The notes under the pieces were generated by a model. The model saw only the letters and a program-made list of their open reading frames with translations. It was not told the DNA's origin and did no database searches. Positions 1 through 64,000 of a DNA stretch of 64,000 nucleotides are shown here, piece by piece; the stretch's first letter is position 1, and each line of letters begins with the position of its first letter. A program made the translations under genes and the position numbers. Origin of the DNA: Lachnoclostridium sp. (GTDB lineage Bacteria > Bacillota > Clostridia > Lachnospirales > Lachnospiraceae); the NCBI GenBank assembly GCA_023665475.1, contig JAMPEB010000001.1, positions 1 through 64,000 of the forward strand, in the 5' to 3' direction.

Positions 1-261
1 GTTTTCCCCGCTTAAGATATAGCGCAGGGAGGCATAAAAGGGCATGTACTGCGCTTTCATGTCATAAGTCAGCGGCGTCACTTTCCCGCCATAGGAAATC
101 CCCACATTCCCCCATATGAGCGCCATCAAAAGTACCGGCGCCAGAAAACAGAGCGCAAAAAAACCAACCTCTCGCAGATACTCTTTTCTCCGGGTACCGC
201 TCATCCGCCTTATTTTTGTAACATTTGCCTCATCCTCGCCAACACCTCTGTCTGCTATCAT
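1..261 (-). CDS. YfhO-like membrane protein, N-terminal part (runs off window)
   Basis: The first 87 codons of an open frame that continues past the window edge. The start ATG at 261 has a good AGGGGG ribosome site 6-8 nt upstream. After a charged leader of about 30 residues there is one hydrophobic helix (about residues 37-52, FFALCFLAPVLLMALIWG). Then comes a stretch with 'TYDMKAQYMPFYASLRYILSG', which resembles the conserved start of YfhO-family multi-spanning membrane proteins, where a 'D-x-x-x-Q-Y-x-P/F-F/Y' motif follows the first membrane helix. YfhO proteins are linked to lipoteichoic acid glycosylation in Bacillus. The specific substrate here is unknown. The family call rests on this short segment only. 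Confidence 0.6.
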   Translation of the reverse strand, partial: MIADRGVGEDEANVTKIRRMSGTRRKEYLREVGFFALCFLAPVLLMALIWGNVGISYGGKVTPLTYDMKAQYMPFYASLRYILSGEN

Positions 262-405
262 ATTAGTCCCCCTGCTTGGATTACCTTTAGCATATTACCC
301 TTGCAATTCATTCACTTGTACCTAAATCACTTTCCTCGTTCTACAAATGGATTTTCCCTTTCAGCAGCCGCAATAATCAAATTGATTTATACCCTCAAAG
401 TAACT

Positions 406-885
406 TCAAAAGAATTTATTACCAATCAATTGCTCTGCCTCTTCATTTGCCTCGTAAAGAACACTTGTTGGTGTGGTTTCTGCCAGTAAATACTTTAAAA
501 TGGCATTTTCTAAAATTCGCATTGCCTGCGCATAAGTTTCGGATATTTTATCAACACGCAGTCCCAACACTATATTGGTTGTTATTGATGCCGTCAACAG
601 AAAAATGATTCTTGTATTTTGTCCCATATTAAAATCTATAACCATGTAGACTGTAATAAAAGAGGTCATTATAGCAACTATATTAAGTGAATAATGTATG
701 ACCGCATATGCAAGTGAAAAAAATCTAAATATTGTATGTTTTTTTATGAAGAATCTAATCTCAGGACACTCTGTTCTTATAACATCGTCAAAATATTTAC
801 TCTTAGATAACTTTAAACCCACAACAGTTCCTATAATAATCAAAAAAATTATTATCGCCAAAATAACAAAAAAATAGTTTATCAT
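406..885 (-). CDS. small membrane protein of unknown function
   Basis: A 159-residue protein. I chose the ATG at 885 because AGAGGGG sits 7-8 nt upstream; an in-frame ATG at 930 would add 15 residues but has no ribosome site. Predicted membrane helices lie at about residues 3-24, 57-83 and 92-108. They are followed by a C-terminal soluble helix with 'YAQAMRILENAILKYL' and an acidic tail. The pair of adjacent helices followed by a conserved-looking amphipathic helix is reminiscent of SLATT-type two-helix effectors, but this is only a resemblance. The gene is more AT-rich than gdhA next to it and stands alone, with no operon partner visible. Confidence 0.6.
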   Translation of the reverse strand: MINYFFVILAIIIFLIIIGTVVGLKLSKSKYFDDVIRTECPEIRFFIKKHTIFRFFSLAYAVIHYSLNIVAIMTSFITVYMVIDFNMGQNTRIIFLLTASITTNIVLGLRVDKISETYAQAMRILENAILKYLLAETTPTSVLYEANEEAEQLIGNKFF

Positions 886-1007
886 TTCGTATTCCCCTCT
901 TCCCCAATTATTGGTTTGTCTCTTGTTCATATGATCAATAACAAATTAGTCCGGCAAACTCATCCCCTTTTCTCTATTTATATTATTATATTATTCTTTC
1001 CCTATTT

Positions 1008-1053
1008 AATAAAAGATCCCGCATTGTACTGTTTATAGTCATATGCGGGATCT
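1008..1053 (-). terminator. Rho-independent terminator of gdhA
   Basis: A 10-bp perfect stem (AGATCCCGCA / TGCGGGATCT) at 1014-1023 and 1044-1053 with a 20-nt loop. On the minus strand it is followed by TTTATT. It begins about 30 nt after the gdhA stop codon. Confidence 0.8.
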
Positions 1054-1081
1054 CTACTTTTTGAATCCTCAATCTCTACAC

Positions 1082-2497
<1,416 letters not shown>

Positions 2498-2563
2498 TAA
2501 ACTTTCATCCACAAAACCGTAAAAATTTTGCCCGCTTTTTTAGACAAGTTGCACAATGTATTT

Positions 2564-2995
2564 TTACAAATAATGTTTCAGTCTGGCAATATTCTTTTCC
2601 TCAAAATCAATCAGCTGCCTCGCCAGCGTTTCCGGCTTCTCTCCCACATTGTCATTGTGGTTTAACGCCTTCTCCATCTCCACGATACCGTTATGGCTGC
2701 CTCTTATCATCAGTTCCGCAATGTGGCTGGTGCTGGTATTTAACAGGGTATTGTAATGAATTCCCGTTTTTACCATCATATCATCAAAATAGCTGCTGTG
2801 ATAGGGCTCCGCCTTTGCCTCCACCAAATGCTTCACCGCCTCATTATGAAGCTCCGAATATTTTAAGGACTGTCTTGTCATCTGCAAGGCAAGCTGGTCG
2901 TCATATACCTTGTCCGACATCGCATCAATGGCTTTCATCGCCATTTCGGTATTCTTCTGAATCTCCCGATATATTTTTACTTCCTGTGATTTCAT
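2564..2995 (-). CDS. uncharacterised helical protein, possibly ferritin-like
   Basis: A 143-residue, all-helical looking soluble protein beginning MKSQEVKIYREIQKN. The frame is open further upstream, but that extension (LRGGMRGK) is encoded by the hairpin repeat at 3000-3037. The ATG at 2995 is 4 nt after the GAGAGG supplied by that repeat, so I start there. Several His and Glu residues occur in helix-like spacing (HNEAVKHLVEAKAEPYH, HIAELMIRGSHNGIVEMEKALNHND), which would fit a four-helix ferritin-like fold that could bind metal. I do not recognise the family with certainty. A terminator (3072-3102) separates it from the SH3b gene upstream. Confidence 0.6.
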   Translation of the reverse strand: MKSQEVKIYREIQKNTEMAMKAIDAMSDKVYDDQLALQMTRQSLKYSELHNEAVKHLVEAKAEPYHSSYFDDMMVKTGIHYNTLLNTSTSHIAELMIRGSHNGIVEMEKALNHNDNVGEKPETLARQLIDFEEKNIARLKHYL

Positions 2996-2999
2996 TTTT

Positions 3000-3037
3000 C
3001 CTCTCATTCCGCCGCGCAAGCGGCATTTTAATCAGTG
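3000..3037 (-). repeat. hairpin repeat copy 1 (GCCGC-TTGC-GCGGC + SD)
   Basis: On the minus strand this reads CACTGATTAAAATGCCGC, then TTGC, then GCGGCGGAATGAGAGG, ending 4 nt before the ATG at 2995. The GCCGC/GCGGC arms form a short stem, and GAGAGG acts as the Shine-Dalgarno. Near-identical copies lie at 16532-16565, 22628-22658 and 50370-50400. Confidence 0.75.
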
Positions 3038-3071
3038 AGAACTTTGGGACGCACAGCGTCATAAACAACAT

Positions 3072-3102
3072 AAAAAAGAATGCCTCTTTTTCGGAAGCAT
3101 TC
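3072..3102 (-). terminator. terminator of the SH3b gene
   Basis: A 9-bp stem (GAATGCTTC / GAGGCATTC with one G-U pair) and 7-nt loop, followed on the minus strand by TTTTTT. It lies about 30 nt after the stop at 3135. A T-run on the other side could make it bidirectional, but no plus-strand gene ends here. Confidence 0.8.
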
Positions 3103-3134
3103 CCTTTTTTTGTATTTTTATGCAAATTGATTAC

Positions 3135-4343
3135 CTATTCCACATAATCCGCTTTTACATATCCCACCTGATCCTGATACTTGATTTTGCACCAGCCGTT
3201 TTCTTTTGCATACAAATCCACGGTTTCACCCTCTGCCAATACACCGAGCCGCTGACCGTTCTCACCGGCCGAGGCCCGCACATTGACATTGGCGGTTGCA
3301 GTCACCGTACCGATGGCAGAAAGACCGGCAGCGCTCTCTTCCGCCTCCAGATATTCGGATTTGATAAAAGCATCTTCGCCTTCAAAAACTATCATGCTCC
3401 AACCGTTGACACGGGCTTCCTTCAACTGCAGTCTCGTACCCTGGGACGCCTTGCCCAGACGGTCCGCATTCTCACTGTCAGAGCGTCTTACATTTACCGT
3501 GGCGGTTGTGATGACATACTGTACCGTTGGTTCGACATTTTCGGGAGGCGCTTCCCCGCCGCCCTGCTCCGGTTCCGTCTCCGGCGTCTGCTGCTCCGAA
3601 GCCTGCTGCTCCTGTTCCGCATTTTTCTTTGCTATCTGTACGCCTACGGTCGTTTCCAGTTGTTCTCCCATTGCATCCATATACTCGGCCCATTCGGGCT
3701 TTTCTAGGAGCAAATCGCTGTATTCCGCGTTAATACGGTTGTTAAAGGCTATCACATCATCCTGAGAGTTAATCTCCCGGACATAATCATCCTGCTCTTT
3801 GGAGAAATTGCTCCACTTAATATAAAGGTTTCCTTCTTCATTCGTACATAGATAGAATTCCTGCCACCCCGGCAGCTCTTCCTCATGGTTGACAAACACC
3901 TGCTTAAGATACACAAAAACGATGGTCGAGCCTTCCTCAAAGCCCGGTTTCGTATAGAGTTCAACCACGGGATAATATTCAATATACTTTGCCAGCTCCT
4001 GATAGCGGAAATACATTTCATCCGACATATAATCGCAGAGTGACAGCAATGTGTCCATATCGCCTAACGCCGCCGCATTATAAAAAGTCAAAATCAGGCT
4101 CTGGACCGCTTCATCCGTATTTTCTACCAGAGGCACATTTTCTATCTGCTGGGTAACAGGCGTTGTTGATGACGATGCTTCCGATGTCCCTGCGTTTTCC
4201 GCCTCCTGTGCCCTGCCGACATTCCCTGCATTCAGCACAAAAGCCACCGTAACCGCCACTGCCACACAGATAACCAGCGGAAATACAATCGCACTATGCT
4301 TTAAAATCCAATCAAGCGCTTTGCCTGCTTTATCTTTCAACAT
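3135..4343 (-). CDS. membrane-anchored protein with two SH3b domains
   Basis: A 402-residue protein. Residues 1-15 are basic and about 17-38 form a membrane helix (IVFPLVICVAVAVTVAFVLNAG), so the rest is extracytoplasmic. A Ser/Thr/Gln-rich linker leads to an NTF2-like or stalk region (about 75-230), then a low-complexity Glu/Gln/Pro linker. The C-terminus has two bacterial SH3 repeats, each starting with a 'T-A-T-V-N-V-R' type strand ('TTATVNVRRSDSENADRLG', 'TATANVNVRASAGENGQRLG'). SH3b domains usually bind peptidoglycan, so a cell-wall-associated role is likely. The start ATG at 4343 follows AAAGGTG. It lies only 54 nt downstream of tRNA-Arg with no obvious terminator between them. Confidence 0.8.
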   Translation of the reverse strand: MLKDKAGKALDWILKHSAIVFPLVICVAVAVTVAFVLNAGNVGRAQEAENAGTSEASSSTTPVTQQIENVPLVENTDEAVQSLILTFYNAAALGDMDTLLSLCDYMSDEMYFRYQELAKYIEYYPVVELYTKPGFEEGSTIVFVYLKQVFVNHEEELPGWQEFYLCTNEEGNLYIKWSNFSKEQDDYVREINSQDDVIAFNNRINAEYSDLLLEKPEWAEYMDAMGEQLETTVGVQIAKKNAEQEQQASEQQTPETEPEQGGGEAPPENVEPTVQYVITTATVNVRRSDSENADRLGKASQGTRLQLKEARVNGWSMIVFEGEDAFIKSEYLEAEESAAGLSAIGTVTATANVNVRASAGENGQRLGVLAEGETVDLYAKENGWCKIKYQDQVGYVKADYVE

Positions 4344-4372
4344 GAAATAACACCTTTCTCAAACATACCGTT

Positions 4373-4509
4373 GATATCCGTCAAGGTGATGCAAAATGCA
4401 TCCGACAGGAATCGAACCTGCATTAAAGGCGTCGGAGGCCTTCGTTCTATCCATTAGACTACGGATGCAAATTGTTACAATTTTATTACATCACCTTGAG
4501 TATGATATC
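4373..4509. repeat. inverted repeat enclosing tRNA-Arg
   Basis: The arms TCAAGGTGATG (4381-4391) and CATCACCTTGA (4489-4499) are perfect 11-bp inverted repeats on either side of the tRNA. Outside them GATATC occurs at 4373-4378 and 4504-4509. In the transcript the 5' leader and 3' trailer of the pre-tRNA could pair. Confidence 0.8.
4397..4468 (-). tRNA. tRNA-Arg (anticodon CCG)
   Basis: On the minus strand a full cloverleaf can be drawn. The acceptor GCATCCG pairs with CGGATGC and the discriminator is A. The anticodon stem is AAGGC/GCCTT with the 7-nt loop CTCCGAC, giving anticodon CCG after the invariant U33. The T-arm is CAGG-TTCGATT-CCTG. CCA is not encoded. It reads the arginine codon CGG. 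No other tRNA genes are adjacent. Confidence 0.95.
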
Positions 4510-4530
4510 ATAAAAAATGCTCTATGTCTA
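4502..4530 (-). promoter_or_regulatory. promoter of tRNA-Arg
   Basis: On the minus strand, TAGACA (4525-4530) and TATCAT (4502-4507) are 17 bp apart, with a TG one base before the -10. The predicted transcript starts near 4495, at the left arm of the tRNA-flanking inverted repeat. Confidence 0.6.
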
Positions 4531-4592
4531 CTGTTTTTGGGAAAACTTTCACGAAAATTTCACAAAATTTATGAAAATTGAGAGAATTGTAA

Positions 4593-5492
4593 TCAAAAGA
4601 TTCTAATATGATTGTCCGCACAATCAAAATAATAGAGCTGATATGACAGAATTTCTTCCAAAGACACCTGAGTGTCATTTACTTCCTTTATCATTTCCTT
4701 CAAAAGTTCGCGGTTCTCTCCGGCTTCCTCCTCCAATAAAATCACCTCATGGACGGAGCTGGGCAGAATATAATAGTTCCTGCCCTCTTTTCGGGCGAGT
4801 TCTTCCAAAACACCGGGATACAGAATGCAGGCTGCCCCATAAACATGGGCGCTGTTTCCGAGAATCTTCATGAACCCCCTCTCTTCTTTTGCCTGCCCTG
4901 CACTATCCTCGTCTGTCTCTCCCCGAATCTCCCTCAGCGCCTCCTCTATGGTTTTGCATTCCCATGGAAAGAGGACGGGGGTGTTTTTCTGCGCCAGAGC
5001 AAAAAGTTCTTCTGCGGTTGTCCCCCACATTTCCAAATGATTGTTAAAGATCAGGATAGTGCCGTTTCCAAGCTTCTCTCCCTGATATGCATAGTAAAAA
5101 CAGATTTCCAGATCCAAAAATTCCCTGTGGGGAATCTGCGAAAGGAGCTTTTCATTCTTTTCCCTGTTGATGAGCCTGTAACAGATTCTGTCCTTCACCT
5201 TTTCAAAATCCTTGAAAAATTCCATGTCAATGCTTTGAGGCGGAGCATCTTTACCATAAATTTCCAATATTTTCTGCACAATATAAGTCAGGGATACACC
5301 GCCCTCATAAGCTTCATGAAAAGAATCCAGATAAATGGTGGGGGCAATATTCTGTCCCTTGGCTGTAATCGTCAGTCCCGTCAGAGTCACTCCGTTATTT
5401 TTGGAGACATCATGGAAAGCAATCTCATAACCCTGTCCTAATTCCTTTTGCACCGTAGCCTGCACGGTCTGCGCAAATTGTTTCATTTCCAT
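4593..5492 (-). CDS. DUF5688-family protein
   Basis: A 299-residue cytosolic protein with no signal peptide or membrane helix. Its features, such as the middle segment 'ICFYYAYQGEKLGNGTILIFNNHL', the 'LFPWE' motif and the C-terminal 'VHEVILLEEE...' region, match my recollection of DUF5688 proteins. These are common in Lachnospiraceae, often in several copies, and have no assigned function. The start ATG at 5492 has AGAGG 7 nt upstream. It is a single gene flanked by the tRNA promoter and the efp terminator. Confidence 0.65.
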   Translation of the reverse strand: MEMKQFAQTVQATVQKELGQGYEIAFHDVSKNNGVTLTGLTITAKGQNIAPTIYLDSFHEAYEGGVSLTYIVQKILEIYGKDAPPQSIDMEFFKDFEKVKDRICYRLINREKNEKLLSQIPHREFLDLEICFYYAYQGEKLGNGTILIFNNHLEMWGTTAEELFALAQKNTPVLFPWECKTIEEALREIRGETDEDSAGQAKEERGFMKILGNSAHVYGAACILYPGVLEELARKEGRNYYILPSSVHEVILLEEEAGENRELLKEMIKEVNDTQVSLEEILSYQLYYFDCADNHIRIF

Positions 5493-5550
5493 ATAACTTC
5501 CTCTCTTTCTTTTGTTTTTCGTACAAAAATTATCGTAATTTCTTAATGAT

Positions 5551-5587
5551 ACAAAAAAACAATGGCACCTGATTTAAGCGCCATTGT
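5551..5587 (-). terminator. terminator of efp
   Basis: The stem ACAATGGC / GCCATTGT (8 bp, 5559-5566 and 5580-5587) is followed by TTTTTTT on the minus strand. It lies just after the efp stop at 5621. Confidence 0.85.
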
Positions 5588-5620
5588 CTCACAAGCTTGT
5601 CCTATAAAAGATATTACAGA

Positions 5621-6178
5621 TTAAACACGGGACAGATATTCCCCTGTTCTGGTATCAATCTTGATGGTCTCACCCTGATCTACGAACAGAGGCACCGCAA
5701 CAGTAGCTCCTGTCTCTACCGTAGCGGGCTTCGTAGCTCCCGTAGCGGTATCGCCCTTAAATCCGGGCTCTGTCTCGGTAATAACCAATTCTACAAATAA
5801 AGGAGGCTCCACGGAAAATACATTCCCATTGTGGGAACATACCTTGCACATCTCATTTTCTTTCACAAATTTCAATGCATCACCCACGGTCTCGTTATTT
5901 AAGGCTACCTGCTCATAATTTTCCGTGTCCATAAAATAATAAAGGTCTCCGTCATTGTACAGATACTGCATATCTTTTCTGTCAATTCGTGCCTGAGGGC
6001 ATTTCTCGGTGGGACGGAAAGTCTTTTCCACCACGCCGCCGCTTTTGATATTCTTCAGCTTTGTTCTGACAAAAGCTGCGCCTTTTCCGGGCTTTACATG
6101 CTGAAATTCAATAATCTGATAAACATTATTGTCCAACTCAATCGTAATACCATTTCTGAAATCGCCTGCAGAAATCAT
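5621..6178 (-). CDS. efp: elongation factor P
   Basis: A 185-residue EF-P of standard length. It binds between the ribosomal P and E sites and rescues ribosomes stalled on polyproline. The N-terminal KOW-like domain carries '[20 protein letters not shown]', with the conserved lysine at the loop tip (about residue 32). The two OB domains follow, ending in the typical '[17 protein letters not shown]'. No lysine-modifying epmA/epmB genes are nearby, as expected for Firmicutes. The ATG is preceded by AGGAGG at 8 nt. It lies 88 bp downstream of aroQ, an arrangement related to the aroQ-pepP-efp order of Bacillus, here without pepP. Confidence 0.97.
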
Positions 6179-6266
6179 AGTATATTCCTCCTGATACTCT
6201 CACAATATAATCCTTTAACAGTGTAATATATCGGCGGACATATTTCAACTGTTTTTTTATTTTTTC

Positions 6267-6701
6267 TTACTTTTTTTGTAACAGTATAAAATCAACCGCC
6301 TGCAGATACCCGTCAAGCCCCTGCCCGTAAATCTGCTTATCGCAGACGGGCGCCGTCACGGAAATCTTGCGGAAATCCTCTCTCTTGGTAATATCGGAAA
6401 TATGGATTTCCACCTTGGGCACGGCGATGCTTGCCAAGGCATCCCGTATGGCATAGCTATAATGGGTATATGCTCCCGGATTAATGACAATTCCCTCCGT
6501 ACCGTCAAAATACGCCTCCTGAATACGGTCAATAATAGCCCCCTCATGATTGCTCTGGAACACCGTAATATCCGCCCCGCAGTCCTTTCCCTTCTGTTCT
6601 ATCAGCTTTAGCAGATAGTCATAATCCTGCGTCCCGTAAACGCTTTTTTCCCTGATTCCCAGAAAATTGATATTCGGTCCGTTAATCACCAATATTTTCA
6701 A
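6267..6701 (-). CDS. aroQ: type II 3-dehydroquinate dehydratase
   Basis: About 144 residues, the size of the dodecameric type II enzyme that dehydrates 3-dehydroquinate to 3-dehydroshikimate. It starts 'KILVINGPNINFLGIRE' and has the active-site tyrosine in 'KSVYG', 'QSNHEGAIIDRIQEA', and the 'INPGAYTHYSYAIRDAL' motif with catalytic Asn and His. The substrate-binding stretch 'HISDITKREDFRKIS' departs from the usual HLSN-I-x-x-RE. I prefer the TTG at 6701, which has GGAGGG 7 nt upstream; a GTG at 6716 would add five residues. It overlaps the end of aroK by 20 bp, so the two are translationally coupled. Confidence 0.93.
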   Translation of the reverse strand: MKILVINGPNINFLGIREKSVYGTQDYDYLLKLIEQKGKDCGADITVFQSNHEGAIIDRIQEAYFDGTEGIVINPGAYTHYSYAIRDALASIAVPKVEIHISDITKREDFRKISVTAPVCDKQIYGQGLDGYLQAVDFILLQKK

Positions 6702-7242
6702 CCTTGCTCCCTCCACTCTTTCTTTTTCTGCTGAGTTCTTTCTCCAGCCGGTCTAAAATTTCTTCCATGGAAATTTCATCCACATCAATGATGATATCCG
6801 CGCATTCTTCATAAGCGTCTTTTCTCGCCTCCATCAGTTCCCTGATGCGCTCCAAGGGATTCTCCCCGGCAAGCAAAGGCCTTGTCGTATCATCTTTCAG
6901 CCTCTCATAAACGGTTTCCGGCTGAATCCGCAGATATATCACAGTTCCGCACTGCCGCAGGAGCCTGCGGTTTTCTTCTCTTACAGGGGTTCCTCCCCCC
7001 ACCGAAAGAATCCTCCTGTAATTCCTTTTACCGATTTCCTGTAAGAGCTCCGTCTCCCTGTCCCGGAAATATGCTTCCCCCTCCTCCCCGAAAATACTGC
7101 TGATGCTGCGCTTTTCATTCTGCTCTATCAGTTTGTCCGTATCCTCCACAGGTATTTTCAAACGATAGGAAAGCTTAAGCCCCACCGAGGTCTTGCCGCT
7201 CCCCATAAATCCTGTCAAAATAATATTATCCTTCCGTTCCAT
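6682..7242 (-). CDS. aroK: shikimate kinase
   Basis: A 186-residue P-loop kinase that phosphorylates shikimate at the 3-OH. The Walker A motif GFMGSGKTSVG is at about residues 11-21. Asp in 'VEDTDKLIE', Arg in 'YFRDRETELL' and 'SVGGGTPVREENRR' form the shikimate site, and the lid region has 'DDTTRPLLAG'. The C-terminal Arg/Lys-rich tail is longer than minimal AroK and overlaps aroQ. It sits 28 bp after aroE. The leader has GGCGGAACGAGAGG, a half copy of the hairpin repeat that supplies the ribosome site. Confidence 0.95.
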   Translation of the reverse strand: MERKDNIILTGFMGSGKTSVGLKLSYRLKIPVEDTDKLIEQNEKRSISSIFGEEGEAYFRDRETELLQEIGKRNYRRILSVGGGTPVREENRRLLRQCGTVIYLRIQPETVYERLKDDTTRPLLAGENPLERIRELMEARKDAYEECADIIIDVDEISMEEILDRLEKELSRKRKSGGSKVENIGD

Positions 7243-7270
7243 AGTTTCCTCTCGTTCCGCCGCAACAATA

Positions 7271-8155
7271 CTACTCTTTCATCAGATATTCCTTATATAT
7301 CCGCTGTGCCAGTTCATCCTCGACCTGCCGCCCCGTCCACAATTCATAGGCAATGACCGCCTGATACAACAGCATTTTATAGCCGCAGAACGCCCTGCCC
7401 CCGCAAGTTTCGACCAATTTCATAAATTTGGTTCTGGCAGGATTAAAAATCAAATCATATCCCGTGTGAATCCTCTCATAAAAGGCGGCATCCTCTATCA
7501 CCGCAGCCTCCGTATCAGGGAACATTCCCACACTGGTAGCCTGTATTGCCAGATATTTTCTGTCCGTAGGAATCTTATCACATTCCTGCAAAGAAAGCGC
7601 TCTGGCAAACTTTTCTCCGGCAGGTCCGCCGCTTTTTTCCGCCATGGCGTTGACCTCTTCCGCAATCCGGACAGCCCGTTTTGCAGTGCGGTTTAAGAGG
7701 ATTACCCTTGACGCCTTTTTCTGCAAAAGCAGCACCGCCACTGCCCTTGCTACGCCTCCGGCTCCCAGAATCAGCACTTCTTCCCCCTCTATGGACACTC
7801 CGTCGCTTAACATGGCGCGGTAGAGTCCCGGCATGTCCGTATTATATCCCTTATATCCCTTCTCGGTGCGCACCAGTGTGTTAACGGCTCCAATCTGCGC
7901 CGCCAGCGAATCCGTCTCCTCCAGAAAGGGAATCACCGCCTGCTTGTAAGGCACCGTGACATTCAGGCCCAAAAGATTCAGGGCATGAGCGCCCTCTATT
8001 GCTTCTTTCAGACGCCCCTCACCCACATGGAAAGGCACATAGACCAGATTCTCCCCCGTTATCTTTGCCAGATTATTATGTATCACCGGTGACATGGTAT
8101 GCTCCACCGGATTTCCTATCAGCCCGCAAGTGCGGGTATAGCCGTTTATCTCCAT
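7271..8155 (-). CDS. aroE: shikimate 5-dehydrogenase
   Basis: A 294-residue NADP-dependent reductase converting 3-dehydroshikimate to shikimate. The N-terminal substrate domain has 'GLIGNPVEHTMSPVIHN', 'NVTVPYKQAVIPFL' with the catalytic lysine, and 'AVNTLV'. The Rossmann domain has 'VLILGAGGVARAVAVLL' and an 'NRT' motif for NADP selectivity. The end contains 'GYKMLLYQAVIAYELWTG'. It is the second gene of the yqeG-aroE-aroK-aroQ cluster, 17 bp after yqeG. Confidence 0.96.
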   Translation of the reverse strand: MEINGYTRTCGLIGNPVEHTMSPVIHNNLAKITGENLVYVPFHVGEGRLKEAIEGAHALNLLGLNVTVPYKQAVIPFLEETDSLAAQIGAVNTLVRTEKGYKGYNTDMPGLYRAMLSDGVSIEGEEVLILGAGGVARAVAVLLLQKKASRVILLNRTAKRAVRIAEEVNAMAEKSGGPAGEKFARALSLQECDKIPTDRKYLAIQATSVGMFPDTEAAVIEDAAFYERIHTGYDLIFNPARTKFMKLVETCGGRAFCGYKMLLYQAVIAYELWTGRQVEDELAQRIYKEYLMKE

Positions 8156-8172
8156 CTCGGTTTCTCCTTATA

Positions 8173-8679
8173 TTATTTCTGTTTTGCCGCCTGCTTATGA
8201 TAAGAATAAAGCACGATTTTTTCCAGATACCGTTTCAGCACAATCTGAATCTCCTCCTTGGGATGAATGGGCTTCGTCAGATAAGTGACAATGCCCGTCT
8301 TCTTTGCCCCCCATACATCCGTAAAGAGCTGGTCGCCCACAAACACGGTGGTTCCGGGATTCGTTCCCATAATCTCCATTGCTTTCAGATAGCCCCTGCT
8401 GTCCGGCTTCCCTGCCTTGTAAATATAGGGAGAACCCACCTGTTCGCTGAAGGATTGTACCCTTGGCTCCTTATTGTTGGACAAAAGCAGGGTTTTAAAG
8501 CCGATATCCCTAAGCCTTGCAAAAAGCGCCACCGCCCGGTCATCCGCAGGTGCGCCATGGGGCACCAGCGTATTGTCAATATCAAAAATAATGCCCCGGT
8601 ATCCCTTTTCATACAATGCTTCATACGCAATGTCATATGCGCAGTCCTCTTCATGGTCGGGATAAAAACATTCTAACAT
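8173..8679 (-). CDS. yqeG: YqeG-family HAD phosphatase
   Basis: A 168-residue HAD subclass IIIA hydrolase. Motif I is 'IIFDIDNTLVPHG' with both catalytic Asp residues, motif II 'TLLLSNN', motif III the lysine in 'AGKPDSRG', and motif IV 'VGDQLFTDVWGA'. This matches YqeG. The family relates to mitochondrial phosphatidylglycerophosphate phosphatase, and bacterial YqeG is a candidate for that step, but the substrate is not settled. It heads the shikimate operon, a placement seen in other Clostridia. The gap upstream (8680-8923) is AT-rich with no gene. Confidence 0.9.
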   Translation of the reverse strand: MLECFYPDHEEDCAYDIAYEALYEKGYRGIIFDIDNTLVPHGAPADDRAVALFARLRDIGFKTLLLSNNKEPRVQSFSEQVGSPYIYKAGKPDSRGYLKAMEIMGTNPGTTVFVGDQLFTDVWGAKKTGIVTYLTKPIHPKEEIQIVLKRYLEKIVLYSYHKQAAKQK

Positions 8680-8923
8680 TTTGCCTGTTTCTCCTCATGA
8701 TAATCCTGTTTTGTATTCACATTCCGTTTTGTTCCATTATGCCAAATACTGTACCACAAAAATACACTTTTTTCAACTATAGCCCATTTTATCTCAACTC
8801 GAAAAATCCGTCTTATTTATCCCATAACTAGAATATTTTCATCTGTCAATTCTTATGCGTTAAAATATACCCTGAAATTACTAGTACATAATACACCGGA
8901 AGTTAAAACAAGGAGGAATTAAT

Positions 8924-9304
8924 ATGTCGGATAATACCTTGGAAATCGGTCAGATTCTGTCAGATCTGCGCACAGAAAGAGACCTGTACCAAAAAGAACT
9001 TGCTGTTTACCTGAATGTTTCCATCGGCACGATTTCCAATTATGAAAAAGGCGTTCACTATCCCGACCTTGATACTTTATGTAAATTAGCCGACTATTTC
9101 GGAGTCACTACCGATTATCTCTTAAAGCGCACCAATTACCGCTATTATCCAAAAGATTTGGAGGTTCCTTTAACAAAGGACTACACGATTGCCAATCTGA
9201 TTAACACTTCTTTGGAATTATCCAAGAAAGACCGTGGTCTGTTAGCCGATTACGCCAAACTTTTGAAAATGCGTCAGGCATTGGAGTCCAAAAAACAGCC
9301 ATAA
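8924..9304 (+). CDS. XRE-family helix-turn-helix regulator
   Basis: A 126-residue protein. The N-terminal HTH_3 domain spans about residues 7-63 ('ILSDLRTERDLYQKELAVYLNVSIGTISNYEKG'). It is followed by the typical 'YPDLDTLCKLADYFGVTTDYLLKRT'. The short C-terminal part (about 75-126) is helical and may dimerise. AAGGAGGAATTA precedes the ATG. It is divergent from yqeG and convergent with the M20 gene, with a 15-bp tandem repeat between the two stop codons. The target is unknown. Confidence 0.9.
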   Translation: MSDNTLEIGQILSDLRTERDLYQKELAVYLNVSIGTISNYEKGVHYPDLDTLCKLADYFGVTTDYLLKRTNYRYYPKDLEVPLTKDYTIANLINTSLELSKKDRGLLADYAKLLKMRQALESKKQP

Positions 9305-9320
9305 TTGCGCCCAGGCATGT

Positions 9321-9388
9321 TGTGCCTATGCGCACTGTGCCTATGCGCACTGTGCCTATGCGCACTGTGCTTATGCGCATTGTGCTTA
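9321..9388. repeat. 15-bp tandem repeat, 4.5 copies
   Basis: The unit TGTGCCTATGCGCAC is repeated at 9321, 9336 and 9351. It appears again as TGTGCTTATGCGCAT at 9366 and partially at 9381. It fills the gap between the stop of the XRE gene (9304) and the stop of the convergent M20 gene (9386-9388). Each unit holds GTGC/GCAC dyads. Confidence 0.95.
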
Positions 9389-10615
9389 ATCACAATGGTC
9401 TTCCAGCCAGCGCCAAGCGGCATAGGCATACACCGCACATCCTCCGGGAAGCACGGCTTCGTCAAATTTGACCATGGGATGATGCTGTGTGTAGCCATAG
9501 CCTTTCTTAGGCTCCCCCGCCGCAAGCGCCAGCATCACGGAGGGAACCTGTCTGCTTACATATGCAAAATCCTCGGATCCTCCGGTTTGCTTGGAGGATT
9601 TTTCTCCCGATAAAGCATTCAGTTCTTCACTGGAAAATGCTCTTTCTTCCCCCAGAATTTCTTTCATGTATTTCAATGTGTCTCCCGCCACCGCTTCATC
9701 ATTGTACAGAGAAGGGCATCCGCTTCCGAAGCTCACTTTGGCCTCTGCCCTGAAAGTTTTCGCGATTCCTTCCGCCATCTCGACCATTCTTTTTTTCAAA
9801 AACGAGCGAATCTCCTCATCAAAAGTCCGTATGCTTCCTCCCATAACCGCAGTATCGGGAATGGCATTGGCGGCATTTCCGGCGCTCATGGTGCCGATAG
9901 TCAGCACCGCCCTGTCATTGATGGACAATTCCCTCGCACTCAGCTCCTGAAGCGCAATCAGAATATGGCATGCCGCGTTCAGGGGGTCCACTCCCATATT
10001 GGGCATGGAGCCATGGCAGCCCTTGCCCTGCACCTTAATTTCAAAATAATCCGCCGCGGGAGCGCTGACCCCCGGAGAAGAAACCACCGCCGTTCCTGCC
10101 GCGAAAGGCATTCCTGCCATCACATGAATCATCAGCGCCGCGTCCACTTTTGGATTTTCCAACACGCCTGCCTGTATCATGTCATTGGAGCCTTCAAAGA
10201 TTTCCTCGGCGGACTGAAACATAAGTTTCACCGTGCCGGGAATTTCTTCTTCGTGTTTCTTTAAAAGCCGCGCTGCTCCAAGCAGCATTGCCGTATGCAT
10301 ATCGTGTCCGCAGGCATGGGATTTGTCCCCCTGCGCCGCAAAAGAAAGTCCCGATTCTTCCTTGATCGGCAGTGCGTCCATATCCGCACGCAAAAGAAAT
10401 ACCTTTCCCTTCTTTTTGCCCCCTGCCAGAGCTACAATACCGGCTTTTCCGCAGTTTTTGGGTTCATATCCCATTTTTTCAAGTTCCCCTTTCACATAAG
10501 AAACCGTCTCTTCGGTATCGAATCCCGTCCCCGGATGTCTGTGCAGATATCTCCTGTCCTCCACTATGGTCTTTTCAAGCTCCTGCGCTTCTTTCCAAAT
10601 CATTTCCGCCAACAT
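9386..10615 (-). CDS. M20-family amidohydrolase (hippurate hydrolase-like)
   Basis: A 409-residue metal-dependent amidohydrolase of the M20D group, which removes N-acyl or amide groups from small substrates such as N-acyl amino acids. Seen motifs are 'RHPGTGFDTEETV', the metal ligands in 'RADMDALPIKEESG' and 'HACGHDMHTAMLLGAA', 'FQSAEE' with the catalytic glutamate pair, and 'GSEDFAYVSRQVPS' near the C-terminus. A lid dimerisation domain (about 185-300) begins at 'KGCHGSMPNMGVDPL'. The ATG lies 1 nt after the stop of the upstream MATE gene, so they are coupled. The substrate cannot be told from sequence. Confidence 0.92.
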   Translation of the reverse strand: MLAEMIWKEAQELEKTIVEDRRYLHRHPGTGFDTEETVSYVKGELEKMGYEPKNCGKAGIVALAGGKKKGKVFLLRADMDALPIKEESGLSFAAQGDKSHACGHDMHTAMLLGAARLLKKHEEEIPGTVKLMFQSAEEIFEGSNDMIQAGVLENPKVDAALMIHVMAGMPFAAGTAVVSSPGVSAPAADYFEIKVQGKGCHGSMPNMGVDPLNAACHILIALQELSARELSINDRAVLTIGTMSAGNAANAIPDTAVMGGSIRTFDEEIRSFLKKRMVEMAEGIAKTFRAEAKVSFGSGCPSLYNDEAVAGDTLKYMKEILGEERAFSSEELNALSGEKSSKQTGGSEDFAYVSRQVPSVMLALAAGEPKKGYGYTQHHPMVKFDEAVLPGGCAVYAYAAWRWLEDHCD

Positions 10616-10616
10616 T

Positions 10617-11963
10617 TTACGACACTCTCCCTTCTCCTGATGTTTTGCAATCCCTGCCCCGGATCAAAAACGGAAGCTCATATAACATCATTGCCGCCCA
10701 GCCAATCAAATATGCCCACGGCAGCGCTACAATTCCCATTTTATAATAAAATACCAGCAAGACGCAGGCTGCCACCCGCACCCCCATATTAATCAGACTG
10801 CTCCACAGAGTAATCTGCAGATTCCCCATTCCCCGGAAATACCCCTGCACGCCGTTGGTAACCGCAGGCACGATATACATAAACGCAATCAAGTGCAGAT
10901 ACTGCTCCCCCAGAAGAATCGTAGCGTCGTCCCGGGTAAACAGTCCCATAATGGGATTTGCCAAAAACAGTAACAGAACGCCCGCCGCTATTCCATAGAC
11001 CAGTTCCACATACATTCCCATGCGGAAAGCCTCTCTCACGCGCTCCCTCTTTCCGGCGCCCCTGTTCTGAGCCATCACGCTCGTCATGGCATGCCCTATG
11101 TTCTGCTCCGGAATATAAGCATAATCATCAATTCTGTTGATTGCCGCAAATGCCGCGGTAGCGGTAACTCCCATGGTATTTACAATCCCCTGGATGCCCA
11201 GCTTTCCCGCCTGAACCGCAGACTGCTGCATGGCGCTGACAAACCCATAACGGATGGTCTGTCCGAACAATTCTTTGTCAAACACAAACCACTGCCTGCC
11301 CAAATCCATGACCGGTATACGCCTTTTGATATAAATCCAGCATAAAAGACAACTGAACGCCTCGCTTAGGACAGTGCTCACGGCACAGCCCACAGTCCCC
11401 AGGGAAAAGTATATTACAAAGACCAAATCTCCGATTATATTGAGGACTGCACTGATTCCCAAAAAGTAAAGGGGAGAACGGCTGTCCCCCATGGCTCTTA
11501 AGGTGCTTGCAAAAAAATTGTAAACAAAGTTAAAAACAAGTCCACAGATAATGATTCTCAGATAAATCAAGGATTCCCCTAAAATCAAGGAGTCCACCTG
11601 TAACAGTCTAAGCAGTGCCGGAGCCGCACCCAGCACAATCGCCGTAAGGGAGACAGAAAACACAATTCCCGAAACCATGGCTGTACTGATCTGTCTTTTT
11701 AAGGTTTCATAATTCCCCGCGCCATAAAGGGTTCCTACCAAAATTCCCGTGCCGAGACAGATTCCCTGCAAGAACAAAATAATCAGCGTTACAAGGGGAT
11801 TTCCGGTTCCCACCGCCGCCAGAGCGTCTTTTCCCACATACTGACCGACAATAATGCCATCCACCGCATTATAAGTCAACTGCAACAGATTCCCCAAAAC
11901 CAGCGGAATCGTAAATTGAATGATAAGGGGAAGAATTGCCCCCTTTGTCATATCCTTCGTCAT
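10617..11963 (-). CDS. MATE-family multidrug/metabolite exporter
   Basis: A 448-residue integral membrane protein with about 12 helices in two homologous halves. The N-terminus 'IIQFTIPLVLGNLLQLTYNAVDGIIVGQYVG' and 'AVGTGNPLVTLI' are classic for MATE transporters, which expel cations, drugs or metabolites using a Na+ or H+ gradient. The second half repeats the pattern after about residue 230. It lies between cls and the M20 gene in one minus-strand run, with only 1 nt to the M20 start, so the two may handle the same class of compound. Confidence 0.93.
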   Translation of the reverse strand: MTKDMTKGAILPLIIQFTIPLVLGNLLQLTYNAVDGIIVGQYVGKDALAAVGTGNPLVTLIILFLQGICLGTGILVGTLYGAGNYETLKRQISTAMVSGIVFSVSLTAIVLGAAPALLRLLQVDSLILGESLIYLRIIICGLVFNFVYNFFASTLRAMGDSRSPLYFLGISAVLNIIGDLVFVIYFSLGTVGCAVSTVLSEAFSCLLCWIYIKRRIPVMDLGRQWFVFDKELFGQTIRYGFVSAMQQSAVQAGKLGIQGIVNTMGVTATAAFAAINRIDDYAYIPEQNIGHAMTSVMAQNRGAGKRERVREAFRMGMYVELVYGIAAGVLLLFLANPIMGLFTRDDATILLGEQYLHLIAFMYIVPAVTNGVQGYFRGMGNLQITLWSSLINMGVRVAACVLLVFYYKMGIVALPWAYLIGWAAMMLYELPFLIRGRDCKTSGEGRVS

Positions 11964-12020
11964 TTGCTTCTCCCGTTCAAAATCCGACTCTCCGATACTT
12001 TGTCCAAACAGTTTGCCCTT

Positions 12021-13586
12021 TTACAAAAGCGGCGCAAACAACTTTAAAAATCCGCCCATCACCTTATAAGAAAGCTTTTCCTGCTTTATGGTTTCGGCAG
12101 TAACCTCCCTGCACATGCCGAGGGTTTTTTCAAAATCTTCCTCTATCTTTGCTATACAGTCCGTCCGGTATAAATAAGTGGCACATTCAAAATGATGATA
12201 CAGACTCCTGTAATCCAGATTGATGGTCCCCACCACGCCTTTTTCGTCATCGCTGACAAATACCTTTGCATGAACAAACCCCGGCGTATATTCATAAATC
12301 TTTACTCCCGCCTTTAAAAGCGCCTTGTAATGGGATTTCGCAAGGGCATATACCGGCTTTTTATCAGGAATCCCCGGCAGTATCAGCTTCACATCCACCC
12401 CGCGCTGGGCGGCATATTTTAATGCCGTTTCCAGCTCGTTGTCCAGAATTAAATAAGGCGTCATAATATGCACATAGCTCTTTGCCCTATAAAGAATATC
12501 CATATACACACTTTCGCCCACCTTATACTCATCAAGGGGACAGTCACAATAAGGCATTACAAAGCCGGATGATTTTTCCGCCTTTACGGGCATCAGATAC
12601 TCATCCCATTTGGGCTCCCTCTCGCCGATATTCCACATTTGCAGAAACATCAGGGTAAAGCTTGACACCGCCTCACCCTTTAACATAACTGCCGTGTCCT
12701 TCCAATGACCGAACCTCTGCACTTTATTAATATATTCATCCGCCAGATTGACGCCGCCGTTAAACGCCACCTTATTATCAATCACCAGAATTTTCCTGTG
12801 GTCCCTGTAATTGTAATGGGTGGAAATAAAGGGTTTTATGGGCGAAAAAGGCCTGCTCTTTATGCCCAGCTTTGCAAGGCGCTTGGGATAATCGGAAGTC
12901 AAAAGGGAAATCTCGCACATTCCGTCATACATCACCCTGACATCCACGCCCTGCTTTGCCTTCTCTTCCAGAATTTTTAAAATGCTTCCCCACATAAATC
13001 CTTCTTCGATAATAAAATATTCCAGAAAAATAAACTTTTCCGCCTTTTGTAATTCCTCCAGCAGAGCGGCAAATTTATCCTCCCCCAGAGGAAAATAAGT
13101 CACTTCCGTGTTTTCCCACAGGGGAAAACAGCCGCTTTTATTGATATATCTGCACAAATCATCGGTGCCCGAGTTCACGATCTCCGGTTTTGTGACGGTT
13201 TCTTCCCTCTGGGGCAGCTTCTCCATGGTAGCGCCGATAAGCTGTTCCACTCTTACCTTGACCGCCTTATGCCCTATTTCGTTTTCGGTAAACCAGAGCA
13301 TAATGGTGGCAGGCACGGGAAACAGCATGATAAGCGCCAGCCAAGTAAGCTTTGCGCTGGAATCCATATCACAGTTGAACAGATAAAATACCATACCAAC
13401 GGAAAACAGCACCTGAGCCCCCGCAAACCAATGAAAATATTCCGCAAACCAGCCGTATACGGACAGCAGGATATTAAGCTGCAACAGCAACAGAATTGCC
13501 ATAAGTCCTACGCGGCTGAACACTATCCTAAAAATACCCTTTTTGGGCTTTGCAATCAACCGGGTAATATTCTCATTTGTTCTCAT
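12021..13586 (-). CDS. cls: cardiolipin synthase
   Basis: A 521-residue phospholipase D-type enzyme that joins two phosphatidylglycerols into cardiolipin at the membrane. Two N-terminal membrane helices (about residues 20-75) are followed by two PLD domains with HKD motifs. The first is 'HYNYRDHRKILVIDNKVAFNGG' and the second 'FVHAKVFVSDDEKGVVGTINLDYRS'. The C-terminal 'MGGFLKLFAPLL' is typical of the family. A ribosome site GGGAGGC lies upstream of ATG 13586. It follows bioA by 18 bp, so it is probably in the biotin transcript. Confidence 0.94.
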   Translation of the reverse strand: MRTNENITRLIAKPKKGIFRIVFSRVGLMAILLLLQLNILLSVYGWFAEYFHWFAGAQVLFSVGMVFYLFNCDMDSSAKLTWLALIMLFPVPATIMLWFTENEIGHKAVKVRVEQLIGATMEKLPQREETVTKPEIVNSGTDDLCRYINKSGCFPLWENTEVTYFPLGEDKFAALLEELQKAEKFIFLEYFIIEEGFMWGSILKILEEKAKQGVDVRVMYDGMCEISLLTSDYPKRLAKLGIKSRPFSPIKPFISTHYNYRDHRKILVIDNKVAFNGGVNLADEYINKVQRFGHWKDTAVMLKGEAVSSFTLMFLQMWNIGEREPKWDEYLMPVKAEKSSGFVMPYCDCPLDEYKVGESVYMDILYRAKSYVHIMTPYLILDNELETALKYAAQRGVDVKLILPGIPDKKPVYALAKSHYKALLKAGVKIYEYTPGFVHAKVFVSDDEKGVVGTINLDYRSLYHHFECATYLYRTDCIAKIEEDFEKTLGMCREVTAETIKQEKLSYKVMGGFLKLFAPLL

Positions 13587-13604
13587 AGAAATGCCTCCCT
13601 TCGT

Positions 13605-14807
13605 TTATCCCTTCTTAAACCACGCCTTCATGGTATCCAGTACCCTGATCAGTTCCTCCTCCGAAATGATATATGGCACCATGGCATAAAGATATTTCAA
13701 GAACGGTCTGCTGAACACGCCTCTCTCATAAGCAAACTGCTGATATCCCGAAAGGACTGCCTCGTCCTTCACTTCCACGCAGACGCAGCCTCCCATAATC
13801 CGCACTTCTTTGATGCGCTCATCCGAAAATCCCTGCATTTCCCGGCGGGTAATTTCTTCAATTCTATGAATTTTCCCCATATAATCCTGCGTTTCAAAAA
13901 GCTCGATGGACTTAAGCGCCACGCTGCATGCCAGAGCATTTCCCATAAAAGTCGGTCCGTGCATCAGGGCGTGTCTCGGGTCGTCATCATAAAAACCGTC
14001 AAATACTTTCTTTCCGGCAATCGTTGCCGCATGCCCAAGATATCCTCCGGTCAGCGCTTTCCCCAGCACCAGAATATCCGGCAGTACCAAATCCGCCACA
14101 AAGCGGTTGCCGGTACGCCCAAAGCCCGTTGCCACCTCGTCAAAAATAAGAAGAACCCCATACTTGTCACAAAGTTCCCTTGCCCGCCGCAAAAAGGAGA
14201 CATCGTACATTCTCATTCCTCCCGCCCCCTGGAGCAGCGGCTCCACAATAAAGCAGTTTAACTTATCATGATACTGTTCAAACGCCTGTTCCAAGGCAGG
14301 CGTCTCGGTGGGGATATGCACCACATACGGGCTTTTTCCGTATGCCTCCAATACAAAATGATAGTCCTCGTCATCACCGGCTTCCATAGTCTTAAAGGTA
14401 TCGCCGTGATAGGCATGGTTTAGAGCCAGAATCATAGTCCTTTCGGTTTCGCCCCGGTTGATATAATATTGCAGCGCCATTTTCAGCGCAACCTCTACCG
14501 CAACGCTGCCCGAATCGGAAAAAAAGGAATAATTCAAATCCCCCGGCAAAAAAGCCTCAAGCTTTTGTGAAAGCTCACAAACCGGCTCATGGGTAAGTCC
14601 GCCCAGCATCACATGGGAAAACTTCTCCGTCTGTGAGATGATTGCCTGATTCAGCACAGGATGTTTATAACCGTGAATCACGCTCCACCAAGAGGACACC
14701 GAATCAATCATTTTTTGATTTTCGGTATACAGATAAACCCCGTCTGCATCTATAATTTTGTAAGGGGGATTCATGGTTTTCATTTGTTCATAAGGATACC
14801 ATATCAT
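13605..14807 (-). CDS. bioA: adenosylmethionine-8-amino-7-oxononanoate aminotransferase
   Basis: A 400-residue PLP-dependent class III aminotransferase that converts KAPA to DAPA using S-adenosylmethionine. It has the BioA-type 'SSWWSVIHGYKHPVLNQAI', the PLP site 'LIFDEVATGFGRTG', the Schiff-base lysine in 'LVLGKALTGGYLG', and 'HGPTFMGNALACSVAL', which is diagnostic of BioA rather than other class III enzymes. It is somewhat shorter than the usual 420-430 residues. It is fourth in bioY-bioB-bioD-bioA, 13 bp after bioD. Confidence 0.94.
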   Translation of the reverse strand: MIWYPYEQMKTMNPPYKIIDADGVYLYTENQKMIDSVSSWWSVIHGYKHPVLNQAIISQTEKFSHVMLGGLTHEPVCELSQKLEAFLPGDLNYSFFSDSGSVAVEVALKMALQYYINRGETERTMILALNHAYHGDTFKTMEAGDDEDYHFVLEAYGKSPYVVHIPTETPALEQAFEQYHDKLNCFIVEPLLQGAGGMRMYDVSFLRRARELCDKYGVLLIFDEVATGFGRTGNRFVADLVLPDILVLGKALTGGYLGHAATIAGKKVFDGFYDDDPRHALMHGPTFMGNALACSVALKSIELFETQDYMGKIHRIEEITRREMQGFSDERIKEVRIMGGCVCVEVKDEAVLSGYQQFAYERGVFSRPFLKYLYAMVPYIISEEELIRVLDTMKAWFKKG

Positions 14808-14820
14808 ATTTTTTCGCCTT

Positions 14821-15516
14821 TCATAGCCGCTCTCTTACATACAGGGATTTCAGCGTTTCTTGGGGAATATCAAGTTCCGTATCCCCATCCTTCACGCAGG
14901 CAAGCACCCTCACACCTGTGAGATGCTCACACATTCTCAGATTATCCTCCTGCATGATATCACCCGGCTTGAAATGATTAAAAATAATGCCCAATAAAGG
15001 GATTTGATGTTCTTTCATATAAAAAGCGGTCAGTCCTACACTGTTAATGGTGCCAAGTCCGGCATCCGCTATCAGCAGGCATCCCGCGCCGCTTGCCTTT
15101 ATCACATCCGGCAGCCAGATTTCGGCTTCGTCAAAGCATATGGGACACAGGATGCCGCCGGAGCCTTCCATGGTGACATATTCATGGCTGCTACAGGCCT
15201 TTTTTAACCCCTGCAGCACCACATCCGTCCGCACCGGATTCCCCTCCAGCCGGGACGCCAGATGGGGTGAAACCGCCCTTTCATAGACATAGGGACACAT
15301 ATCTTCCAAGGGCTGCGGAATTTTTGACACCTCTTTTACAAAAAGAGCGTCCCCCGGCGTCAGGCTGCCATCGCTCTTCCTTACATTTCCGCTCATTGCC
15401 GCCTTGTAATAACCGACCGTCACGCCGCTTTCCTTCAGTTTTTTGACAATAAGAGCGCTGACATAAGTCTTACCCACATCCGTACCCGTTCCTGTCACAA
15501 ATAAGACTTTAGCCAT
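14821..15516 (-). CDS. bioD: dethiobiotin synthetase
   Basis: A 231-residue ATP-dependent carboxylase that closes the ureido ring of DAPA. The P-loop 'VTGTGTDVGKTYVSALIVKKL' at the N-terminus, 'YYKAAMSG' with a substrate lysine, and 'VTMEGSGGILCP' fit BioD. The usual 'KPVxSG' is 'KAAMSG' here, a variant seen in some Firmicutes. It starts 3 bp after the bioB stop. Confidence 0.94.
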   Translation of the reverse strand: MAKVLFVTGTGTDVGKTYVSALIVKKLKESGVTVGYYKAAMSGNVRKSDGSLTPGDALFVKEVSKIPQPLEDMCPYVYERAVSPHLASRLEGNPVRTDVVLQGLKKACSSHEYVTMEGSGGILCPICFDEAEIWLPDVIKASGAGCLLIADAGLGTINSVGLTAFYMKEHQIPLLGIIFNHFKPGDIMQEDNLRMCEHLTGVRVLACVKDGDTELDIPQETLKSLYVRERL

Positions 15517-15519
15517 AGT

Positions 15520-16527
15520 TTACCTCGATTCCTTCCGAACGACATATCCCAAATCCTTCAACAGCTCCATATCCGTTTCCACGGTAATGCCTGCGGTAGT
15601 CAGCATATCTCCGGAAATTGCCGCATTCGCTCCAGCTAAAAAACAGCTTCTTCCTTTATCTCCAAACAGTCCCCGGCCTCCTGCCAGCCGTATAAAGGCT
15701 TTGGGCAGGATAAAACGGTATACGGCCACGATTCGGCACATATCCTGTGTTGTCAGCCTTTGATTCCGTTCAAAGGGAGTCCCCGGAATCGGGTTTAACA
15801 TATTGACCGGCACACTCTCAATTCCCAATTCCCTCAGAGTAAATGCCATGTCGATTCTGTCTTCCTTCGTTTCTCCAAGCCCCATAATACCTCCGCTGCA
15901 CACAGTAAGCCCTGCTGCCTGCGCTGCGCGAATCGCCTCAAGTTTATCCTCAAAGGAATGAGTTGTGCATATATTGGGAAAATTGCGGCGCGAAGTCTCC
16001 AGATTATTATGTACCCTTGTAACCCCCGCCTCCTTTAACTTTTGATACTGCTCTTGTCTCAGCAGTCCAAAGGAAATGCACACCTCAATGTCCGTCTCCT
16101 TCTTAATCCGCCGCACCGCCTCGCACATCCTGTCCACCTCTTCCTCGGACAGCCGCCTGCCGGAAGTCACGATGGAATAACGCAGCACTCCCTGCTCATC
16201 GTTTTTCTTTGCCTGCGCCACAATTTCCTCCGCAGAAAGCAGCGGATACTCCTCTGCTTTTGTATGATTATGCGCGGACTGGGCGCAGAACTTACAGTTT
16301 TCCGAACAACGGCCGCTCTTCCCGTTGATAATCGTACAAATGTCAAAGGTATCCCGGCAAAAATGCGCCCTGATTTCATCTGCGCTGCCGCACAGCTCTT
16401 CCAGCGGCTGTTCATACAGCCAAAGCGCTTCCTCCCTGCTTATCCGCTTTCCCTGCATCACTTCATCTTTCAAATGCCCAATCTTCAGGCTGTCATTTTG
16501 AGGCCTTAAATCAACCGTTGTGTCCAT
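15520..16527 (-). CDS. bioB: biotin synthase (radical SAM)
   Basis: About 335 residues. It inserts sulfur into dethiobiotin. The radical SAM cluster motif is CSENCKFCAQS (CxxxCxxC). Further BioB features are 'HNNLETSRRNFPNICTTHSFEDK', 'CSGGIMGLGETKEDRI', 'VPVNMLNPIPGTPF' and 'RLAGGRG'. The frame is open upstream through LRGGMRGK, which is the translated hairpin repeat. The ATG at 16527 lies 4 nt after GAGAGG from that repeat and gives the normal BioB length. It is followed closely by bioD (3 bp) and preceded by bioY (103 bp). Confidence 0.95.
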   Translation of the reverse strand: MDTTVDLRPQNDSLKIGHLKDEVMQGKRISREEALWLYEQPLEELCGSADEIRAHFCRDTFDICTIINGKSGRCSENCKFCAQSAHNHTKAEEYPLLSAEEIVAQAKKNDEQGVLRYSIVTSGRRLSEEEVDRMCEAVRRIKKETDIEVCISFGLLRQEQYQKLKEAGVTRVHNNLETSRRNFPNICTTHSFEDKLEAIRAAQAAGLTVCSGGIMGLGETKEDRIDMAFTLRELGIESVPVNMLNPIPGTPFERNQRLTTQDMCRIVAVYRFILPKAFIRLAGGRGLFGDKGRSCFLAGANAAISGDMLTTAGITVETDMELLKDLGYVVRKESR

Positions 16528-16531
16528 CTTT

Positions 16532-16565
16532 CCTCTCATTCCGCCGCGCAAGCGGCATTTTAATC
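16532..16565 (-). repeat. hairpin repeat copy 2, before bioB
   Basis: On the minus strand, GATTAAAATGCCGC, TTGC, then GCGGCGGAATGAGAGG. It is identical over this core to copy 1 (3000-3037). It lies between bioY and bioB, and its GAGAGG serves as the bioB ribosome site. Confidence 0.8.
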
Positions 16566-16630
16566 CCAAGCATACAACAGGAACTGCTTCGCAAACCCTG
16601 TTGTCATATATCGTCTGCTTCTGCCTGCAT

Positions 16631-17218
16631 CTACACTACCCCGCCTTTACGCAGCGGAATCAGACGCTTTCCCAAAAACGCCCCCGCTATGCACAGAAAA
16701 ATATCTCCGGGAACCGCCAGCAGAAAGCAATATAAAAACAGCGGCCAAATCCCGATAGGGCTGTTCAAATAAAAGTTACTTATCAGATAATAATAAACCA
16801 TTCCAAAAAAATAAACAATCCCAAGCCCTGCAAAATTAGCCGCAAACAGTCTCCCAAGACTTGGTCTGTTCTTTTTATTTGCAATGACCCCCGTGACGAA
16901 AGCTCCCACCGCAAACCCGATAATATAACCGAAGCTTGGCCGGAAAACATATCCGATTCCACCGCCCTGAGCAAAAACCGGAAGTCCCAAAAGCCCCAGC
17001 AGAATATAAACACAGACTGCAAGACTGCCCCTTTTTCCGCCCAGAAGAAGTCCCGCCAGCATGGTAAAAAGATATTGCAGGGTAAAAGGCACTACGGGAA
17101 TGGGAATTCTGATAAATGCCCCTACGGCAATCAGCGCCACAAACATAGCGCATAAAATCATATTTTTCGTCTTCTCGCCGGAATATACCGTTTCTGATGT
17201 TTTCATTTTTTCTCGCAT
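16631..17218 (-). CDS. bioY: biotin transporter S component BioY
   Basis: A 195-residue six-helix membrane protein, the substrate-binding subunit of ECF biotin importers. The start region 'ILCAMFVALIAVGAFIRIPIPVVPFTLQYLFTMLAGLLLG' and the 'GLLGLPVFAQGGGIGYVFRPSFGYIIGF' loop are the BioY signature. I start at ATG 17218 (MREKMKTSE), which has AAAGGA 8 nt upstream; the frame is open to 17251. It heads the bio run and no EcfA/EcfT is local, so it would share a general ECF module. The cell can thus both import biotin and make it from late precursors. Confidence 0.94.
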   Translation of the reverse strand: MREKMKTSETVYSGEKTKNMILCAMFVALIAVGAFIRIPIPVVPFTLQYLFTMLAGLLLGGKRGSLAVCVYILLGLLGLPVFAQGGGIGYVFRPSFGYIIGFAVGAFVTGVIANKKNRPSLGRLFAANFAGLGIVYFFGMVYYYLISNFYLNSPIGIWPLFLYCFLLAVPGDIFLCIAGAFLGKRLIPLRKGGVV

Positions 17219-17271
17219 ATCTGATTTCCTTTGCCGCAAACAAGCCCGCAAAATGGTTTAACCTATAGGAA

Positions 17272-17300
17272 ATGCTATCATATGCGCCTTAGATAGTCAA
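17272..17300 (-). promoter_or_regulatory. likely promoter of the bioYBDA run
   Basis: On the minus strand, TTGACT (17295-17300) and TAGCAT (17272-17277) are 17 bp apart, with an extended TG just before the -10. It lies about 55 bp upstream of bioY and is divergent from the abrB-type gene promoter. Confidence 0.5.
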
Positions 17301-17322
17301 CCTTCTGTTAAGCATTTTCCGT

Positions 17323-17351
17323 TTGACTTTTCCTGTACCAAATAGTATGAT
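17323..17351 (+). promoter_or_regulatory. promoter of the AbrB-type gene, with overlapping dyad
   Basis: TTGACT (17323-17328) and TATGAT (17346-17351) with a 17-bp spacer. A dyad, AGTATGA (17344-17350) with TCATACT (17364-17370), overlaps the -10 and start region. It is a natural candidate for an autoregulatory operator. Confidence 0.65.
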
Positions 17352-17384
17352 TAATTATATTATTCATACTTTGGAGGTGTCTTT

Positions 17385-17597
17385 ATGAATGTTCCTGAAG
17401 GAAAATTTGCGTGGATGGTGAAAATAGGTGAAAAAGGACAGTTTGTCATTCCAAAAGAAGCAAGAGAACTATTTGGTTTGCAACCCGGCGATGAAATTCT
17501 GGTACTGGGAGATATCCGTCAAGGCATTGCCATTTTACCTAAGGACAAACAGACCGAATATATCGGAAAAATTTTTTCGGAAATGAATAATGAATAA
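17385..17597 (+). CDS. AbrB/SpoVT-type DNA-binding protein
   Basis: A 70-residue protein with a swapped-hairpin AbrB domain at about residues 10-55 ('KIGEKGQFVIPKEARELFGLQPGDEILVLGD'). Such proteins bind DNA as dimers or tetramers and act as transition-state regulators or antitoxins. No toxin partner follows; instead the gene is 18 bp upstream of a glycosyltransferase, suggesting it controls that operon. GGAGG lies upstream of the ATG. A dyad overlapping its promoter suggests autoregulation. Confidence 0.9.
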   Translation: MNVPEGKFAWMVKIGEKGQFVIPKEARELFGLQPGDEILVLGDIRQGIAILPKDKQTEYIGKIFSEMNNE

Positions 17598-17615
17598 GGA
17601 AAAGAGGGGGATTTT

Positions 17616-18800
17616 ATGAGTAAAATCGTTTTCTTTTGTATTCCTGCCCACGGGCACACAAATCCGACTTTGGGCGTAGTGCGTGAACTGACTGCAAGAG
17701 GGCATCAGGTATGGTACTATTCTTACAACATGATGCGGGAAAAAATTGAAGCTGCGGGAGCGGTCTTCGTATCCTGCGATGATTATGATACAAAACGGAA
17801 GCTTACACCGAAAGACGCCGCCCGTGTGGGAAAGGATTTAGCGTTTTCCACACGGATTCTGGTGGATACTACACTGGCTCTTGACGATAAGGTCTGCGCT
17901 GACATGACAAGATTAAAGCCCGACTGTATCGTCGCCGATTCTATGGCTGTATGGGGAAAAGCGGTTGCCATGAAACTCGGCATTCCCTTTGTATCCTCCA
18001 CCACCACTTTTGCCTTTAACCAGCATTCCGCCAAAATCATGAAGCAGGGGATCAAAGAGTTGGCAGGTATGCTTCTTGCCATGCCCAAAATCAGTAAAGA
18101 TATCAGACGCCTACAGGAAAAGGGATACCCTTTCAAAAGCATTCTTGACATCATACAGAATGATGACGATACCCACACCATCGTCTATACCTCGCCCGAA
18201 TTTCAGCCCTGCTCCGAAACTTTCTCGGACAAATATGCTTTTGTGGGTCCTTCCATCCGCCCCGCCGGGGATAACGAAACCTCCGTAAAAAAGACAAGGG
18301 ACAAGCTTGTCTATCTTTCCATGGGAACCGTCAATAATGATATGCTCCCGCTGTACAGGCGGTGCATAAAGGCTTTTTCGGATACGGATTATCAAGTGGT
18401 GCTGTCCGTAGGCGGACTGATATCGATTGGGAAATTGGGAATACTGCCCAAGAATATCTCTGTATTTCCCCATGTTGACCAGATTGCGGTTTTACGGCAG
18501 GCGGATGTGTTTCTTTCCCATTGCGGGATGAACAGTGTGAATGAAAGCCTGTATTTCGGAGTTCCCCTGATTATGCTGCCCCAGACGGCGGAACAGAAAG
18601 GCGTTGCGGAACGGGTCGGTCAGCTTGGAGCGGGCATGAAGCTTCCAAAAACAGATGCTCCCACCCTTCGCCGGGCAGTAAATCATGTACTTTGCGATAA
18701 TTCCTATAGACAAAATGCAGCCCTGATTGCGGAAGGATTCGCAAAATGTTCCGGTGCAAAAGGCGCCGCGGACAAGATTGAACAGGTCTCCGGTACATAA
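17616..18800 (+). CDS. MGT-type (macrolide-like) GT1 glycosyltransferase
   Basis: A 394-residue GT-B fold enzyme of family GT1. The N-terminus 'IVFFCIPAHGHTNPTLGVVRELTARGHQV' contains the His expected as the general base. The C-terminal donor site has 'DVFLSHCGMNSVNESLYFGVPLIMLPQTAEQ', the UDP-sugar binding signature. Relatives glycosylate macrolides, lipids or other small hydrophobic acceptors. The acceptor here cannot be predicted. It is co-transcribed with the AbrB-type regulator. AGAGGGGG precedes the ATG. Confidence 0.9.
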   Translation: MSKIVFFCIPAHGHTNPTLGVVRELTARGHQVWYYSYNMMREKIEAAGAVFVSCDDYDTKRKLTPKDAARVGKDLAFSTRILVDTTLALDDKVCADMTRLKPDCIVADSMAVWGKAVAMKLGIPFVSSTTTFAFNQHSAKIMKQGIKELAGMLLAMPKISKDIRRLQEKGYPFKSILDIIQNDDDTHTIVYTSPEFQPCSETFSDKYAFVGPSIRPAGDNETSVKKTRDKLVYLSMGTVNNDMLPLYRRCIKAFSDTDYQVVLSVGGLISIGKLGILPKNISVFPHVDQIAVLRQADVFLSHCGMNSVNESLYFGVPLIMLPQTAEQKGVAERVGQLGAGMKLPKTDAPTLRRAVNHVLCDNSYRQNAALIAEGFAKCSGAKGAADKIEQVSGT

Positions 18801-18831
18801 CATACAAGCTTTTTGTTGAGCTCTCCGCATA

Positions 18832-18860
18832 TTGACATCGGTTTTCCAAATTGTTAAAAT
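18832..18860 (+). promoter_or_regulatory. promoter of the hybrid sensor kinase gene
   Basis: A consensus TTGACA (18832-18837) and TAAAAT (18855-18860) with a 17-bp spacer, about 43 bp upstream of the ATG at 18903. Confidence 0.8.
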
Positions 18861-18902
18861 ACAGATATCAGATATTTATACTTATTTGGAGGAGAAGCGG
18901 TT

Positions 18903-21900
18903 ATGTATAATTGTTGTCTTCACATATACCTAACAGGCCGTCCATGCCGTACATTTGAAGTGATAAAGGGAATGCCGGCCCTTGAACATTTTACCCATAT
19001 ATTCACTGAAAGTGATAAATTGGAAGAAACTCTGATTTCCGAAGCGGATGTGATTATCGTTGACTTGCAGGACATGGATGTCGAGGAGGCTTTACACATT
19101 CTTAAGTCCGGCTGCGGCAAAGAAACTCAAATTATTTTATTGGCGGATAAAGAGCAGATGCAGATTCTCGCTGAGTGTCAGACTAACAGCACATCCATCT
19201 TCGATGGCACATCCATCTTCGATGGATGGGTTATGCCTATGTCGGAGGCAGAGGTACGGTTCCGTTTTGCCAGATGGCAGCAAACTTGTAAGATGAGCAA
19301 GGACTTCTGGCAGACCAGCCATTATCTCGAGGCTACTATCAATAACATTCCGAATCTGGTCTGGTACAAAGACAAAAACGGCATTCATGAAAAGGTGAAT
19401 GACAGCTTCTGCAAAACAGTAAACAAGACCAAACAACAGGTTGAAGGACGCGGTCACGCCTATATCTGGGATGTGGAGCAGGACGATCCTGCCTGTATCG
19501 AATCGGAGCGCGAGGTTATGGAGAAAAAGCAGACCTGCGTATCCGAGGAAATCATTAAAACCGGAGACGGCATGCGGACGCTGACCACCTACAAATCGCC
19601 CCTGTACAATCTCGACGGCAGCGTCATGGGAACGGTGGGCGTGGCCATTGATGTCACTCAGGAACGAGCTTACGAACAGGAAATCATCAAAAAGAATCAA
19701 ACGCTGGAAACCATCTTTACTACCATAGACTGCGGCGTGATACGCCATACTACGGACGGACAGCATATTTTAAGCATAAACAGACCCGCACTGAAGATTC
19801 TTGGCTATAAGACACAGGAAGAACTGATTGCCGACGGCTTTCTGCTGATTGCTCCCACCGTAGTGGACGAGGATAAAGTAAAGCTTACAGATTCCCTCAA
19901 AAAACTGACCAAAGTGGGAGACAGCGTCAATATCGAATACAGGATACAACATAAAGACGGAGAACTTCTGCATGTCATGGGCAATATCAAACTCTTTGAA
20001 GAAAACGGGGAACGCTTTTACCAGCGCTTTCTTCTGGATTGCACTGCCCAAAAGCTTCAGGAAAAGAAAAATGAAAGACGGCAGTTGGAATTAATTCAGG
20101 CCTTAAGCATAGATTACTCTCTTGTCTGCCTCGTGGATCCCAATACCGGCATGGTCACCCCCATCCAGAACGCGGACCAGAAAACAGGTGATTTCTTCCG
20201 TGAATCCGTTGCACTGACAGACATTATGGAGCAATACATACAGAGATGGGTTTATGAGGATGACCGCGACATGCTGCGGCAGGCGACCTCTCTGGATACC
20301 ATCAAAAAGGAACTGGCAGAGAAAAAACTGTACCATGTAAATTATCGGAAATTTATGGATAATGAGATTATCTATTTCCAAATAAAGGTGGTTGGCACAG
20401 AGACGGACGATGGCGATTCGGGTATTGTTCTGGGATTTCGCAGCGTGGACGAGGAAGTCCGCCGGGAAATGGAACAAAATAATCTTCTGGAAGCCGCCCT
20501 CTCTCAGGCAAACAGGGCAAGCAAGGCAAAAAGTACATTTTTATCCAATATGTCCCATGATATCCGCACTCCCATGAATGCAATCGTCGGTTTTACCAAT
20601 CTGGCGATTACTCATATTGACCACAAAGAACAGGTCGAGGAATATCTGCAGAAAATTATGACCTCCGGCAATCATTTGTTGAGTCTGATCAATGATGTCT
20701 TAGATATGAGCCGTATTGAAAGCGGTAAAATGCAGTTGGATGAAAAACCCTGCAGTCTGCCGGATATTCTGCATGGCCTGCGCAATATCCTGCAAGCCGA
20801 TATCCGCGCAAAGCAGCTTGATCTGCAAATCGATACCGTCGATGTATTAGACGAAAATATTTATTGCGACAAGCTCCGGCTCAATCAGGTGCTTTTGAAT
20901 CTGCTCAGTAATTCCGTCAAGTATACCGGTCCCGGAGGCACCATCAGCTTGCGCATTACGGAACAGTCCGGCGCTCCCGCAGGTTATGCCAACTATGAAT
21001 TTTGCATCCGCGATAACGGCATCGGCATGAGTCCGGAATTTGTGCAGCATATCTTTGAACCCTTTGAGAGAGAGCAAAATTCTACCATCAGCAAAATTCA
21101 GGGAACCGGTCTGGGAATGGCGATTACCAAAAATATCGTAGATATGATGAACGGTTTCATTGAAGTAAAAAGCGAACAGGGACAAGGCTCCGAGTTTACG
21201 GTGGCTTTCACTTTCCGTCTCTGTTCCGAAGCCAACACCTTACAGACGATTCCGGAGTTAATCAATTGCAGGGCATTGGTAGTAGATGATGATTTCAATA
21301 CCTGTGACAGTGTTTCCTACATGCTGGGACAGCTCGGTCTGCGTGCCGAGTGGACTCTGTCCGGCAAGGAAGCCGTGCTGCGCACTCATCAGGCAATCAT
21401 GCGGGAAGATGATTATGCCGTATATATCGTTGATTGGCTTCTGCCCGACATAAACGGCATTGAAGTCATTCGCAGAATCCGCAAGGAAACGGGCGAACAT
21501 GTTCCCATGATTGTTTTGACCGCCTATGATTGGTCGGACATTGAGACGGAAGCAAGAGAAGCCGGGGTAACGGCATTCTGCAGCAAACCGCTGTTTTTGT
21601 CAGAATTAAGATCCTGCCTGCTCTCCGTGGTACACTCACAACAAGATGACTTTTCTTCGGAGAATACTGCGCAGGAAACCATAAAACATCACACCGGACG
21701 GATTCTTCTTGTGGAAGATGTGGAATTAAATCAGGAAATCGCCGTAGCCATTTTGGGGGATGCCGGATTTACCACGGAAGTTGCGGAAAACGGTAAGATT
21801 GCGGTAGATATGGTGAAGCAGTCGGAGCCGGGATATTATAATGTCGTTCTGATGGATGTTCAGATGCCGGTGATGAACGGTTATGAAGCCGCCCGTGAAA

Positions 21901-22067
21901 TCCGCAGTCTGGACAACAAGGCGCTTTCCTCCATCCCGATTATCGCCATGACCGCCAATGCCTTTGAGGAAGACAAACAGGCTGCCTTACAATGCGGCAT
22001 GAACGGTCACATAGCCAAACCCATTGATATCCAGCAACTGTTCCAGACTCTGGACAGTGTGCTGTAA
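18903..22067 (+). CDS. hybrid sensor histidine kinase with tandem receivers
   Basis: A 1054-residue soluble protein with no membrane segments, so it senses a cytoplasmic signal. Residues about 1-125 look like a degenerate receiver ('ADVIIVDLQD'; no conserved Lys near 'GWVMPMSEAE'). PAS domains cover about 140-260 and 265-390, with a further PAS-like region to about 520. The HisKA domain has 'SNMSHDIRTPMNAIVGF' with phospho-acceptor His near 552. A HATPase_c domain follows ('DNGIGMSPEF', 'GTGLGMAITKNIVDMM'). The first receiver has Asp near 844 ('IVDWLLPDINGIEV') and Lys in 'CSKPLF'; the second has Asp near 985 ('LMDVQMPVMNGYEA') and Lys in 'IAKPID'. No separate response regulator or Hpt gene is adjacent. 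A duplicated six-residue unit TSIFDG lies near residues 97-108. Confidence 0.92.
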   Translation: MYNCCLHIYLTGRPCRTFEVIKGMPALEHFTHIFTESDKLEETLISEADVIIVDLQDMDVEEALHILKSGCGKETQIILLADKEQMQILAECQTNSTSIFDGTSIFDGWVMPMSEAEVRFRFARWQQTCKMSKDFWQTSHYLEATINNIPNLVWYKDKNGIHEKVNDSFCKTVNKTKQQVEGRGHAYIWDVEQDDPACIESEREVMEKKQTCVSEEIIKTGDGMRTLTTYKSPLYNLDGSVMGTVGVAIDVTQERAYEQEIIKKNQTLETIFTTIDCGVIRHTTDGQHILSINRPALKILGYKTQEELIADGFLLIAPTVVDEDKVKLTDSLKKLTKVGDSVNIEYRIQHKDGELLHVMGNIKLFEENGERFYQRFLLDCTAQKLQEKKNERRQLELIQALSIDYSLVCLVDPNTGMVTPIQNADQKTGDFFRESVALTDIMEQYIQRWVYEDDRDMLRQATSLDTIKKELAEKKLYHVNYRKFMDNEIIYFQIKVVGTETDDGDSGIVLGFRSVDEEVRREMEQNNLLEAALSQANRASKAKSTFLSNMSHDIRTPMNAIVGFTNLAITHIDHKEQVEEYLQKIMTSGNHLLSLINDVLDMSRIESGKMQLDEKPCSLPDILHGLRNILQADIRAKQLDLQIDTVDVLDENIYCDKLRLNQVLLNLLSNSVKYTGPGGTISLRITEQSGAPAGYANYEFCIRDNGIGMSPEFVQHIFEPFEREQNSTISKIQGTGLGMAITKNIVDMMNGFIEVKSEQGQGSEFTVAFTFRLCSEANTLQTIPELINCRALVVDDDFNTCDSVSYMLGQLGLRAEWTLSGKEAVLRTHQAIMREDDYAVYIVDWLLPDINGIEVIRRIRKETGEHVPMIVLTAYDWSDIETEAREAGVTAFCSKPLFLSELRSCLLSVVHSQQDDFSSENTAQETIKHHTGRILLVEDVELNQEIAVAILGDAGFTTEVAENGKIAVDMVKQSEPGYYNVVLMDVQMPVMNGYEAAREIRSLDNKALSSIPIIAMTANAFEEDKQAALQCGMNGHIAKPIDIQQLFQTLDSVL
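19191..19226 (+). repeat. 18-bp tandem duplication inside the kinase gene
   Basis: ACATCCATCTTCGATGGC is followed directly by the same unit ending in A (19191-19208, 19209-19226). It encodes TSIFDG twice in frame. Each unit contains the dyad CCATC-TTC-GATGG. The duplication lies at the end of the degenerate N-terminal receiver domain. Confidence 0.9.
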
Positions 22068-22069
22068 CA

Positions 22070-22131
22070 AATCGTCGCTCGGCAGCGACGATTCAGAGAA
22101 TGCCAAGCAACTTGTTCGCTTGGCATTCTTT
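22070..22131 (+). terminator. tandem hairpins ending the sensor kinase transcript
   Basis: The first hairpin is AATCGTCGCT/AGCGACGATT (22070-22079, 22084-22093). The second has a 12-bp stem AGAATGCCAAGC/GCTTGGCATTCT (22097-22108, 22118-22129), followed by TT. The U-tract is short, but the stems are strong and come directly after the stop codon. Confidence 0.7.
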
Positions 22132-22179
22132 AAGATGAAACATAGAAATTCTTAGGAATCTTAAATCCCATAAACCGGC

Positions 22180-22620
22180 TTATGCCTCCGTGTCAAATAA
22201 CAGCGTCACAGGACCGTCATTGACAGACGCCACCTTCATGTCCGCTCCAAATTCTCCATGTTCAACATGAAATCCCCGGTTCTTACATTCCTCAATAAAT
22301 TTTTCATATAAAGGCACCGCTATCTCCGGTTTTGCCGCACTGCTAAAACCCGGTCTCCTGCTTTTTAAATCTGCAAACAGCGTAAATTGGGAGACTACCA
22401 AAATTTCGCCTCCCGCTTTTTCCAGATTCCAATTCATTTTTCCGTCCTCGTCCTGAAACACACGGACGCCGCACACTCTGTCCGCCAGATGGACCGCATC
22501 TTTCTCCGTATCCTGCGGCGCAATTCCCAAAAGAACCAGAAATCCGCGGGAAATCTGACCTACTACCCTTCCGTCAATCGTTACGGAGCTTTCCAAAACC
22601 CGTGTCACTACTGCTTTCAT
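22180..22620 (-). CDS. dtd: D-aminoacyl-tRNA deacylase
   Basis: A 146-residue dimeric enzyme that hydrolyses D-amino acids (and glycine mischarged on tRNA-Ala) from tRNA. Both active-site motifs are present: 'SQFTLFAD' and, near the C-terminus, 'NDGPVTLLFDT'. 'RPGFSSAAKPEIA' is also conserved. Length is standard. The gene is often next to relA in Firmicutes, but no relA is here. Its leader is a copy of the hairpin repeat, whose GCGG arm runs directly into GGAGG, the ribosome site. Confidence 0.96.
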   Translation of the reverse strand: MKAVVTRVLESSVTIDGRVVGQISRGFLVLLGIAPQDTEKDAVHLADRVCGVRVFQDEDGKMNWNLEKAGGEILVVSQFTLFADLKSRRPGFSSAAKPEIAVPLYEKFIEECKNRGFHVEHGEFGADMKVASVNDGPVTLLFDTEA

Positions 22621-22627
22621 ATTGATA

Positions 22628-22658
22628 CCTCCGCGTAAGCGGCATTTTAATCAGTGGG
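22628..22658 (-). repeat. hairpin repeat copy 3, between lipoprotein gene and dtd
   Basis: On the minus strand this reads CACTGATTAAAATGCCGC, TTAC, GCGGAGG. The first bases include the stop codon of the lipoprotein gene (TGA at 22651-22653), and the last bases are the dtd ribosome site. It shares the CACTGATTAAAATGCCGC part with copy 1. Confidence 0.75.
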
Positions 22659-23484
22659 AGCTATATTCGGATTCCGCCCCGTAAACCTTGAGCACCCCAT
22701 AATACTTTGCCACTACACTGCCATCCTGCGTATACTTTCCCACATCCTCGATTCCGTACCGCAAAAGAAAATAATCCAAATCATGAAGGATTTTATAAAT
22801 CTCATTGGCATACTTCATTTCATGGGTATCCGCAGCCAAATCCGTCAAATCTATTAATTGCTGCAAATCGGCAGCCAGTCTTTCATCAGAAACAGCTTTT
22901 TGCATATCCTGCATCAGATTTATAAAATTAACCGCATCGAACCTATTATATTGGATTAGGGGCGTTCCGTATTTCTCGTAGAATTCCTTTTGAGAAAGCC
23001 CCTCTTCTTTCATAATTGCGCTCATTTCGGCATATTTGCCCTCATAGCTCCAACCAATCTGTATATCACCTTTTTGATCAAAATAATTCCAATAAAGACT
23101 GTCCTTATCAGACAGTTTTTCAAAAACATTGTCATTCAAATAAGCAGATTCCAAACGAAGATTCGCCACTTTCACATTTTCCGTCAGTCTCTTTATCTCC
23201 TCCTCTGACATTCCTTCCAATACCGTTTCACGCATGGCGAGCACTTCCTCCTTTGAAGGAGCCTGCACTTCTATAGTATCATCACTTTCCGGATTCTCTT
23301 TTGGAATATCCTCTTGCGGAATGTCCCCCCTTACCATATCTTCTATTGCCGTCTCCTGTGTTGCAGCTTGTCCCCGCAATTGTTCCTGCTCTTCTATCGA
23401 ATGCTCTGCCGACGGTCCCTGTATCCCACAGGCCGAAAGTATAAGACATATGGCTAAAACCGAAAAATAGAAGGTGTTTTTCAT
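22651..23484 (-). CDS. lipoprotein of unknown function
   Basis: A 277-residue protein. The start ATG at 23484 has GAGG 8 nt upstream; the frame is open 20 codons further but would bury the signal sequence. It begins MKNTFYFSVLAICLILSACG, a lipoprotein signal with Cys19 in the lipobox. After an acidic, disordered linker (about 20-90) comes a helical domain. This starts around 'EEVLAMRETVLEGMSEEEIKRLTENVKVANLRLE', has a Trp/Tyr-rich core and ends in 'LDYFLLRYGIEDVGKYTQDGSVVAKYYGVLKVYG'. I do not recognise a named family. It lies 41 bp downstream of a small cytosolic gene and could be co-transcribed with it. Confidence 0.75.
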   Translation of the reverse strand: MKNTFYFSVLAICLILSACGIQGPSAEHSIEEQEQLRGQAATQETAIEDMVRGDIPQEDIPKENPESDDTIEVQAPSKEEVLAMRETVLEGMSEEEIKRLTENVKVANLRLESAYLNDNVFEKLSDKDSLYWNYFDQKGDIQIGWSYEGKYAEMSAIMKEEGLSQKEFYEKYGTPLIQYNRFDAVNFINLMQDMQKAVSDERLAADLQQLIDLTDLAADTHEMKYANEIYKILHDLDYFLLRYGIEDVGKYTQDGSVVAKYYGVLKVYGAESEYSSH

Positions 23485-23525
23485 AAGGGCTACCTCATTT
23501 TCTGTTCCGCGAGAAACAAAAATAT

Positions 23526-23867
23526 CTATGAGAAATCCAGACACATAAGAGTATAGTCCCCGTCAGGATTTACTATATCCTCCAATTCCCGAAATTTGTC
23601 CGGATAATATTCTTTCAGGAACCTGAGTAGATTTTTCCCTTTAAAGCTTATCTTACAGTTCGCAAAATAATCCAGCTCAATACCCTCGGCATAGGGAATC
23701 TCACTTTTTTCCGCCATGCCGTAAATACGACTGACCGCATCCAATCCGGCATCAATGATTGCGTTTGTTGCAAATCCTTCAAGCCCATCTCCCTGTATTC
23801 CGACAAATCTTGTAAAGGGTATGCCGGGCAGATTCTCCAAATCATCGACATCATACTCTTTGTCCAT
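23526..23867 (-). CDS. small acidic protein of unknown function
   Basis: A 113-residue acidic protein without signal or membrane helix. It contains 'GIPFTRFVGIQGDGLEGFATNAIIDAGLDAVSRIY' and a C-terminal 'LLRFLKEYYPDKFRELEDIVNPDGDYTLMCLDFS'. The size, acidity and position just after the C-terminal scrap of another gene (23909-24020) resemble an immunity protein after a toxin C-terminus, but that is a guess. No family recognised. Confidence 0.6.
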   Translation of the reverse strand: MDKEYDVDDLENLPGIPFTRFVGIQGDGLEGFATNAIIDAGLDAVSRIYGMAEKSEIPYAEGIELDYFANCKISFKGKNLLRFLKEYYPDKFRELEDIVNPDGDYTLMCLDFS

Positions 23868-23908
23868 ACTTTTTATCCTCTTTATCCTTTCGAGGTTTTA
23901 TCAGTAAT

Positions 23909-24020
23909 TTATTTATTCACTTTTTTCTTTGCCGCTTCCATCAATTCTTGCATCGCATTATCCATGGTAAAGGGCTTCAACTCAATTGCGTTCTCCTCAA
24001 AATGAATCTTTTTATTTTGT
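23909..24020 (-). pseudogene. C-terminal remnant of an unidentified gene
   Basis: An open stretch without a plausible start ends ...FTMDNAMQELMEAAKKKVNK at a TAA (23909-23911), 41 bp before the 113-residue gene. The upstream frame is closed by TAA. This looks like the surviving tail of a longer gene rather than a functional ORF. Confidence 0.35.
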
Positions 24021-24094
24021 AATTATCATTGCCCTTTTACCACTGCTTGACCAGTTTCTTGGACAGTGCCATCCCTACTATTACTCAGGCTTCT

Positions 24095-24280
24095 CTAAAA
24101 ATTTATCCGCAATGCACTTTCCATATCAACAAACTCCGGCTCAGAAAGTCCATACTCCCTCATTCCCCGAAGCAATCTCAGAATGCCTATTATCCAAAAT
24201 CAATACTTTTACCAAGCATACCATACTTTCCTCCGCATTGCCACAAAAACTTCTTGCCTTTGTGCGGAATCCAGTATAGA
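24095..24280 (-). pseudogene. decayed tail of an AlbA_2/Schlafen-like ATP-binding protein
   Basis: Two overlapping frames on the minus strand give 'ILDNRHSEI' and then, after a frameshift, 'LRLLRGMREYGLSEPEFV' continuing to DMESALRINF and a TAG (24095-24097). The second part resembles the C-terminal end of AlbA_2/AAA_4 ATP-binding proteins (…RGMREYGLPEPEF…). The rest of the gene is absent. Family assignment is from memory of this motif and is uncertain. Confidence 0.4.
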
Positions 24281-24307
24281 ATGATTTCAGCGGAACACTC
24301 GCTATGT

Positions 24308-24336
24308 TTGACAGGAGCAGGGAAATCTGCTACAAT
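24308..24336 (+). promoter_or_regulatory. consensus promoter of a small antisense RNA
   Basis: TTGACA (24308-24313) and TACAAT (24331-24336) with exactly 17 bp between. The expected start is near 24343. The next downstream element is the terminator at 24392-24433, so the transcript would be about 90 nt. Confidence 0.8.
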
Positions 24337-24342
24337 AAAAGG

Positions 24343-24433
24343 ACAAAAGGGAATACTGCCGATAGACGGTCAGACCTTAGAATTAATTACTAAAAAAGTA
24401 ACCGCAACCTTTGGTCGGGGCGGTTACTTTTTT
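24343..24433 (+). ncRNA. small RNA, candidate type I antitoxin RNA
   Basis: A roughly 90-nt transcript defined by the promoter at 24308-24336 and a strong hairpin ending in TTTTTT. No ribosome site and start codon pair is present inside it. It runs opposite to the hydrophobic peptide gene at 24424-24498 and overlaps that mRNA by about 42 nt at the 3' ends. This is the arrangement of type I antitoxin RNAs such as RatA or SR4 in Bacillus. Exact ends are inferred. Confidence 0.55.
24392..24433. terminator. bidirectional terminator shared by sRNA and toxin mRNA
   Basis: A perfect 14-bp inverted repeat, AAAAAAGTAACCGC (24392-24405) and GCGGTTACTTTTTT (24420-24433). The A and T runs give a U-tail in both directions. 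The loop holds a second small ACC-TTT-GGT dyad. It ends the plus-strand sRNA and the minus-strand peptide gene, whose TAA lies inside the stem. Confidence 0.85.
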
Positions 24434-24498
24434 GTGTGATTTATGTAAGCTATCAGAATTGATACGATGATTCCCAGAATCATCAGAACAACCGTCAG
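24424..24498 (-). CDS. hydrophobic peptide, candidate type I toxin
   Basis: A 19-24 residue peptide ending 'LMILGIIVSILIAYINHTKK'. It has one membrane-spanning stretch followed by a short charged tail, the layout of Fst/TxpA/BsrG-type toxins. The start is either CTG at 24498, with AGAGG 9 nt upstream, or ATG at 24483. The mRNA would begin near 24557, where a separate 20-codon reading frame starting MGYCHNGIGGQSF ends at a TGA overlapping the peptide start, perhaps a coupled leader. The leader has complementary segments (GGGATAG/CTATCCC) that could hide the ribosome site. Too short for statistical gene calling; the case rests on the paired promoters and shared terminator. Confidence 0.45.
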   Translation of the reverse strand: MTVVLMILGIIVSILIAYINHTKK

Positions 24499-24563
24499 AG
24501 GGATAGTCCCTCTGCGAAGAAGGACTGACCGCCTATCCCGTTATGGCAGTACCCCATAAAAGT

Positions 24564-24592
24564 ATTTTATCAAAAAATGTCGGACGCTACAA
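24564..24592 (-). promoter_or_regulatory. promoter of the hydrophobic peptide mRNA
   Basis: On the minus strand, TTGTAG (24587-24592) and TAAAAT (24564-24569) with a 17-bp spacer. The predicted start falls at about 24557. It is back-to-back with the KAP NTPase promoter (30 bp apart). Confidence 0.6.
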
Positions 24593-24622
24593 GAGTGATT
24601 CCGGCTTTTGATAGACTAAATA

Positions 24623-24651
24623 TTGAGAATATAATAAAACAATGCTATACT
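24623..24651 (+). promoter_or_regulatory. promoter of the KAP NTPase gene
   Basis: TTGAGA (24623-24628) and TATACT (24646-24651) with a 17-bp spacer, about 70 bp upstream of the ATG at 24720. Confidence 0.75.
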
Positions 24652-24719
24652 AAAGAAAAAATAAACAATACCTGACTGATTTAAGGGGAATTATCTGATA
24701 ATACAAGGAGAAAATACAA

Positions 24720-26072
24720 ATGAGCAATAAGATTGATCTGTTGGATAGGGCAAATTTTATAGAAAATGTAATAGCAATAGTGAATCAATTATCTGATAAT
24801 AAAACAGGATGTTGTTTTGCTATTGAAGGAGGATGGGGAATCGGGAAAACTTTTGTTATTGAAGATGTGGAAGAAAAATTAAAAATCATACAATCTGAAG
24901 AAACAAAAACAGATAAATATTTTGTATTTCATTATAATTGTTGGCAACATGATTATTATGAGGAACCATCAGTAGCTATCATATCCGCAATGAGTGCTTC
25001 GCTTAAGGAAGATGATACTATTGTTACGGAAAATATTGACAATACAATCAAAACAGGATACGAGATTGTAGCAGAAAAATTGAAAGAAATAGCAGGAACT
25101 TTTATTAAAAATAAAATAGGTATAAATTTGATTAGTATAGCAGATGAAATTCAAGAAAAGAAAGAGGAATCAGAAAAATCTGCTTTTGAATTTGACAAAA
25201 TGTTCAATTTTAGTCAGACGATTGAGAAAGTCAGGAGAAAGCTTCAAGAGATTGCACAACAAAGAACAATCATATTAGTAGTAGATGAGCTAGACCGCTG
25301 TATTCCCCAATACGCCATCAAGGTTCTTGAAAGGTTGCATCATATTTTTTATGGGCTTGAAAATGTTGTGGTTATCATGACAATTGATAGAAAGCAGTTA
25401 GAACATTCTGTAGAGGAAATGTTTGGCTCAAAAAATGATGATAATTCGATGGACATTGAAAAATACTTGAAAAAATTCATAGATTTTTCCATGGTATTGG
25501 ATAATGGAACAGTAAATGAATCCTTTCAAGACAAGTATCAATTTTATTTTAAAAGATTTATCGTGAATAATACTAATGACTTAAGTAAAGGTTTGCAACT
25601 TTTCCAAGTTCTTTTGAGTGAAGTTGATATTAGAAAGCAGGAAAAAATCATAGAAAAGGCAAATCTTATACATTCTCTTATATGCAATACTCAAGTTGAT
25701 GTATCTATGTTATTTTTTGAAATAATGTATGAAATACTAAAATCGTGGGGTATTGATGATTTGGGCTATGTCGTTTCAATAAACGATATATCGAATCCTA
25801 GTCTGGAAAAAATATTCGGTATAACAAAGTTAAAAGCAATAAAATCTTTGAATACACAAGCATTTAATACTGAAAATATTGAAGATATAAATTCATACAA
25901 GCATATTAAAGTTGTGAAATCTGATTTATTTGGAAAGGTATTTTGGTATTTTCGTGAAATATTTTATGATAAAGACAGCATTTATAAGGATCGCTATCAT
26001 CATATGGATGCAATAAAAAATGAAATCGAAATTGCTAAAAAGTATTGTGAATTTTGCAAAATAATAAAATAA
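24720..26072 (+). CDS. KAP-family P-loop NTPase
   Basis: A 450-residue STAND-like NTPase of the KAP family. Walker A is 'EGGWGIGKTF' (about residues 36-45). Walker B is 'TIILVVDELDRC' (about 182-193), with the family's D-E-L-D-R-C signature, and 'VVIMTIDRKQLEHSV' follows as sensor region. KAP proteins usually carry membrane helices inserted between the Walker motifs. Here that insert (about 115-160) is only weakly hydrophobic, so this member is probably cytosolic. KAP NTPases are frequent in mobile DNA and defence islands and are thought to be signalling or abortive-infection ATPases. The gene is very AT-rich compared with flanking chromosomal genes. AAGGAG lies upstream of the ATG. The C-terminal third (about 290-450) has no motif I recognise. 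Confidence 0.88.
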   Translation: MSNKIDLLDRANFIENVIAIVNQLSDNKTGCCFAIEGGWGIGKTFVIEDVEEKLKIIQSEETKTDKYFVFHYNCWQHDYYEEPSVAIISAMSASLKEDDTIVTENIDNTIKTGYEIVAEKLKEIAGTFIKNKIGINLISIADEIQEKKEESEKSAFEFDKMFNFSQTIEKVRRKLQEIAQQRTIILVVDELDRCIPQYAIKVLERLHHIFYGLENVVVIMTIDRKQLEHSVEEMFGSKNDDNSMDIEKYLKKFIDFSMVLDNGTVNESFQDKYQFYFKRFIVNNTNDLSKGLQLFQVLLSEVDIRKQEKIIEKANLIHSLICNTQVDVSMLFFEIMYEILKSWGIDDLGYVVSINDISNPSLEKIFGITKLKAIKSLNTQAFNTENIEDINSYKHIKVVKSDLFGKVFWYFREIFYDKDSIYKDRYHHMDAIKNEIEIAKKYCEFCKIIK

Positions 26073-26171
26073 GAGAAGAACCAAACCCGAGACCGAGACC
26101 GTTTCAAGTTTTGTGTAAACTCAAAAACCGATATAAGATATGTTTTTTTAATCGTTAAGTTTCTCAGTCTA

Positions 26172-26345
26172 CTATGCTTTCTGCAATCTTCCAGCCTCAA
26201 TCTCTTTTAGAAATGCTCTTCCACGCTCATTATAGTAATTATGTCTTTCCTGTGGTAGCATATCTTTAGTCATTTCATAGTTATACTCACGCAATTTGTG
26301 AATATCCTCAATCGTAAAATCAGGACTTAAAATAGGTTTTTCCAT
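26172..26345 (-). CDS. 57-residue conserved-type small protein, antitoxin-like
   Basis: A small reading frame beginning MEKPILSPDFTIEDIHKLRE and ending EIEAGRLQKA. GAGGG lies 6 nt before the ATG at 26345. The composition (short N-terminal extended part, then a charged helix with Glu/Lys/Arg) is like small antitoxins, and 'LSPDFTIEDIHKLREYNYE' resembles a small protein that recurs in Lachnospiraceae mobile regions, by my recollection. It points toward the end of the KAP gene (convergent). No toxin gene is directly joined to it. Confidence 0.6.
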   Translation of the reverse strand: MEKPILSPDFTIEDIHKLREYNYEMTKDMLPQERHNYYNERGRAFLKEIEAGRLQKA

Positions 26346-26489
26346 AATCATCCCTCACTTTCCAATAAAACAGTAGGACTATCCTTTCAGCCATTAGCAT
26401 TAATATAAGCGTATTCTTTCCAATATTTGCACATTTTGATATATCAAAATCAAATTTTCCTATGTCCTGCACACTGCCACCTCATCATC

Positions 26490-26761
26490 TCACCCTTTTC
26501 CATTCGTACATTGTTCGGACACCTCAATATTTAAAGCCTTATTTAAGGCTTTATTATTCTCCACGAAGACATCATATTTAGACACTATGTTATGGATTTC
26601 ATCTGATAGCATATCTATAACGGCAACTGACTCAATTTGCAATCCGTCTTCTTTAAGCGCAATGATTTTCTCCAACTGTTTCAACACATTCGAATACATT
26701 GCCTGTTCTTTTAATTGGCTGATTGTGTATTTCTAGATGCCAAACTCTTTTCTTCTGGCAT
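26490..26761 (-). pseudogene. small coiled-coil gene, apparently frameshifted
   Basis: An open frame of 69 codons from ATG 26699 encodes a helical protein (MYSNVLKQLEKIIALKEDGL…NKALNKALNIEV). It has no good ribosome site at that ATG. In another frame, ATG 26761 has AGAGG 7 nt upstream and encodes MPEEKSLASRNTQSAN before a stop, and the larger frame continues upstream of its ATG as 'YTISQLKEQA'. A single frameshift near 26725 would join them into one protein of about 90 residues. Either the gene is broken or the short form is made. Function unknown. Confidence 0.45.
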
Positions 26762-26966
26762 GATATTTCCTCTATCTCAATGGACATTGTGACCTCGTTA
26801 TTTTATTACACAAATTATTATATCCCAAAGATTCCACATATTCTTTTAAGGGAATCACAGCAATCCGGAAAGATAAAAGGATTTGAAGAAAATAAAATAG
26901 CTGCAGTTCTCCGTCAGTTCGTCAGTTATTCTTCAAATGAAAAGAATTCTATTTGTACTTATTTAA

Positions 26967-27554
26967 TTATGCTATACCCATTTTCTTTAATTCATCTAAC
27001 AAGCTTCTATATCTCTCTTTATTATTATCATAAATAATACCGTTAATTATTGATAGTATCATTGCCTGTCCGCCAAAAACCTGTTCCGAATCATATTCAT
27101 CCGGCAGTAACTCACCTGAAATGGGAATTTCAATTTCATTTATCCACCATTTGTCTATTTTTTGATATAATTCTAGTAACTTTACATACAACTTTGCATC
27201 TGCTTCATTAAAACCATAATTTAAATTTTTTAAAAGTTCATGCGTGATATCATTCCTTCTTCTCCGCAATTCTTGGTATAAGTTATAATCTTCCTCTGTA
27301 ATAGCCTCTGCATTAACAAACCAGCGCAACGAAGCATTCTCTATATTTTTCTCCAATGACCGCACTTCTTTTTTATATTCTTCTGTTTCTTCACAGTACA
27401 GTTCCCCATCCTTGATTTCAACATCACTATAAAAAGTTCTGGGTTGTGTAACAATATAATCTTTTAAACACTCAAAATTTAGTACAAATAATGCTGCAAA
27501 ATTTATATTAGCTTTTAAAATATCCTCATCTAATAAATTATTCCAATTATCCAA
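26967..27554 (-). CDS. HEPN-motif protein, possible RNase
   Basis: A 195-residue helical protein. Residues 97-110 read 'RRRRNDITHELLKN', which contains the HEPN ribonuclease signature R-N-x-x-x-H (Arg100 to His105, with the polar Asn right after Arg). HEPN domains are the catalytic parts of many abortive-infection and toxin RNases. No nucleotidyltransferase antitoxin (MNT) gene is adjacent, so it is not a simple HEPN-MNT pair. It lies between the KAP gene and a PD-(D/E)XK-like gene, all AT-rich. I could not assign a named family. Confidence 0.65.
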   Translation of the reverse strand: MDNWNNLLDEDILKANINFAALFVLNFECLKDYIVTQPRTFYSDVEIKDGELYCEETEEYKKEVRSLEKNIENASLRWFVNAEAITEEDYNLYQELRRRRNDITHELLKNLNYGFNEADAKLYVKLLELYQKIDKWWINEIEIPISGELLPDEYDSEQVFGGQAMILSIINGIIYDNNKERYRSLLDELKKMGIA

Positions 27555-27659
27555 CCTTAAATATCCTCCTAGAACACATCTTCAAGTGCCATCCAATGCT
27601 CATCACTCATATTCTCTGCATATTCCCTACAATTTCTAAATCCTCAGCGTAATTAATTT

Positions 27660-28553
27660 CTATGTATCCAACATATCCCATTCATCGCCTAATACCCATC
27701 TGAGAGCAGATAATTTCCCATTAAGCATTCCCCATTCAAAATCACTATAAGGACCCAAGTTTTCTTCTCCATATTTTTCTATAACTTTTCTTGCCGATTC
27801 CATAGCACCTTTCCAGATTTCCGGATTTACATCTTCTATTCCCTGTTCAATACGATATTCCAAACTCAAATGCCTATCAAACCATATCTTATCCATAAAC
27901 ATATTCTCTGCTTCTAAAACTTCTTTCAATGTGCGTACTTCTTCTCCGTCAGTATCATCAAATAAAGATATCCTTTCTGATTGATTTCGTATATTCGCGC
28001 ATAAATCATCTAGTTTCCGTTCAATTCTCGTTATTCCTTGTTCATTTACATATGAAAAATACGCCAACTGCTCTTCTTTCGTCATTTCTATTTCCAAATA
28101 TTCTAAACGAATCCCATACATCTTAGGCGTATTCAAAATATTAGCAATTCGCTCTAAATGATATATACGAACATCTAATGCTTTATCCGTTTCTTCTAAA
28201 GTTTTTCTTTCCATCAGTGATAATTCTTGATTCGTTATAAAAGCAAAGCCCTTTGCACCGTTTCTATAAACTCCCTCTAAATCATGTCTGTATTTTTTCT
28301 TTATTTCATTGAAACTTTGTTGTCCCCTTGGAAAATATACTGCTCCAATCCACTTAAAGCTATTAAATTCGCATAGCATATCCTTTCCACCATCTTTTCC
28401 ACCCAATGGATGTGAAGGATCGATATCACGAAATCCTTCCTGCTCTAAAATCAATGCTGCCAACCTTTCTGATGCCGCTTGTCCTTTATCCCATTCTGAC
28501 AATCTATGAAATGTTTCTCTTCCTTCTACCCTTCTCAATAAGTTTACCCCCAA
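27660..28553 (-). CDS. PD-(D/E)XK-like nuclease protein with C-terminal W-rich domain
   Basis: A 297-residue protein. The N-terminal half shows a restriction-endonuclease-like pattern: a helix 'QAASERLAALILEQEGF', then 'PLGGKDGGKDMLC' (residues 49-61) and a following strand 'WIGAVYFPRGQQSFNEIKKKYRHDLEG'. This fits D-(x)n-G-G-x-D, although the classical E-x-K is not obvious, so catalysis is uncertain. After a linker the C-terminus is a separate conserved-looking segment, 'FEWGMLNGKLSALRWVLGDE' followed by WDMLDT. The start is weak (TTG at 28553 or TTG at about 28538); neither has a strong ribosome site. It probably belongs to the same defence cluster as mod/res. Confidence 0.65.
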   Translation of the reverse strand: MGVNLLRRVEGRETFHRLSEWDKGQAASERLAALILEQEGFRDIDPSHPLGGKDGGKDMLCEFNSFKWIGAVYFPRGQQSFNEIKKKYRHDLEGVYRNGAKGFAFITNQELSLMERKTLEETDKALDVRIYHLERIANILNTPKMYGIRLEYLEIEMTKEEQLAYFSYVNEQGITRIERKLDDLCANIRNQSERISLFDDTDGEEVRTLKEVLEAENMFMDKIWFDRHLSLEYRIEQGIEDVNPEIWKGAMESARKVIEKYGEENLGPYSDFEWGMLNGKLSALRWVLGDEWDMLDT

Positions 28554-28554
28554 T

Positions 28555-28838
28555 GCTATTCTTCTAAAATCTTACCTATAAATTCATATAGTTCTTATAT
28601 TTCATCTTTGCTCAAAGTAATACCTTTTCCCATCTTTTCATGTTCAGGTACTCAATTTCTAATATCGTATTTTGAAATTCTTCCATTCCAAGAGATAGAA
28701 TTCAATTCTTTTTCCATCCCTTAGTACTCTTGGAAAGTACTCCTAGTTCTTCTAAGGATATTCTTTTTAATATCTGCCACTGTAAAAAGATGCGCATAAT
28801 AAAACAAATCATCTAAATATTTACGAAACAAAGGATCT
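28555..28838 (-). pseudogene. decayed coding remnants between res and the nuclease-like gene
   Basis: No intact gene is visible. One stretch reads 'KGITLSKDEI', stop, 'ELYEFIGKILEE', stop, just before the nuclease-like gene. Another reads 'DPLFRKYLDDLFYYAHLFTV' then about 20 more residues and stops, with no start codon. Both look like fragments of former genes interrupted by stops. Confidence 0.35.
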
Positions 28839-28839
28839 A

Positions 28840-31800
28840 TTATTCTGTAATTACTTCTTCAATAATCTGCTTAATTTTTTTATTGCTCAATTGCGTATGA
28901 AAAGAAACTGTATAACCATCAATCGTAAGTTGCTTAAAGAAAGCTTCTGCACATTTAATTTTGACATCTTCCGTACCACGGAGAGTAGACTTTCTTTCAA
29001 CTAATTTTGTTTCCACCACAATATTCAGTTCCTTTGTGCCGCCTTTTCGCTTTACAACATACATAAAGTCCGGGCTGTAAGTCTCACCAACAATAGTGGG
29101 AATTGCTATGCTGGACTTTGGAATTTTTCCATATACCACAATCTCATCAATATCAGAATGCATGATATTGTCTTTTTCCAATGGAGAGTCAAAAGCAATG
29201 CGATTATATAGGTATTTATCAGATGGCGTTCCCTCAACAAACATTGTGCCTACATTTCCCTGCTTAATCACTTCTCTGGGTGTGCCGTCTTTATATGTCA
29301 GTGTAGTTTCTGTAACAGGCTGATTTGAACGAGAATACTTGAAACGGGTCTGCATTTTCTCTATACGCCAATCTACAAACGCACTAACAATATTAGAAAC
29401 CGTATATTCATTGATATGGTCTTCTGGAATACCATTTCCCTCTTCGCTTGCGAGTTCACACAGCGCCTTATGAAGTTCCACAATCGGAATACTTGTCTGT
29501 CTACTGATTCTTTTTAAGAATTCATTATATGCCAATGGTCTTTTCACAAAATACGATACTCCTGTATCTTCTCTAAGCACCATTGCATTCCCATCGGCAA
29601 CTACCTCATCTCTATGGCTATACAATGTGACATTTCCAAAAATGCCACCTTTTCGTAATATATCATGTAACACCTGTGGAATTTCGTCTTTTACATCAGT
29701 ATCATAGAATAAGTAATATTTATGATTAATGTTTTCCCAAAGTTCCTTTAATTCAGAATAGACAGCCTTACAAATATGGATTTCTTCTTTATTGTTTTTG
29801 TTAACATCCGTGACCTTATTACTGCCTACACCACTAGCAAACTCTGGATAATCTGCGAAAAATGCATCTCTTTTCTCGGTGCTTATTTCTCTTTCGAAGT
29901 TAATATAACCTTTTGTCATCAATTCAAGAGCAAGTGTATTTGTATCCATTTTTCGTTCTTTAGCAACTTTTTCTAAAGTTTCTTTCGATACAACTGTAGT
30001 CGCAGGCATTTCTCCATTGATTTCATCAACCAACTTTTGTGCAAAATCAGCTTCTGTAAAATCCACTATATAGTTCAACTTAAATTCTTCATTAGAGATG
30101 CGATTGCCGTTTTCATCAACCGGCAAACGCAGACCACGTCCAACCTCTTGCAACTTACTGCTCTCGCTGCCACTAGAACGTAGCTTTGCTATAGTAAATA
30201 CATTAGGGTTATCCCAACCTTCTCTTAGTGTCCATTTTGAGAAAAGGAATCTTCTTGTATTATATGTACCATCTACATTACGAAAAGAAATCAATCCCTT
30301 TTTATTATGAAGTATATCTTCCACTTCATTTGCAATTGATTCATCAGAATCGTTATTGTCCTGTGAAAAATATCCTGCATGACAAGCAGAAATATCTGCT
30401 GCACTTGCTACAAGATATTCTCTATATTCTTGTTCTGCACTAGGCAATGTTGCCAACAGATTATTGATATGTTCCAACAAAAGACTTTCAAACATTTCCT
30501 TAAGATATGGTATTTTTCCATCCTCTGCTTCTCGGTATGATGAGATATCGTCAATAAAGAAAAGTGCTAGTGTTTTAATTTTAAATTGCCTGCCAGAAAA
30601 ATTCTGTCTTTCAGTTTCAAAGTGGCGTTGAATAGCCAATTTCAACATTTGCTCCTGATAAGAAGATGAATAAATATCTGTGTTAAATTCCTCTCCTTGG
30701 AATTTCGTCTGTCCATTTGTCAATTCAATATAATTTTTACCAATAGCAGAAATAGTAATACCTTCAAAGGCTGTATCAATAACGGACAACGAATCTCCCT
30801 GACATAAACATATAGGTCTTGTATCTTTGCCACGCTTCTTTAAATGGAATGTAGCAGAGGTTTTGGATACAACGGTTACCAACTTAACCTTTTCTTCTTT
30901 TTGTGATAAAGGTTCAAAATGCTCTTTTGCAACACCTTTTATCAGATTAAGATTAAAGGCATCACAAGCATTCAATTCGTAAACAAGGTTATTAAAATCT
31001 TTGGATGTTGTTCCATTACACCCTATACCGACAGACAATTCTGGAAAAGTTGCCCCAAAACGAATAATCATCTGCGGACATAATTCTGTAGTGATAACTT
31101 TATATGCCCTTTGGTCTCTGGAAAAACGATGCGGCTCATCAATAATAACAATCGGTTTCGTTGCTTTCAATGCATCGAATGGTCGATAAAATCCCTCTAC
31201 CAGATAGTCATAGTCAGAACATGTCAACATATTACTAGTTGTCAAAAGTTGCATATTTACAAGCAATACATAAATCTTGTTTGTGTTTTGGCAAGAACCT
31301 ATAACATAATCTCTCACTGCCGATGGCATTGATAAAAAGCCTTTTTTCTTTTTCTTGGGGCTCTCCAAAACACCTAATTCAATATCACAGTTATATCCAC
31401 AAGCATCTGAAAAATGATGTTTTACATAACTGTCTGATATAAACTGGGATGCGCCTGCTTTGATTGCCAAGGATGGAACCGCAACAATAAACTTATTAAA
31501 GCCAAATCTTTTATGCATTTCATAGATGGTCTGTGTATATACATAAGTTTTTCCTGTTCCTGTTTCCATTTTAACATCAAGGTTAAGATAATCTCCCTCA
31601 TCACGACAGCCACGGTAATCTGCACGAATACCTTTTTGAACTTCTAAGAGATTATGAATCAGTAAAGGGTCCTTCCCATCAAACATTGGATTTTCGTAAG
31701 AAAAGCGAGGTTTACTCATCGAAACACCATCAAGTACAGACATCAGAGCATCTATCGCTTTTTTCTGATGGTCTAATTCTCGTTCAAGTATTAATTCCAA
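28840..31800 (-). CDS. res: type III restriction enzyme Res subunit
   Basis: About 986 residues. It is the ATP-dependent helicase/nuclease of a type III restriction system and acts only in complex with Mod. The superfamily-2 helicase core has Walker A 'METGTGKTYVYTQ' (about 78-90) and a DEPH box 'IVIIDEPHRFSRDQ' near 220. Further motifs are 'FGATFPE' and the late helicase motif 'LQEVGRGLRLPVDENG'. The C-terminal nuclease domain has 'YSPDFMYVV...IVVETK', a PD-(D/E)XK site that looks intact. I prefer the TTG start at 31800 (8 nt after AGGAGG); a GTG at 31809 lies inside the ribosome site. It starts a few bases after mod. Confidence 0.94.
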   Translation of the reverse strand: MELILERELDHQKKAIDALMSVLDGVSMSKPRFSYENPMFDGKDPLLIHNLLEVQKGIRADYRGCRDEGDYLNLDVKMETGTGKTYVYTQTIYEMHKRFGFNKFIVAVPSLAIKAGASQFISDSYVKHHFSDACGYNCDIELGVLESPKKKKKGFLSMPSAVRDYVIGSCQNTNKIYVLLVNMQLLTTSNMLTCSDYDYLVEGFYRPFDALKATKPIVIIDEPHRFSRDQRAYKVITTELCPQMIIRFGATFPELSVGIGCNGTTSKDFNNLVYELNACDAFNLNLIKGVAKEHFEPLSQKEEKVKLVTVVSKTSATFHLKKRGKDTRPICLCQGDSLSVIDTAFEGITISAIGKNYIELTNGQTKFQGEEFNTDIYSSSYQEQMLKLAIQRHFETERQNFSGRQFKIKTLALFFIDDISSYREAEDGKIPYLKEMFESLLLEHINNLLATLPSAEQEYREYLVASAADISACHAGYFSQDNNDSDESIANEVEDILHNKKGLISFRNVDGTYNTRRFLFSKWTLREGWDNPNVFTIAKLRSSGSESSKLQEVGRGLRLPVDENGNRISNEEFKLNYIVDFTEADFAQKLVDEINGEMPATTVVSKETLEKVAKERKMDTNTLALELMTKGYINFEREISTEKRDAFFADYPEFASGVGSNKVTDVNKNNKEEIHICKAVYSELKELWENINHKYYLFYDTDVKDEIPQVLHDILRKGGIFGNVTLYSHRDEVVADGNAMVLREDTGVSYFVKRPLAYNEFLKRISRQTSIPIVELHKALCELASEEGNGIPEDHINEYTVSNIVSAFVDWRIEKMQTRFKYSRSNQPVTETTLTYKDGTPREVIKQGNVGTMFVEGTPSDKYLYNRIAFDSPLEKDNIMHSDIDEIVVYGKIPKSSIAIPTIVGETYSPDFMYVVKRKGGTKELNIVVETKLVERKSTLRGTEDVKIKCAEAFFKQLTIDGYTVSFHTQLSNKKIKQIIEEVITE

Positions 31801-31813
31801 AATTTGCACCTCC

Positions 31814-33868
31814 TTAGTATCTGATATCCAGATTGATTTTTAAATTCTTTTCCGAATCTCGTAAGATCTTTACATTTGTTTTTAAATTTTCCATTTCAAC
31901 ATAGTTGAAATTGTAACCAAAGAGAACAATATTTTGTGGATTAAAATTCCCTTCAAAATTATATTTTTCAATCAAATCTTTGATAGCATCTTCTGTTAAC
32001 CCCGGATTAATGAGATATAAATGATTATCACACCAATAAGCGATGTAACCAGCAAAGTCAATCATCTTACAGTTATTTACGAAGCCATAATTATCATGAA
32101 CAAGCCAAGTTGTAAGTACAGTATTTGCCCCGAATTCATCATACACAGTAGTATCTGTAACTAATCCGCTGTTATCGAATGACTCCATTTTATCCAAGGT
32201 TGTCTGGCTGACCTCATGTAAGGTATAGTGCTTGAAACCAAAGTCAGCTGTAGTGTCTGGACTTTCTGATTTTATCTTTCTTGCTGAATGTATGATTCGC
32301 TCCATTGCAATTTGATCCAAGGTATGAACCCTATTTTGTTTGTCAAGAAACTTTATCATTTTTTTAATTTTGTTTTTTGCTTTACCAGAAGAATTTTGTA
32401 AAGAATCATCTAAATCTTCTGGAAGTTGAACCATGATATATTTAATATTTCTTTTATACTGTGCATTTATATGCATAACTGCATCTGCAGTAGATGAAGA
32501 ACCCGAAAAAAAGTCAAGCACCGTAAAATCATCTCCCTCTAAAAGAGTGATAAGAAGTTTCAGAAAACCAATGTTTTTGGGTGCAGAAAATAATACTTCA
32601 TCTGAATTAAATAAGTCTTTTAGGTATGTCCCTGCGCCAGTAGTTGTCAATTCCATACTGTATTCCTTTTTAACGCCATTCACAATAGCTTCATATTTTT
32701 TGTTCACAAGTTGGCTTTTCATTCTTACTTTATCTGCATAATTTTTCTCATATATTTTACTTTCTGCGAAGTCTAACGCATCTTCCTCATATAACTCTAA
32801 AAGTTTTGATGATGTGTATGTATTCTCTACCAAATTTCCATCTTTAACAGATGCATATCTTTGATAGCCCAAAGTTATTAGTTCTGTATCAACATCATCA
32901 ATATTTTCTTTTCTGATTTCAATTTTATCAATTGACCTATTATAGTAAACAGAATAATTCTTATCAGAATCAAGATTTGTTACAATCTCATTAAATTCAT
33001 TTTCTCCTACAAGAACTCTTTTACCACTATTATGAACATAGTTTCCATTTTCATCTAAAGACATGTCAGATGCTGCTTTTGGTACATTCTCCACAAAATG
33101 AGCTAGTTCTTTTTTTCTAGAATAAATCAAACAGTATTCTGAACTAATCGAAATAAAATCCGAGTTTTTACGGCCTTTGGGATTATTTTCAACAGAAAGA
33201 CAAGATATGAAATTTTGTTCACCAAAAATGTCATCACACATCAACTTTAAGTTTCCTTGCTCATTATCATCAATTGAGATGAAAATCACACCATCTTTTG
33301 CAAGCAAATCTCTGGCCAATTGTAGTCTCGGATACATAAACATTAGCCATGCAGAATGTGAAGCGCTTCCACGATTAGTTAAGTCAAGAATTCTCTGTGC
33401 CTGTTCTTCATCAATACTTAATTTTGCAACCAAATCATCAACTGTAAAACTGAACTTATCATTATACACAAACCCATCTGTGCCCGTATTGTAAGGTGGA
33501 TCTATATAGATACACTTCACTTCTCCAGCATATGACTTAAGCATGTGTTTTAATCCATCAAGATTATCTCCACTAATATAAACATTCTCGCTGTTTTTGT
33601 TCTCAGGCAAGCTGTTGTGTACATCATCAGGAACAATAATTGTTTCTGTATCAAGTGAGGCAATCATTTTAGCATAATTTTTACCAAGGAACTTTAATTC
33701 ATATCCTTCCTGTGATATGTCAACCTTATCCTTTAATAACTCCGAAAATCTTATCATATCAAATGAGCCATCAGCATGAAAACAAGATGGGAAATTCTCA
33801 TGCAAAACATGCAGTTCTTTTTGGTTAGGAGTTACAGCTTTGTTTGCCGCCATAATATCTTTAATCAT
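31814..33868 (-). CDS. mod: type III DNA methyltransferase Mod subunit
   Basis: A 684-residue beta-class N6-adenine methyltransferase that recognises the asymmetric target and methylates one strand. Motif IV is 'CIYIDPPYNTGTDG' (DPPY at 123-126). The AdoMet-binding motif I comes later, 'VLDFFSGSSSTADAV' near residue 450, which is the circular order of the beta class. The region between (about 200-430) is the target recognition domain and sets sequence specificity. 'GGISIDDNE'-like 'VIFISIDDNEQGNLK' is typical of Mod proteins. No simple-sequence repeat suggesting phase variation is present. It is the first gene of the mod-res operon. Confidence 0.95.
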   Translation of the reverse strand: MIKDIMAANKAVTPNQKELHVLHENFPSCFHADGSFDMIRFSELLKDKVDISQEGYELKFLGKNYAKMIASLDTETIIVPDDVHNSLPENKNSENVYISGDNLDGLKHMLKSYAGEVKCIYIDPPYNTGTDGFVYNDKFSFTVDDLVAKLSIDEEQAQRILDLTNRGSASHSAWLMFMYPRLQLARDLLAKDGVIFISIDDNEQGNLKLMCDDIFGEQNFISCLSVENNPKGRKNSDFISISSEYCLIYSRKKELAHFVENVPKAASDMSLDENGNYVHNSGKRVLVGENEFNEIVTNLDSDKNYSVYYNRSIDKIEIRKENIDDVDTELITLGYQRYASVKDGNLVENTYTSSKLLELYEEDALDFAESKIYEKNYADKVRMKSQLVNKKYEAIVNGVKKEYSMELTTTGAGTYLKDLFNSDEVLFSAPKNIGFLKLLITLLEGDDFTVLDFFSGSSSTADAVMHINAQYKRNIKYIMVQLPEDLDDSLQNSSGKAKNKIKKMIKFLDKQNRVHTLDQIAMERIIHSARKIKSESPDTTADFGFKHYTLHEVSQTTLDKMESFDNSGLVTDTTVYDEFGANTVLTTWLVHDNYGFVNNCKMIDFAGYIAYWCDNHLYLINPGLTEDAIKDLIEKYNFEGNFNPQNIVLFGYNFNYVEMENLKTNVKILRDSEKNLKINLDIRY

Positions 33869-33900
33869 TCTAATTTCTCCTTTTATCTTTTCTACATTTT

Positions 33901-33909
33901 ATTATATCA
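33901..33909 (-). promoter_or_regulatory. extended -10 element before mod
   Basis: On the minus strand TGATATAAT, a TGn-TATAAT extended -10 (33901-33909), lies about 33 bp upstream of the mod ATG. I see no good -35. Confidence 0.5.
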
Positions 33910-33942
33910 CAATGCAGTTATTTCATCTATTGTAACCTATAT

Positions 33943-35655
33943 CTACAATATTCCGAAATGCTTTAATGCCGCCCTAATAGCCTCTTCTTTCTTCAGTGGA
34001 CACTGTGGCGCCTTAGCATTTTCTTTCTTTGACAGATTATAATTCTGTCCAACATCCAATCCACATTTCCTCTTAATCTGTGAGATATACAAAGAAGATA
34101 CCGACAACCCCGTCTGCTCTTTCACATACGCCTTTAGTTTCTGATATGTCGTACCTTTCTGAAATCCGGACATATCCATATCCTCCAGCGAGAACTCTAC
34201 CCGCACCTTCTTCGAGTCGATTTCTCCCTTAGAAAGCAGCACCACCGTCTCCACATTCGCAGTCCAAGGAAACTGGTCCACCGCCACAGCCTTTTCCACC
34301 ACATAACCACGCTCCAGAAAGACCTCCAAATCCCGTGCCAGACTGGTAGCTTTGCAGGAGATATAAACAATCCGCTCGACGCCATAGTCAATAATGCGGG
34401 GCAGAGCCTTGGGGTGGATGCCGTCGCGGGGTGGGTCCAGAATAATCATATCCGGTTTTGCCGTAAGCTCTGCCAATACTTTGAGCACATCCCCCGCCAA
34501 AAAACTGCAGTTAGAAAGCCCGTTGTCCTTGGCGTTCTGCCTTGCGGCCTCCACTGCCTCCTCCACGATTTCCACGCCAATCACCTGTGCCGCCACCGGC
34601 GCCATCAGTTGGGCAATGGTGCCCGTGCCGCTGTATAAGTCAAATATGGTCTTGTCCCCTTCTCCCAAATCGCCTACATAATCCCTGACGGTGCGGTACA
34701 GCACCTCTGCGCCGTAGGAATTGGTCTGAAAGAAAGAAAACAGCGATATTTTGAATTTCAGTCCCAGAAGCTCCTCATAAAAATAATCCTGCCCGTAAAG
34801 AATATCCGTCCTGTCACTCTGTACCGTATCCGCCATGGAGTCGTTGGTAATATGCAGGATACCGGCAAACTTTCCCAAAATCTTGCCTTCCTTCTCCAAA
34901 GCCAGAAGGGCATTCCTAAAACCCTCTGTCAGCTCTTGCAGTTCTTGTGCAGCAACGCGCTGCATCTGCTCCTCACCGCTCTCCCACGGCGTCTGTGAGG
35001 TGGTCACCAATGCCGCCAAAATTTCCCCTGTTCCGGAAGCTTTGCGCAGCAACAGGTGGCGCAGATATCCTTTGTGGCTTAATCTATGAAAAAAACTTAC
35101 TTCCTTCTCCGCAAAATATTCCCTTACCGTTTTCAATATAATCCGGTAGTCCTCATCCACGATTTTACAGTCTTCCACGGTGACCACATCATAAAAGCTG
35201 CCCCTCTTATGCATTCCCAGACTAAGGGGACCGCCTTTTTGGGCATCGCCAAAAGTAAATTCCATCTTATTTCGGTACTCATATGCCTTAGGACTTCCCT
35301 TGATGCCCTCCCAACGCCAGCTTTCCTGCTGCCTGTCCAGTACACTGTCTAAAAGGCGCTTCACCTGTGCCTCCTTGATGCATAGCTGTTCTTCATAGGG
35401 CAGGGAGAGATAAGTGCATCCTCCGCATACGCCAAACAGGGAACACGGTCTTCCGGTTTCCTGAGGTGATTTTTCCAGCACCTCCAAGAGCCGGCCTTCC
35501 GCCTTCCCTTTGCGTACTTTATTGATACCAAATTTTACTTTCTGTCCGGGCAGGCAATTCTTTACAACAACGGTTTCCTCCCCAATCCTCACAATGCCTT
35601 TGTTGGGAAAGTCCACCCGTTCCACAACCCCTTCAAGTACCTGTCCCTTTTTCAT
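33943..35655 (-). CDS. rlmD: 23S rRNA (uracil-C5) methyltransferase, RlmD/RumA type
   Basis: About 570 residues. It methylates C5 of a uracil in 23S rRNA (U1939 in E. coli numbering). The N-terminal TRAM domain (about 1-55) is followed by a [4Fe-4S] site, 'CSLFGVCGGCTYLSLPYEEQ' plus a further Cys, then the AdoMet domain ('IFDLYSGTGTIAQLMA', 'DPPRDGIHPKAL', 'ISCKATSLARDL' with the catalytic Cys). About 85 extra C-terminal residues ('EFSLEDMDMSGFQKGTTYQK…LKHFGIL') form an extra domain I recognise as common in Lachnospiraceae RlmD. I start at ATG 35655 (MKKGQVLEG) with GGGG 7 nt upstream. The AT-rich island begins just beyond its 3' end. Confidence 0.92.
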   Translation of the reverse strand: MKKGQVLEGVVERVDFPNKGIVRIGEETVVVKNCLPGQKVKFGINKVRKGKAEGRLLEVLEKSPQETGRPCSLFGVCGGCTYLSLPYEEQLCIKEAQVKRLLDSVLDRQQESWRWEGIKGSPKAYEYRNKMEFTFGDAQKGGPLSLGMHKRGSFYDVVTVEDCKIVDEDYRIILKTVREYFAEKEVSFFHRLSHKGYLRHLLLRKASGTGEILAALVTTSQTPWESGEEQMQRVAAQELQELTEGFRNALLALEKEGKILGKFAGILHITNDSMADTVQSDRTDILYGQDYFYEELLGLKFKISLFSFFQTNSYGAEVLYRTVRDYVGDLGEGDKTIFDLYSGTGTIAQLMAPVAAQVIGVEIVEEAVEAARQNAKDNGLSNCSFLAGDVLKVLAELTAKPDMIILDPPRDGIHPKALPRIIDYGVERIVYISCKATSLARDLEVFLERGYVVEKAVAVDQFPWTANVETVVLLSKGEIDSKKVRVEFSLEDMDMSGFQKGTTYQKLKAYVKEQTGLSVSSLYISQIKRKCGLDVGQNYNLSKKENAKAPQCPLKKEEAIRAALKHFGIL

Positions 35656-35717
35656 CCGCATACCCCGCACACTACAAAACGCTCACAAGCAGAACTTGTC
35701 TGTAGCAGTGTTTTTCT

Positions 35718-36005
35718 TTATTTCCCGGCTTCATCCTCGAAGATGTCCTCATCATCCTCTATGTCGTCAAAGTCGTCCTCGAACTCATCCTCGAAAACAT
35801 CGAGATAATCCGGTGTAAGGTAGCGGTATACGGCATAGGCAATCGCTGCAATGGCTGCGACAGCGCCGATAATGGCAAGAACCCACAGCAAAACATTGGT
35901 TTTTTCCTTAGGCTCTTCCTTTTTGCAGACCTTGTCATTGATCAGTCTGTTCAGTTTCGTTGCCTCAACCAAATCTTCTAATTTCAAATTCTCAAGCTTG
36001 CTCAT
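35718..36005 (-). CDS. small single-pass membrane protein with acidic tail
   Basis: A 95-residue protein. After a charged N-terminal part (1-38) there is one membrane helix (about 39-64, LLWVLAIIGAVAAIAAIAYAVYRYL), then a strongly acidic tail rich in Asp/Glu/Phe (residues 70-95). The function is unknown. It resembles short membrane proteins found next to rlmD or pcrA in Lachnospiraceae. It precedes rlmD by about 60 bp on the same strand. Confidence 0.7.
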   Translation of the reverse strand: MSKLENLKLEDLVEATKLNRLINDKVCKKEEPKEKTNVLLWVLAIIGAVAAIAAIAYAVYRYLTPDYLDVFEDEFEDDFDDIEDDEDIFEDEAGK

Positions 36006-36158
36006 AACTCTACCTGCCTTTCTTAATTGGATATTTGTTATACATCCGAATACTTTGTATCCACTGAATGCCTTTATCCCTTTGGATGTACCTTATCCAA
36101 GTTTTCCGTATTTATTATACTACGCTAATAATAGAATATCACATTTTTTGGAAAAATA

Positions 36159-38480
36159 CTATACTCTTTTCAATTTTGCAAAAGAAGCATACATATTTTT
36201 TTGACCAAATTGGTCAAATTCTACCGTAACTTTATAGTCCCGGGGTTCTTTGGACACGGCAATCACAGTGCCTTCCCCGTATTTGACATGCTTTACCCTG
36301 TCATTCACGCCATAGTCCAATTCCTCTAACCGTAACGGCGCCATGCCTTTTTGAATGCCTGCCAATTGGTTCAAATCCGCAATGTTTTTTGAAATAAAAG
36401 GTTTGTCCACTCCGGAAGTCTCCGGCGGGCGAACAGATGCCTTATGTTTTATCTCTCTTTTAGAAACTGTTTGCTGTGCAGCGCCATATGTCCCCTCTCC
36501 GAGAAAAAAGGATTCCTTATCTCTGCTGTCCATGATTTTCCGCAATTGAGGCGTAGTGTTATCCAGCAGCTCCTGGGGAATTTCCCTCACAAAACGGCTC
36601 ACGGCATTATACTGTGTCTCACCGCGAAGCATGCGGGTTTTCGCGCAGGTCAGGGTCAGACTGTCCTTTGCCCTTGTAATCCCCACATAAGCAAGTCTTC
36701 TCTCTTCTTCCATGTCTTTGGGGTCGTCGGACACAATGGTCATATAACCGGGGAAAAGCCCGTCTTCCATGCCGGCAAGATACACCATCTGGAATTCCAG
36801 CCCCTTTGCGCTGTGAAGCGTCATAAGCAGCGCCCTGTTAGCCTTATCTTCCACATTGTCAATCTCCGACACCAGCGCAATTTCCGCCAAAAATTCCGAG
36901 AGACTCGGTTCATCATGAGTTTCCTCATAACCCACGGCCTTGGTAAGCAGTTCGTCCACATTGGACATTCTGTCTTCTGCGCTTTCTTCGTCCTGATTTC
37001 TCAGATATTCTTCATATCCCGTCTGCTCCAGAATCACCCGGATCAGACCCGCAATGCCATAGGACGGCAGTGAACTTCGCCACACCTGTATCAGTTTTAC
37101 AAATTCTTTCACCTTAGCGGCGGCTTTTCCCAGCCCCATAATCTGCTCCGCTTCGCACATGGCGTCGTAGAGACTGATGTTTTTCATCCGGGCATAATCC
37201 GCTATTTTCTCCACACTGACATTGCCGATGCTCCTCTTGGGCACATTGATGATGCGCCTTAGGGCCACTTCATCCCTGCCGTTGTCAATGGTCTTCAGAT
37301 AAGCGATAACATCCTTGATTTCCTGTCTGGCATAAAAGTTAGTGCCTCCTATCACTGTATACGGTATCCCCTCCATCACCATGCGTTCCTCCAGAAGCCT
37401 CGCCTGAGCATTGGTACGGTAAAGCACCGCGCATCCGCCGTACTCCGCCCTACCTTTTTTGACCGTCCGGGCAATGTCTTTTGCAATGTATTCCGCTTCC
37501 TCATAAGCATTGTCAAACTGCCTGAAATGAATCCTGTCTCCTTCTCCTTTGTCGGTCCAAAGAGATTTATCCTTACGCCCGATATTATTTTGAATCACCG
37601 CATTGGCAGCATCCAGAATGTTCTGGGTGGAGCGGTAATTCTGTTCCAATTTGATGACGGAGGCTTCCGGATACACCTTTTCAAAGTCCAGAATGTTATG
37701 GATGTTTGCTCCTCTGAATTTATAAATGGACTGGTCATCATCCCCCACCACACAGAGATTGCGGTATTTATCCGCAAGTAGCCTGATCAATTCAAACTGC
37801 GCCGTGTTGGTGTCCTGATATTCATCCACCATAATATAGCGGAAACGCTCCTGATAATAGTCAAGCACCTCCGGACAGCTTTTGAACAGTTCCACCGTCA
37901 GCACAATAATATCGTCAAAGTCAAGGGCATTACTCTTTTTCAGGGAATCCTGATATTCCGCATAAACCTTCGCTATGGTTTGTTTGTTAAAATCTCCCAT
38001 GGCATTCAGCGTAAATTCCTTTACTCCGACCAATTCATCCTTAGCGGCGGAAATGGCATTTAAAAAAGTTTTTTCCTTATAAATCTTGGGGTCAAGGTTC
38101 AATCGCTTACAGATGCCTTTCATCAAAGTTTTCTGGTCATCCGTATCATAAATCGTGAAATTATTGGCATAACCCAATCTGTCAATATGTCTGCGCAGAA
38201 TCCTCATGCATGTGGAATGGAAGGTGGTCACCCAAATCTGATCCGCTCCGAATCCCACCAGCTTGTCCACTCTTTCCCTCATTTCTTCCGCTGCTTTGTT
38301 GGTAAAGGTAAGCGCCAGAATATTCCACGGATTGACCCCCGCCTGATCAATCAAATAGGCGATTCTATGGGTTAACGCCCTTGTTTTGCCGCTTCCGGCT
38401 CCCGCAAGAACAAGCAGAGGCCCCTCCGTTTGGAGTACGGCCTCTTTTTGTTCCCTGTTTAAGGTATCATAAACACTCAT
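36159..38480 (-). CDS. pcrA: ATP-dependent DNA helicase PcrA/UvrD
   Basis: A 773-residue superfamily-1A 3'-5' helicase acting in repair, rolling-circle replication and removal of RecA or stalled RNA polymerase. Seen motifs are the Q-motif 'LNREQKEAVLQTEGP', Walker A 'LAGAGSGKTRALTHRIAYL', Walker B 'IMVDEYQDTN', motif III 'VVGDDDQSIYKFRGA', and motif VI 'RLAYVGITRAKDSL'. The C-terminal Tudor-like domain ('VKYGEGTVIAVS...KVTVEFDQFGQKNM') binds RNA polymerase in PcrA of Bacillus. It starts 4 bp after the upstream zinc-ribbon gene, which suggests coupling. Confidence 0.97.
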   Translation of the reverse strand: MSVYDTLNREQKEAVLQTEGPLLVLAGAGSGKTRALTHRIAYLIDQAGVNPWNILALTFTNKAAEEMRERVDKLVGFGADQIWVTTFHSTCMRILRRHIDRLGYANNFTIYDTDDQKTLMKGICKRLNLDPKIYKEKTFLNAISAAKDELVGVKEFTLNAMGDFNKQTIAKVYAEYQDSLKKSNALDFDDIIVLTVELFKSCPEVLDYYQERFRYIMVDEYQDTNTAQFELIRLLADKYRNLCVVGDDDQSIYKFRGANIHNILDFEKVYPEASVIKLEQNYRSTQNILDAANAVIQNNIGRKDKSLWTDKGEGDRIHFRQFDNAYEEAEYIAKDIARTVKKGRAEYGGCAVLYRTNAQARLLEERMVMEGIPYTVIGGTNFYARQEIKDVIAYLKTIDNGRDEVALRRIINVPKRSIGNVSVEKIADYARMKNISLYDAMCEAEQIMGLGKAAAKVKEFVKLIQVWRSSLPSYGIAGLIRVILEQTGYEEYLRNQDEESAEDRMSNVDELLTKAVGYEETHDEPSLSEFLAEIALVSEIDNVEDKANRALLMTLHSAKGLEFQMVYLAGMEDGLFPGYMTIVSDDPKDMEEERRLAYVGITRAKDSLTLTCAKTRMLRGETQYNAVSRFVREIPQELLDNTTPQLRKIMDSRDKESFFLGEGTYGAAQQTVSKREIKHKASVRPPETSGVDKPFISKNIADLNQLAGIQKGMAPLRLEELDYGVNDRVKHVKYGEGTVIAVSKEPRDYKVTVEFDQFGQKNMYASFAKLKRV

Positions 38481-38484
38481 TCCG

Positions 38485-39249
38485 TTATCTGGTCTCCTTC
38501 ACATCGCTAAAATTCCAAGTTTTGATGTTAAATTCAATTATGGGAGTCCCGCAATATTCACAAGTCTTGGCCCCCAATGAAGAAAGCGGCGCCCCACAGT
38601 TAGGGCAGTTTAAAGCAAGTCCCGCGTCTCCGATGTCTTCTATCTGCTCCCTGTCCTGAATATAAATCAATTCCACATTGTATTTGGACTGTTCCGACAA
38701 CTGGGAACTTCCCTTTATGACCTTTCCATCCTTCTCCAGATAATGTTTGCATTCCACGGCAGACTGAAACACAACGCTGCATCTGCCCTTTATCTTGCGG
38801 TATTGCTGTATCTCCGTTCTATGTATCCGGATATTTTCAAAATGTTCCTTTTTCTCTTCCCGCCTTAGCGCCTCTATCCGCATCAGAAGCTTATCTTTTA
38901 ACTCATTGGTTCCTTCCGTTAAAAGAGCATTATTCTGCGCATCCACGCTCCGTAAAAAGGAAAGCAATACATTTTCCGCCCTTCCCTTCATTTCATCATA
39001 ATGAAATTCAGGAAAATCCTTCAAAATGGAAGGCAGATAAAGCCTTGTGGCGGAAGCCACCGATTTGGGGGTGGCAGCCACCTCCCGCTGCCGGTTTTTA
39101 ATACCTTCGCTAACGGAAGGGCTGCCCAATATTAACTTGGAATAAGTTCTCACTCTGTCACGGATATAGACAAAAGCGCCATAAATTATGCCTGCCAGAA
39201 TAAGCAGCAGAACCAATATGACAATGATGCCAATCACCAACCACTTCAT
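38485..39249 (-). CDS. membrane protein with C-terminal zinc ribbon
   Basis: A 254-residue protein. A membrane helix at residues 3-27 (WLVIGIIVILVLLLILAGIIYGAFVY) is followed by a cytoplasmic part with a Tim44-like or helical region (about 60-200). A zinc ribbon with 'CPNCGAPLSSLGAKTCEYCG' lies near the C-terminus. It probably works with the SPFH/zinc-ribbon protein encoded 66 bp upstream, and pcrA begins 4 bp downstream. The biochemical role is unknown. Confidence 0.75.
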   Translation of the reverse strand: MKWLVIGIIVILVLLLILAGIIYGAFVYIRDRVRTYSKLILGSPSVSEGIKNRQREVAATPKSVASATRLYLPSILKDFPEFHYDEMKGRAENVLLSFLRSVDAQNNALLTEGTNELKDKLLMRIEALRREEKKEHFENIRIHRTEIQQYRKIKGRCSVVFQSAVECKHYLEKDGKVIKGSSQLSEQSKYNVELIYIQDREQIEDIGDAGLALNCPNCGAPLSSLGAKTCEYCGTPIIEFNIKTWNFSDVKETR

Positions 39250-39315
39250 GTCTTTCGTCCCTATCCCTTTCCCTCATGCTTTCTCAAAGGCAAAACGGCA
39301 TTCATCACACTGTTT

Positions 39316-40746
39316 TTAAATTCTGTCATTGTCGTCAAAGATATCTCCGCACTCAGGACAGAACTTAGGAGGATGCGCGGGGTCTTCCGGCTCCCATCCG
39401 CACTTATCACATTTATACAGAGGTGCTCCTTCCGGTTTCTTTGCACCGCATTCCACACAGAATTTGCCCTGATTCACCGCACCGCAGCTACAGGTCCAGC
39501 CCGCATCGGCAGGTTTCGGAGCTCCGCAGTTGGAACAGAACTTGCCTTTATTATCCGCCTGCCCACAGCTGCAGGTCCAGCCCAATACAGGCGCCTGCGC
39601 ACCCGGCTGACTGTTTGGCTGCGCATTCATCTGTTCTGCCTGCTGAGCGTTCATCTGGCTGCCAGCCGCAGCGCCCATTGCGCCGGCTGCCCCGAAGGTG
39701 TTGTTTCCCATGGCATTGTTGCCCATCGGATTCATGCCCTGACCGCCGTTCATGGCGCCGCCCATCATATTCATAGCCATCGCGCCCATTGCCATGCCCA
39801 TCATGTCGCCGCCGCCGACGCCGCCCTGCTGTTTGCCGAGATTGCGGAAAGCTTCTGCCTGCGCTACATTCATATTGGCCGCAGCCATACCGGTGCTCTG
39901 GAACACTGCCGTTCTCTGCAGCTCCTTGATCATCTTCTCGTCTTCCTCTGAAGCCTTTACGGAATTCAGGTTCAGGCTGACAATCTCGATGCCTCGCAGC
40001 TCGCTCCACTTGTCGCTCAAAATCTCATTTAACGCATCCGCAAGCTCCATGCTGTGAGCCGGCACTTCGCTGTAACGCACACCCATCGCGGAAATCTTGG
40101 CAAGAGCAGGCTGCATAGCCGTCAAAAGTTCTGACTTCATCTGCATCAGAACCTTGTCACGGGTATAATTCTCCGTCACATTACCGCATACATTCTTGTA
40201 AAATAAGAGAGGATCCACAAGTTTAAAGGAATAGGAACCATTGCAGCGAAGCGCAATGTCCACATCCAAACCGATATTGCGGTCTACCACCCTGAAAGGC
40301 ACCGGGTTCGCCGTACCGAATTTGTTATCCATAATTTCCTTAGTGTTAAAGAAATAAATCCTCTGATCCTTTGCAGTGTTGCCTCCAAAAACAAAACGCC
40401 TGCCTATTACGGAAAAGGTCTGCTTTACGCTCTCCCCTAAGTCGCCATAGAAAAGACTGGGTTCGGTGGAACCGTCAAATATAAACTCGCCTGCGTCCGC
40501 ACACAGTTCCACTACGCCGCCCTGATCCACGATAATCATGCACTGACCTTCGTTCACCGCAATAATGGAACCGTTTGAAATGATATTATCCATTCCCTTG
40601 GTATTGCTGTTGCGCCCCTCAATCACCTTTTTCTGGCCCTTTACCACCAATATGTCATCAGAAAGAGCATCACAATAGAAATACTCTCTCCATTGATCCG
40701 CCAGCATCGTTGAGATGGCATCTTTTGCCGCTTTAATTAATCCCAT
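39316..40746 (-). CDS. SPFH-domain protein with C-terminal zinc ribbons (YdjI-like)
   Basis: A 476-residue protein. Residues about 30-290 match the SPFH domain of the YdjI / 'virion core protein' group, which lacks a membrane helix ('FFNTKEIMDNKFGT', 'GVRYSEVPAHSMELADALNEIL'). A Met/Gly/Asn-rich flexible linker (about 310-395) leads to three zinc-ribbon-like units (CSCG...CSNCG, CSCG...CVECG, CDKCG...CPECG). In Bacillus, YdjI is recruited with YdjH/PspA-type proteins in envelope stress. That link is by family only. It has a good promoter upstream and forms an operon with the membrane zinc-ribbon gene and pcrA. Confidence 0.85.
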   Translation of the reverse strand: MGLIKAAKDAISTMLADQWREYFYCDALSDDILVVKGQKKVIEGRNSNTKGMDNIISNGSIIAVNEGQCMIIVDQGGVVELCADAGEFIFDGSTEPSLFYGDLGESVKQTFSVIGRRFVFGGNTAKDQRIYFFNTKEIMDNKFGTANPVPFRVVDRNIGLDVDIALRCNGSYSFKLVDPLLFYKNVCGNVTENYTRDKVLMQMKSELLTAMQPALAKISAMGVRYSEVPAHSMELADALNEILSDKWSELRGIEIVSLNLNSVKASEEDEKMIKELQRTAVFQSTGMAAANMNVAQAEAFRNLGKQQGGVGGGDMMGMAMGAMAMNMMGGAMNGGQGMNPMGNNAMGNNTFGAAGAMGAAAGSQMNAQQAEQMNAQPNSQPGAQAPVLGWTCSCGQADNKGKFCSNCGAPKPADAGWTCSCGAVNQGKFCVECGAKKPEGAPLYKCDKCGWEPEDPAHPPKFCPECGDIFDDNDRI

Positions 40747-40793
40747 TTTTTATCCTCCAATTATCTTGATAAGAACTTATCCATATCTCTTTT

Positions 40794-40822
40794 ATTTTAT
40801 CAAATTTTATGCATTCCCTCAA
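40794..40822 (-). promoter_or_regulatory. promoter of the SPFH-zinc ribbon-pcrA operon
   Basis: On the minus strand, TTGAGG (40817-40822) and TAAAAT (40794-40799) with a 17-bp spacer, about 48 bp upstream of the ATG at 40746. Confidence 0.7.
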
Positions 40823-40848
40823 CTGCTTTTGGGAAATTTATAAAATTT

Positions 40849-41880
40849 TCAATTCAATGCCTTCTTTGCAAAATCCGTAGTTACAAGATCCTCATAAGGA
40901 ACTCTCTTTTCCAGTACCTTTGCTCCTTCCAGAATATTCTGTAAGAGGTCGAAGGACTCCTCCTCAAAAATCAAATCCGTTTTCCAGGTATCCTGCTTAT
41001 AATATCTCGTCACAATAGTGGTCAGCGTTTCAATATCCGTCTCGGCAAACTGGGGCGCAATCACCTTTGCAATCTCCTCCGGCGTATGGCCCTGCACATA
41101 ATCCATTCCCTTTTTCAGGGCGTTGGTGAAGGACTGCACCGTATCCCCGTTCTTGGTAATATAGCTCTTTTTTGCGGAAAAAGAGGTGTAAGGCACATAG
41201 CCGGATTCTTCTCCCAAAGAAGCCACCACATAACCGTCCCCCTTCATTTCAAGGGAAGTCGCATGGGGTTCAAACTCTACCGTAAAATCTCCCTGCCCGC
41301 CGGAAAAAGCCGCCGCCGTGGAGCCAAAATCAATGCTCTGGTCGATATTCAAATCCGTCTTGGCATCTATATTATTTTTTTCCAGAATATACTCAAAAAC
41401 CATTTCAGGCATACCGCCGGCTCTGCCGCCCAGCACATTCTTTTCCTTTAACATATCCCACGAAAAATCATCTATCGGTTCTCTGGATACCAGAAAATTT
41501 CCTGCCCGCTGGGTCAACTGCGCAAAGTTCACCACATAGTCTTCCGTGCCACCCGCATAGGTGTACACAGTGCTCTCACATCCCATAAAACCGATATCCG
41601 CCTCTCCCGTAAGCACTGCGGTCATAGTCTTGTCGGCGCCGAATCCTGTCACCAATTCCAGATCAATGCCTTCCTCCGCAAAGTATCCTTCCTCGATTGC
41701 CACGTACATGGGCGCATAAAAAATAGAGTGGGCCACCTCGTTTAAAATCACCTTGGTTTTCCCCTCCGCGCTCTCTTTCTTTGTACTGCCGCATCCGGTC
41801 AGGGATAAAGCGGCGATAAGCACTGAAAGCGCCAATGCTCCTATCCGCTTTGCCCCGCTTTTTAAAGCTTTCTTTTTCAT
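40849..41880 (-). CDS. ABC-transporter solute-binding lipoprotein (NMT1/SsuA-like)
   Basis: A 343-residue lipoprotein. The lipobox is LSLTGC with Cys30. The mature part matches NMT1/THI5- or SsuA-like binding proteins: 'NEVAHSIFYAPMYVAIEEGYFAEEGIDLELV', 'GADKTMTAVLTGEADIGFMG', 'GRAGGMPEMVFEYIL'. These bind thiamine pyrimidines, sulfonates, nitrate or similar molecules for import. No permease or ATPase gene is adjacent, so its transporter must be encoded elsewhere. The ligand cannot be predicted. Confidence 0.88.
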   Translation of the reverse strand: MKKKALKSGAKRIGALALSVLIAALSLTGCGSTKKESAEGKTKVILNEVAHSIFYAPMYVAIEEGYFAEEGIDLELVTGFGADKTMTAVLTGEADIGFMGCESTVYTYAGGTEDYVVNFAQLTQRAGNFLVSREPIDDFSWDMLKEKNVLGGRAGGMPEMVFEYILEKNNIDAKTDLNIDQSIDFGSTAAAFSGGQGDFTVEFEPHATSLEMKGDGYVVASLGEESGYVPYTSFSAKKSYITKNGDTVQSFTNALKKGMDYVQGHTPEEIAKVIAPQFAETDIETLTTIVTRYYKQDTWKTDLIFEEESFDLLQNILEGAKVLEKRVPYEDLVTTDFAKKALN

Positions 41881-41953
41881 AAAATCCTTCCCTTTTCATC
41901 AATATTTTGATGCTTTATCCTATTCGACAAAAAGGGATTCGTGCCTGTCCGGT

Positions 41954-42385
41954 TTATAAGTTCGCCTTGATTTTTTCAATCATCTCCTGATACTCAGCAT
42001 CGGTGAGAAAGGTCTTTCCCGGATTCATTTGGAAAGTACCGCCCCATTCGTCCCCGCCTTCATATTTCGGCACCAGATGCATGTGAAGATGACAGCCTGT
42101 ATCGCCGTATGCCCCATAGTTTAACTTGTCCGGATGAAAAGCCCCGTGAATCGCTTTTGCAGCCTGCGCCACATCCGCCATGAAAGCATTTCTCTCCTCG
42201 TCGGTGATATCCACAATCTCGCTCACATGATCCTTATAAGCCACAATACATCTTCCGGGCTTGCTCTGCTCCTTAAACAATATCAGACTGCTGACTTTTA
42301 ACTCACAGATAAAAATGCCAAACTTTTCCAGCAGCTCTCCTCTCATGCAATATCCGCAGCCTAAATCCTTTTCCACAGACCCCAT
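41954..42385 (-). CDS. HIT-family hydrolase
   Basis: A 143-residue protein with the histidine triad 'GCHLHMHLVPKYEGG' (H-x-H-x-H) near residues 101-110, the active site of nucleotide-monophosphate hydrolases and transferases. The N-terminal 'CGYC' may be part of a zinc site, as in other HIT proteins. 'GRCIVAYKDHVSEIVDI' is the substrate-strand region. It has GGAGG before the ATG. It sits between a solute-binding protein and a DUF1836 gene with no clear functional link. Confidence 0.88.
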   Translation of the reverse strand: MGSVEKDLGCGYCMRGELLEKFGIFICELKVSSLILFKEQSKPGRCIVAYKDHVSEIVDITDEERNAFMADVAQAAKAIHGAFHPDKLNYGAYGDTGCHLHMHLVPKYEGGDEWGGTFQMNPGKTFLTDAEYQEMIEKIKANL

Positions 42386-42416
42386 CTTTCAATGCCTCCT
42401 TCTATTCTTCCCTCTT

Positions 42417-43055
42417 TCATTTTACATTCTTAGGCTTTTCGGCGTTTTTGTCTGCCGCCTTTTGTCCGCCGTAACATTCATCCAGCATTTTCTCGATAAT
42501 CAGCTTCTTAACATATACATCTACGCTAAGCTCACAGATAAAAGCAAATTTCTTCAAAGTCTCCCTGTCGTCCTCCGGCGCATCCGCAAAAGTACCTTCC
42601 GCCCGTTCAAACTTCCGCCTGATATCCGCTTTCATATCCTCCAGAGTCTCCGGTTCCAGAGAAAATACTTCCCTGTAAACATCTTCCAGATTAAAATCCT
42701 CATTGTTTTTGAAAAATTTCTCCGTAATGGGACGCAGAAGATTCTGAATATCATTAATGGACAGAAAACTTTTAAAATAATAAATAAAAATCAGCACCAG
42801 AACATGCTCTCTGGAATACTTTTTCTTGATAGGGGGCGGGAGCAAATCATTTTTGGCATAGTTATTGATCATCGTCTTGGTCAATATTTTATCGTCCCCC
42901 GGACAGCGCGCCGTTGCACGCAGTCTGCCATCCATAAAGGTCGTGACCTGATCCATATATAAATCAATATTAGGAATATCCTCCGGCTTGATATAATCGA
43001 TTCTGTCAAGACTTTCCAAAATACTGTTCAGTAAATCTTTTGCATCAATTGTCAT
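42417..43055 (-). CDS. DUF1836 protein (MerR-like HTH)
   Basis: A 212-residue protein. The DUF1836 core ('YMDQVTTFMDGRLRATARCP', 'LTKTMINNYAKNDLLPPPIKKKYSREHVLVLIFIYYFK') resembles a winged helix-turn-helix and is thought to bind DNA. The C-terminal part is a charged helix. The promoter is strong. The leader has GGAGG followed by a four-codon frame (ATG AAG AAA CTA TGA) whose stop overlaps the gene's ATG, so translation may be coupled to that mini-ORF. Targets unknown. Confidence 0.85.
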   Translation of the reverse strand: MTIDAKDLLNSILESLDRIDYIKPEDIPNIDLYMDQVTTFMDGRLRATARCPGDDKILTKTMINNYAKNDLLPPPIKKKYSREHVLVLIFIYYFKSFLSINDIQNLLRPITEKFFKNNEDFNLEDVYREVFSLEPETLEDMKADIRRKFERAEGTFADAPEDDRETLKKFAFICELSVDVYVKKLIIEKMLDECYGGQKAADKNAEKPKNVK

Positions 43056-43085
43056 AGTTTCTTCATACCTCCGCTGTTATCTTCT

Positions 43086-43114
43086 ATTATATAGTATTTG
43101 AAACCACATGACAA
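43086..43114 (-). promoter_or_regulatory. promoter of the DUF1836 gene
   Basis: On the minus strand, TTGTCA (43109-43114) and TATAAT (43086-43091) with a 17-bp spacer. Confidence 0.8.
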
Positions 43115-43131
43115 CACTTTATTGAAAAAAC

Positions 43132-43590
43132 TCAGGTTTCTGAAACAGCCTGCCCCTGATTCCCGCTTAAAGCCTCCGCCATAGCCGCATCCGCAGATTT
43201 CCTGTTCTCCCGCAGCGTCTTGGCATCCTCTTTTCTCTTCTCCGGAATATCACGGTTCATATTGCAGCCGCCCTGGAAGATTGCATTTTCATCAATCACA
43301 ATCAAGTTGGTGGAAATATCGCCCACCACTTTAGCGGTCTCTAAAAGTTCCGTTTTGTTGGTAATGGTAATATCACCCAGAATTTCCCCGCCAATCATAA
43401 CATTCTCCGCTTTCACATCACCGGTGATAGAGCCCGTCACTCCTAATATCAAAGTTTTCTCCACCGTCACATTTCCGGTAATCTTACCATCTACCCTGAC
43501 GGAACCTCCGGACGCAAAGTCGCCGTTTAATTGTGCGTCGCTTCCTACCAATGTTGTTATTTTGATTTCTGCATCCTTCTTGCCCAGCAT
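43132..43590 (-). CDS. bactofilin
   Basis: A 152-residue polymer-forming cytoskeletal protein. The core (about residues 12-105) is a right-handed beta-helix of short repeats ('GSVRVDGKITGNVTVEKTLILGVTGSITGDVKAENVMIGGEILGDI'), flanked by short disordered tails; the C-terminal tail is polar and charged. Bactofilins assemble into filaments at the membrane and place cell-wall enzymes. It lies 19 bp after a LytM-domain membrane protein, a pairing seen in many bacteria. Confidence 0.92.
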   Translation of the reverse strand: MLGKKDAEIKITTLVGSDAQLNGDFASGGSVRVDGKITGNVTVEKTLILGVTGSITGDVKAENVMIGGEILGDITITNKTELLETAKVVGDISTNLIVIDENAIFQGGCNMNRDIPEKRKEDAKTLRENRKSADAAMAEALSGNQGQAVSET

Positions 43591-43609
43591 TTTTATTTCC
43601 TCTCTTTCC

Positions 43610-44323
43610 TTAACCGTTTATTGCTAACATATCCATCGGATTAATATACGCGTCATCTTTCATCATCTGATAGCCTAATTGGGTGTTATCTTCCCCTATA
43701 ATATAAAGCGTTGTACCCTGCACCACGGAATCGCCCTGTTTTACAGTGGTATCTCCCTTGTTGCGGTAAATGGTCACATAACCGTTGCCATGGTCAACCC
43801 GCACACAATGCCCATATTCCTCGTCATCCGTAACGGATTGTACCGTACCGCTGGCTGTGGCGACCACCATCGTGCCTGCAGACGCCTGAAAGATACACAG
43901 GGGCTCCCCCTCCGTAATCTCTTCCATGGACGCGGAGCCTGTAAGCGGAAATTCCGTAGGATTACTCTGCTTTGCCAGCTGTTCGGCCAGCGCCTGTTCG
44001 CTTTGTTCTTTTGCGTTCACTGTATTGCTCAATATCTGCACCCGCTCGTTAAGTTCCGCTATCTGTGCTTCCAAGGCATCCTTTTCCTGTTGCAGCTGCT
44101 GCACCCGCTCAGACTGTCCCTGATTTCGGGTATTGATAGAAGTCCATAAGCTTCCCTCATAAGTAAAATAACCGGCCAGAGCGCCTACCACAATAACCAG
44201 AAAGAAAACTACCGTCCGGCTAATCCAAGGTCTGATACGATAATGCTTCACATCTGCATCTGCCATATCGGATGTAACAATCAAGATATGATTCATTTTT
44301 CGTTTATGCCGTCTTTTTCGCAT
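43610..44323 (-). CDS. membrane-anchored coiled-coil protein with a degenerate LytM (M23) domain
   Basis: A 237-residue protein. It has a basic N-terminus, one membrane helix (about residues 35-56), a coiled coil (about 65-115, 'QLQQEKDALEAQIAELNERVQIL') and a C-terminal LytM fold (about 145-237). The fold is clear from 'MVVATASGTVQSVTDDEEYGHCVRVDHGNGYVTIYRNKGDTTVKQGDSVVQGTTLYIIG'. However, the zinc ligands are gone: the first H-x-x-x-D is absent, 'Y-G-H' is 'YRN', and 'HLHFE' is 'LGYQM'. It should therefore be a non-catalytic scaffold or amidase activator, like EnvC/NlpD types. I start at ATG 44323, 8 nt after GGAGG. Its partner bactofilin follows. Confidence 0.88.
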   Translation of the reverse strand: MRKRRHKRKMNHILIVTSDMADADVKHYRIRPWISRTVVFFLVIVVGALAGYFTYEGSLWTSINTRNQGQSERVQQLQQEKDALEAQIAELNERVQILSNTVNAKEQSEQALAEQLAKQSNPTEFPLTGSASMEEITEGEPLCIFQASAGTMVVATASGTVQSVTDDEEYGHCVRVDHGNGYVTIYRNKGDTTVKQGDSVVQGTTLYIIGEDNTQLGYQMMKDDAYINPMDMLAING

Positions 44324-44349
44324 AAAGAGTACCTCCGGTAAATACATAC

Positions 44350-44379
44350 ATTTTACCACAGATACGCCATGGACAGCAA
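44350..44379 (-). promoter_or_regulatory. promoter of the LytM-bactofilin operon
   Basis: On the minus strand, TTGCTG (44374-44379) and TAAAAT (44350-44355) with an 18-bp spacer and a TG one base before the -10. Confidence 0.55.
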
Positions 44380-44489
44380 TATTCCGATAACATTTTTGTA
44401 ATAATTTACAGGTTTTTTTATGTAACGCCTTGCATTCTTACTAAAATTACACTTAAAATTTGTGCAGTATTGACAAATATATCCGTCTT

Positions 44490-45551
44490 TTACACATTCA
44501 ATGACATATCGCCTTGTGCAATCAGCCCCTTCTTTCTCATAAGCTCCGACACGGCAAGAGTCAGCGCCGCCGGAAGCACAAAGTGCATCAAAAGAATCAA
44601 TATAAGTGCCATGCCGCCGGTCATTCCGCCCTCCGTCATGGAACCGTAAGCTGCAATCTGTCCTACAAATCCCGCAGAACCCATTCCGGAACCCACAGGC
44701 GTGCTGGTCATATGGAAAACTGCGGAGCCCACAGGTCCCAAAACCGCGCTGGATACAATTGCCGGAAGCCAGATAATGGGTTTTTTCACAATATTAGGAA
44801 CCTGTAACATGGAAGTGCCCACACCTTGTGCAATCAGTCCTCCCACTTTGTTTTCCCGGTAGCTCGCCACCGCAAAACCAACCATATTACAACAGCAGCC
44901 TATGGTTGCCGCGCCTGCCGCCAATCCGCTGATATTCATGGAAAGCCCGATGGCTGCCGAACTGATGGGCAGGGTCAGTATCATACCCATCAGAACCGAC
45001 ACAATAATGCCGCCCAGAACAGGATGCATCTCCACATTGAAATTTACCAGCGCTCCCAGCCACTTCATAAATGCGGATATGGGAGGTCCCGCGATAATTC
45101 CCACCGCTGCCCCCGATAGAATAGATACCAGAGGAGTCACCAATATATCAATCTTTGTTTTTCCTGCTGCCAAATGTCCTATCTTAATGGCTACCATTGC
45201 CGCAATAAATGCTCCCAGCGGCTCTCCCGGTTTGCCGAGACCATAGGCTTCCATATCCGTCACTGACGGAAATGCGCCTATCATACCGGTCACCGCAGCC
45301 GCAACGGTGACCAAAGGTCCCTCCTTAAACTTGCTCGCCACTCCCACGCCGATTCCTGCGCCGGTAACGGTTTTTGCCACATTGCTGACGGCTATCAGGT
45401 ACGCTCCTATAGTTCCTCCGATCAGACTGCCCGCCTGCGCGATAATGGTGCCGATAATCAGTGTGGAAAAGAGCCCCAGCGCCATTCCGCTTAAACCGTC
45501 TATAAAAATTTCATTGGCATATTTTTTTATCTTTTGCAGCATACTGTTCAT
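44490..45551 (-). CDS. PTS EIIC-type membrane protein (PF13303 family)
   Basis: About 353 residues and roughly ten membrane helices. The start 'IFIDGLSGMALGLFSTLIIGTIIAQAG', the 'GAGIGVGVASKFKEGPLVTVAAAV' and 'AAIGLSMNISGLAAGAATIGCCCNMVGFAV' segments are typical of the PF13303 'PTS EIIC' family. No IIA or IIB domain is attached or nearby, so the phosphoryl donor and substrate are unknown. The ATG at 45551 has AGAGG 6 nt upstream. An upstream ATG at 45572 overlaps the GH3 stop as ATGA, but adds a polar tail. Either way the gene is tightly coupled to the GH3 gene. Confidence 0.85.
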   Translation of the reverse strand: MNSMLQKIKKYANEIFIDGLSGMALGLFSTLIIGTIIAQAGSLIGGTIGAYLIAVSNVAKTVTGAGIGVGVASKFKEGPLVTVAAAVTGMIGAFPSVTDMEAYGLGKPGEPLGAFIAAMVAIKIGHLAAGKTKIDILVTPLVSILSGAAVGIIAGPPISAFMKWLGALVNFNVEMHPVLGGIIVSVLMGMILTLPISSAAIGLSMNISGLAAGAATIGCCCNMVGFAVASYRENKVGGLIAQGVGTSMLQVPNIVKKPIIWLPAIVSSAVLGPVGSAVFHMTSTPVGSGMGSAGFVGQIAAYGSMTEGGMTGGMALILILLMHFVLPAALTLAVSELMRKKGLIAQGDMSLNV

Positions 45552-45568
45552 TTCATTCCTCTTCTTTG

Positions 45569-46939
45569 TCATCCTTCTATCTTATCGGCATATTTGATGC
45601 GGTAAATTCTTCTCAGGGAATCATTAATTCTCTCTTCCGAAATAGTGCCCTCTTTCACTGCCTGCAGTACACCGTTATACGCCTTTTCAAAATCTTCCGG
45701 CATCAGAATCATATCACAGCCCGCACGAAAAGCCTGAATTGCCGCCTCATCCGCCGCATAATATTCCGTAATTGCTTTCATACTCATAGAATCCGTGATA
45801 ATGACACCGTCAAATTTCATATCTTCCCTGAGAATATCCGTAATCACCTGTTTTGATAAAGAACAGGGGGTATTATCTCCCGTCAGGGAAGGCGCCGCCA
45901 TATGCCCCGCCATAATCATATCTGCCCCGGCATCAATGCCCGCCTGAAATACCTTAAATTCTTCCGCCTCAAACTGTTCTTTGGTTCTTTCGCTTACCGC
46001 AATCCCGTCATGTGTATCTTTCTCGGTGCTTCCAATGCCCGGAAAATGCTTTAAGCATACGCTCACTCCCTGCTCCCTAAAGCCCCAGATTGCAGAATTT
46101 ACAAAAGAGGACACCGTGGCGGCATCTGAGCCATAAGAGCGGTCTTCCATGATGCTTTTATCCACATTGCTTAAATCGGCAACCGGTGCAAAATTCAGGT
46201 TAAAACCATAGTCCGACAAATATTTGCCAATGGTCTGCGCCGCCATATAAGCGTTGTTGGCATCACCGGTCTCTCCGATTTCTTTGGCGGTATCCACCTT
46301 CGTCCCGAGACCTGCCTCCGCCAGCCTTGCAACCTTGCCGCCCTCTTCGTCCACCGCAATGAAAAGCGGATAACTTGCATATTGCTGGGAATTGCTTATC
46401 ATCGTCTTAATCTGCTCTTCCGACCGTATATTCTGCTTAAAATAAACAAGCCCTCCCACGGAATAACTTTCCAGCGCCTTCTTCGTCCCTTCGCCCGCCT
46501 GTACTGCCGTGCCGACGCCGGTTATTGCCTCCGGAGTCACAATAAAGAGTCCTGCTACCCTGTCCTCCAATGACATCTCTCCGATTGCGGCATCCACAAT
46601 CTCATCCAGTCGCTCTTCGGGAGTCGGCTCCACCACTGTCTGTGTAGGTTCCGGCTCGGAAATGGAAGGTTCTGTTGCAAAGATTTCGTCTACCTTGCTC
46701 TGCTGTTCCTGCTCTTCCTGCTTCATCTCCTGCGTCCTTGCAGTCAGCAGCTTGACAGAAGCCACAATTCCCGCCGCCAAAAGCGCTATCAGCACAATGA
46801 CCACGGTATAAGCCAGAAACTGACTGCGTTTCCTTCTCCGCCTGCGGGCCTCTCTGCGCTCTAACTCCGCCCATGCTTCTTTATTTTGATTTTCCCTCTC
46901 GTTCGGTTCTTCATTTACCGGAATATTATCTTTACTCAT
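45569..46939 (-). CDS. membrane-anchored glycoside hydrolase family 3 (NagZ-like)
   Basis: A 456-residue protein with a charged N-terminus and one membrane helix (about 40-62), so the enzyme is displayed outside. A linker rich in Glu/Pro/Thr leads to the GH3 (beta/alpha)8 barrel. NagZ hallmarks are 'VAVDEEGGKVARL', 'FAPVADLSNV', 'KHFPGIGSTEKDTHDG' with the catalytic-base His/Asp pair, and 'DGVIITDSMSMKAI' with the nucleophile Asp. Such enzymes release GlcNAc from muropeptides or chitobiose. Start ATG 46939 has GAGGG 6 nt upstream. It is followed directly by a PTS IIC gene that might import the sugar released. Confidence 0.92.
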   Translation of the reverse strand: MSKDNIPVNEEPNERENQNKEAWAELERREARRRRRKRSQFLAYTVVIVLIALLAAGIVASVKLLTARTQEMKQEEQEQQSKVDEIFATEPSISEPEPTQTVVEPTPEERLDEIVDAAIGEMSLEDRVAGLFIVTPEAITGVGTAVQAGEGTKKALESYSVGGLVYFKQNIRSEEQIKTMISNSQQYASYPLFIAVDEEGGKVARLAEAGLGTKVDTAKEIGETGDANNAYMAAQTIGKYLSDYGFNLNFAPVADLSNVDKSIMEDRSYGSDAATVSSFVNSAIWGFREQGVSVCLKHFPGIGSTEKDTHDGIAVSERTKEQFEAEEFKVFQAGIDAGADMIMAGHMAAPSLTGDNTPCSLSKQVITDILREDMKFDGVIITDSMSMKAITEYYAADEAAIQAFRAGCDMILMPEDFEKAYNGVLQAVKEGTISEERINDSLRRIYRIKYADKIEG

Positions 46940-47132
46940 AAGGTCCCTCATTTCCGTAATTTTTCATTTGCACCCGATATCAATGTCTATATAGGAAGAT
47001 TTACTTTTCTATTCTACATTACTTTTACTTCTTTTTCCACAAAAAATATCTCTTTTGTAAAACTTTACTAAAAATTAAGAAATTCGCAGCCCGGATTCAG
47101 GATTTTCTGCGGAAATTTTTTCACAACAAACT

Positions 47133-47168
47133 GAGAGCGTATCGATTATTTTTAATCAATACGCTCTC
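47133..47168 (-). repeat. 16-bp near-perfect inverted repeat
   Basis: GAGAGCGTATCGATTA (47133-47148) and TAATCAATACGCTCTC (47153-47168), one mismatch, 4-nt loop. No U-tract follows on either strand, so it is not a classical terminator. It could end or process the leader RNA. Confidence 0.75.
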
Positions 47169-47254
47169 TCAGACTATGCTATCCAATGGTCCGTTTCCTC
47201 TCTTTCATTCATATTGGCCATTCTCTTATTCAGTTGTATGAATTTTCTTCCATT

Positions 47255-47494
47255 TTTATCCTTTGTACTTTTCCACTTTTTCTTTTGTACACGGTACTGT
47301 AACGCTCTTATCTTTATCTTTTGTATATCGTTACTTTTTCCTGTGGAGTTTCCATTTATCTATATAAAATCAATCTATATAAACTTTATCTTCGGTATTG
47401 TGTTCTTTGGTACTTTATGGAAGAAAAATGATTGGTTACCGGCTTAACTTCCCATTGGACCTTACCTCTCTTTCGTAAAATTTTTCTTTTGTAT
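47255..47494 (-). repeat. cluster of reiterated 14-mers (RTACAAAAGAWAAA)
   Basis: Read on the plus strand, copies are TTTATCCTTTGTAC (47255), TTTTTCTTTTGTAC (47277), TTTATCTTTTGTAT (47313), TTTATCTTCGGTAT (47385), GTTCTTTGGTAC (47402, shorter) and TTTTTCTTTTGTAT (47481). A weaker one may exist near 47465. All point the same way, with irregular spacing. They fall in the predicted minus-strand transcript. Confidence 0.7.
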
Positions 47495-47529
47495 TCTGTT
47501 CTCTGACTATATTTTCTTTTGATGATTTT

Positions 47530-47558
47530 ATTATAATAGACTCGTCTACATTTGTCAA
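47530..47558 (-). promoter_or_regulatory. perfect consensus sigma-A promoter
   Basis: On the minus strand, TTGACA (47553-47558) and TATAAT (47530-47535) with exactly 17 bp between. It is the strongest promoter match in the window, yet the nearest gene (GH3) starts about 590 bp downstream. Confidence 0.85.
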
Positions 47559-47689
47559 CACATTTTTCTAAAAATTTTTAATTTTTTTCAAAATTTTACA
47601 GCATTAGATTTTTATTCCTATTTTTCGATGTTTTTCGACAAATTATCTGACGATTCAGCTCTGCCGTGCGGGCATATCGACTCCATCTT

Positions 47690-47724
47690 TAAACCCCCGG
47701 CGCCGCTTTAACCGGACCGGGGGT
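47690..47724 (-). terminator. terminator of the glyA-hom-apgM-lysC operon
   Basis: ACCCCCGG (47717-47724 read on the minus strand) pairs with CCGGGGGT (47693-47700) and is followed by TTTAAAG. It lies about 63 nt after the lysC stop. Confidence 0.7.
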
Positions 47725-47786
47725 ATTGCTATTGCTTCTCATATGAAAAATCTCAAATCCTGCGGAAAGCGTCTTACATCCCTTTC

Positions 47787-49106
47787 CTACAGCTTGGTTA
47801 TCACAAAAATATCATAAATAGCCCTGATAGCATCCTCAAAATCGGCATTTGCCACACCAATAATGATATTTAACTCCGAGGAACCCTGATCGATCATCTT
47901 GACATTGATTTTACTGTGGGCTAACGCCGAAAAAATCCTGCCCGCCGTACCTCTGGTGGACTTCATTCCGCGTCCCACCACCGCAATCAGCGCCAGATCG
48001 GACTCAATGTCTATGGAATCCGGATTCGCCAGCCTGTGAATCCCCGCTACCACCTTCTGCTCCTTGTGCATAAATTCATCCTGATGCACAAAAACCGTCA
48101 TGGTGTCGATGCCGGAAGGAACATGCTCAAAGGAAATTCCATTTTCCTCAAACGCCTGCAAAATCTTTCTGCCAAACCCTATTTCCGTATTCATCATATC
48201 TTTTTCAATATTGACGGCGCAAAAGCCCTTCTTGCCCGCAATGCCGGTGATGACATATTTGGATTTCTGGCAGGTGCTTCCCACAATCCATGTGCCGTTG
48301 TCCTGCGGAGCGTTAGTATTTCGGATATTGATGGGAATGCCTTCCTGACGCACGGGAAAAATAGCATCCTCATGCAGCACACTTGCACCCATATAGGCAA
48401 GCTCCCGAAGTTCCCTGTAAGTAATGGTCTCGATGCCCTCGGGATGGTCAATGATACGGGGGTCTGCAATCAAAAAGCCCGACACATCCGTCCAATTCTC
48501 ATAAACATCCGCTTTCGCCGCTTTCGCCACAATAGAACCTGTCACATCGGAACCTCCCCTGGAAAAAGTCTTGATGGTTCCGTCCGGCAGGGAGCCGTAA
48601 AATCCGGGAATCACTGCATTTTTGCACTTTGCCAGCTTTTTTGACAGCACTTTATCCGTTTTTGTGCCGTCAAAATTGCCCTCCTCGTCAAAAAATACCA
48701 CCGTTGCCGCATCAATAAACTCATAGTCTAAATAAGCCGCCATAATGATGCCGTTCAGATATTCCCCTCTGGACGCCGCATAACTGCTGCCCGCTTTATC
48801 CTTAAAGTTTTTCTCAATCGTCACAAACTCGTCTTCCAGACTAAGCTCCAGAGAAAGACCCGTTATGATTTCCTGATAACGCTCCTTGATTTCCTTTAAC
48901 TGCGGAGCAAACTCCTTATCTTCCTCCGCTAAGGCATAGCAGGCATAGAGCATATCCGTTACCTTAGTGTCTTTGTCAAATCTCTTGCCGGGGGCAGAGG
49001 GAACCACAAACCGTCTCTCCTCTTCCGCAAGCACGATTTCCGCTGCTTTTTTGAACTGTTCGGCACTCGCAAGAGAACTGCCTCCAAATTTTACTACTTT
49101 TGACAT
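47787..49106 (-). CDS. lysC: aspartokinase
   Basis: A 439-residue monofunctional aspartokinase that phosphorylates aspartate, the first step toward lysine, threonine and methionine. The start 'KVVKFGGSSLASAEQFKKA', 'GFYGSLPDGTIKTFSRGGSDVTGSIVAKA' and 'YENWTDVSGFLIADPRII' are typical of the kinase domain. Two ACT domains follow ('IEKDMMNTEIGFGRKILQAFEENGISFEHVPSGIDTMTVFV' and a second near 'ALIAVVGRGMKSTRGTAGRIFSALAHSKINVKMIDQGSSE'). The second, with 'QGSSELNI', is the allosteric site for lysine or threonine. I start at ATG 49106 (MSKVVKF), 6 nt after GGAG. It is the last gene of the operon. Confidence 0.95.
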   Translation of the reverse strand: MSKVVKFGGSSLASAEQFKKAAEIVLAEEERRFVVPSAPGKRFDKDTKVTDMLYACYALAEEDKEFAPQLKEIKERYQEIITGLSLELSLEDEFVTIEKNFKDKAGSSYAASRGEYLNGIIMAAYLDYEFIDAATVVFFDEEGNFDGTKTDKVLSKKLAKCKNAVIPGFYGSLPDGTIKTFSRGGSDVTGSIVAKAAKADVYENWTDVSGFLIADPRIIDHPEGIETITYRELRELAYMGASVLHEDAIFPVRQEGIPINIRNTNAPQDNGTWIVGSTCQKSKYVITGIAGKKGFCAVNIEKDMMNTEIGFGRKILQAFEENGISFEHVPSGIDTMTVFVHQDEFMHKEQKVVAGIHRLANPDSIDIESDLALIAVVGRGMKSTRGTAGRIFSALAHSKINVKMIDQGSSELNIIIGVANADFEDAIRAIYDIFVITKL

Positions 49107-49165
49107 AATAATCTCCATTCCGCCGCCCCTTGGCAGGCACAAACAATTAACAAATCGAAATGATT

Positions 49166-50365
49166 TTATCCCAAAAATTTATCCATCAGCTTGTGACCTT
49201 CCGCCACAAAGTTTCCGCTCTTTTTTGCCTCTTCTTCCGTATAGGCATATGTGTTTGCTCTCTGAACGGTGCTGTCATATATCAGATAGGGCACGCTGTC
49301 TGAAGTATGGGTTCTCTTACTGATGGGAGTCGGATGATCGGGAAGCACCAGAAGCCGGAAATCCTCTCCCGAAGCCTGCATCTTTTCCACCACAGGTCCC
49401 ACAATTCTTTCGTCCAGATATTCAATCGCCTTAACTTTGCGTTCCACACTGCCCTGATGCCCCATCTCGTCAGGAGCTTCAATATGAATATAGGCAAAAT
49501 CATAGCCGTCCTTGGTAACGGCATTCACCGCAGCCGCCACCTTGCCCTCATAATTGGTGTTAAGCCCGCCGTTTGCGCCATCTACCAGCGCTACGCCCAT
49601 TCCTGCGCCTACAGCGATGCCCTTGAGCAAATCCACCGCCGATACCATCACGCCGCGCTTTCCGGTTTTCTCCTTAAACGAGGAGAGCATGGGCTTTGTT
49701 CCCGCTCCCCAAAACCAGCAGCAGTTGGCGGGATTTAACCCTTTCTTCTTTCTCTCAACATTAATGGGATGATTCACCAGAATGTCATAGCTTTTCTTCA
49801 TCATACTGCGAAGCGCCTCATCCTCCGGCAGATACTGACCGATGGTCTGTCCCAGCACATCATGGGGCGGAGTAAGTTCCACTACGCTGCCCTTATTCCA
49901 AATCAGACAATGCCTGTAGCTGGTGCCTACATAAAACTGATAGGTTTCGTTTGCCATCTGTGCCGCAACTTCCTTTAACAGTACCTCGCAATCCTCAGTG
50001 CTGATTTCGGAAGCGCTGTGGTCTATAATGGTTCTCTCCTCAAAAGGCACTTCTTCCTCGGAAATTGTAACAATATTACATCTTATGGCAATATCCGTAT
50101 CCTTCATGGGCACGCCGATGCTCAATGCCTCCAAGGGTGAGCGCCCCGAATAATATTTTTTGGGGTCGTATCCCATAACAGAGAGGTTTGCCGTATCGGA
50201 ACCGGGCTTCATACCCTCGGGAATCGTATGCACCATTCCCACCTCTGAAATTTTGCTAAGTCTGTCCAGATTCGGAGTTTGGGCATAGGCAAGAGGAGTC
50301 TTCCCTCCCAACGCCTCTATGGGCTCGTCAGCCATGCCGTCGCCTAACACTACAATGTATTTCAT
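49166..50365 (-). CDS. apgM: ApgM-type phosphoglycerate mutase homologue, likely homoserine-kinase analogue
   Basis: A 399-residue alkaline-phosphatase superfamily protein of the archaeal-type cofactor-independent phosphoglycerate mutase family (COG3635). Metal and active-site motifs are 'IVVLGDGMADEPI', 'DTANLSVMGYDP' with the nucleophile Ser, 'AHIHIEAPDEMGHQG' (here 'AYIHIEAPDEMGHQG') and 'LPDHPTPISKRTHTSDSVPY'. In bacteria this family repeatedly sits beside homoserine dehydrogenase and aspartokinase. It has been proposed as a functional replacement of homoserine kinase ThrB. Here it lies between hom and lysC, and no thrB is present in the window, which supports that role over glycolysis. 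The ATG at 50365 uses GAGAGG of a hairpin repeat copy. Confidence 0.9.
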   Translation of the reverse strand: MKYIVVLGDGMADEPIEALGGKTPLAYAQTPNLDRLSKISEVGMVHTIPEGMKPGSDTANLSVMGYDPKKYYSGRSPLEALSIGVPMKDTDIAIRCNIVTISEEEVPFEERTIIDHSASEISTEDCEVLLKEVAAQMANETYQFYVGTSYRHCLIWNKGSVVELTPPHDVLGQTIGQYLPEDEALRSMMKKSYDILVNHPINVERKKKGLNPANCCWFWGAGTKPMLSSFKEKTGKRGVMVSAVDLLKGIAVGAGMGVALVDGANGGLNTNYEGKVAAAVNAVTKDGYDFAYIHIEAPDEMGHQGSVERKVKAIEYLDERIVGPVVEKMQASGEDFRLLVLPDHPTPISKRTHTSDSVPYLIYDSTVQRANTYAYTEEEAKKSGNFVAEGHKLMDKFLG

Positions 50366-50369
50366 ATTT

Positions 50370-50400
50370 CCTCTCATTCCGCCGCATAAGCGGCATTTTC
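50370..50400 (-). repeat. hairpin repeat copy 4, before apgM
   Basis: On the minus strand, AAAATGCCGC, TTAT, GCGGCGGAATGAGAGG. It lies directly before the apgM ATG and provides GAGAGG at 4 nt. The upstream AT-rich part differs from copies 1-3. Confidence 0.75.
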
Positions 50401-50443
50401 ATTTTCCTATGCACAACCCGATTTCTTCTTGTCATTTTACAAA

Positions 50444-51658
50444 TTAGGCCAGCCGGATTCTGTTTAACATTTCTTCTCCCAGCTCTTGATACAATGCCTG
50501 AAAGTCTTTTTCCTTCATAACGGGAGTGAAATAACCGAAATCCTCATCCCTTCCCTTTATACGGATAAGCTTTCCACCGGGAAATGCCTCTTTTACAGCG
50601 TCAAGGGCAGCCGTCTTTGCCCTCACAAAGAATGCCCTCTTCGTCTCCGTCACATCCGCAAGCAGCGCTTCTTCCTTGTCCCAGAAACAGGTGATGACCT
50701 TGCCCTGATGTCTTGCACAGTCAATGACATCGGATACCACTGCGCTTGCAGTGGGCAGCTTGCCCGCTCCCTTTCCGTAATACATGGAATCTCCCAGCAT
50801 ATTTCCCCTGACCAGCACTGCATTAAACACATCGTTCACCATGGCAAGGGGATTTTCCATGGAAATCATGCAGGGTGATACCATGGCAAGTGCGGTGCCG
50901 TCCTCTAAAGCCCTGCTTACCGCAAGTAGTTTTATGGAGCAGTCCGCTTCTTTTGCATACAGAAAATCTTCGGCGGAAATCTTAGTGATGCCCTCCGTAA
51001 AAATTTTCTCGGAATCCACATTTTTTCCAAGCATCAGGGACGAAAGAATCGCTATCTTGCGGCAGGCGTCATGCCCCTCAACATCCGCTTCGGGATTGCG
51101 CTCCGCATATCCTTTCTCCTGCGCTTCCTTTAATACGCTCTCAAAATCCGCGCCGTCCTTGTCCATCTTGCTCAAAATATAATTGGTAGTTCCGTTTAAG
51201 ATACCGGTAATGGACTCTATTTTTTCCGCAGTCAGAGAATAGTTCAGAGGACGGATAATGGGAATTCCGCCTCCTACGCTTGCTTCAAAAAGATAGTTGC
51301 AGTTATGGCTCTTTGCAATTTCCAACAGCTCGGGACCATGCTTTGCCACAAGCTCCTTATTGGAGGTGCAGACACTCTTTCCCGCTTCTAACGCCTTTTT
51401 GGTAAACTCATAAGCCGCTCCCACACCGCCCATGGTCTCGCAGACAATCTGCACATCCTCATCCTCTGCGATCAGGTTAAAATCATGCACTACCTTATCC
51501 TTCGCATAGGGATCATCGGGAAAATCCCTCAAATCCAAAATGTACTTTACCTCCAATTCACAAGTGGCTTTTTTATTTACCATTTCTTTATTTTTTTCGA
51601 TAACCTCTACCACGCCGCTTCCTACAGTGCCGTATCCTAAAACTGCTACATGAATCAT
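50444..51658 (-). CDS. hom: homoserine dehydrogenase
   Basis: A 404-residue NAD(P)-dependent enzyme reducing aspartate semialdehyde to homoserine. The Rossmann start 'VAVLGYGTVGSGVVEVIEKN', 'TSNKELVAKHGPELLEIAKSHNCNYLFEASVGGGIPIIRPL' with the catalytic Lys/Asp region, 'GILNGTTNYILSKM' and 'NPEADVEGHDACRKIAIL' are diagnostic. It lacks an obvious C-terminal ACT domain of full length; the last 60 residues ('RAFFVRAKT…GYFTPVMKEKDFQALYQEL') may be a reduced one. It follows glyA by 33 bp. Confidence 0.95.
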   Translation of the reverse strand: MIHVAVLGYGTVGSGVVEVIEKNKEMVNKKATCELEVKYILDLRDFPDDPYAKDKVVHDFNLIAEDEDVQIVCETMGGVGAAYEFTKKALEAGKSVCTSNKELVAKHGPELLEIAKSHNCNYLFEASVGGGIPIIRPLNYSLTAEKIESITGILNGTTNYILSKMDKDGADFESVLKEAQEKGYAERNPEADVEGHDACRKIAILSSLMLGKNVDSEKIFTEGITKISAEDFLYAKEADCSIKLLAVSRALEDGTALAMVSPCMISMENPLAMVNDVFNAVLVRGNMLGDSMYYGKGAGKLPTASAVVSDVIDCARHQGKVITCFWDKEEALLADVTETKRAFFVRAKTAALDAVKEAFPGGKLIRIKGRDEDFGYFTPVMKEKDFQALYQELGEEMLNRIRLA

Positions 51659-51691
51659 AATCTTTCTCCGTTTCTATCTGTAAAATCAATA

Positions 51692-52930
51692 TCACTTGAG
51701 GGGATATTTCGCCGTCAGAGCCTGCACAATACCGTATGCCTCGGAAACCTTCTCCTCGCCGCCCTTGATTACCATGGCAATGGCTTCCGCAATCTTATCC
51801 ATATCTTCCGTGTTCATGCCTCTTGAAGTAACGGCAGGAGTGCCAAGGCGTACGCCGCTGGTCACGAACGGAGACTGGGGGTCGTTGGGAATGGTATTTT
51901 TGTTTGCCGTGATGTGGGCCGCATCCAGAAGCTTCTCCACCGCTTTTCCGGTGAGTCCGAAATTAGTCAAATCCACCAGCATTAAGTGGTTATCCGTACC
52001 GCCGGATACAATCTGAATCCCTCTGTCCATCAGTCCCTTACAAAGAGCCTGAGCATTGTCCACAATATTTTTCTGATAAACCTTAAAGTCATCGCTCAAG
52101 GCTTCTTTAAAGCAGACCGCCTTTGCCGCAATCACATGCATCAGGGGTCCTCCCTGGATACCGGGGAAAATCGCTTTATTAAAGTTGAACTTTTCGTTTG
52201 CTTCTTTATTGCAGAGAATCAAGCCTCCTCGGGGACCTCTCAAAGTCTTATGGGTAGTGGTGGTTACCACATCCGCATAGGGAATGGGGCTGGGATGAAG
52301 TCCTGCCGCCACCAATCCCGCAATATGCGCCATATCTACCATAAGCACTGCCCCAACCTCATCCGCAACCTCACGGAATTTTTTAAAGTCAATGGTGCGG
52401 GCATAAGCGGATGCGCCGGCAATAATCATCTTGGGTTTAGCCTCAAGCGCAATCTCCCTTAATCTGCCATAATCAATAAAACCCTGATCATTCACGCCAT
52501 AAGGAACGATATTAAAATATTTTCCGGACATATTCACCGGACTTCCGTGTGTCAAATGTCCGCCATGATCCAGATTCATACCCATAATAGTGTCGCCGGG
52601 CTTGCATACCGCAAACTGCACTGCCATATTTGCCTGTGCGCCGGAATGGGGCTGTACATTGGCATAATCGCATCCGAACAATTCCTTTGCCCTGTCAATC
52701 GCCAGATTCTCCACCACATCCACACATTGACAGCCGCCGTAATATCTTTTGCCCGGATATCCTTCCGCATACTTGTTTGTAAGCGGGCTTCCCATAGCGG
52801 CCATAACCGCTTTGCTCACCCAATTTTCGGAAGCAATCAGCTCAATATGGCTGTTCTGGCGCTCCTCTTCATCCACGATTGCCTGCGCAATCTCAGGGTC
52901 CACATTCTTTACCTCGTCCAATGAATACAT
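51692..52930 (-). CDS. glyA: serine hydroxymethyltransferase
   Basis: A 412-residue PLP enzyme that interconverts serine and glycine with tetrahydrofolate, the main one-carbon source. It has '[44 protein letters not shown]', '[17 protein letters not shown]', the PLP-lysine motif '[18 protein letters not shown]', and 'SRGMNTEDM'. I start at ATG 52930 (MYSLDEVKN) with AGGAGG 7 nt upstream, giving the normal GlyA length; upstream codons are not used. It is first in glyA-hom-apgM-lysC, so glycine/serine and threonine synthesis are co-expressed. Confidence 0.97.
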
Positions 52931-52983
52931 GCTCATTCCTCCTAAATATAAAATAATAAGTGCAAAATCCCAAAATATAGATG

Positions 52984-53012
52984 ATTGTACCACAAATTTT
53001 GCAGAATGAAAA
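52984..53012 (-). promoter_or_regulatory. promoter of the glyA-hom-apgM-lysC operon
   Basis: On the minus strand, TTTTCA (53007-53012) and TACAAT (52984-52989) are 17 bp apart, with an extended TGG directly before the -10. It is about 54 bp upstream of the glyA ATG. Confidence 0.65.
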
Positions 53013-53058
53013 GAGTTTAAATATTTTATTAAGATTGTTTAAGTTTTTCAAAAAGGGA

Positions 53059-53086
53059 TTGCATTTTTTAGAAATCTCACTATACT
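53059..53086 (+). promoter_or_regulatory. promoter of the PAP2 gene
   Basis: TTGCAT (53059-53064) and TATACT (53081-53086) with a 16-bp spacer, followed by AAAGGAAGG before the ATG at 53116. Confidence 0.6.
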
Positions 53087-53115
53087 TGTAAGAAGAAAGG
53101 AAGGCTGATTTTTTT

Positions 53116-53799
53116 ATGAAGGGCAGACTAAAGAGATTTTATGACAATTACAGACACGGAGGATTGGTTCTTTTGTACGGAATCATTTATCTGGCATGGT
53201 TCCGTTATCTGGAAATCAATGTCACCTCACAATTTCAAGTGATTCATATGACATGGGATGATTTGATTCCCTTTTGCGAACTTTTTGTGATTCCGTATTT
53301 CTTGTGGTTTTTCTATGTTGCCGCAGTAGTTGTATTTTTTCTTTTTAAAAATAAGGAAGATTATTATAAGACCTGCCTGTTTCTGTTTACAGGTATGACC
53401 CTCTTCCTTATCATTTCCACACTGTGGCCTAACGGACATCATTTAAGGCCTGCGGTAATGCCGAGGGACAATATTTTTACCGCCATGGTAGCTATGCTCT
53501 ATCAGACGGACACTCCTACCAATTTATGGCCCAGCATCCATGTGTACAATTCCATCGGCGCTCACCTTGCCATTGTATGCAGCAAAGAATTTAAGGACAA
53601 AAGAGCAATCCGTGTCGGCTCTTTCATCCTTTCGTGTTCCATTATTGCATCCACCGTACTGATCAAGCAGCATTCCCTGTTTGATGTGCTGACCGCTTTC
53701 GGTCTGGCTGCCATAATGTATATCGCGGTATACCGCTATGATGTGATTGCAAACGCCAGAATGTTCCTCAAAAAGAATACGCGTCCCCAAATCAGTTGA
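53116..53799 (+). CDS. PAP2-family membrane phosphatase
   Basis: A 227-residue protein with about six membrane helices. The phosphatase motifs are 'NLWPSIHVYNSIGAH' (the P-S-x-H motif) and 'STVLIKQHSLFDVLTAFG' (H-x-x-x-D). The layout resembles the Aur1/inositolphosphotransferase branch of PAP2 rather than undecaprenyl-diphosphatases. It likely dephosphorylates or transfers a phosphate group on a membrane lipid; the substrate is unknown. It is divergent from glyA and convergent with the GT2 gene. Confidence 0.85.
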   Translation: MKGRLKRFYDNYRHGGLVLLYGIIYLAWFRYLEINVTSQFQVIHMTWDDLIPFCELFVIPYFLWFFYVAAVVVFFLFKNKEDYYKTCLFLFTGMTLFLIISTLWPNGHHLRPAVMPRDNIFTAMVAMLYQTDTPTNLWPSIHVYNSIGAHLAIVCSKEFKDKRAIRVGSFILSCSIIASTVLIKQHSLFDVLTAFGLAAIMYIAVYRYDVIANARMFLKKNTRPQIS

Positions 53800-53825
53800 A
53801 TCTATACGGACAGGCTTAAGATTTC

Positions 53826-54851
53826 CTAATTAAATTTAAATATCTTCTGGCAGATCTTATAGCCCTCCACAGAAATTTTCCTGCCCCCCCGTCCGGGTAA
53901 ATTCATGGCTCCGCCCATGACCCCGTGACGGATGCGGTAGTAAAGTCTTCTGTCTTTTTCCTTCAGATACATCCATAATTCTTTTTTCTTTTCCAGATTC
54001 TCCTCCGTTTCGGAACGGATTAACAGCACCGAAGATACTGTCATAATAATCTCCAGATAATTGCACATATACTGATAAAGTCTCTTCTGCTTCACAATAT
54101 TGGATTTTTGCTCCACAATATAATCAATCATCAGCTTATTGACTTTGATTTGCTGGTCAATTCTGGAAATCATGATTGCTTCATTGACGGACTGGTCTTC
54201 ACGCCCGATGTAATAGCGGTAAAAATTTACATCCAGATAATACATATTCTTCACATAGGGAAGAGGTTCATACACATAGAGATTGTCCACATAAAAAGTA
54301 TGCTCCGGCAGTTTCAGTCCGCATTCCCGCAAAAGCTTTGTCCTGAAAATCACGGAATGCATCAAAATATAATGCCCCTTCATAAAATGATGGCAGTCCG
54401 CCCATGTAAACATGGTATCCTGAGGCAGAATATGATGATAATGCATCACTTTTTTCCGTTTTTCCCCCTGCTTTTCATAGACAAAATTGCTGATAAGCAA
54501 GTCCAGAGCGGTGCCGCCTCCTGCCAGCTCATGCAGTTTTTCAAGGATTGCCTTATAGCTTTCCTCCTTTACCCAGTCGTCGCTGTCCACCACTTTAAAA
54601 TACAATCCTTCCGCCCTCTCGATTCCGGCATTGACTGCGGAACCGTGACCTCCGTTCTCCTTGTGAACCACTCTCACTATGGAAGGATATTTACCGGCAT
54701 ATTCATCTGCAATCTCTGCTGTTTTATCCGTAGAACCGTCGTTCACTATGATGATTTCTACTTCTTCACCCCCCGTTAAAAGAGAATCAATGCATTTCCT
54801 CATATACTTCTCCGAATTATAACAGGGCACTGTCATTGACAACAGTTTCAT
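53826..54851 (-). CDS. family 2 glycosyltransferase
   Basis: A 341-residue GT-A enzyme of family GT2. 'LSMTVPCYNSEKYMRKCIDSLL', 'VEIIIVNDGSTDKTAEIADEYAGKYP', 'NGGHGSAVNAGI' and the metal-binding 'FKVVDSDDWVKEES' are typical. The C-terminal half (about 220-341) is helical and basic but has no clear membrane helix. Such enzymes build cell-wall polymers, capsules or glycolipids. It is 14 bp after the SfsA-MutY gene on the same strand. Confidence 0.9.
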   Translation of the reverse strand: MKLLSMTVPCYNSEKYMRKCIDSLLTGGEEVEIIIVNDGSTDKTAEIADEYAGKYPSIVRVVHKENGGHGSAVNAGIERAEGLYFKVVDSDDWVKEESYKAILEKLHELAGGGTALDLLISNFVYEKQGEKRKKVMHYHHILPQDTMFTWADCHHFMKGHYILMHSVIFRTKLLRECGLKLPEHTFYVDNLYVYEPLPYVKNMYYLDVNFYRYYIGREDQSVNEAIMISRIDQQIKVNKLMIDYIVEQKSNIVKQKRLYQYMCNYLEIIMTVSSVLLIRSETEENLEKKKELWMYLKEKDRRLYYRIRHGVMGGAMNLPGRGGRKISVEGYKICQKIFKFN

Positions 54852-54865
54852 GTCCTCCCTCTCCT

Positions 54866-56707
54866 TTACTCCTGATATTTTTCCTGCCCCAGCTTTATAT
54901 TGAGGTATTTGGTATAAGCCGAAAATGCCGCCGGTATGGGATATTGTTCTTTGGTGTCCGCAGGGTCTATATACAGCCAGTCTTTCACTGCTTCCTCCGG
55001 ATTTTCCTTACCCTGACTGCTTAACTCGTCCACACGCACCAGATACCCTTTCATATGCCATTCCTTATGGGTAAAAATATGCTTTGCTTCCCCCGCCGGC
55101 TGTATGCGGATTGTCCTGATGCCGTTCTTTGCCAGATATCCTGTCACTTCCTCCGCCGTATAGAATCCCTCCAAAGAAGGAAATTCATACATCCCGGCTA
55201 AAAGTCCCTTCCCCGGCCGTTTTCGGATAACCGTCCGCTCACCGTCCCTAAGAATCAGCACGGTTTTTTCTTCAACGGTCCGCTCTTTTGGCGCCTTTTT
55301 CTTGGGATAATCCCTCTCGCAGCCCTCCAGATGAGCCGCGCAAAACTCCGAAAACGGACACTTATCACAATGGGGCGCTCCGTTTGGAATACAGATACAG
55401 GCTCCTATTTCCATAAGCGCCTGATTAAAATCCCCGGGTCTGTCCTTGGGCATCACGCCCTTAAGCTCCTTCTCCACAGACGCTTTCACCTTAGCGTCCG
55501 ATACCAGGCGTTCATCCTTTGTAACACGGGCAATGACCCTGAGCACATTTCCGTCCACCGCCGGATTCACCCTGCCGTAAGCAATGGAGGAAACAGCTCC
55601 CGCCGTATAGCTGCCGATTCCTTTCAGCCGCATCAGCTCTTCATATTCCTTCGGCATCTGCCCGTTATATTCTTCCATAATCTGTACGGCTGCCTTTTTG
55701 AGATTCCTCACCCGGTTATAATATCCCAGACCTTCCCACAGCTTTAACAAAGTTTCCTCAGGAGCCGCCGCCAAATCCTTTATATCCGGCAAGGCTTTCA
55801 TAAAGCGTTCAAAATATGGCTTCACCGCCTCCACTCTGGTCTGCTGCAGCATAATCTCAGAGACCCACACCCTGTATGGAGTCGGCTCACTGCGCCATGG
55901 CAGGATTCTTTTGTTTTCATTATACCATTTTAACAAGGGCTTGGAAAGCCATAAAAGCTTTTCATTCCTTAAGGATTCCTTAATTCTCCCCTCAGAATCC
56001 TTTAAATCGGGAAAAACCTGTCTGCCGTCAAGCATAACTTTCACCGGTTTACGAATGTGCATACTGTCCTCTCCCACACTACAGTCATAGGCAAGTATTT
56101 CCACTCCCTGTTCCCACGCTCTGTAAAGCGCCTCCGCAAAAGCTTTATGGGTAACTTCATTGGGTTTAAAATACTTTACATTTTCCATCTGAATGACAAA
56201 GAGCACCATTGCGCGATAACCGTCCTTCTTTGCCCGCACCAGTTCCTCCACATGTTTTACGGCTCTCTCGGAAGGAGCGTCCGGAAACCGTACCACGCCG
56301 TCCTCCTCCAGCGTCACTCCCTTCACCTCTATAAAAATCTTCTCCGACTCCGTTTCCACATAAAAGTCAAAACGCGAACTGCCATATTCCGTCTCAGGTC
56401 TCATTACCTTTAAATTCGGAAAGAGTGCCTTCGTAAGAAGCCACTCCTTCACCGCTGCATTGGGCGCCTGAGAATCCATATTGATCAAGCGTTCTCCCTT
56501 TCTCACCGCTACCAGATCATAAGCAGTTGCACGCGCCGCGTTTTCACTTTTTTCCAGATAGACACAGGCGCCTTCCTTCAAGAGCTCCCTGCATCTTCCG
56601 GTATTTTTTACATGAACTCTCTCCCTGTTCCCGTTCAGACTGACATAGGCAATAAAACGATTGGGTCTTTCTATAAACTCAGCCTGTACAATATGCCGAT
56701 ACTTCAT
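54866..56707 (-). CDS. fusion of SfsA nuclease and MutY adenine glycosylase
   Basis: A 613-residue protein carrying two full domains. Residues about 1-232 are SfsA: 'VHVKNTGRCRELL', 'YGSSRFDFYVETESEKIFIEVKG' with the nuclease D...E-x-K, and 'NVKYFKPNEVTHKAFAEAL'. SfsA, first described in sugar fermentation, is a nucleic-acid nuclease-type fold. Residues about 250-613 are MutY, which removes adenine mispaired with 8-oxoguanine. They show 'LPWRSEPTPYRVWVSEIMLQQT' with the catalytic Glu, the helix-hairpin-helix 'LKGIGSYTAGAVSSIAYG' and 'NPAVDGNVLRV' with Asp. A [4Fe-4S] cluster C-x6-C-x2-C-x5-C follows, then a Nudix-like 8-oxoG recognition domain. No frameshift lies in the join (about 230-250). 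It overlaps the 5'-nucleotidase gene by 29 bp. Confidence 0.92.
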   Translation of the reverse strand: MKYRHIVQAEFIERPNRFIAYVSLNGNRERVHVKNTGRCRELLKEGACVYLEKSENAARATAYDLVAVRKGERLINMDSQAPNAAVKEWLLTKALFPNLKVMRPETEYGSSRFDFYVETESEKIFIEVKGVTLEEDGVVRFPDAPSERAVKHVEELVRAKKDGYRAMVLFVIQMENVKYFKPNEVTHKAFAEALYRAWEQGVEILAYDCSVGEDSMHIRKPVKVMLDGRQVFPDLKDSEGRIKESLRNEKLLWLSKPLLKWYNENKRILPWRSEPTPYRVWVSEIMLQQTRVEAVKPYFERFMKALPDIKDLAAAPEETLLKLWEGLGYYNRVRNLKKAAVQIMEEYNGQMPKEYEELMRLKGIGSYTAGAVSSIAYGRVNPAVDGNVLRVIARVTKDERLVSDAKVKASVEKELKGVMPKDRPGDFNQALMEIGACICIPNGAPHCDKCPFSEFCAAHLEGCERDYPKKKAPKERTVEEKTVLILRDGERTVIRKRPGKGLLAGMYEFPSLEGFYTAEEVTGYLAKNGIRTIRIQPAGEAKHIFTHKEWHMKGYLVRVDELSSQGKENPEEAVKDWLYIDPADTKEQYPIPAAFSAYTKYLNIKLGQEKYQE

Positions 56708-57716
56708 CTGTTAAACCAACTCTCCTTTTTATCCTGCGATAAGGAACTCTGGCTGCGGGTACCGCCTGAGACGCGCTTACCGTATGCACGGATTGGTCGT
56801 CAAAAAATATCTGTGCCCCAAAGGCTCTCAAAAATTCCTTTTTTTCAATGCCTCCCAGAAAAAATGCCTCATCCACGCGCACATTCCATGCCCGTAAAGT
56901 TCTGATAACCCTCTCATGGGCAGGCGCGCTTCGGGAAGTGACAAGGGCAGTGCGGATGGGACAATTTTCGGTTCCTATTTTTCTCTGCAAGTCCGACAGT
57001 TTCCGCAGAAAATTGGCAAAAGGTCCCTCTTCCAAAGGATTCCCCGCATTGAGCGCCTCATTCTCCTCAAATGCCTCAAGTCCCTTTTCTTTGAATATCT
57101 TCTCCGATTCATCCGTAAAAAGAACCGCATCCCCGTCAAAAGCAATCCGAATCTGCCTGTCTTCTTTCTCCTTATCCATAGCATATGCCATCTGTAGGGC
57201 TTGGGGAAACTGCACAAGATTTCCCAAAAAGCCTCCGTGCTCTGCGTTTTCCCCCGCCATGTCCGTATAAACATGATCCGTACAGATAATCCCCGCCGCA
57301 ATTCCGCTGTCTATGGCGCTCTGCACATCATCCTCATAGGCGGACAAAAACAAATCCGTATGAAAAGCGCTCAGATAAGGCGCAAGTGATGCCCCGCTCA
57401 CCAGCACTGCCCTTGTAATCTTAAGCCCATAATATTTGATGGCATTGAATACCCTAAGAGAGGTATCCGGGCTGTTTCTGGACATAATGATGACCTCCAC
57501 AAACTCCCCATCTAAAGCATGTTCATTCAGGCGAAGCAACTCCTTTACCAATCCGAAACCGGGACCGGGTTTTAAGATCTCTTTCTCATGTTCCACCTGA
57601 TATCGGCAATATGCCTCCACGCCCTGCTTCTCAAAAATTTCGTTTTCCGCTGACAGGTCAAACAGCGCTCTGGAAGAGATTCCGATGACCATTTTATCCT
57701 CCAAACGATATGCCAT
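56679..57716 (-). CDS. cytosolic 5'-nucleotidase (PF06189 family)
   Basis: A 345-residue HAD-like enzyme of the 5'-nucleotidase group related to animal NT5C1. 'KMVIGISSRALFDLSAEN' holds a variant of the first Asp motif (with 'FDGDAVLFTDESEKIF' as a second D-x-D site in the middle), 'VIIMSRNSPDTSLRVFNAIKYYGLKITRAVLVSG' and 'DEAFFLGGIEKKEFLRAFGAQIFFDDQ' complete the fold. It should dephosphorylate nucleoside 5'-monophosphates. A 29-bp overlap with the SfsA-MutY gene indicates co-translation. AAGGAG precedes the ATG. Confidence 0.87.
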   Translation of the reverse strand: MAYRLEDKMVIGISSRALFDLSAENEIFEKQGVEAYCRYQVEHEKEILKPGPGFGLVKELLRLNEHALDGEFVEVIIMSRNSPDTSLRVFNAIKYYGLKITRAVLVSGASLAPYLSAFHTDLFLSAYEDDVQSAIDSGIAAGIICTDHVYTDMAGENAEHGGFLGNLVQFPQALQMAYAMDKEKEDRQIRIAFDGDAVLFTDESEKIFKEKGLEAFEENEALNAGNPLEEGPFANFLRKLSDLQRKIGTENCPIRTALVTSRSAPAHERVIRTLRAWNVRVDEAFFLGGIEKKEFLRAFGAQIFFDDQSVHTVSASQAVPAARVPYRRIKRRVGLTDEVSAYCTG

Positions 57717-57771
57717 AAGCTGCTCCTTTCTGCATGGGAAGGGAACCGGAGACAGGGCGGGCGGCGCATAT

Positions 57772-58335
57772 TTATCTCAGCCTGCTGCACTCATACTTAT
57801 CCAAGGTGAGCAGGCAGTTTCTCAGCGAATCATAACGCTCCTGTGTGCTGCCTTCCTCCACTTCGACATCGCAGGCAATGGCCATAGTGGTAATCATATC
57901 ATCGGTAATGCGGTGACGGAGTCCTGCCAGAATATTCAGCCTTTCTTCATAGGAATCCGCTTCCAGAAACTCAAGCACCATGGGGTCAAGTTGACTTTCC
58001 GCGCTGTCAGTCTCCACATCCGGTTTTGCCCCTGTGGACTCTCCTGACTGCTGCTTGTCTTCTTTATCCTGTTCTTCCTCCGCCTCGTGCTGCCTGTCCG
58101 CATCCACCCCCTGCAGCTCAAACCTGAATTTCTGGGCCGCATCAGGATATTTTACCTTATCCACCTTGCTGATAAACATCTCCAGCGGTCTGGCGTAGAC
58201 TTCCAGATCATCGTAAAGCGCCCGGTAAATCACAAGCTGCTCACCTGTCTCGGAATGTTTCGCTATCGCCACTATCTGATATAAGTTCCCTTTAAAATGT
58301 TTATAAATTTCGTGTGGTCTGGGAATAAATGACAT
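57772..58335 (-). CDS. DUF1653-containing protein
   Basis: A 187-residue cytosolic protein. Residues 1-75 are a DUF1653 domain ('IPRPHEIYKHFKGNLYQIVAIAKHSETGEQLVIYRALY', 'VYARPLEMFISKVD'), a small beta-barrel-like domain of unknown function. A highly charged linker with runs of Glu/Lys/Gln (about 85-125) is probably disordered, and a helical C-terminus ('LEFLEADSYEERLNILAGLRHRITDDMITTMAIACDVEVEEG') closes the protein. It is upstream of the 5'-nucleotidase gene by about 55 bp. Confidence 0.85.
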   Translation of the reverse strand: MSFIPRPHEIYKHFKGNLYQIVAIAKHSETGEQLVIYRALYDDLEVYARPLEMFISKVDKVKYPDAAQKFRFELQGVDADRQHEAEEEQDKEDKQQSGESTGAKPDVETDSAESQLDPMVLEFLEADSYEERLNILAGLRHRITDDMITTMAIACDVEVEEGSTQERYDSLRNCLLTLDKYECSRLR

Positions 58336-58495
58336 CTTTAGGCTCCTTTCTTAAAAACATATATCTCTAATGAGTATACCTCTTTCGCCGAAAAATGTCA
58401 TGCAAAATTATTTTTTTAGCCTATAAGCTATGGAATATGTTTATTGTACTCCTTAATAAGTACCAAAAAACTCTCTCAAACCAAATCCATTGTCC

Positions 58496-58524
58496 TTGTC
58501 TTGTTTTTGTGATTGTGCTATACT
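58496..58524 (+). promoter_or_regulatory. promoter of trkA-trkH
   Basis: TTGTCT (58496-58501) and TATACT (58519-58524) with a 17-bp spacer, about 60 bp upstream of the trkA ATG. The leader also carries GGCGGCGGAATGGAG, similar to the lysC leader. Confidence 0.7.
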
Positions 58525-58582
58525 ATAGCTGTTTGTTTATGGTATTTGTGCTGCCGACCGAAGGCGGCGGAATGGAGCTTTT

Positions 58583-59941
58583 ATGAATATTATTATTGTA
58601 GGCTGCGGCAAGGTGGGTTCCACTCTGGTGGAACAGTTAAACGGCGAAAATCATAATATTGTGGTTATCGATGAAAACGAATCCCGGGTAAAATCCATTA
58701 CGGATGATCTGGACGCCATGGGAATCGTGGGAAACGGTGTCAGCTATCAGACCTTAAAAGACGCCGGTATCTCCCGTGCGGATTTGTTAATTGCCGTCAC
58801 CGGCTCCGACGAACAGAATCTTCTCTGCTGTGTAATCGCCAAAAAGACAGGTAACTGCAAGACCATAGCCCGGGTGCGCAACCCTATTTACAATACGGAA
58901 GTTGCCTTTTTAAGAAAAGAGCTGGGGCTTGCCATGATCATCAACCCGGAGCTTGCCTGTGCTTTCGAGATAGCCCGCATCTTTCAATTTCCCTCTGCAG
59001 TTAAAATAGACACCTTTTCCAAGGGGCGTATCGAGCTTCTGCGCTTCAGGGTCACGGCGCAATGCCTGCTTAACAATTACGAACTCATCCATATCCGCAC
59101 CACCTTAAAATGTGATGTATTGGTATGCATGGTTACCCGTGGAGAGGAAGTATTGATTCCCAAGGGCGATTTTGTATTCCGGGAAGGCGATGTGGTAGCC
59201 ATTGTGTCCACGCCTCCCAAGGCAAGCGACTTTTTCAAAAAGATCGGCATAGAAACCGGCAAAATACATACTGCAATGATAATAGGCGGCGGAGCCATCT
59301 CCTATTATCTTGCCAGAAGACTTCTTTCCATAGGAATCACCACCAAAATCATAGACCCGGATCCTGTCCGCTGTGAGCAGCTCCACGAGCTGCTGCCCAA
59401 GGCAACCATTATCTGCGGAAACGGAACGGACGAAAGGCTTCTCAGACAGGAGGGATTGGAAACTGTTGACGGCTTTGCTGCTCTGACCGGGTTAGATGAG
59501 GAAAATATCCTCCTCTCTCTCCTTGCCAAAAAATCTTCCCACGCCAAGGCGGTGACCAAAATCAATCGTATCAACTTCAACAGCGTACTTGAGGATATTA
59601 AGCTTGACAGTATTACCTTCCCCAGACTGATTACGGCTGACATCATTATCAAATATGCCCGTTCCATGAACGAATCCTTAGACAGCAATGTGGAAAACCT
59701 GTATAAATTGGAAGATGGCAGAGCGGAAGCTTTGGAGTTTTACCTCAAGGAGGCATCCGGTGTAACGGGCACGCCTCTTTCAAAGATGCGCTTAAAGAAA
59801 AATCTGCTGATTTGCTGCATCACCAGAAACAGTCAGGTTATTCTTCCGAACGGTCAGGACGAACTCATGGTAGGGGATTCGGTAGTGGTGGTAACTACAC
59901 AGTCCCGCTTAAACGATATCAAAGATATTCTGGAAGATTAA
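58583..59941 (+). CDS. trkA: Trk potassium transport regulatory subunit TrkA
   Basis: A 452-residue peripheral protein with two RCK_N/RCK_C pairs. Both NAD(H)-binding Rossmann folds are visible: 'IIIVGCGKVGSTLVEQLNGENHNIVVIDENE' at the start and 'AMIIGGGAISYYLARRLLSIGITTKIIDPDPVRCEQL' near residue 230. The halves end in TrkA_C domains ('LIPKGDFVFREGDVVAIVST' and 'ILPNGQDELMVGDSVVVVTTQ'). It gates the TrkH channel in response to nucleotides. The ribosome site GGAG lies 5 nt before ATG 58583. Confidence 0.96.
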   Translation: MNIIIVGCGKVGSTLVEQLNGENHNIVVIDENESRVKSITDDLDAMGIVGNGVSYQTLKDAGISRADLLIAVTGSDEQNLLCCVIAKKTGNCKTIARVRNPIYNTEVAFLRKELGLAMIINPELACAFEIARIFQFPSAVKIDTFSKGRIELLRFRVTAQCLLNNYELIHIRTTLKCDVLVCMVTRGEEVLIPKGDFVFREGDVVAIVSTPPKASDFFKKIGIETGKIHTAMIIGGGAISYYLARRLLSIGITTKIIDPDPVRCEQLHELLPKATIICGNGTDERLLRQEGLETVDGFAALTGLDEENILLSLLAKKSSHAKAVTKINRINFNSVLEDIKLDSITFPRLITADIIIKYARSMNESLDSNVENLYKLEDGRAEALEFYLKEASGVTGTPLSKMRLKKNLLICCITRNSQVILPNGQDELMVGDSVVVVTTQSRLNDIKDILED

Positions 59942-59959
59942 GAAAGGTTTGGTAGCAAA

Positions 59960-61402
59960 ATGAATTTAGCAATGGTTTTATATATTATCGGATGGATATT
60001 GGAATTTGAATCCGCTTTTTTGCTGCTTCCCGCTCTGGTGGGCATATGCTACGGGGAGTTTCCGTCTTCCTTTGCTTATCTGGCAACAGCCCTCTTTTCT
60101 TTTATATGCGGTTTTTTCTTTAAGAAAAAACGCCCCAAACGCTTCGATTTGTATATGCGGGAAGGTTTTGCATCCGTGGCGCTTGGATGGACTTTCATGA
60201 GTATTTTCGGTGCCCTGCCCTTTGTTTTTACCGGAGAAATCCCCCGTTTTATCGATGCTCTTTTTGAATCCGTCTCCGGCTTTACCACCACGGGAGCCAG
60301 TATTTTGTCCGATGTGGAAGCTTTGAGTCATGCCAGCCTTTTCTGGCGCAGCTTCTCCCATTGGATCGGCGGCATGGGAGTATTTGTATTTATTATGGCA
60401 ATTCTTCCTCTGATGGGAGGCTCCAATATTAACCTGATGCGCGCGGAAAGCACAGGTCCTTCCGTGGGTAAATTAGTGCCCAAGGTGAAAGATACCGCCA
60501 AAATTCTTTATACATTGTATATCGGCATCACATTGGCGGCAGTTTTTGTATTTCTTCTGTGTGGCATGAACCTTTTCAGCGCCTTTACCACCAGTTTCGG
60601 CACTATCGGCACAGGCGGATTCGGCATTTTCAATGACAGCATCGCAGGCTTTTCTCCTCTCCAGCAAAATATGATTACATTGTTCATGATTTTAAGCGGC
60701 ATCAATTATACCGTCTACTTCTGTCTGCTTCAAAAACAGTTTAAAGAGGCATTCTCCATTGAGGAAGTGCGGTTTTATCTCCTGATTATTCTGGCAAGCG
60801 CCTGTGTGATCACCTGGGATATCCATAAGCTCTATCCCACTATCGAGGAATCCCTGCGCCACGCTTTCTTTCAGGTGGGCTCCATTATCACTACCACCGG
60901 CTATTCCACTACGGATTTTGATGTCTGGCCCCAGCTTTCCAAGACTATTTTAGTCATTTTAATGTTTATCGGAGCCTGCTCCGGCAGTACCGGCGGCGGC
61001 ATCAAGATATCCCGCCTCATCATTTTAGTGAAATCCATACATAAGGAACTTTCTTTAATGGTGCACCCCCGCATGGTCAAGAAAATAAAAATGAGCGGGC
61101 ATCCCGTTGCCCACGAGACGCTCCGCTCCACCAATGTGTTCATTTCCGTATATTTTATTATTCTGTTTGCATCTGTGCTTTTAATCGGCATAGACGAATT
61201 TGACTTTACCACCAACTTTACGGCAGTAGCCGCCACACTCAACAACATCGGGCCGGGGCTTGAGATGGTAGGACCCGCCAGAAACTTCGCCATCTACAGT
61301 CCTTTTTCCAAATGCATCCTGATATTTGACATGCTTGCAGGTCGTCTGGAACTGTTTCCCATGCTGATTCTCCTGCTGCCTTCCTGTTGGAAAAAATATT
61401 GA
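59960..61402 (+). CDS. trkH: Trk potassium transporter TrkH
   Basis: A 480-residue K+ channel-like membrane protein. Four pore loops carry the selectivity-type sequences, for example 'FTTTGASILSDVEALSHA', 'FGTIGTGGFGIFNDSIAGF', 'IITTTGYSTTDFDVWPQL' and 'NNIGPGLEMVGPARNFA'. 'FWRSFSHWIGGMGVFVF' and 'GACSGSTGGGIKISRLIIL' are further TrkH signatures. It starts 18 bp after trkA and forms a two-gene operon for K+ uptake. The gene ends 3 bp from the stop of the convergent transglutaminase gene. Confidence 0.97.
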   Translation: MNLAMVLYIIGWILEFESAFLLLPALVGICYGEFPSSFAYLATALFSFICGFFFKKKRPKRFDLYMREGFASVALGWTFMSIFGALPFVFTGEIPRFIDALFESVSGFTTTGASILSDVEALSHASLFWRSFSHWIGGMGVFVFIMAILPLMGGSNINLMRAESTGPSVGKLVPKVKDTAKILYTLYIGITLAAVFVFLLCGMNLFSAFTTSFGTIGTGGFGIFNDSIAGFSPLQQNMITLFMILSGINYTVYFCLLQKQFKEAFSIEEVRFYLLIILASACVITWDIHKLYPTIEESLRHAFFQVGSIITTTGYSTTDFDVWPQLSKTILVILMFIGACSGSTGGGIKISRLIILVKSIHKELSLMVHPRMVKKIKMSGHPVAHETLRSTNVFISVYFIILFASVLLIGIDEFDFTTNFTAVAATLNNIGPGLEMVGPARNFAIYSPFSKCILIFDMLAGRLELFPMLILLLPSCWKKY

Positions 61403-61405
61403 TTT

Positions 61406-62956
61406 TTAGTTCCATGTGAGAATATTATGGTACAGCCGGTAATAGCCGTCACCCAGACTTTGTACCTGAAGCTGTATGGCAAAATGCTCCATTCCCATAT
61501 CCTTCAGCGCCTGTTCCACATAGCCTGCCTGATAATTTCCCTCGGTGTATTCTCTCTCTATTACAATCCACATTACTTCATCTACTACATTGACAAACTG
61601 CTGATTACCGGTTCCTTCCGCTTTCATCTGTGACAGGCAGTCCTTATAATAATCCTCCAAAGTCGTCAGCACATCCGCGCTGGTAAGTCCGTTTTTCAGC
61701 AAAACATCGGAATCCGTCTTGTCTTTCTCATTATCCTCACCCCATACTAACGGTTTCATCTGCTCTTCCACGGGCTCCGCCTGTTCCGGAAGCTTTGGCA
61801 GTTGAGGTGCGCCCTTGGTGATATCCTCGTAAGCGCCTCCTCCGCAGGCAGGCAGATAAACAGACAATCCGCTTCGCACATGAGTTCCTGCCATCGCATT
61901 GTCGGACTTGTTAAAATAATCATAGGTTGCCGGCACTGTGTCATCCCATGTCACATCCACATTGTAGTATCCGTCCGACAGTTTTACGATATTCCACGCA
62001 TGATTTTCACCTGAATATCCGGTGCAATAATAACAGGGAATGCCCATCTGCTGCAGCAAATACTGATACGCTCTCGCATATCCCGCACAAACGCTTTTGC
62101 CGTTTACCATGGCGCTATAAGCGCTCTGATTCATGTCGGCATTTTTATCATATGCGGTTTTGGATAACAGTGCATCATGGACATATTTTTCTTTCTCATA
62201 ATTATTGGAATACTGCTCCGCCCCGTTCAGTATACCTGCTGCCTGCGCTTTAAATTCCGTCTGCGCAGCCTCCAGTTTGTTGGTAATCGGATAGTATTGC
62301 AGTGAAATTTCCAGACAATCCCCGTTTTGGATATATTTACAGGAATATCCCGTCTGCAGCCAGAAAAGCTCGGGATGATCATTATAAACAGCTTCAAACA
62401 CATTCTTAAGCTGAGTCACCTTGACATCCACCACCGGCGAAAATGAAATCGTACATTTTAATGCATTTGCATAAATCTGGTTGTATAGCTTCTGCATATC
62501 CGAATCCAGCATACCGTAATAGGGATAAATATCCGTATCAAAGGTAAGACCGCTGCCCGTCTCGCCCGTACTCAGCGAATCCTTAAGGGCAGATACTTCG
62601 TTTTCGGCTATCTGCTGCTCGGTCTCTTTAACAGGCACATACCCGTTCTTGCCGCTGACCTGACTGGGAAGGGTGGTCACGCCGTTTGTCGGTGTAATAT
62701 AGGTTGTATTCTCCACCTGTAAACCGTTCGGCAGGGCGTCCGCGTCCGTATTGTAGCCACCCTCCGGCAGACTATTGTCCGGCTGCTCCTGCGTTCCTAT
62801 GCCAATCAGGGTTCCTGAGCCCTCTTCCTCCCTATCCTGAATAACCGCCGCCAGAGATTCCGTCACTGCAGGGTTTAAGGCGCAAAAAAGCATGCCTGCG
62901 CAGCCTATAATAATCAAAATACAAATACCGTAAAAAAATTTTTTAATAATTTTCAA
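61406..62956 (-). CDS. secreted or anchored transglutaminase-like protein
   Basis: A 516-residue protein with an N-terminal membrane helix (about 5-28), so the rest is outside. A variable Thr/Asn-rich stretch leads to a transglutaminase-like domain (about 240-350). The catalytic triad appears intact: Cys in 'KSVCAGYARAYQYLLQQM', His in 'ENHAWNIVKL', Asp in 'VDVTWDD'. The region before it ('IYANALKCTISFSP…FWLQTGY') is the family's usual accessory domain. A C-terminal extension (about 380-516) of unknown fold follows. Substrates (cross-linking or proteolysis at the cell surface) are not known. The start is TTG at 62956, after AAAGGTG. Confidence 0.85.
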   Translation of the reverse strand: MKIIKKFFYGICILIIIGCAGMLFCALNPAVTESLAAVIQDREEEGSGTLIGIGTQEQPDNSLPEGGYNTDADALPNGLQVENTTYITPTNGVTTLPSQVSGKNGYVPVKETEQQIAENEVSALKDSLSTGETGSGLTFDTDIYPYYGMLDSDMQKLYNQIYANALKCTISFSPVVDVKVTQLKNVFEAVYNDHPELFWLQTGYSCKYIQNGDCLEISLQYYPITNKLEAAQTEFKAQAAGILNGAEQYSNNYEKEKYVHDALLSKTAYDKNADMNQSAYSAMVNGKSVCAGYARAYQYLLQQMGIPCYYCTGYSGENHAWNIVKLSDGYYNVDVTWDDTVPATYDYFNKSDNAMAGTHVRSGLSVYLPACGGGAYEDITKGAPQLPKLPEQAEPVEEQMKPLVWGEDNEKDKTDSDVLLKNGLTSADVLTTLEDYYKDCLSQMKAEGTGNQQFVNVVDEVMWIVIEREYTEGNYQAGYVEQALKDMGMEHFAIQLQVQSLGDGYYRLYHNILTWN

Positions 62957-63022
62957 CTGAAGTCACACCTTTCCTGCATTCTTTATAGAAAACAGTCCCT
63001 CTGCAGCAGCTTTCTATTATGT

Positions 63023-63056
63023 GAAAAAACCTGCGCCGACAACTGCCGGCACAGGT
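63023..63056 (-). terminator. terminator of the PocR-chemoreceptor gene
   Basis: On the minus strand, ACCTGTGCCG pairs with CGGCGCAGGT (10 bp with one G-U; 63047-63056 and 63029-63038), followed by TTTTTT. Confidence 0.85.
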
Positions 63057-63070
63057 CACTCACTGTTTTC

Positions 63071-63856
63071 TCAGCCCAATTCGTTTCCTGCAGTCATATC
63101 ATGCACTACTTGGGAAATGCTGTTTATCGTCTTGAATATCTGTTCATTTAACCGCCTGCTCTCCACAGACAAGCTTCCCACTTCCTTGGCAACAACCGCG
63201 AAGCCCTTTCCTGCGTCACCGGCTCTTGCCGCCTCTATGCTGGCATTTAAGGCCAATATATTCTGTCTCTGCTGAATACGGTTCAAATCAGATGTATTCT
63301 GCTGAATATCCAGAACAAGCTTTTCGCAATTTGAAACACCGGTAGTCAGTCTCTCAATCAAATCACCGTTATACTTTTTATTGTATTCAAAATTAATGAA
63401 ATTGTTCAACACCTCGCCCAGCAGATTGGCAGAAGCATGAATCTGTTCTTCCGTCTTAATGTTTACTTCCTTCAGCGCTTTCAGATAAGCTTCCTCATCC
63501 ACGCCGATCTCTTTCGCCACCTGACGGAATTTGTTCTCGTCGGGATTCTCCGGAAGTACCTGCCCTCCGATAACGGAACCCACCTTCTTTCCGCTCACTA
63601 CCAAATCAATGCCGAAATCTATCAGTCCCGCATGACAGTGATAAACTCCTTTGCCGTCCCTGTCACACTGCTCACAGCGGCGTTTCCCCTCCGCGGAGCC
63701 TCTGGTATACTTAATACAGAAATCCGTAAAATTATAGCACTCGGAAATGTACTCTCCGTCCATTCCCACCGCTACGGTTGCAAGCCCTGTGGCTTTCGCC
63801 CAACTGGACATAATTTCCTCAAACTTTTCCATGTCTGTAAAATCCTGTATTTTCAT
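63071..63856 (-). CDS. soluble PocR-domain chemoreceptor-like protein
   Basis: A 261-residue protein with no membrane helix. Residues about 5-165 are a PocR ligand-binding domain with '[45 protein letters not shown]'; its Cys cluster may bind a metal. Residues about 185-255 are the tip of a methyl-accepting signalling hairpin, including the conserved '[32 protein letters not shown]', where CheA and CheW dock. The hairpin is far shorter than in full receptors. It probably senses a cytoplasmic small molecule (PocR family members respond to compounds such as propanediol or its derivatives, but the ligand here is unknown). Own promoter and terminator. Confidence 0.9.
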
Positions 63857-63910
63857 ACCTTACCCTCTTCCTGATTTGTTGTCTGAGCCAGCTGTAATTC
63901 TCTCCCATTC

Positions 63911-63940
63911 ATTATAACACTTCTTACCCGGAATGTACAA
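63911..63940 (-). promoter_or_regulatory. promoter of the PocR-chemoreceptor gene
   Basis: On the minus strand, TTGTAC (63935-63940) and TATAAT (63911-63916) with an 18-bp spacer, about 55 bp upstream of the ATG at 63856. Confidence 0.7.
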
Positions 63941-64000
63941 TATTTTTTTAACAAACTCTAACGAATTTTCAAAAAACGCTTTCCCCCTGCCGCCGCTTTT

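Follow-up and report, generated by a model that had tools for sequence, protein, structure and literature searches.

The AT-rich block of 9 to 10 kb lying between positions 24500 and 33942 of the window (the whole 64,000-nucleotide stretch of DNA that was analyzed, from a gut bacterium) is probably a mosaic anti-phage defense island located at the rlmD 3' integration site of serine-integrase mobilizable elements. The island contains genes for a KAP ATPase, a HEPN protein with an RX4H motif, a protein designated nuc, and a complete type III restriction-modification (RM) system, together with gene remnants. The features, including those at its borders, are as follows.

24092..24199, minus strand: possible AlbA_2/Schlafen-type remnant, a marginal match (E = 6e-4, many queries tried)
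24424..24510, minus strand: short hydrophobic peptide frame, within a repeat family found elsewhere in the genome and the genus
24720..26072, plus strand: KAP P-loop NTPase, 450 aa, candidate single-gene defense system PDC-S20 (Pfam KAP_NTPase, E = 3.6e-29; PADLOC PDC-S20)
26172..26380, minus strand: remnant of a PIN-toxin operon, with a 59-aa small partner (80% to a 61-aa ORF of L154) and the final 10 codons of the PIN gene (100% over 10 aa to the PIN ORF)
26490..26699, minus strand: 69-aa ORF, possibly decayed, with no convincing match in profile and homology searches
26967..27554, minus strand: HEPN-type protein, 195 aa, RX4H motif RNDITH (four-way alignment; PADLOC Csx1, E = 8e-4)
27660..28553, minus strand: nuc, 297 aa, with a predicted N-terminal restriction-endonuclease (REase)-fold domain (about residues 14 to 154), a long helix, and a conserved C-terminal domain (AF2 model)
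27663..27944, minus strand: nuc C-terminal domain, about 94 aa, common to PIN, DUF4062, and stand-alone proteins
28559..28780, minus strand: frameshifted remnant of a 74-aa PC4-like gene (tblastn, 61 to 74% to L058, in two frames, L059, and L063)
28772..28836, minus strand: remnant of a 281-aa gene located in relatives downstream of another type III res gene (blastn, 84 to 86% to L059 and L063; tblastn, 67 to 76% over 21 aa)
28840..31809, minus strand: res, type III restriction subunit, 989 aa (PRK15483; Pfam ResIII and RE_endonuc)
31814..33868, minus strand: mod, type III methyltransferase, 684 aa (Pfam N6_N4_Mtase and T3RM_EcoP15I_C; PADLOC MTase_III, 518 bits)
33943..34230, minus strand: C-terminal tail of RlmD, 95 aa, homologous to serine-integrase C-terminal tails, putative attL-type scar
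34231..35670, minus strand: rlmD body, residues 1 to 480, ending in ETVVLLS (TIGR00479, 291 bits), adjoining pcrA in relatives from the genus

The GC content of 1-kb bins was 0.29 to 0.36 between 24 and 34 kb versus 0.40 to 0.54 in nearly all other bins of the window, low outliers outside the island being found at positions 1 to 1000 (0.37) and at 47 to 48 kb (0.36). In 300-bp bins, the drop extended from ~24.6 kb to ~34.0 kb. The edges proposed for the AT-rich segment in the original prediction were accurate to ~100 to 200 bp on both sides. Its reading of the contents as defense type (KAP NTPase, HEPN-motif protein, nuclease-like protein, and type III RM system) was borne out by profile matches, alignment, and predicted fold. 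None of the island genes adjoined rlmD in any relative of the genus that was read, and nuc and the HEPN protein were rare: in a family sample of 397 genomes, nuc was detected in just 3 others and HEPN in 2, one match of each being a fragment or weak. A gene order fixed across the genus with normal base composition was looked for and was not found. The defense-type genes, their absence beside rlmD in relatives, and the rarity of nuc and HEPN thus support the accessory-island and defense readings.

Analysis of rlmD provided the signature of integration. RlmD of seven relatives ends 1 to 8 residues past ETVVLLS. The protein encoded in the window carries instead the integrase-type tail, which is 30% identical to that of the L048 serine integrase over 115 aa (E = 4e-9) and is the sole integrase-like stretch of the window. 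Sequence comparison shows that this tail replaces the short C terminus usual in relatives, and it is in all likelihood derived from an integrase. By a hand count over 200 family genomes, 29 of the RlmD matches listed extend to residue 562 or beyond and most stop near residues 480 to 500; tail-bearing RlmD was present in many genera of this survey. Insertion of serine-integrase integrative and conjugative elements (ICEs) into rumA/rlmD has been described for Streptococcus and for CTn5 of Clostridium difficile 630 delta-erm, the integrase gene and the 3' portion of rumA being exchanged and the RlmD C terminus altered (PMC4701971). The far-end serine integrases of L037 and L036 are short, ending in STVETVALLAKEGPA and TTVEVVILMRNCGKQA, respectively, each followed by the stop, as expected under the reciprocal exchange published for the rumA elements. 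The window shares with these ICEs the target gene and the changed RlmD C terminus. Unlike them, it retains the tail with no recognized integrase or conjugation genes, and its cargo consists of defense genes in a Lachnospiraceae-type host.

As stated in the original prediction, no integrase was recognized in the island and no convincing flanking direct repeat was seen, but integrase-derived sequence is present within rlmD. No integrase gene was found in the window on the side of the insert away from rlmD, and a search of the host genome, run without a positive control, was empty. Mobility genes were not seen in or beside the island, and a tRNA and Rfam search of the window gave a single, distant tRNA and nothing in the island. 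Searches for repeats flanking the island returned chance-level families only; no clear pair of direct repeats of 2 to 21 bp emerged, and repeats this short would escape the search. We infer the integration event rather than see it directly, since neither the island nor its surroundings yielded an integrase, a relaxase, or a matching attR. That the window has neither an integrase nor a clear repeat, and that many genera have a tail-bearing RlmD, would also be accommodated if the tail were ancestral and lost in some lineages and if homologous recombination, with no integrase involved, had brought in the island. We regard this scenario as very improbable: the tail is homologous to the serine-integrase C terminus, the site integrases of L036 and L037 are devoid of it, and its divergence is discordant with that of the RlmD body (79% identity for the body and 31% for the tail with L038, versus 53% and 64%, respectively, with L048, which belongs to another family). 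According to the integration scenario, an element would have inserted at the 3' end of rlmD, its integrase and mobility genes would then have been lost, and cargo genes would have been swapped after integration or integrase loss. The tail could predate the present cargo, having been brought by an older element.

The pcrA-rlmD order is conserved in the genus, and the DNA located 3' of rlmD was different in every relative read. This site is occupied by DISARM and a serine integrase in L037, by a type IIG-like RM system and SIR2-HerA with a serine integrase and a Mob_Pre relaxase in L048, by a PrimPol-helicase protein in L039, and by a serine integrase and a Mob_Pre relaxase in L036; L042 has a tail-less RlmD followed by housekeeping genes. 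Two of the rlmD sites with defense systems were read through as far as an integrase. Comparison of these loci thus shows different systems, assigned by homology to defense, at the same site. The variable 3' DNA and the integration signature in the RlmD tail support the proposal that rlmD marks one side of an insertion hotspot. The proposal of the dtd and lipoprotein genes as the other edge is not supported: neither adjoins rlmD in any relative read, and the closest dtd (83%) occurs in a relative where its neighbors are different. The rlmD scar would provide a sequence-only marker of a defense-cargo hotspot in Lachnospiraceae-type genomes and, since it is legible without an integrase, a place to look for unknown defense genes.

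Internally, the island appears from sequence comparison to be a mosaic in which the nuc block is delimited by gene-boundary breakpoints. Homology of this block to L058, L059, and L063 begins at position 28836, by the res stop codon, and ends at 27657, by the nuc stop codon, and the neighbors differ; Mod and Res of L059 and L063 are only ~30% and ~27% identical to those of the window. The two remnants within the block confirmed the decayed fragments predicted at 28.6 to 28.8 kb, since the PC4-like gene (Pfam PC4, E = 3e-13 for the intact copy) and the 281-aa gene are both intact in relatives. Of the other fragments predicted to be decayed, that at 23.9 to 24.3 kb gave only the marginal AlbA_2/Schlafen-type match and that at 26.5 to 26.8 kb had no convincing match. 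The intact copy of the PIN-toxin gene matched PIN_3. The short peptide frame at 24424..24510 resembles holin-like type I toxins.

The KAP protein matched PADLOC candidate PDC-S20 over its full length (539 bits, residues 1 to 450 on model positions 1 to 446) and contains Walker motifs (GGWGIGKT and ILVVDELDR), in an orientation opposite to that of the rest of the island; it may act as a single-gene ATPase defense. The type III RM system is EcoP15I-like, with both subunits full length, the expected domains, and no notable difference: Res scored 1,159 bits against NCBIfam PRK15483 (cutoff, 564) and displays helicase superfamily 2 and endonuclease motifs (GTGKT, DEPH, and PDF...ETK), and Mod displays DPPYNTG and DFFSGSSSTAD, as found in N6-adenine methyltransferases. 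This system would cut phage DNA lacking the modification. In the HEPN protein, R100, N101, T104, and H105 were invariant in the four-way alignment, in agreement with an RX4-6H motif. Family matches were weak (Csx1, CARF-HEPN models, and DUF4145), a profile search of the PDB found no chain, and no homologue was found in viral contigs. This protein would be an RNase arresting growth once the first line of defense has failed.

The RM system, nuc, and the HEPN protein might form one functional unit, in which RM is the first line and the HEPN protein (PrrC-like) and nuc fire upon RM inactivation. HEPN proteins coupled to RM and Pgl operons have been described (PMC3710099); the island protein shares with them the RX4H motif and an RM neighbor, but it fits no named HEPN family. 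In L065, the gene for its closest homologue (55%) immediately precedes BREX pglX, and pglZ lies farther along; BREX core genes, including pglX and pglZ, were absent among the island genes in profile searches. The mod, res, nuc, and HEPN genes are all on the minus strand, and nuc, whole or as an N-terminal part, also lies after type III res in L059 and L063 and after what is probably a res tail in L106. Nonetheless, nuc and HEPN were found together nowhere else, nuc of L052, L053, and L061 is accompanied by an HNH/DnaB-type gene (plus AbiD in L052 and L053) and not by RM, and the gene-boundary breakpoints suggest independent cassettes. A single unit is therefore rather unlikely.

Profile searches with whole nuc gave no family match. 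Its AF2 model aligned with AspBHI (VIA-align Z, 11.0), Avs4 (10.8), and MspJI (9.9), with one further match at 10.6, in agreement with a predicted restriction-endonuclease fold for residues 14 to 154. Unlike the nuclease effector domains of these proteins, nuc has no recognizable ExK lysine, lacks their sensor, and has a different C-terminal domain. GGKDGGKD is present, and where ExK is expected, the strand has GAVY (window and relatives) or MAVY (Rhodococcus); catalysis is uncertain because this position (AVY) lacks a lysine. The missing lysine, together with frameshifted, interrupted, or fragmentary copies in L063, L084, L106, and L054, would fit an inactive or decaying nuc whose C-terminal domain is a relic kept in frame by chance. 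This is improbable, since the frame in the window is complete at 297 aa and shares ~65% identity with L052 and L053, from which its last 30 residues hardly differ. We favor nuc as an effector, the REase-fold domain of which would attack DNA after docking of the C-terminal domain onto a trigger or partner. An error on nuc would leave the hotspot claim intact.

The C-terminal domain of nuc was predicted confidently as a three-helix unit followed by a low-confidence, near-invariant tail (NGKLSALRWVLGDEWDMLDT). PIN and DUF4062 proteins of other phyla carry this domain, which also occurs by itself as an ORF on viral contigs; in three cases, this ORF overlaps a gene of the HNH or HNH-like type. Plasmid and viral-contig proteins of the PIN_12/DUF4935 type share the ~94-aa domain, mostly at ~45 to 52% identity, but their N terminus is an unrelated PIN nuclease in place of the REase fold. 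The domain had no credible match in Pfam, NCBIfam, PHROGs, PADLOC, or the PDB, and a Foldseek search of the PDB with the domain alone returned nothing with an E value below 1; weak NCBIfam matches of individual domain members, DS1_2 among them, were dropped, being far below the cutoff. Neither nuc nor the domain matched cultured phage records, the annotated neighborhoods read revealed no constant partner gene, the host genome had no second copy, and we found no literature naming the domain or tying DUF4935 to defense. A three-helix unit with a near-invariant tail fits a docking module reused by several nuclease types, a role that we guess from conservation. It is conceivable, although we advance this tentatively, that the domain is an undescribed adaptor, its flexible EWDMLDT-type tail and helices linking unrelated effectors (REase fold, PIN, DUF4062, and HNH by way of a separate, overlapping gene) to a single shared trigger or target, itself conserved in four bacterial phyla and in viral contigs. 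The domain offers a small sequence handle linking several nuclease classes across phyla and, should it prove to be a docking or trigger module, identification of what it binds would show how all these nucleases are controlled. The domain resembled one BFVD model, an uncharacterized siphovirus protein of 92 aa (TM, 0.78).

As mosaic defense cargo occupying a known type of integration site, the island is nothing unusual in kind. It has two additional features: an integration scar that can be read within rlmD, and an effector (nuc) whose C-terminal domain is undescribed and widely shared. The AT-rich composition and gene list of the original prediction were confirmed. GC content per kilobase was 0.29 to 0.36 from 24 to 34 kb, with low-GC edges at ~24.6 and ~34.0 kb, and the genes comprise a KAP ATPase matching PDC-S20 (539 bits), a HEPN-motif protein, a nuclease-like protein (nuc), for which no family match was found, and a complete type III restriction-modification (RM) system. 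A further low-GC kilobase (0.36) occurs at 47001 to 48000 within a stretch of 0.46 to 0.50.

26967-27554 (-), HEPN gene, 195 residues
27660-28553 (-), nuc, 297 residues
33943-34230 (-), C-terminal extension (tail) of RlmD, 95 residues

The rlmD side of the island is a real integration hotspot, as had been proposed. In genus relatives, pcrA and rlmD remain neighbors, usually separated by a small gene, and the sequence following rlmD was different in every genome read. The RlmD of the window extends 95 residues beyond the motif ETVVLLS, compared to merely 1 to 8 residues in seven relatives. Among the matches listed for 200 family genomes, 29 (hand count) reached at least residue 562 of RlmD, most ending near residues 480 to 500. 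The tail is homologous to the C terminus of a serine integrase (E = 4e-9) encoded ~13 kb from rlmD in L048, a locus from another family. Identity to the window RlmD was 79% for the body and 31% for the tail in the comparison locus L038 versus 53% and 64%, respectively, in L048, showing that body and tail differ in history. The relatives carry various genes at this site.

Occupants of the rlmD site in comparison loci
L037: DISARM-type set (DrmMII-like methylase, DrmE, DrmA, and DrmB)
L048: type IIG-like RM system with specificity subunit, plus SIR2-HerA
L039: PrimPol-helicase protein and mobilization gene
L036: transporter and regulator genes
L042: tail-less rlmD followed by housekeeping genes (sequences read by eye)

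Both Mob_Pre relaxases and serine integrases were recognized in L036 and L048. In L037 and L036, the serine integrase found at the end of the insert away from rlmD stops soon after its own ETV-like motif, which is what the reciprocal exchange reported for elements inserted in rumA (PMC4701971) would produce. The L048 integrase retains a long tail, and this insert therefore does not fit a simple exchange. Since no integrase or relaxase was recognized in the window, the island is best interpreted as what remains of an rlmD-site insert like those found in relatives. The dtd side did not hold up as the other border of the hotspot, since elsewhere it is not paired with rlmD.

Four loci (L058, L059, L063, and L064) encode nuc with ~90 to 94% protein identity. 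In L058, L063, and L064, the three loci whose sequence extends downstream of nuc, an AlbA_2-type gene takes the place of the HEPN gene, and nuc is preceded in L059 and L063 by a PC4-like gene, a 281-residue gene, and another type III RM system (~30% and ~27% identity to the Mod and Res proteins of the window, respectively). DNA homology of the window to these loci starts at 28836, 4 bases from the Res stop codon, and ends at 27657, 3 bases past the nuc stop codon. The PC4-like gene persists as a frameshifted remnant (28559 to 28780) and the 281-residue gene as a 65-bp scrap. These homology limits and remnants indicate that gene-sized segments have been swapped at gene ends. On the viral-labeled contig L106 (4998 to 5372), nuc is cut after ~124 residues and adjoins IS66-like genes (by eye), still preceded by the 281-residue gene and a 74-residue PC4-like gene. 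In L054, from another genus, a 33-residue fragment containing stops (10030 to 10128; 97% identity to the nuc C terminus) is a decayed nuc copy.

In the AlphaFold2 model of nuc (mean pLDDT, 75.7), a mixed N-terminal domain is followed by a long helix and a helical C terminus. The N-terminal part of the model aligned with restriction endonuclease folds, namely, AspBHI (Z = 11.0), the Avs4 nuclease (10.8), AF1548 (10.6), and MspJI (9.9). The protein contains GGKDGGKD, but the strand expected to hold ExK has AVY instead, both in the window protein and its relatives and in a Rhodococcus domain of 54% identity, so that any catalytic activity is putative. Loci L052 and L053 have nuc flanked by an AbiD gene on one side and an HNH/DnaB-like ATPase gene on the other. 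A retron-like reverse transcriptase (YVDD motif, by eye) is encoded in L052 (7727-9436, -), 0.7 kb downstream of this module.

The last 94 residues of nuc match (~37 to 57% identity) the C termini of PIN (PIN_12/DUF4935) proteins from Pseudomonadota, Actinomycetota, and Bacteroidota, as well as that of a DUF4062 protein from Methylocystis. Viral contigs encode further PIN fusions and eight stand-alone versions of the domain (93 to 126 residues), three of which overlap the 3' end of the upstream gene.

Regions of viral contigs in which a stand-alone domain ORF starts within the 3' end of another gene
L097, 5273-6279: within an HNH gene (PHROGs)
L103, 5411-6282: within an HNH gene (PHROGs)
L095, 4340-5243: within an HNH-like gene (by eye, no Pfam match)

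No credible match to the domain was obtained in Pfam, NCBIfam, PHROGs, PADLOC, or the PDB; one uncharacterized siphovirus protein is predicted to fold similarly. Modeled alone, the domain forms three helices with high confidence (mean pLDDT, 91). Across 26 sequences, the mean majority fraction was 0.55 over the first 65 positions and ~0.88 over the last 29, with W89, L92, D93, and T94 invariant. The final block has a pLDDT of ~55, yet its last few residues are nearly invariant, and we infer that the end of the domain is a putative docking or recognition tail.

The HEPN protein carries an RX4H motif; R100, N101, T104, and H105 do not vary among four homologues. It is rare, occurring in two other family genomes, one of these a weak match. 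The gene for the closest homologue (locus L065) is directly 5' of the BREX gene pglX, with pglZ two genes on. HEPN proteins adjoining RM and Pgl operons have been described, with PrrC as a functional model (PMC3710099). Together, the BREX neighborhood and these published neighbors make a guard role for the window protein a fair inference rather than a result.

Small elements occur at the KAP side of the island. The frame GTIPLTVVLMILGIIVSILIAYINHTKK* (24424-24510, -), which resembles holin-like type I toxins, is part of a repeat (~24209 to 24613) that has further copies at G000:C11:97251-98067 and across many genomes of the genus. A ~50-bp stretch (26094 to 26144) with 90 to 100% identity to many dispersed genus-genome sites is perhaps an insertion sequence end. 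It is followed by a PIN toxin operon remnant (26172-26380, -), in which the small partner is intact and only the last 10 residues of the toxin persist.
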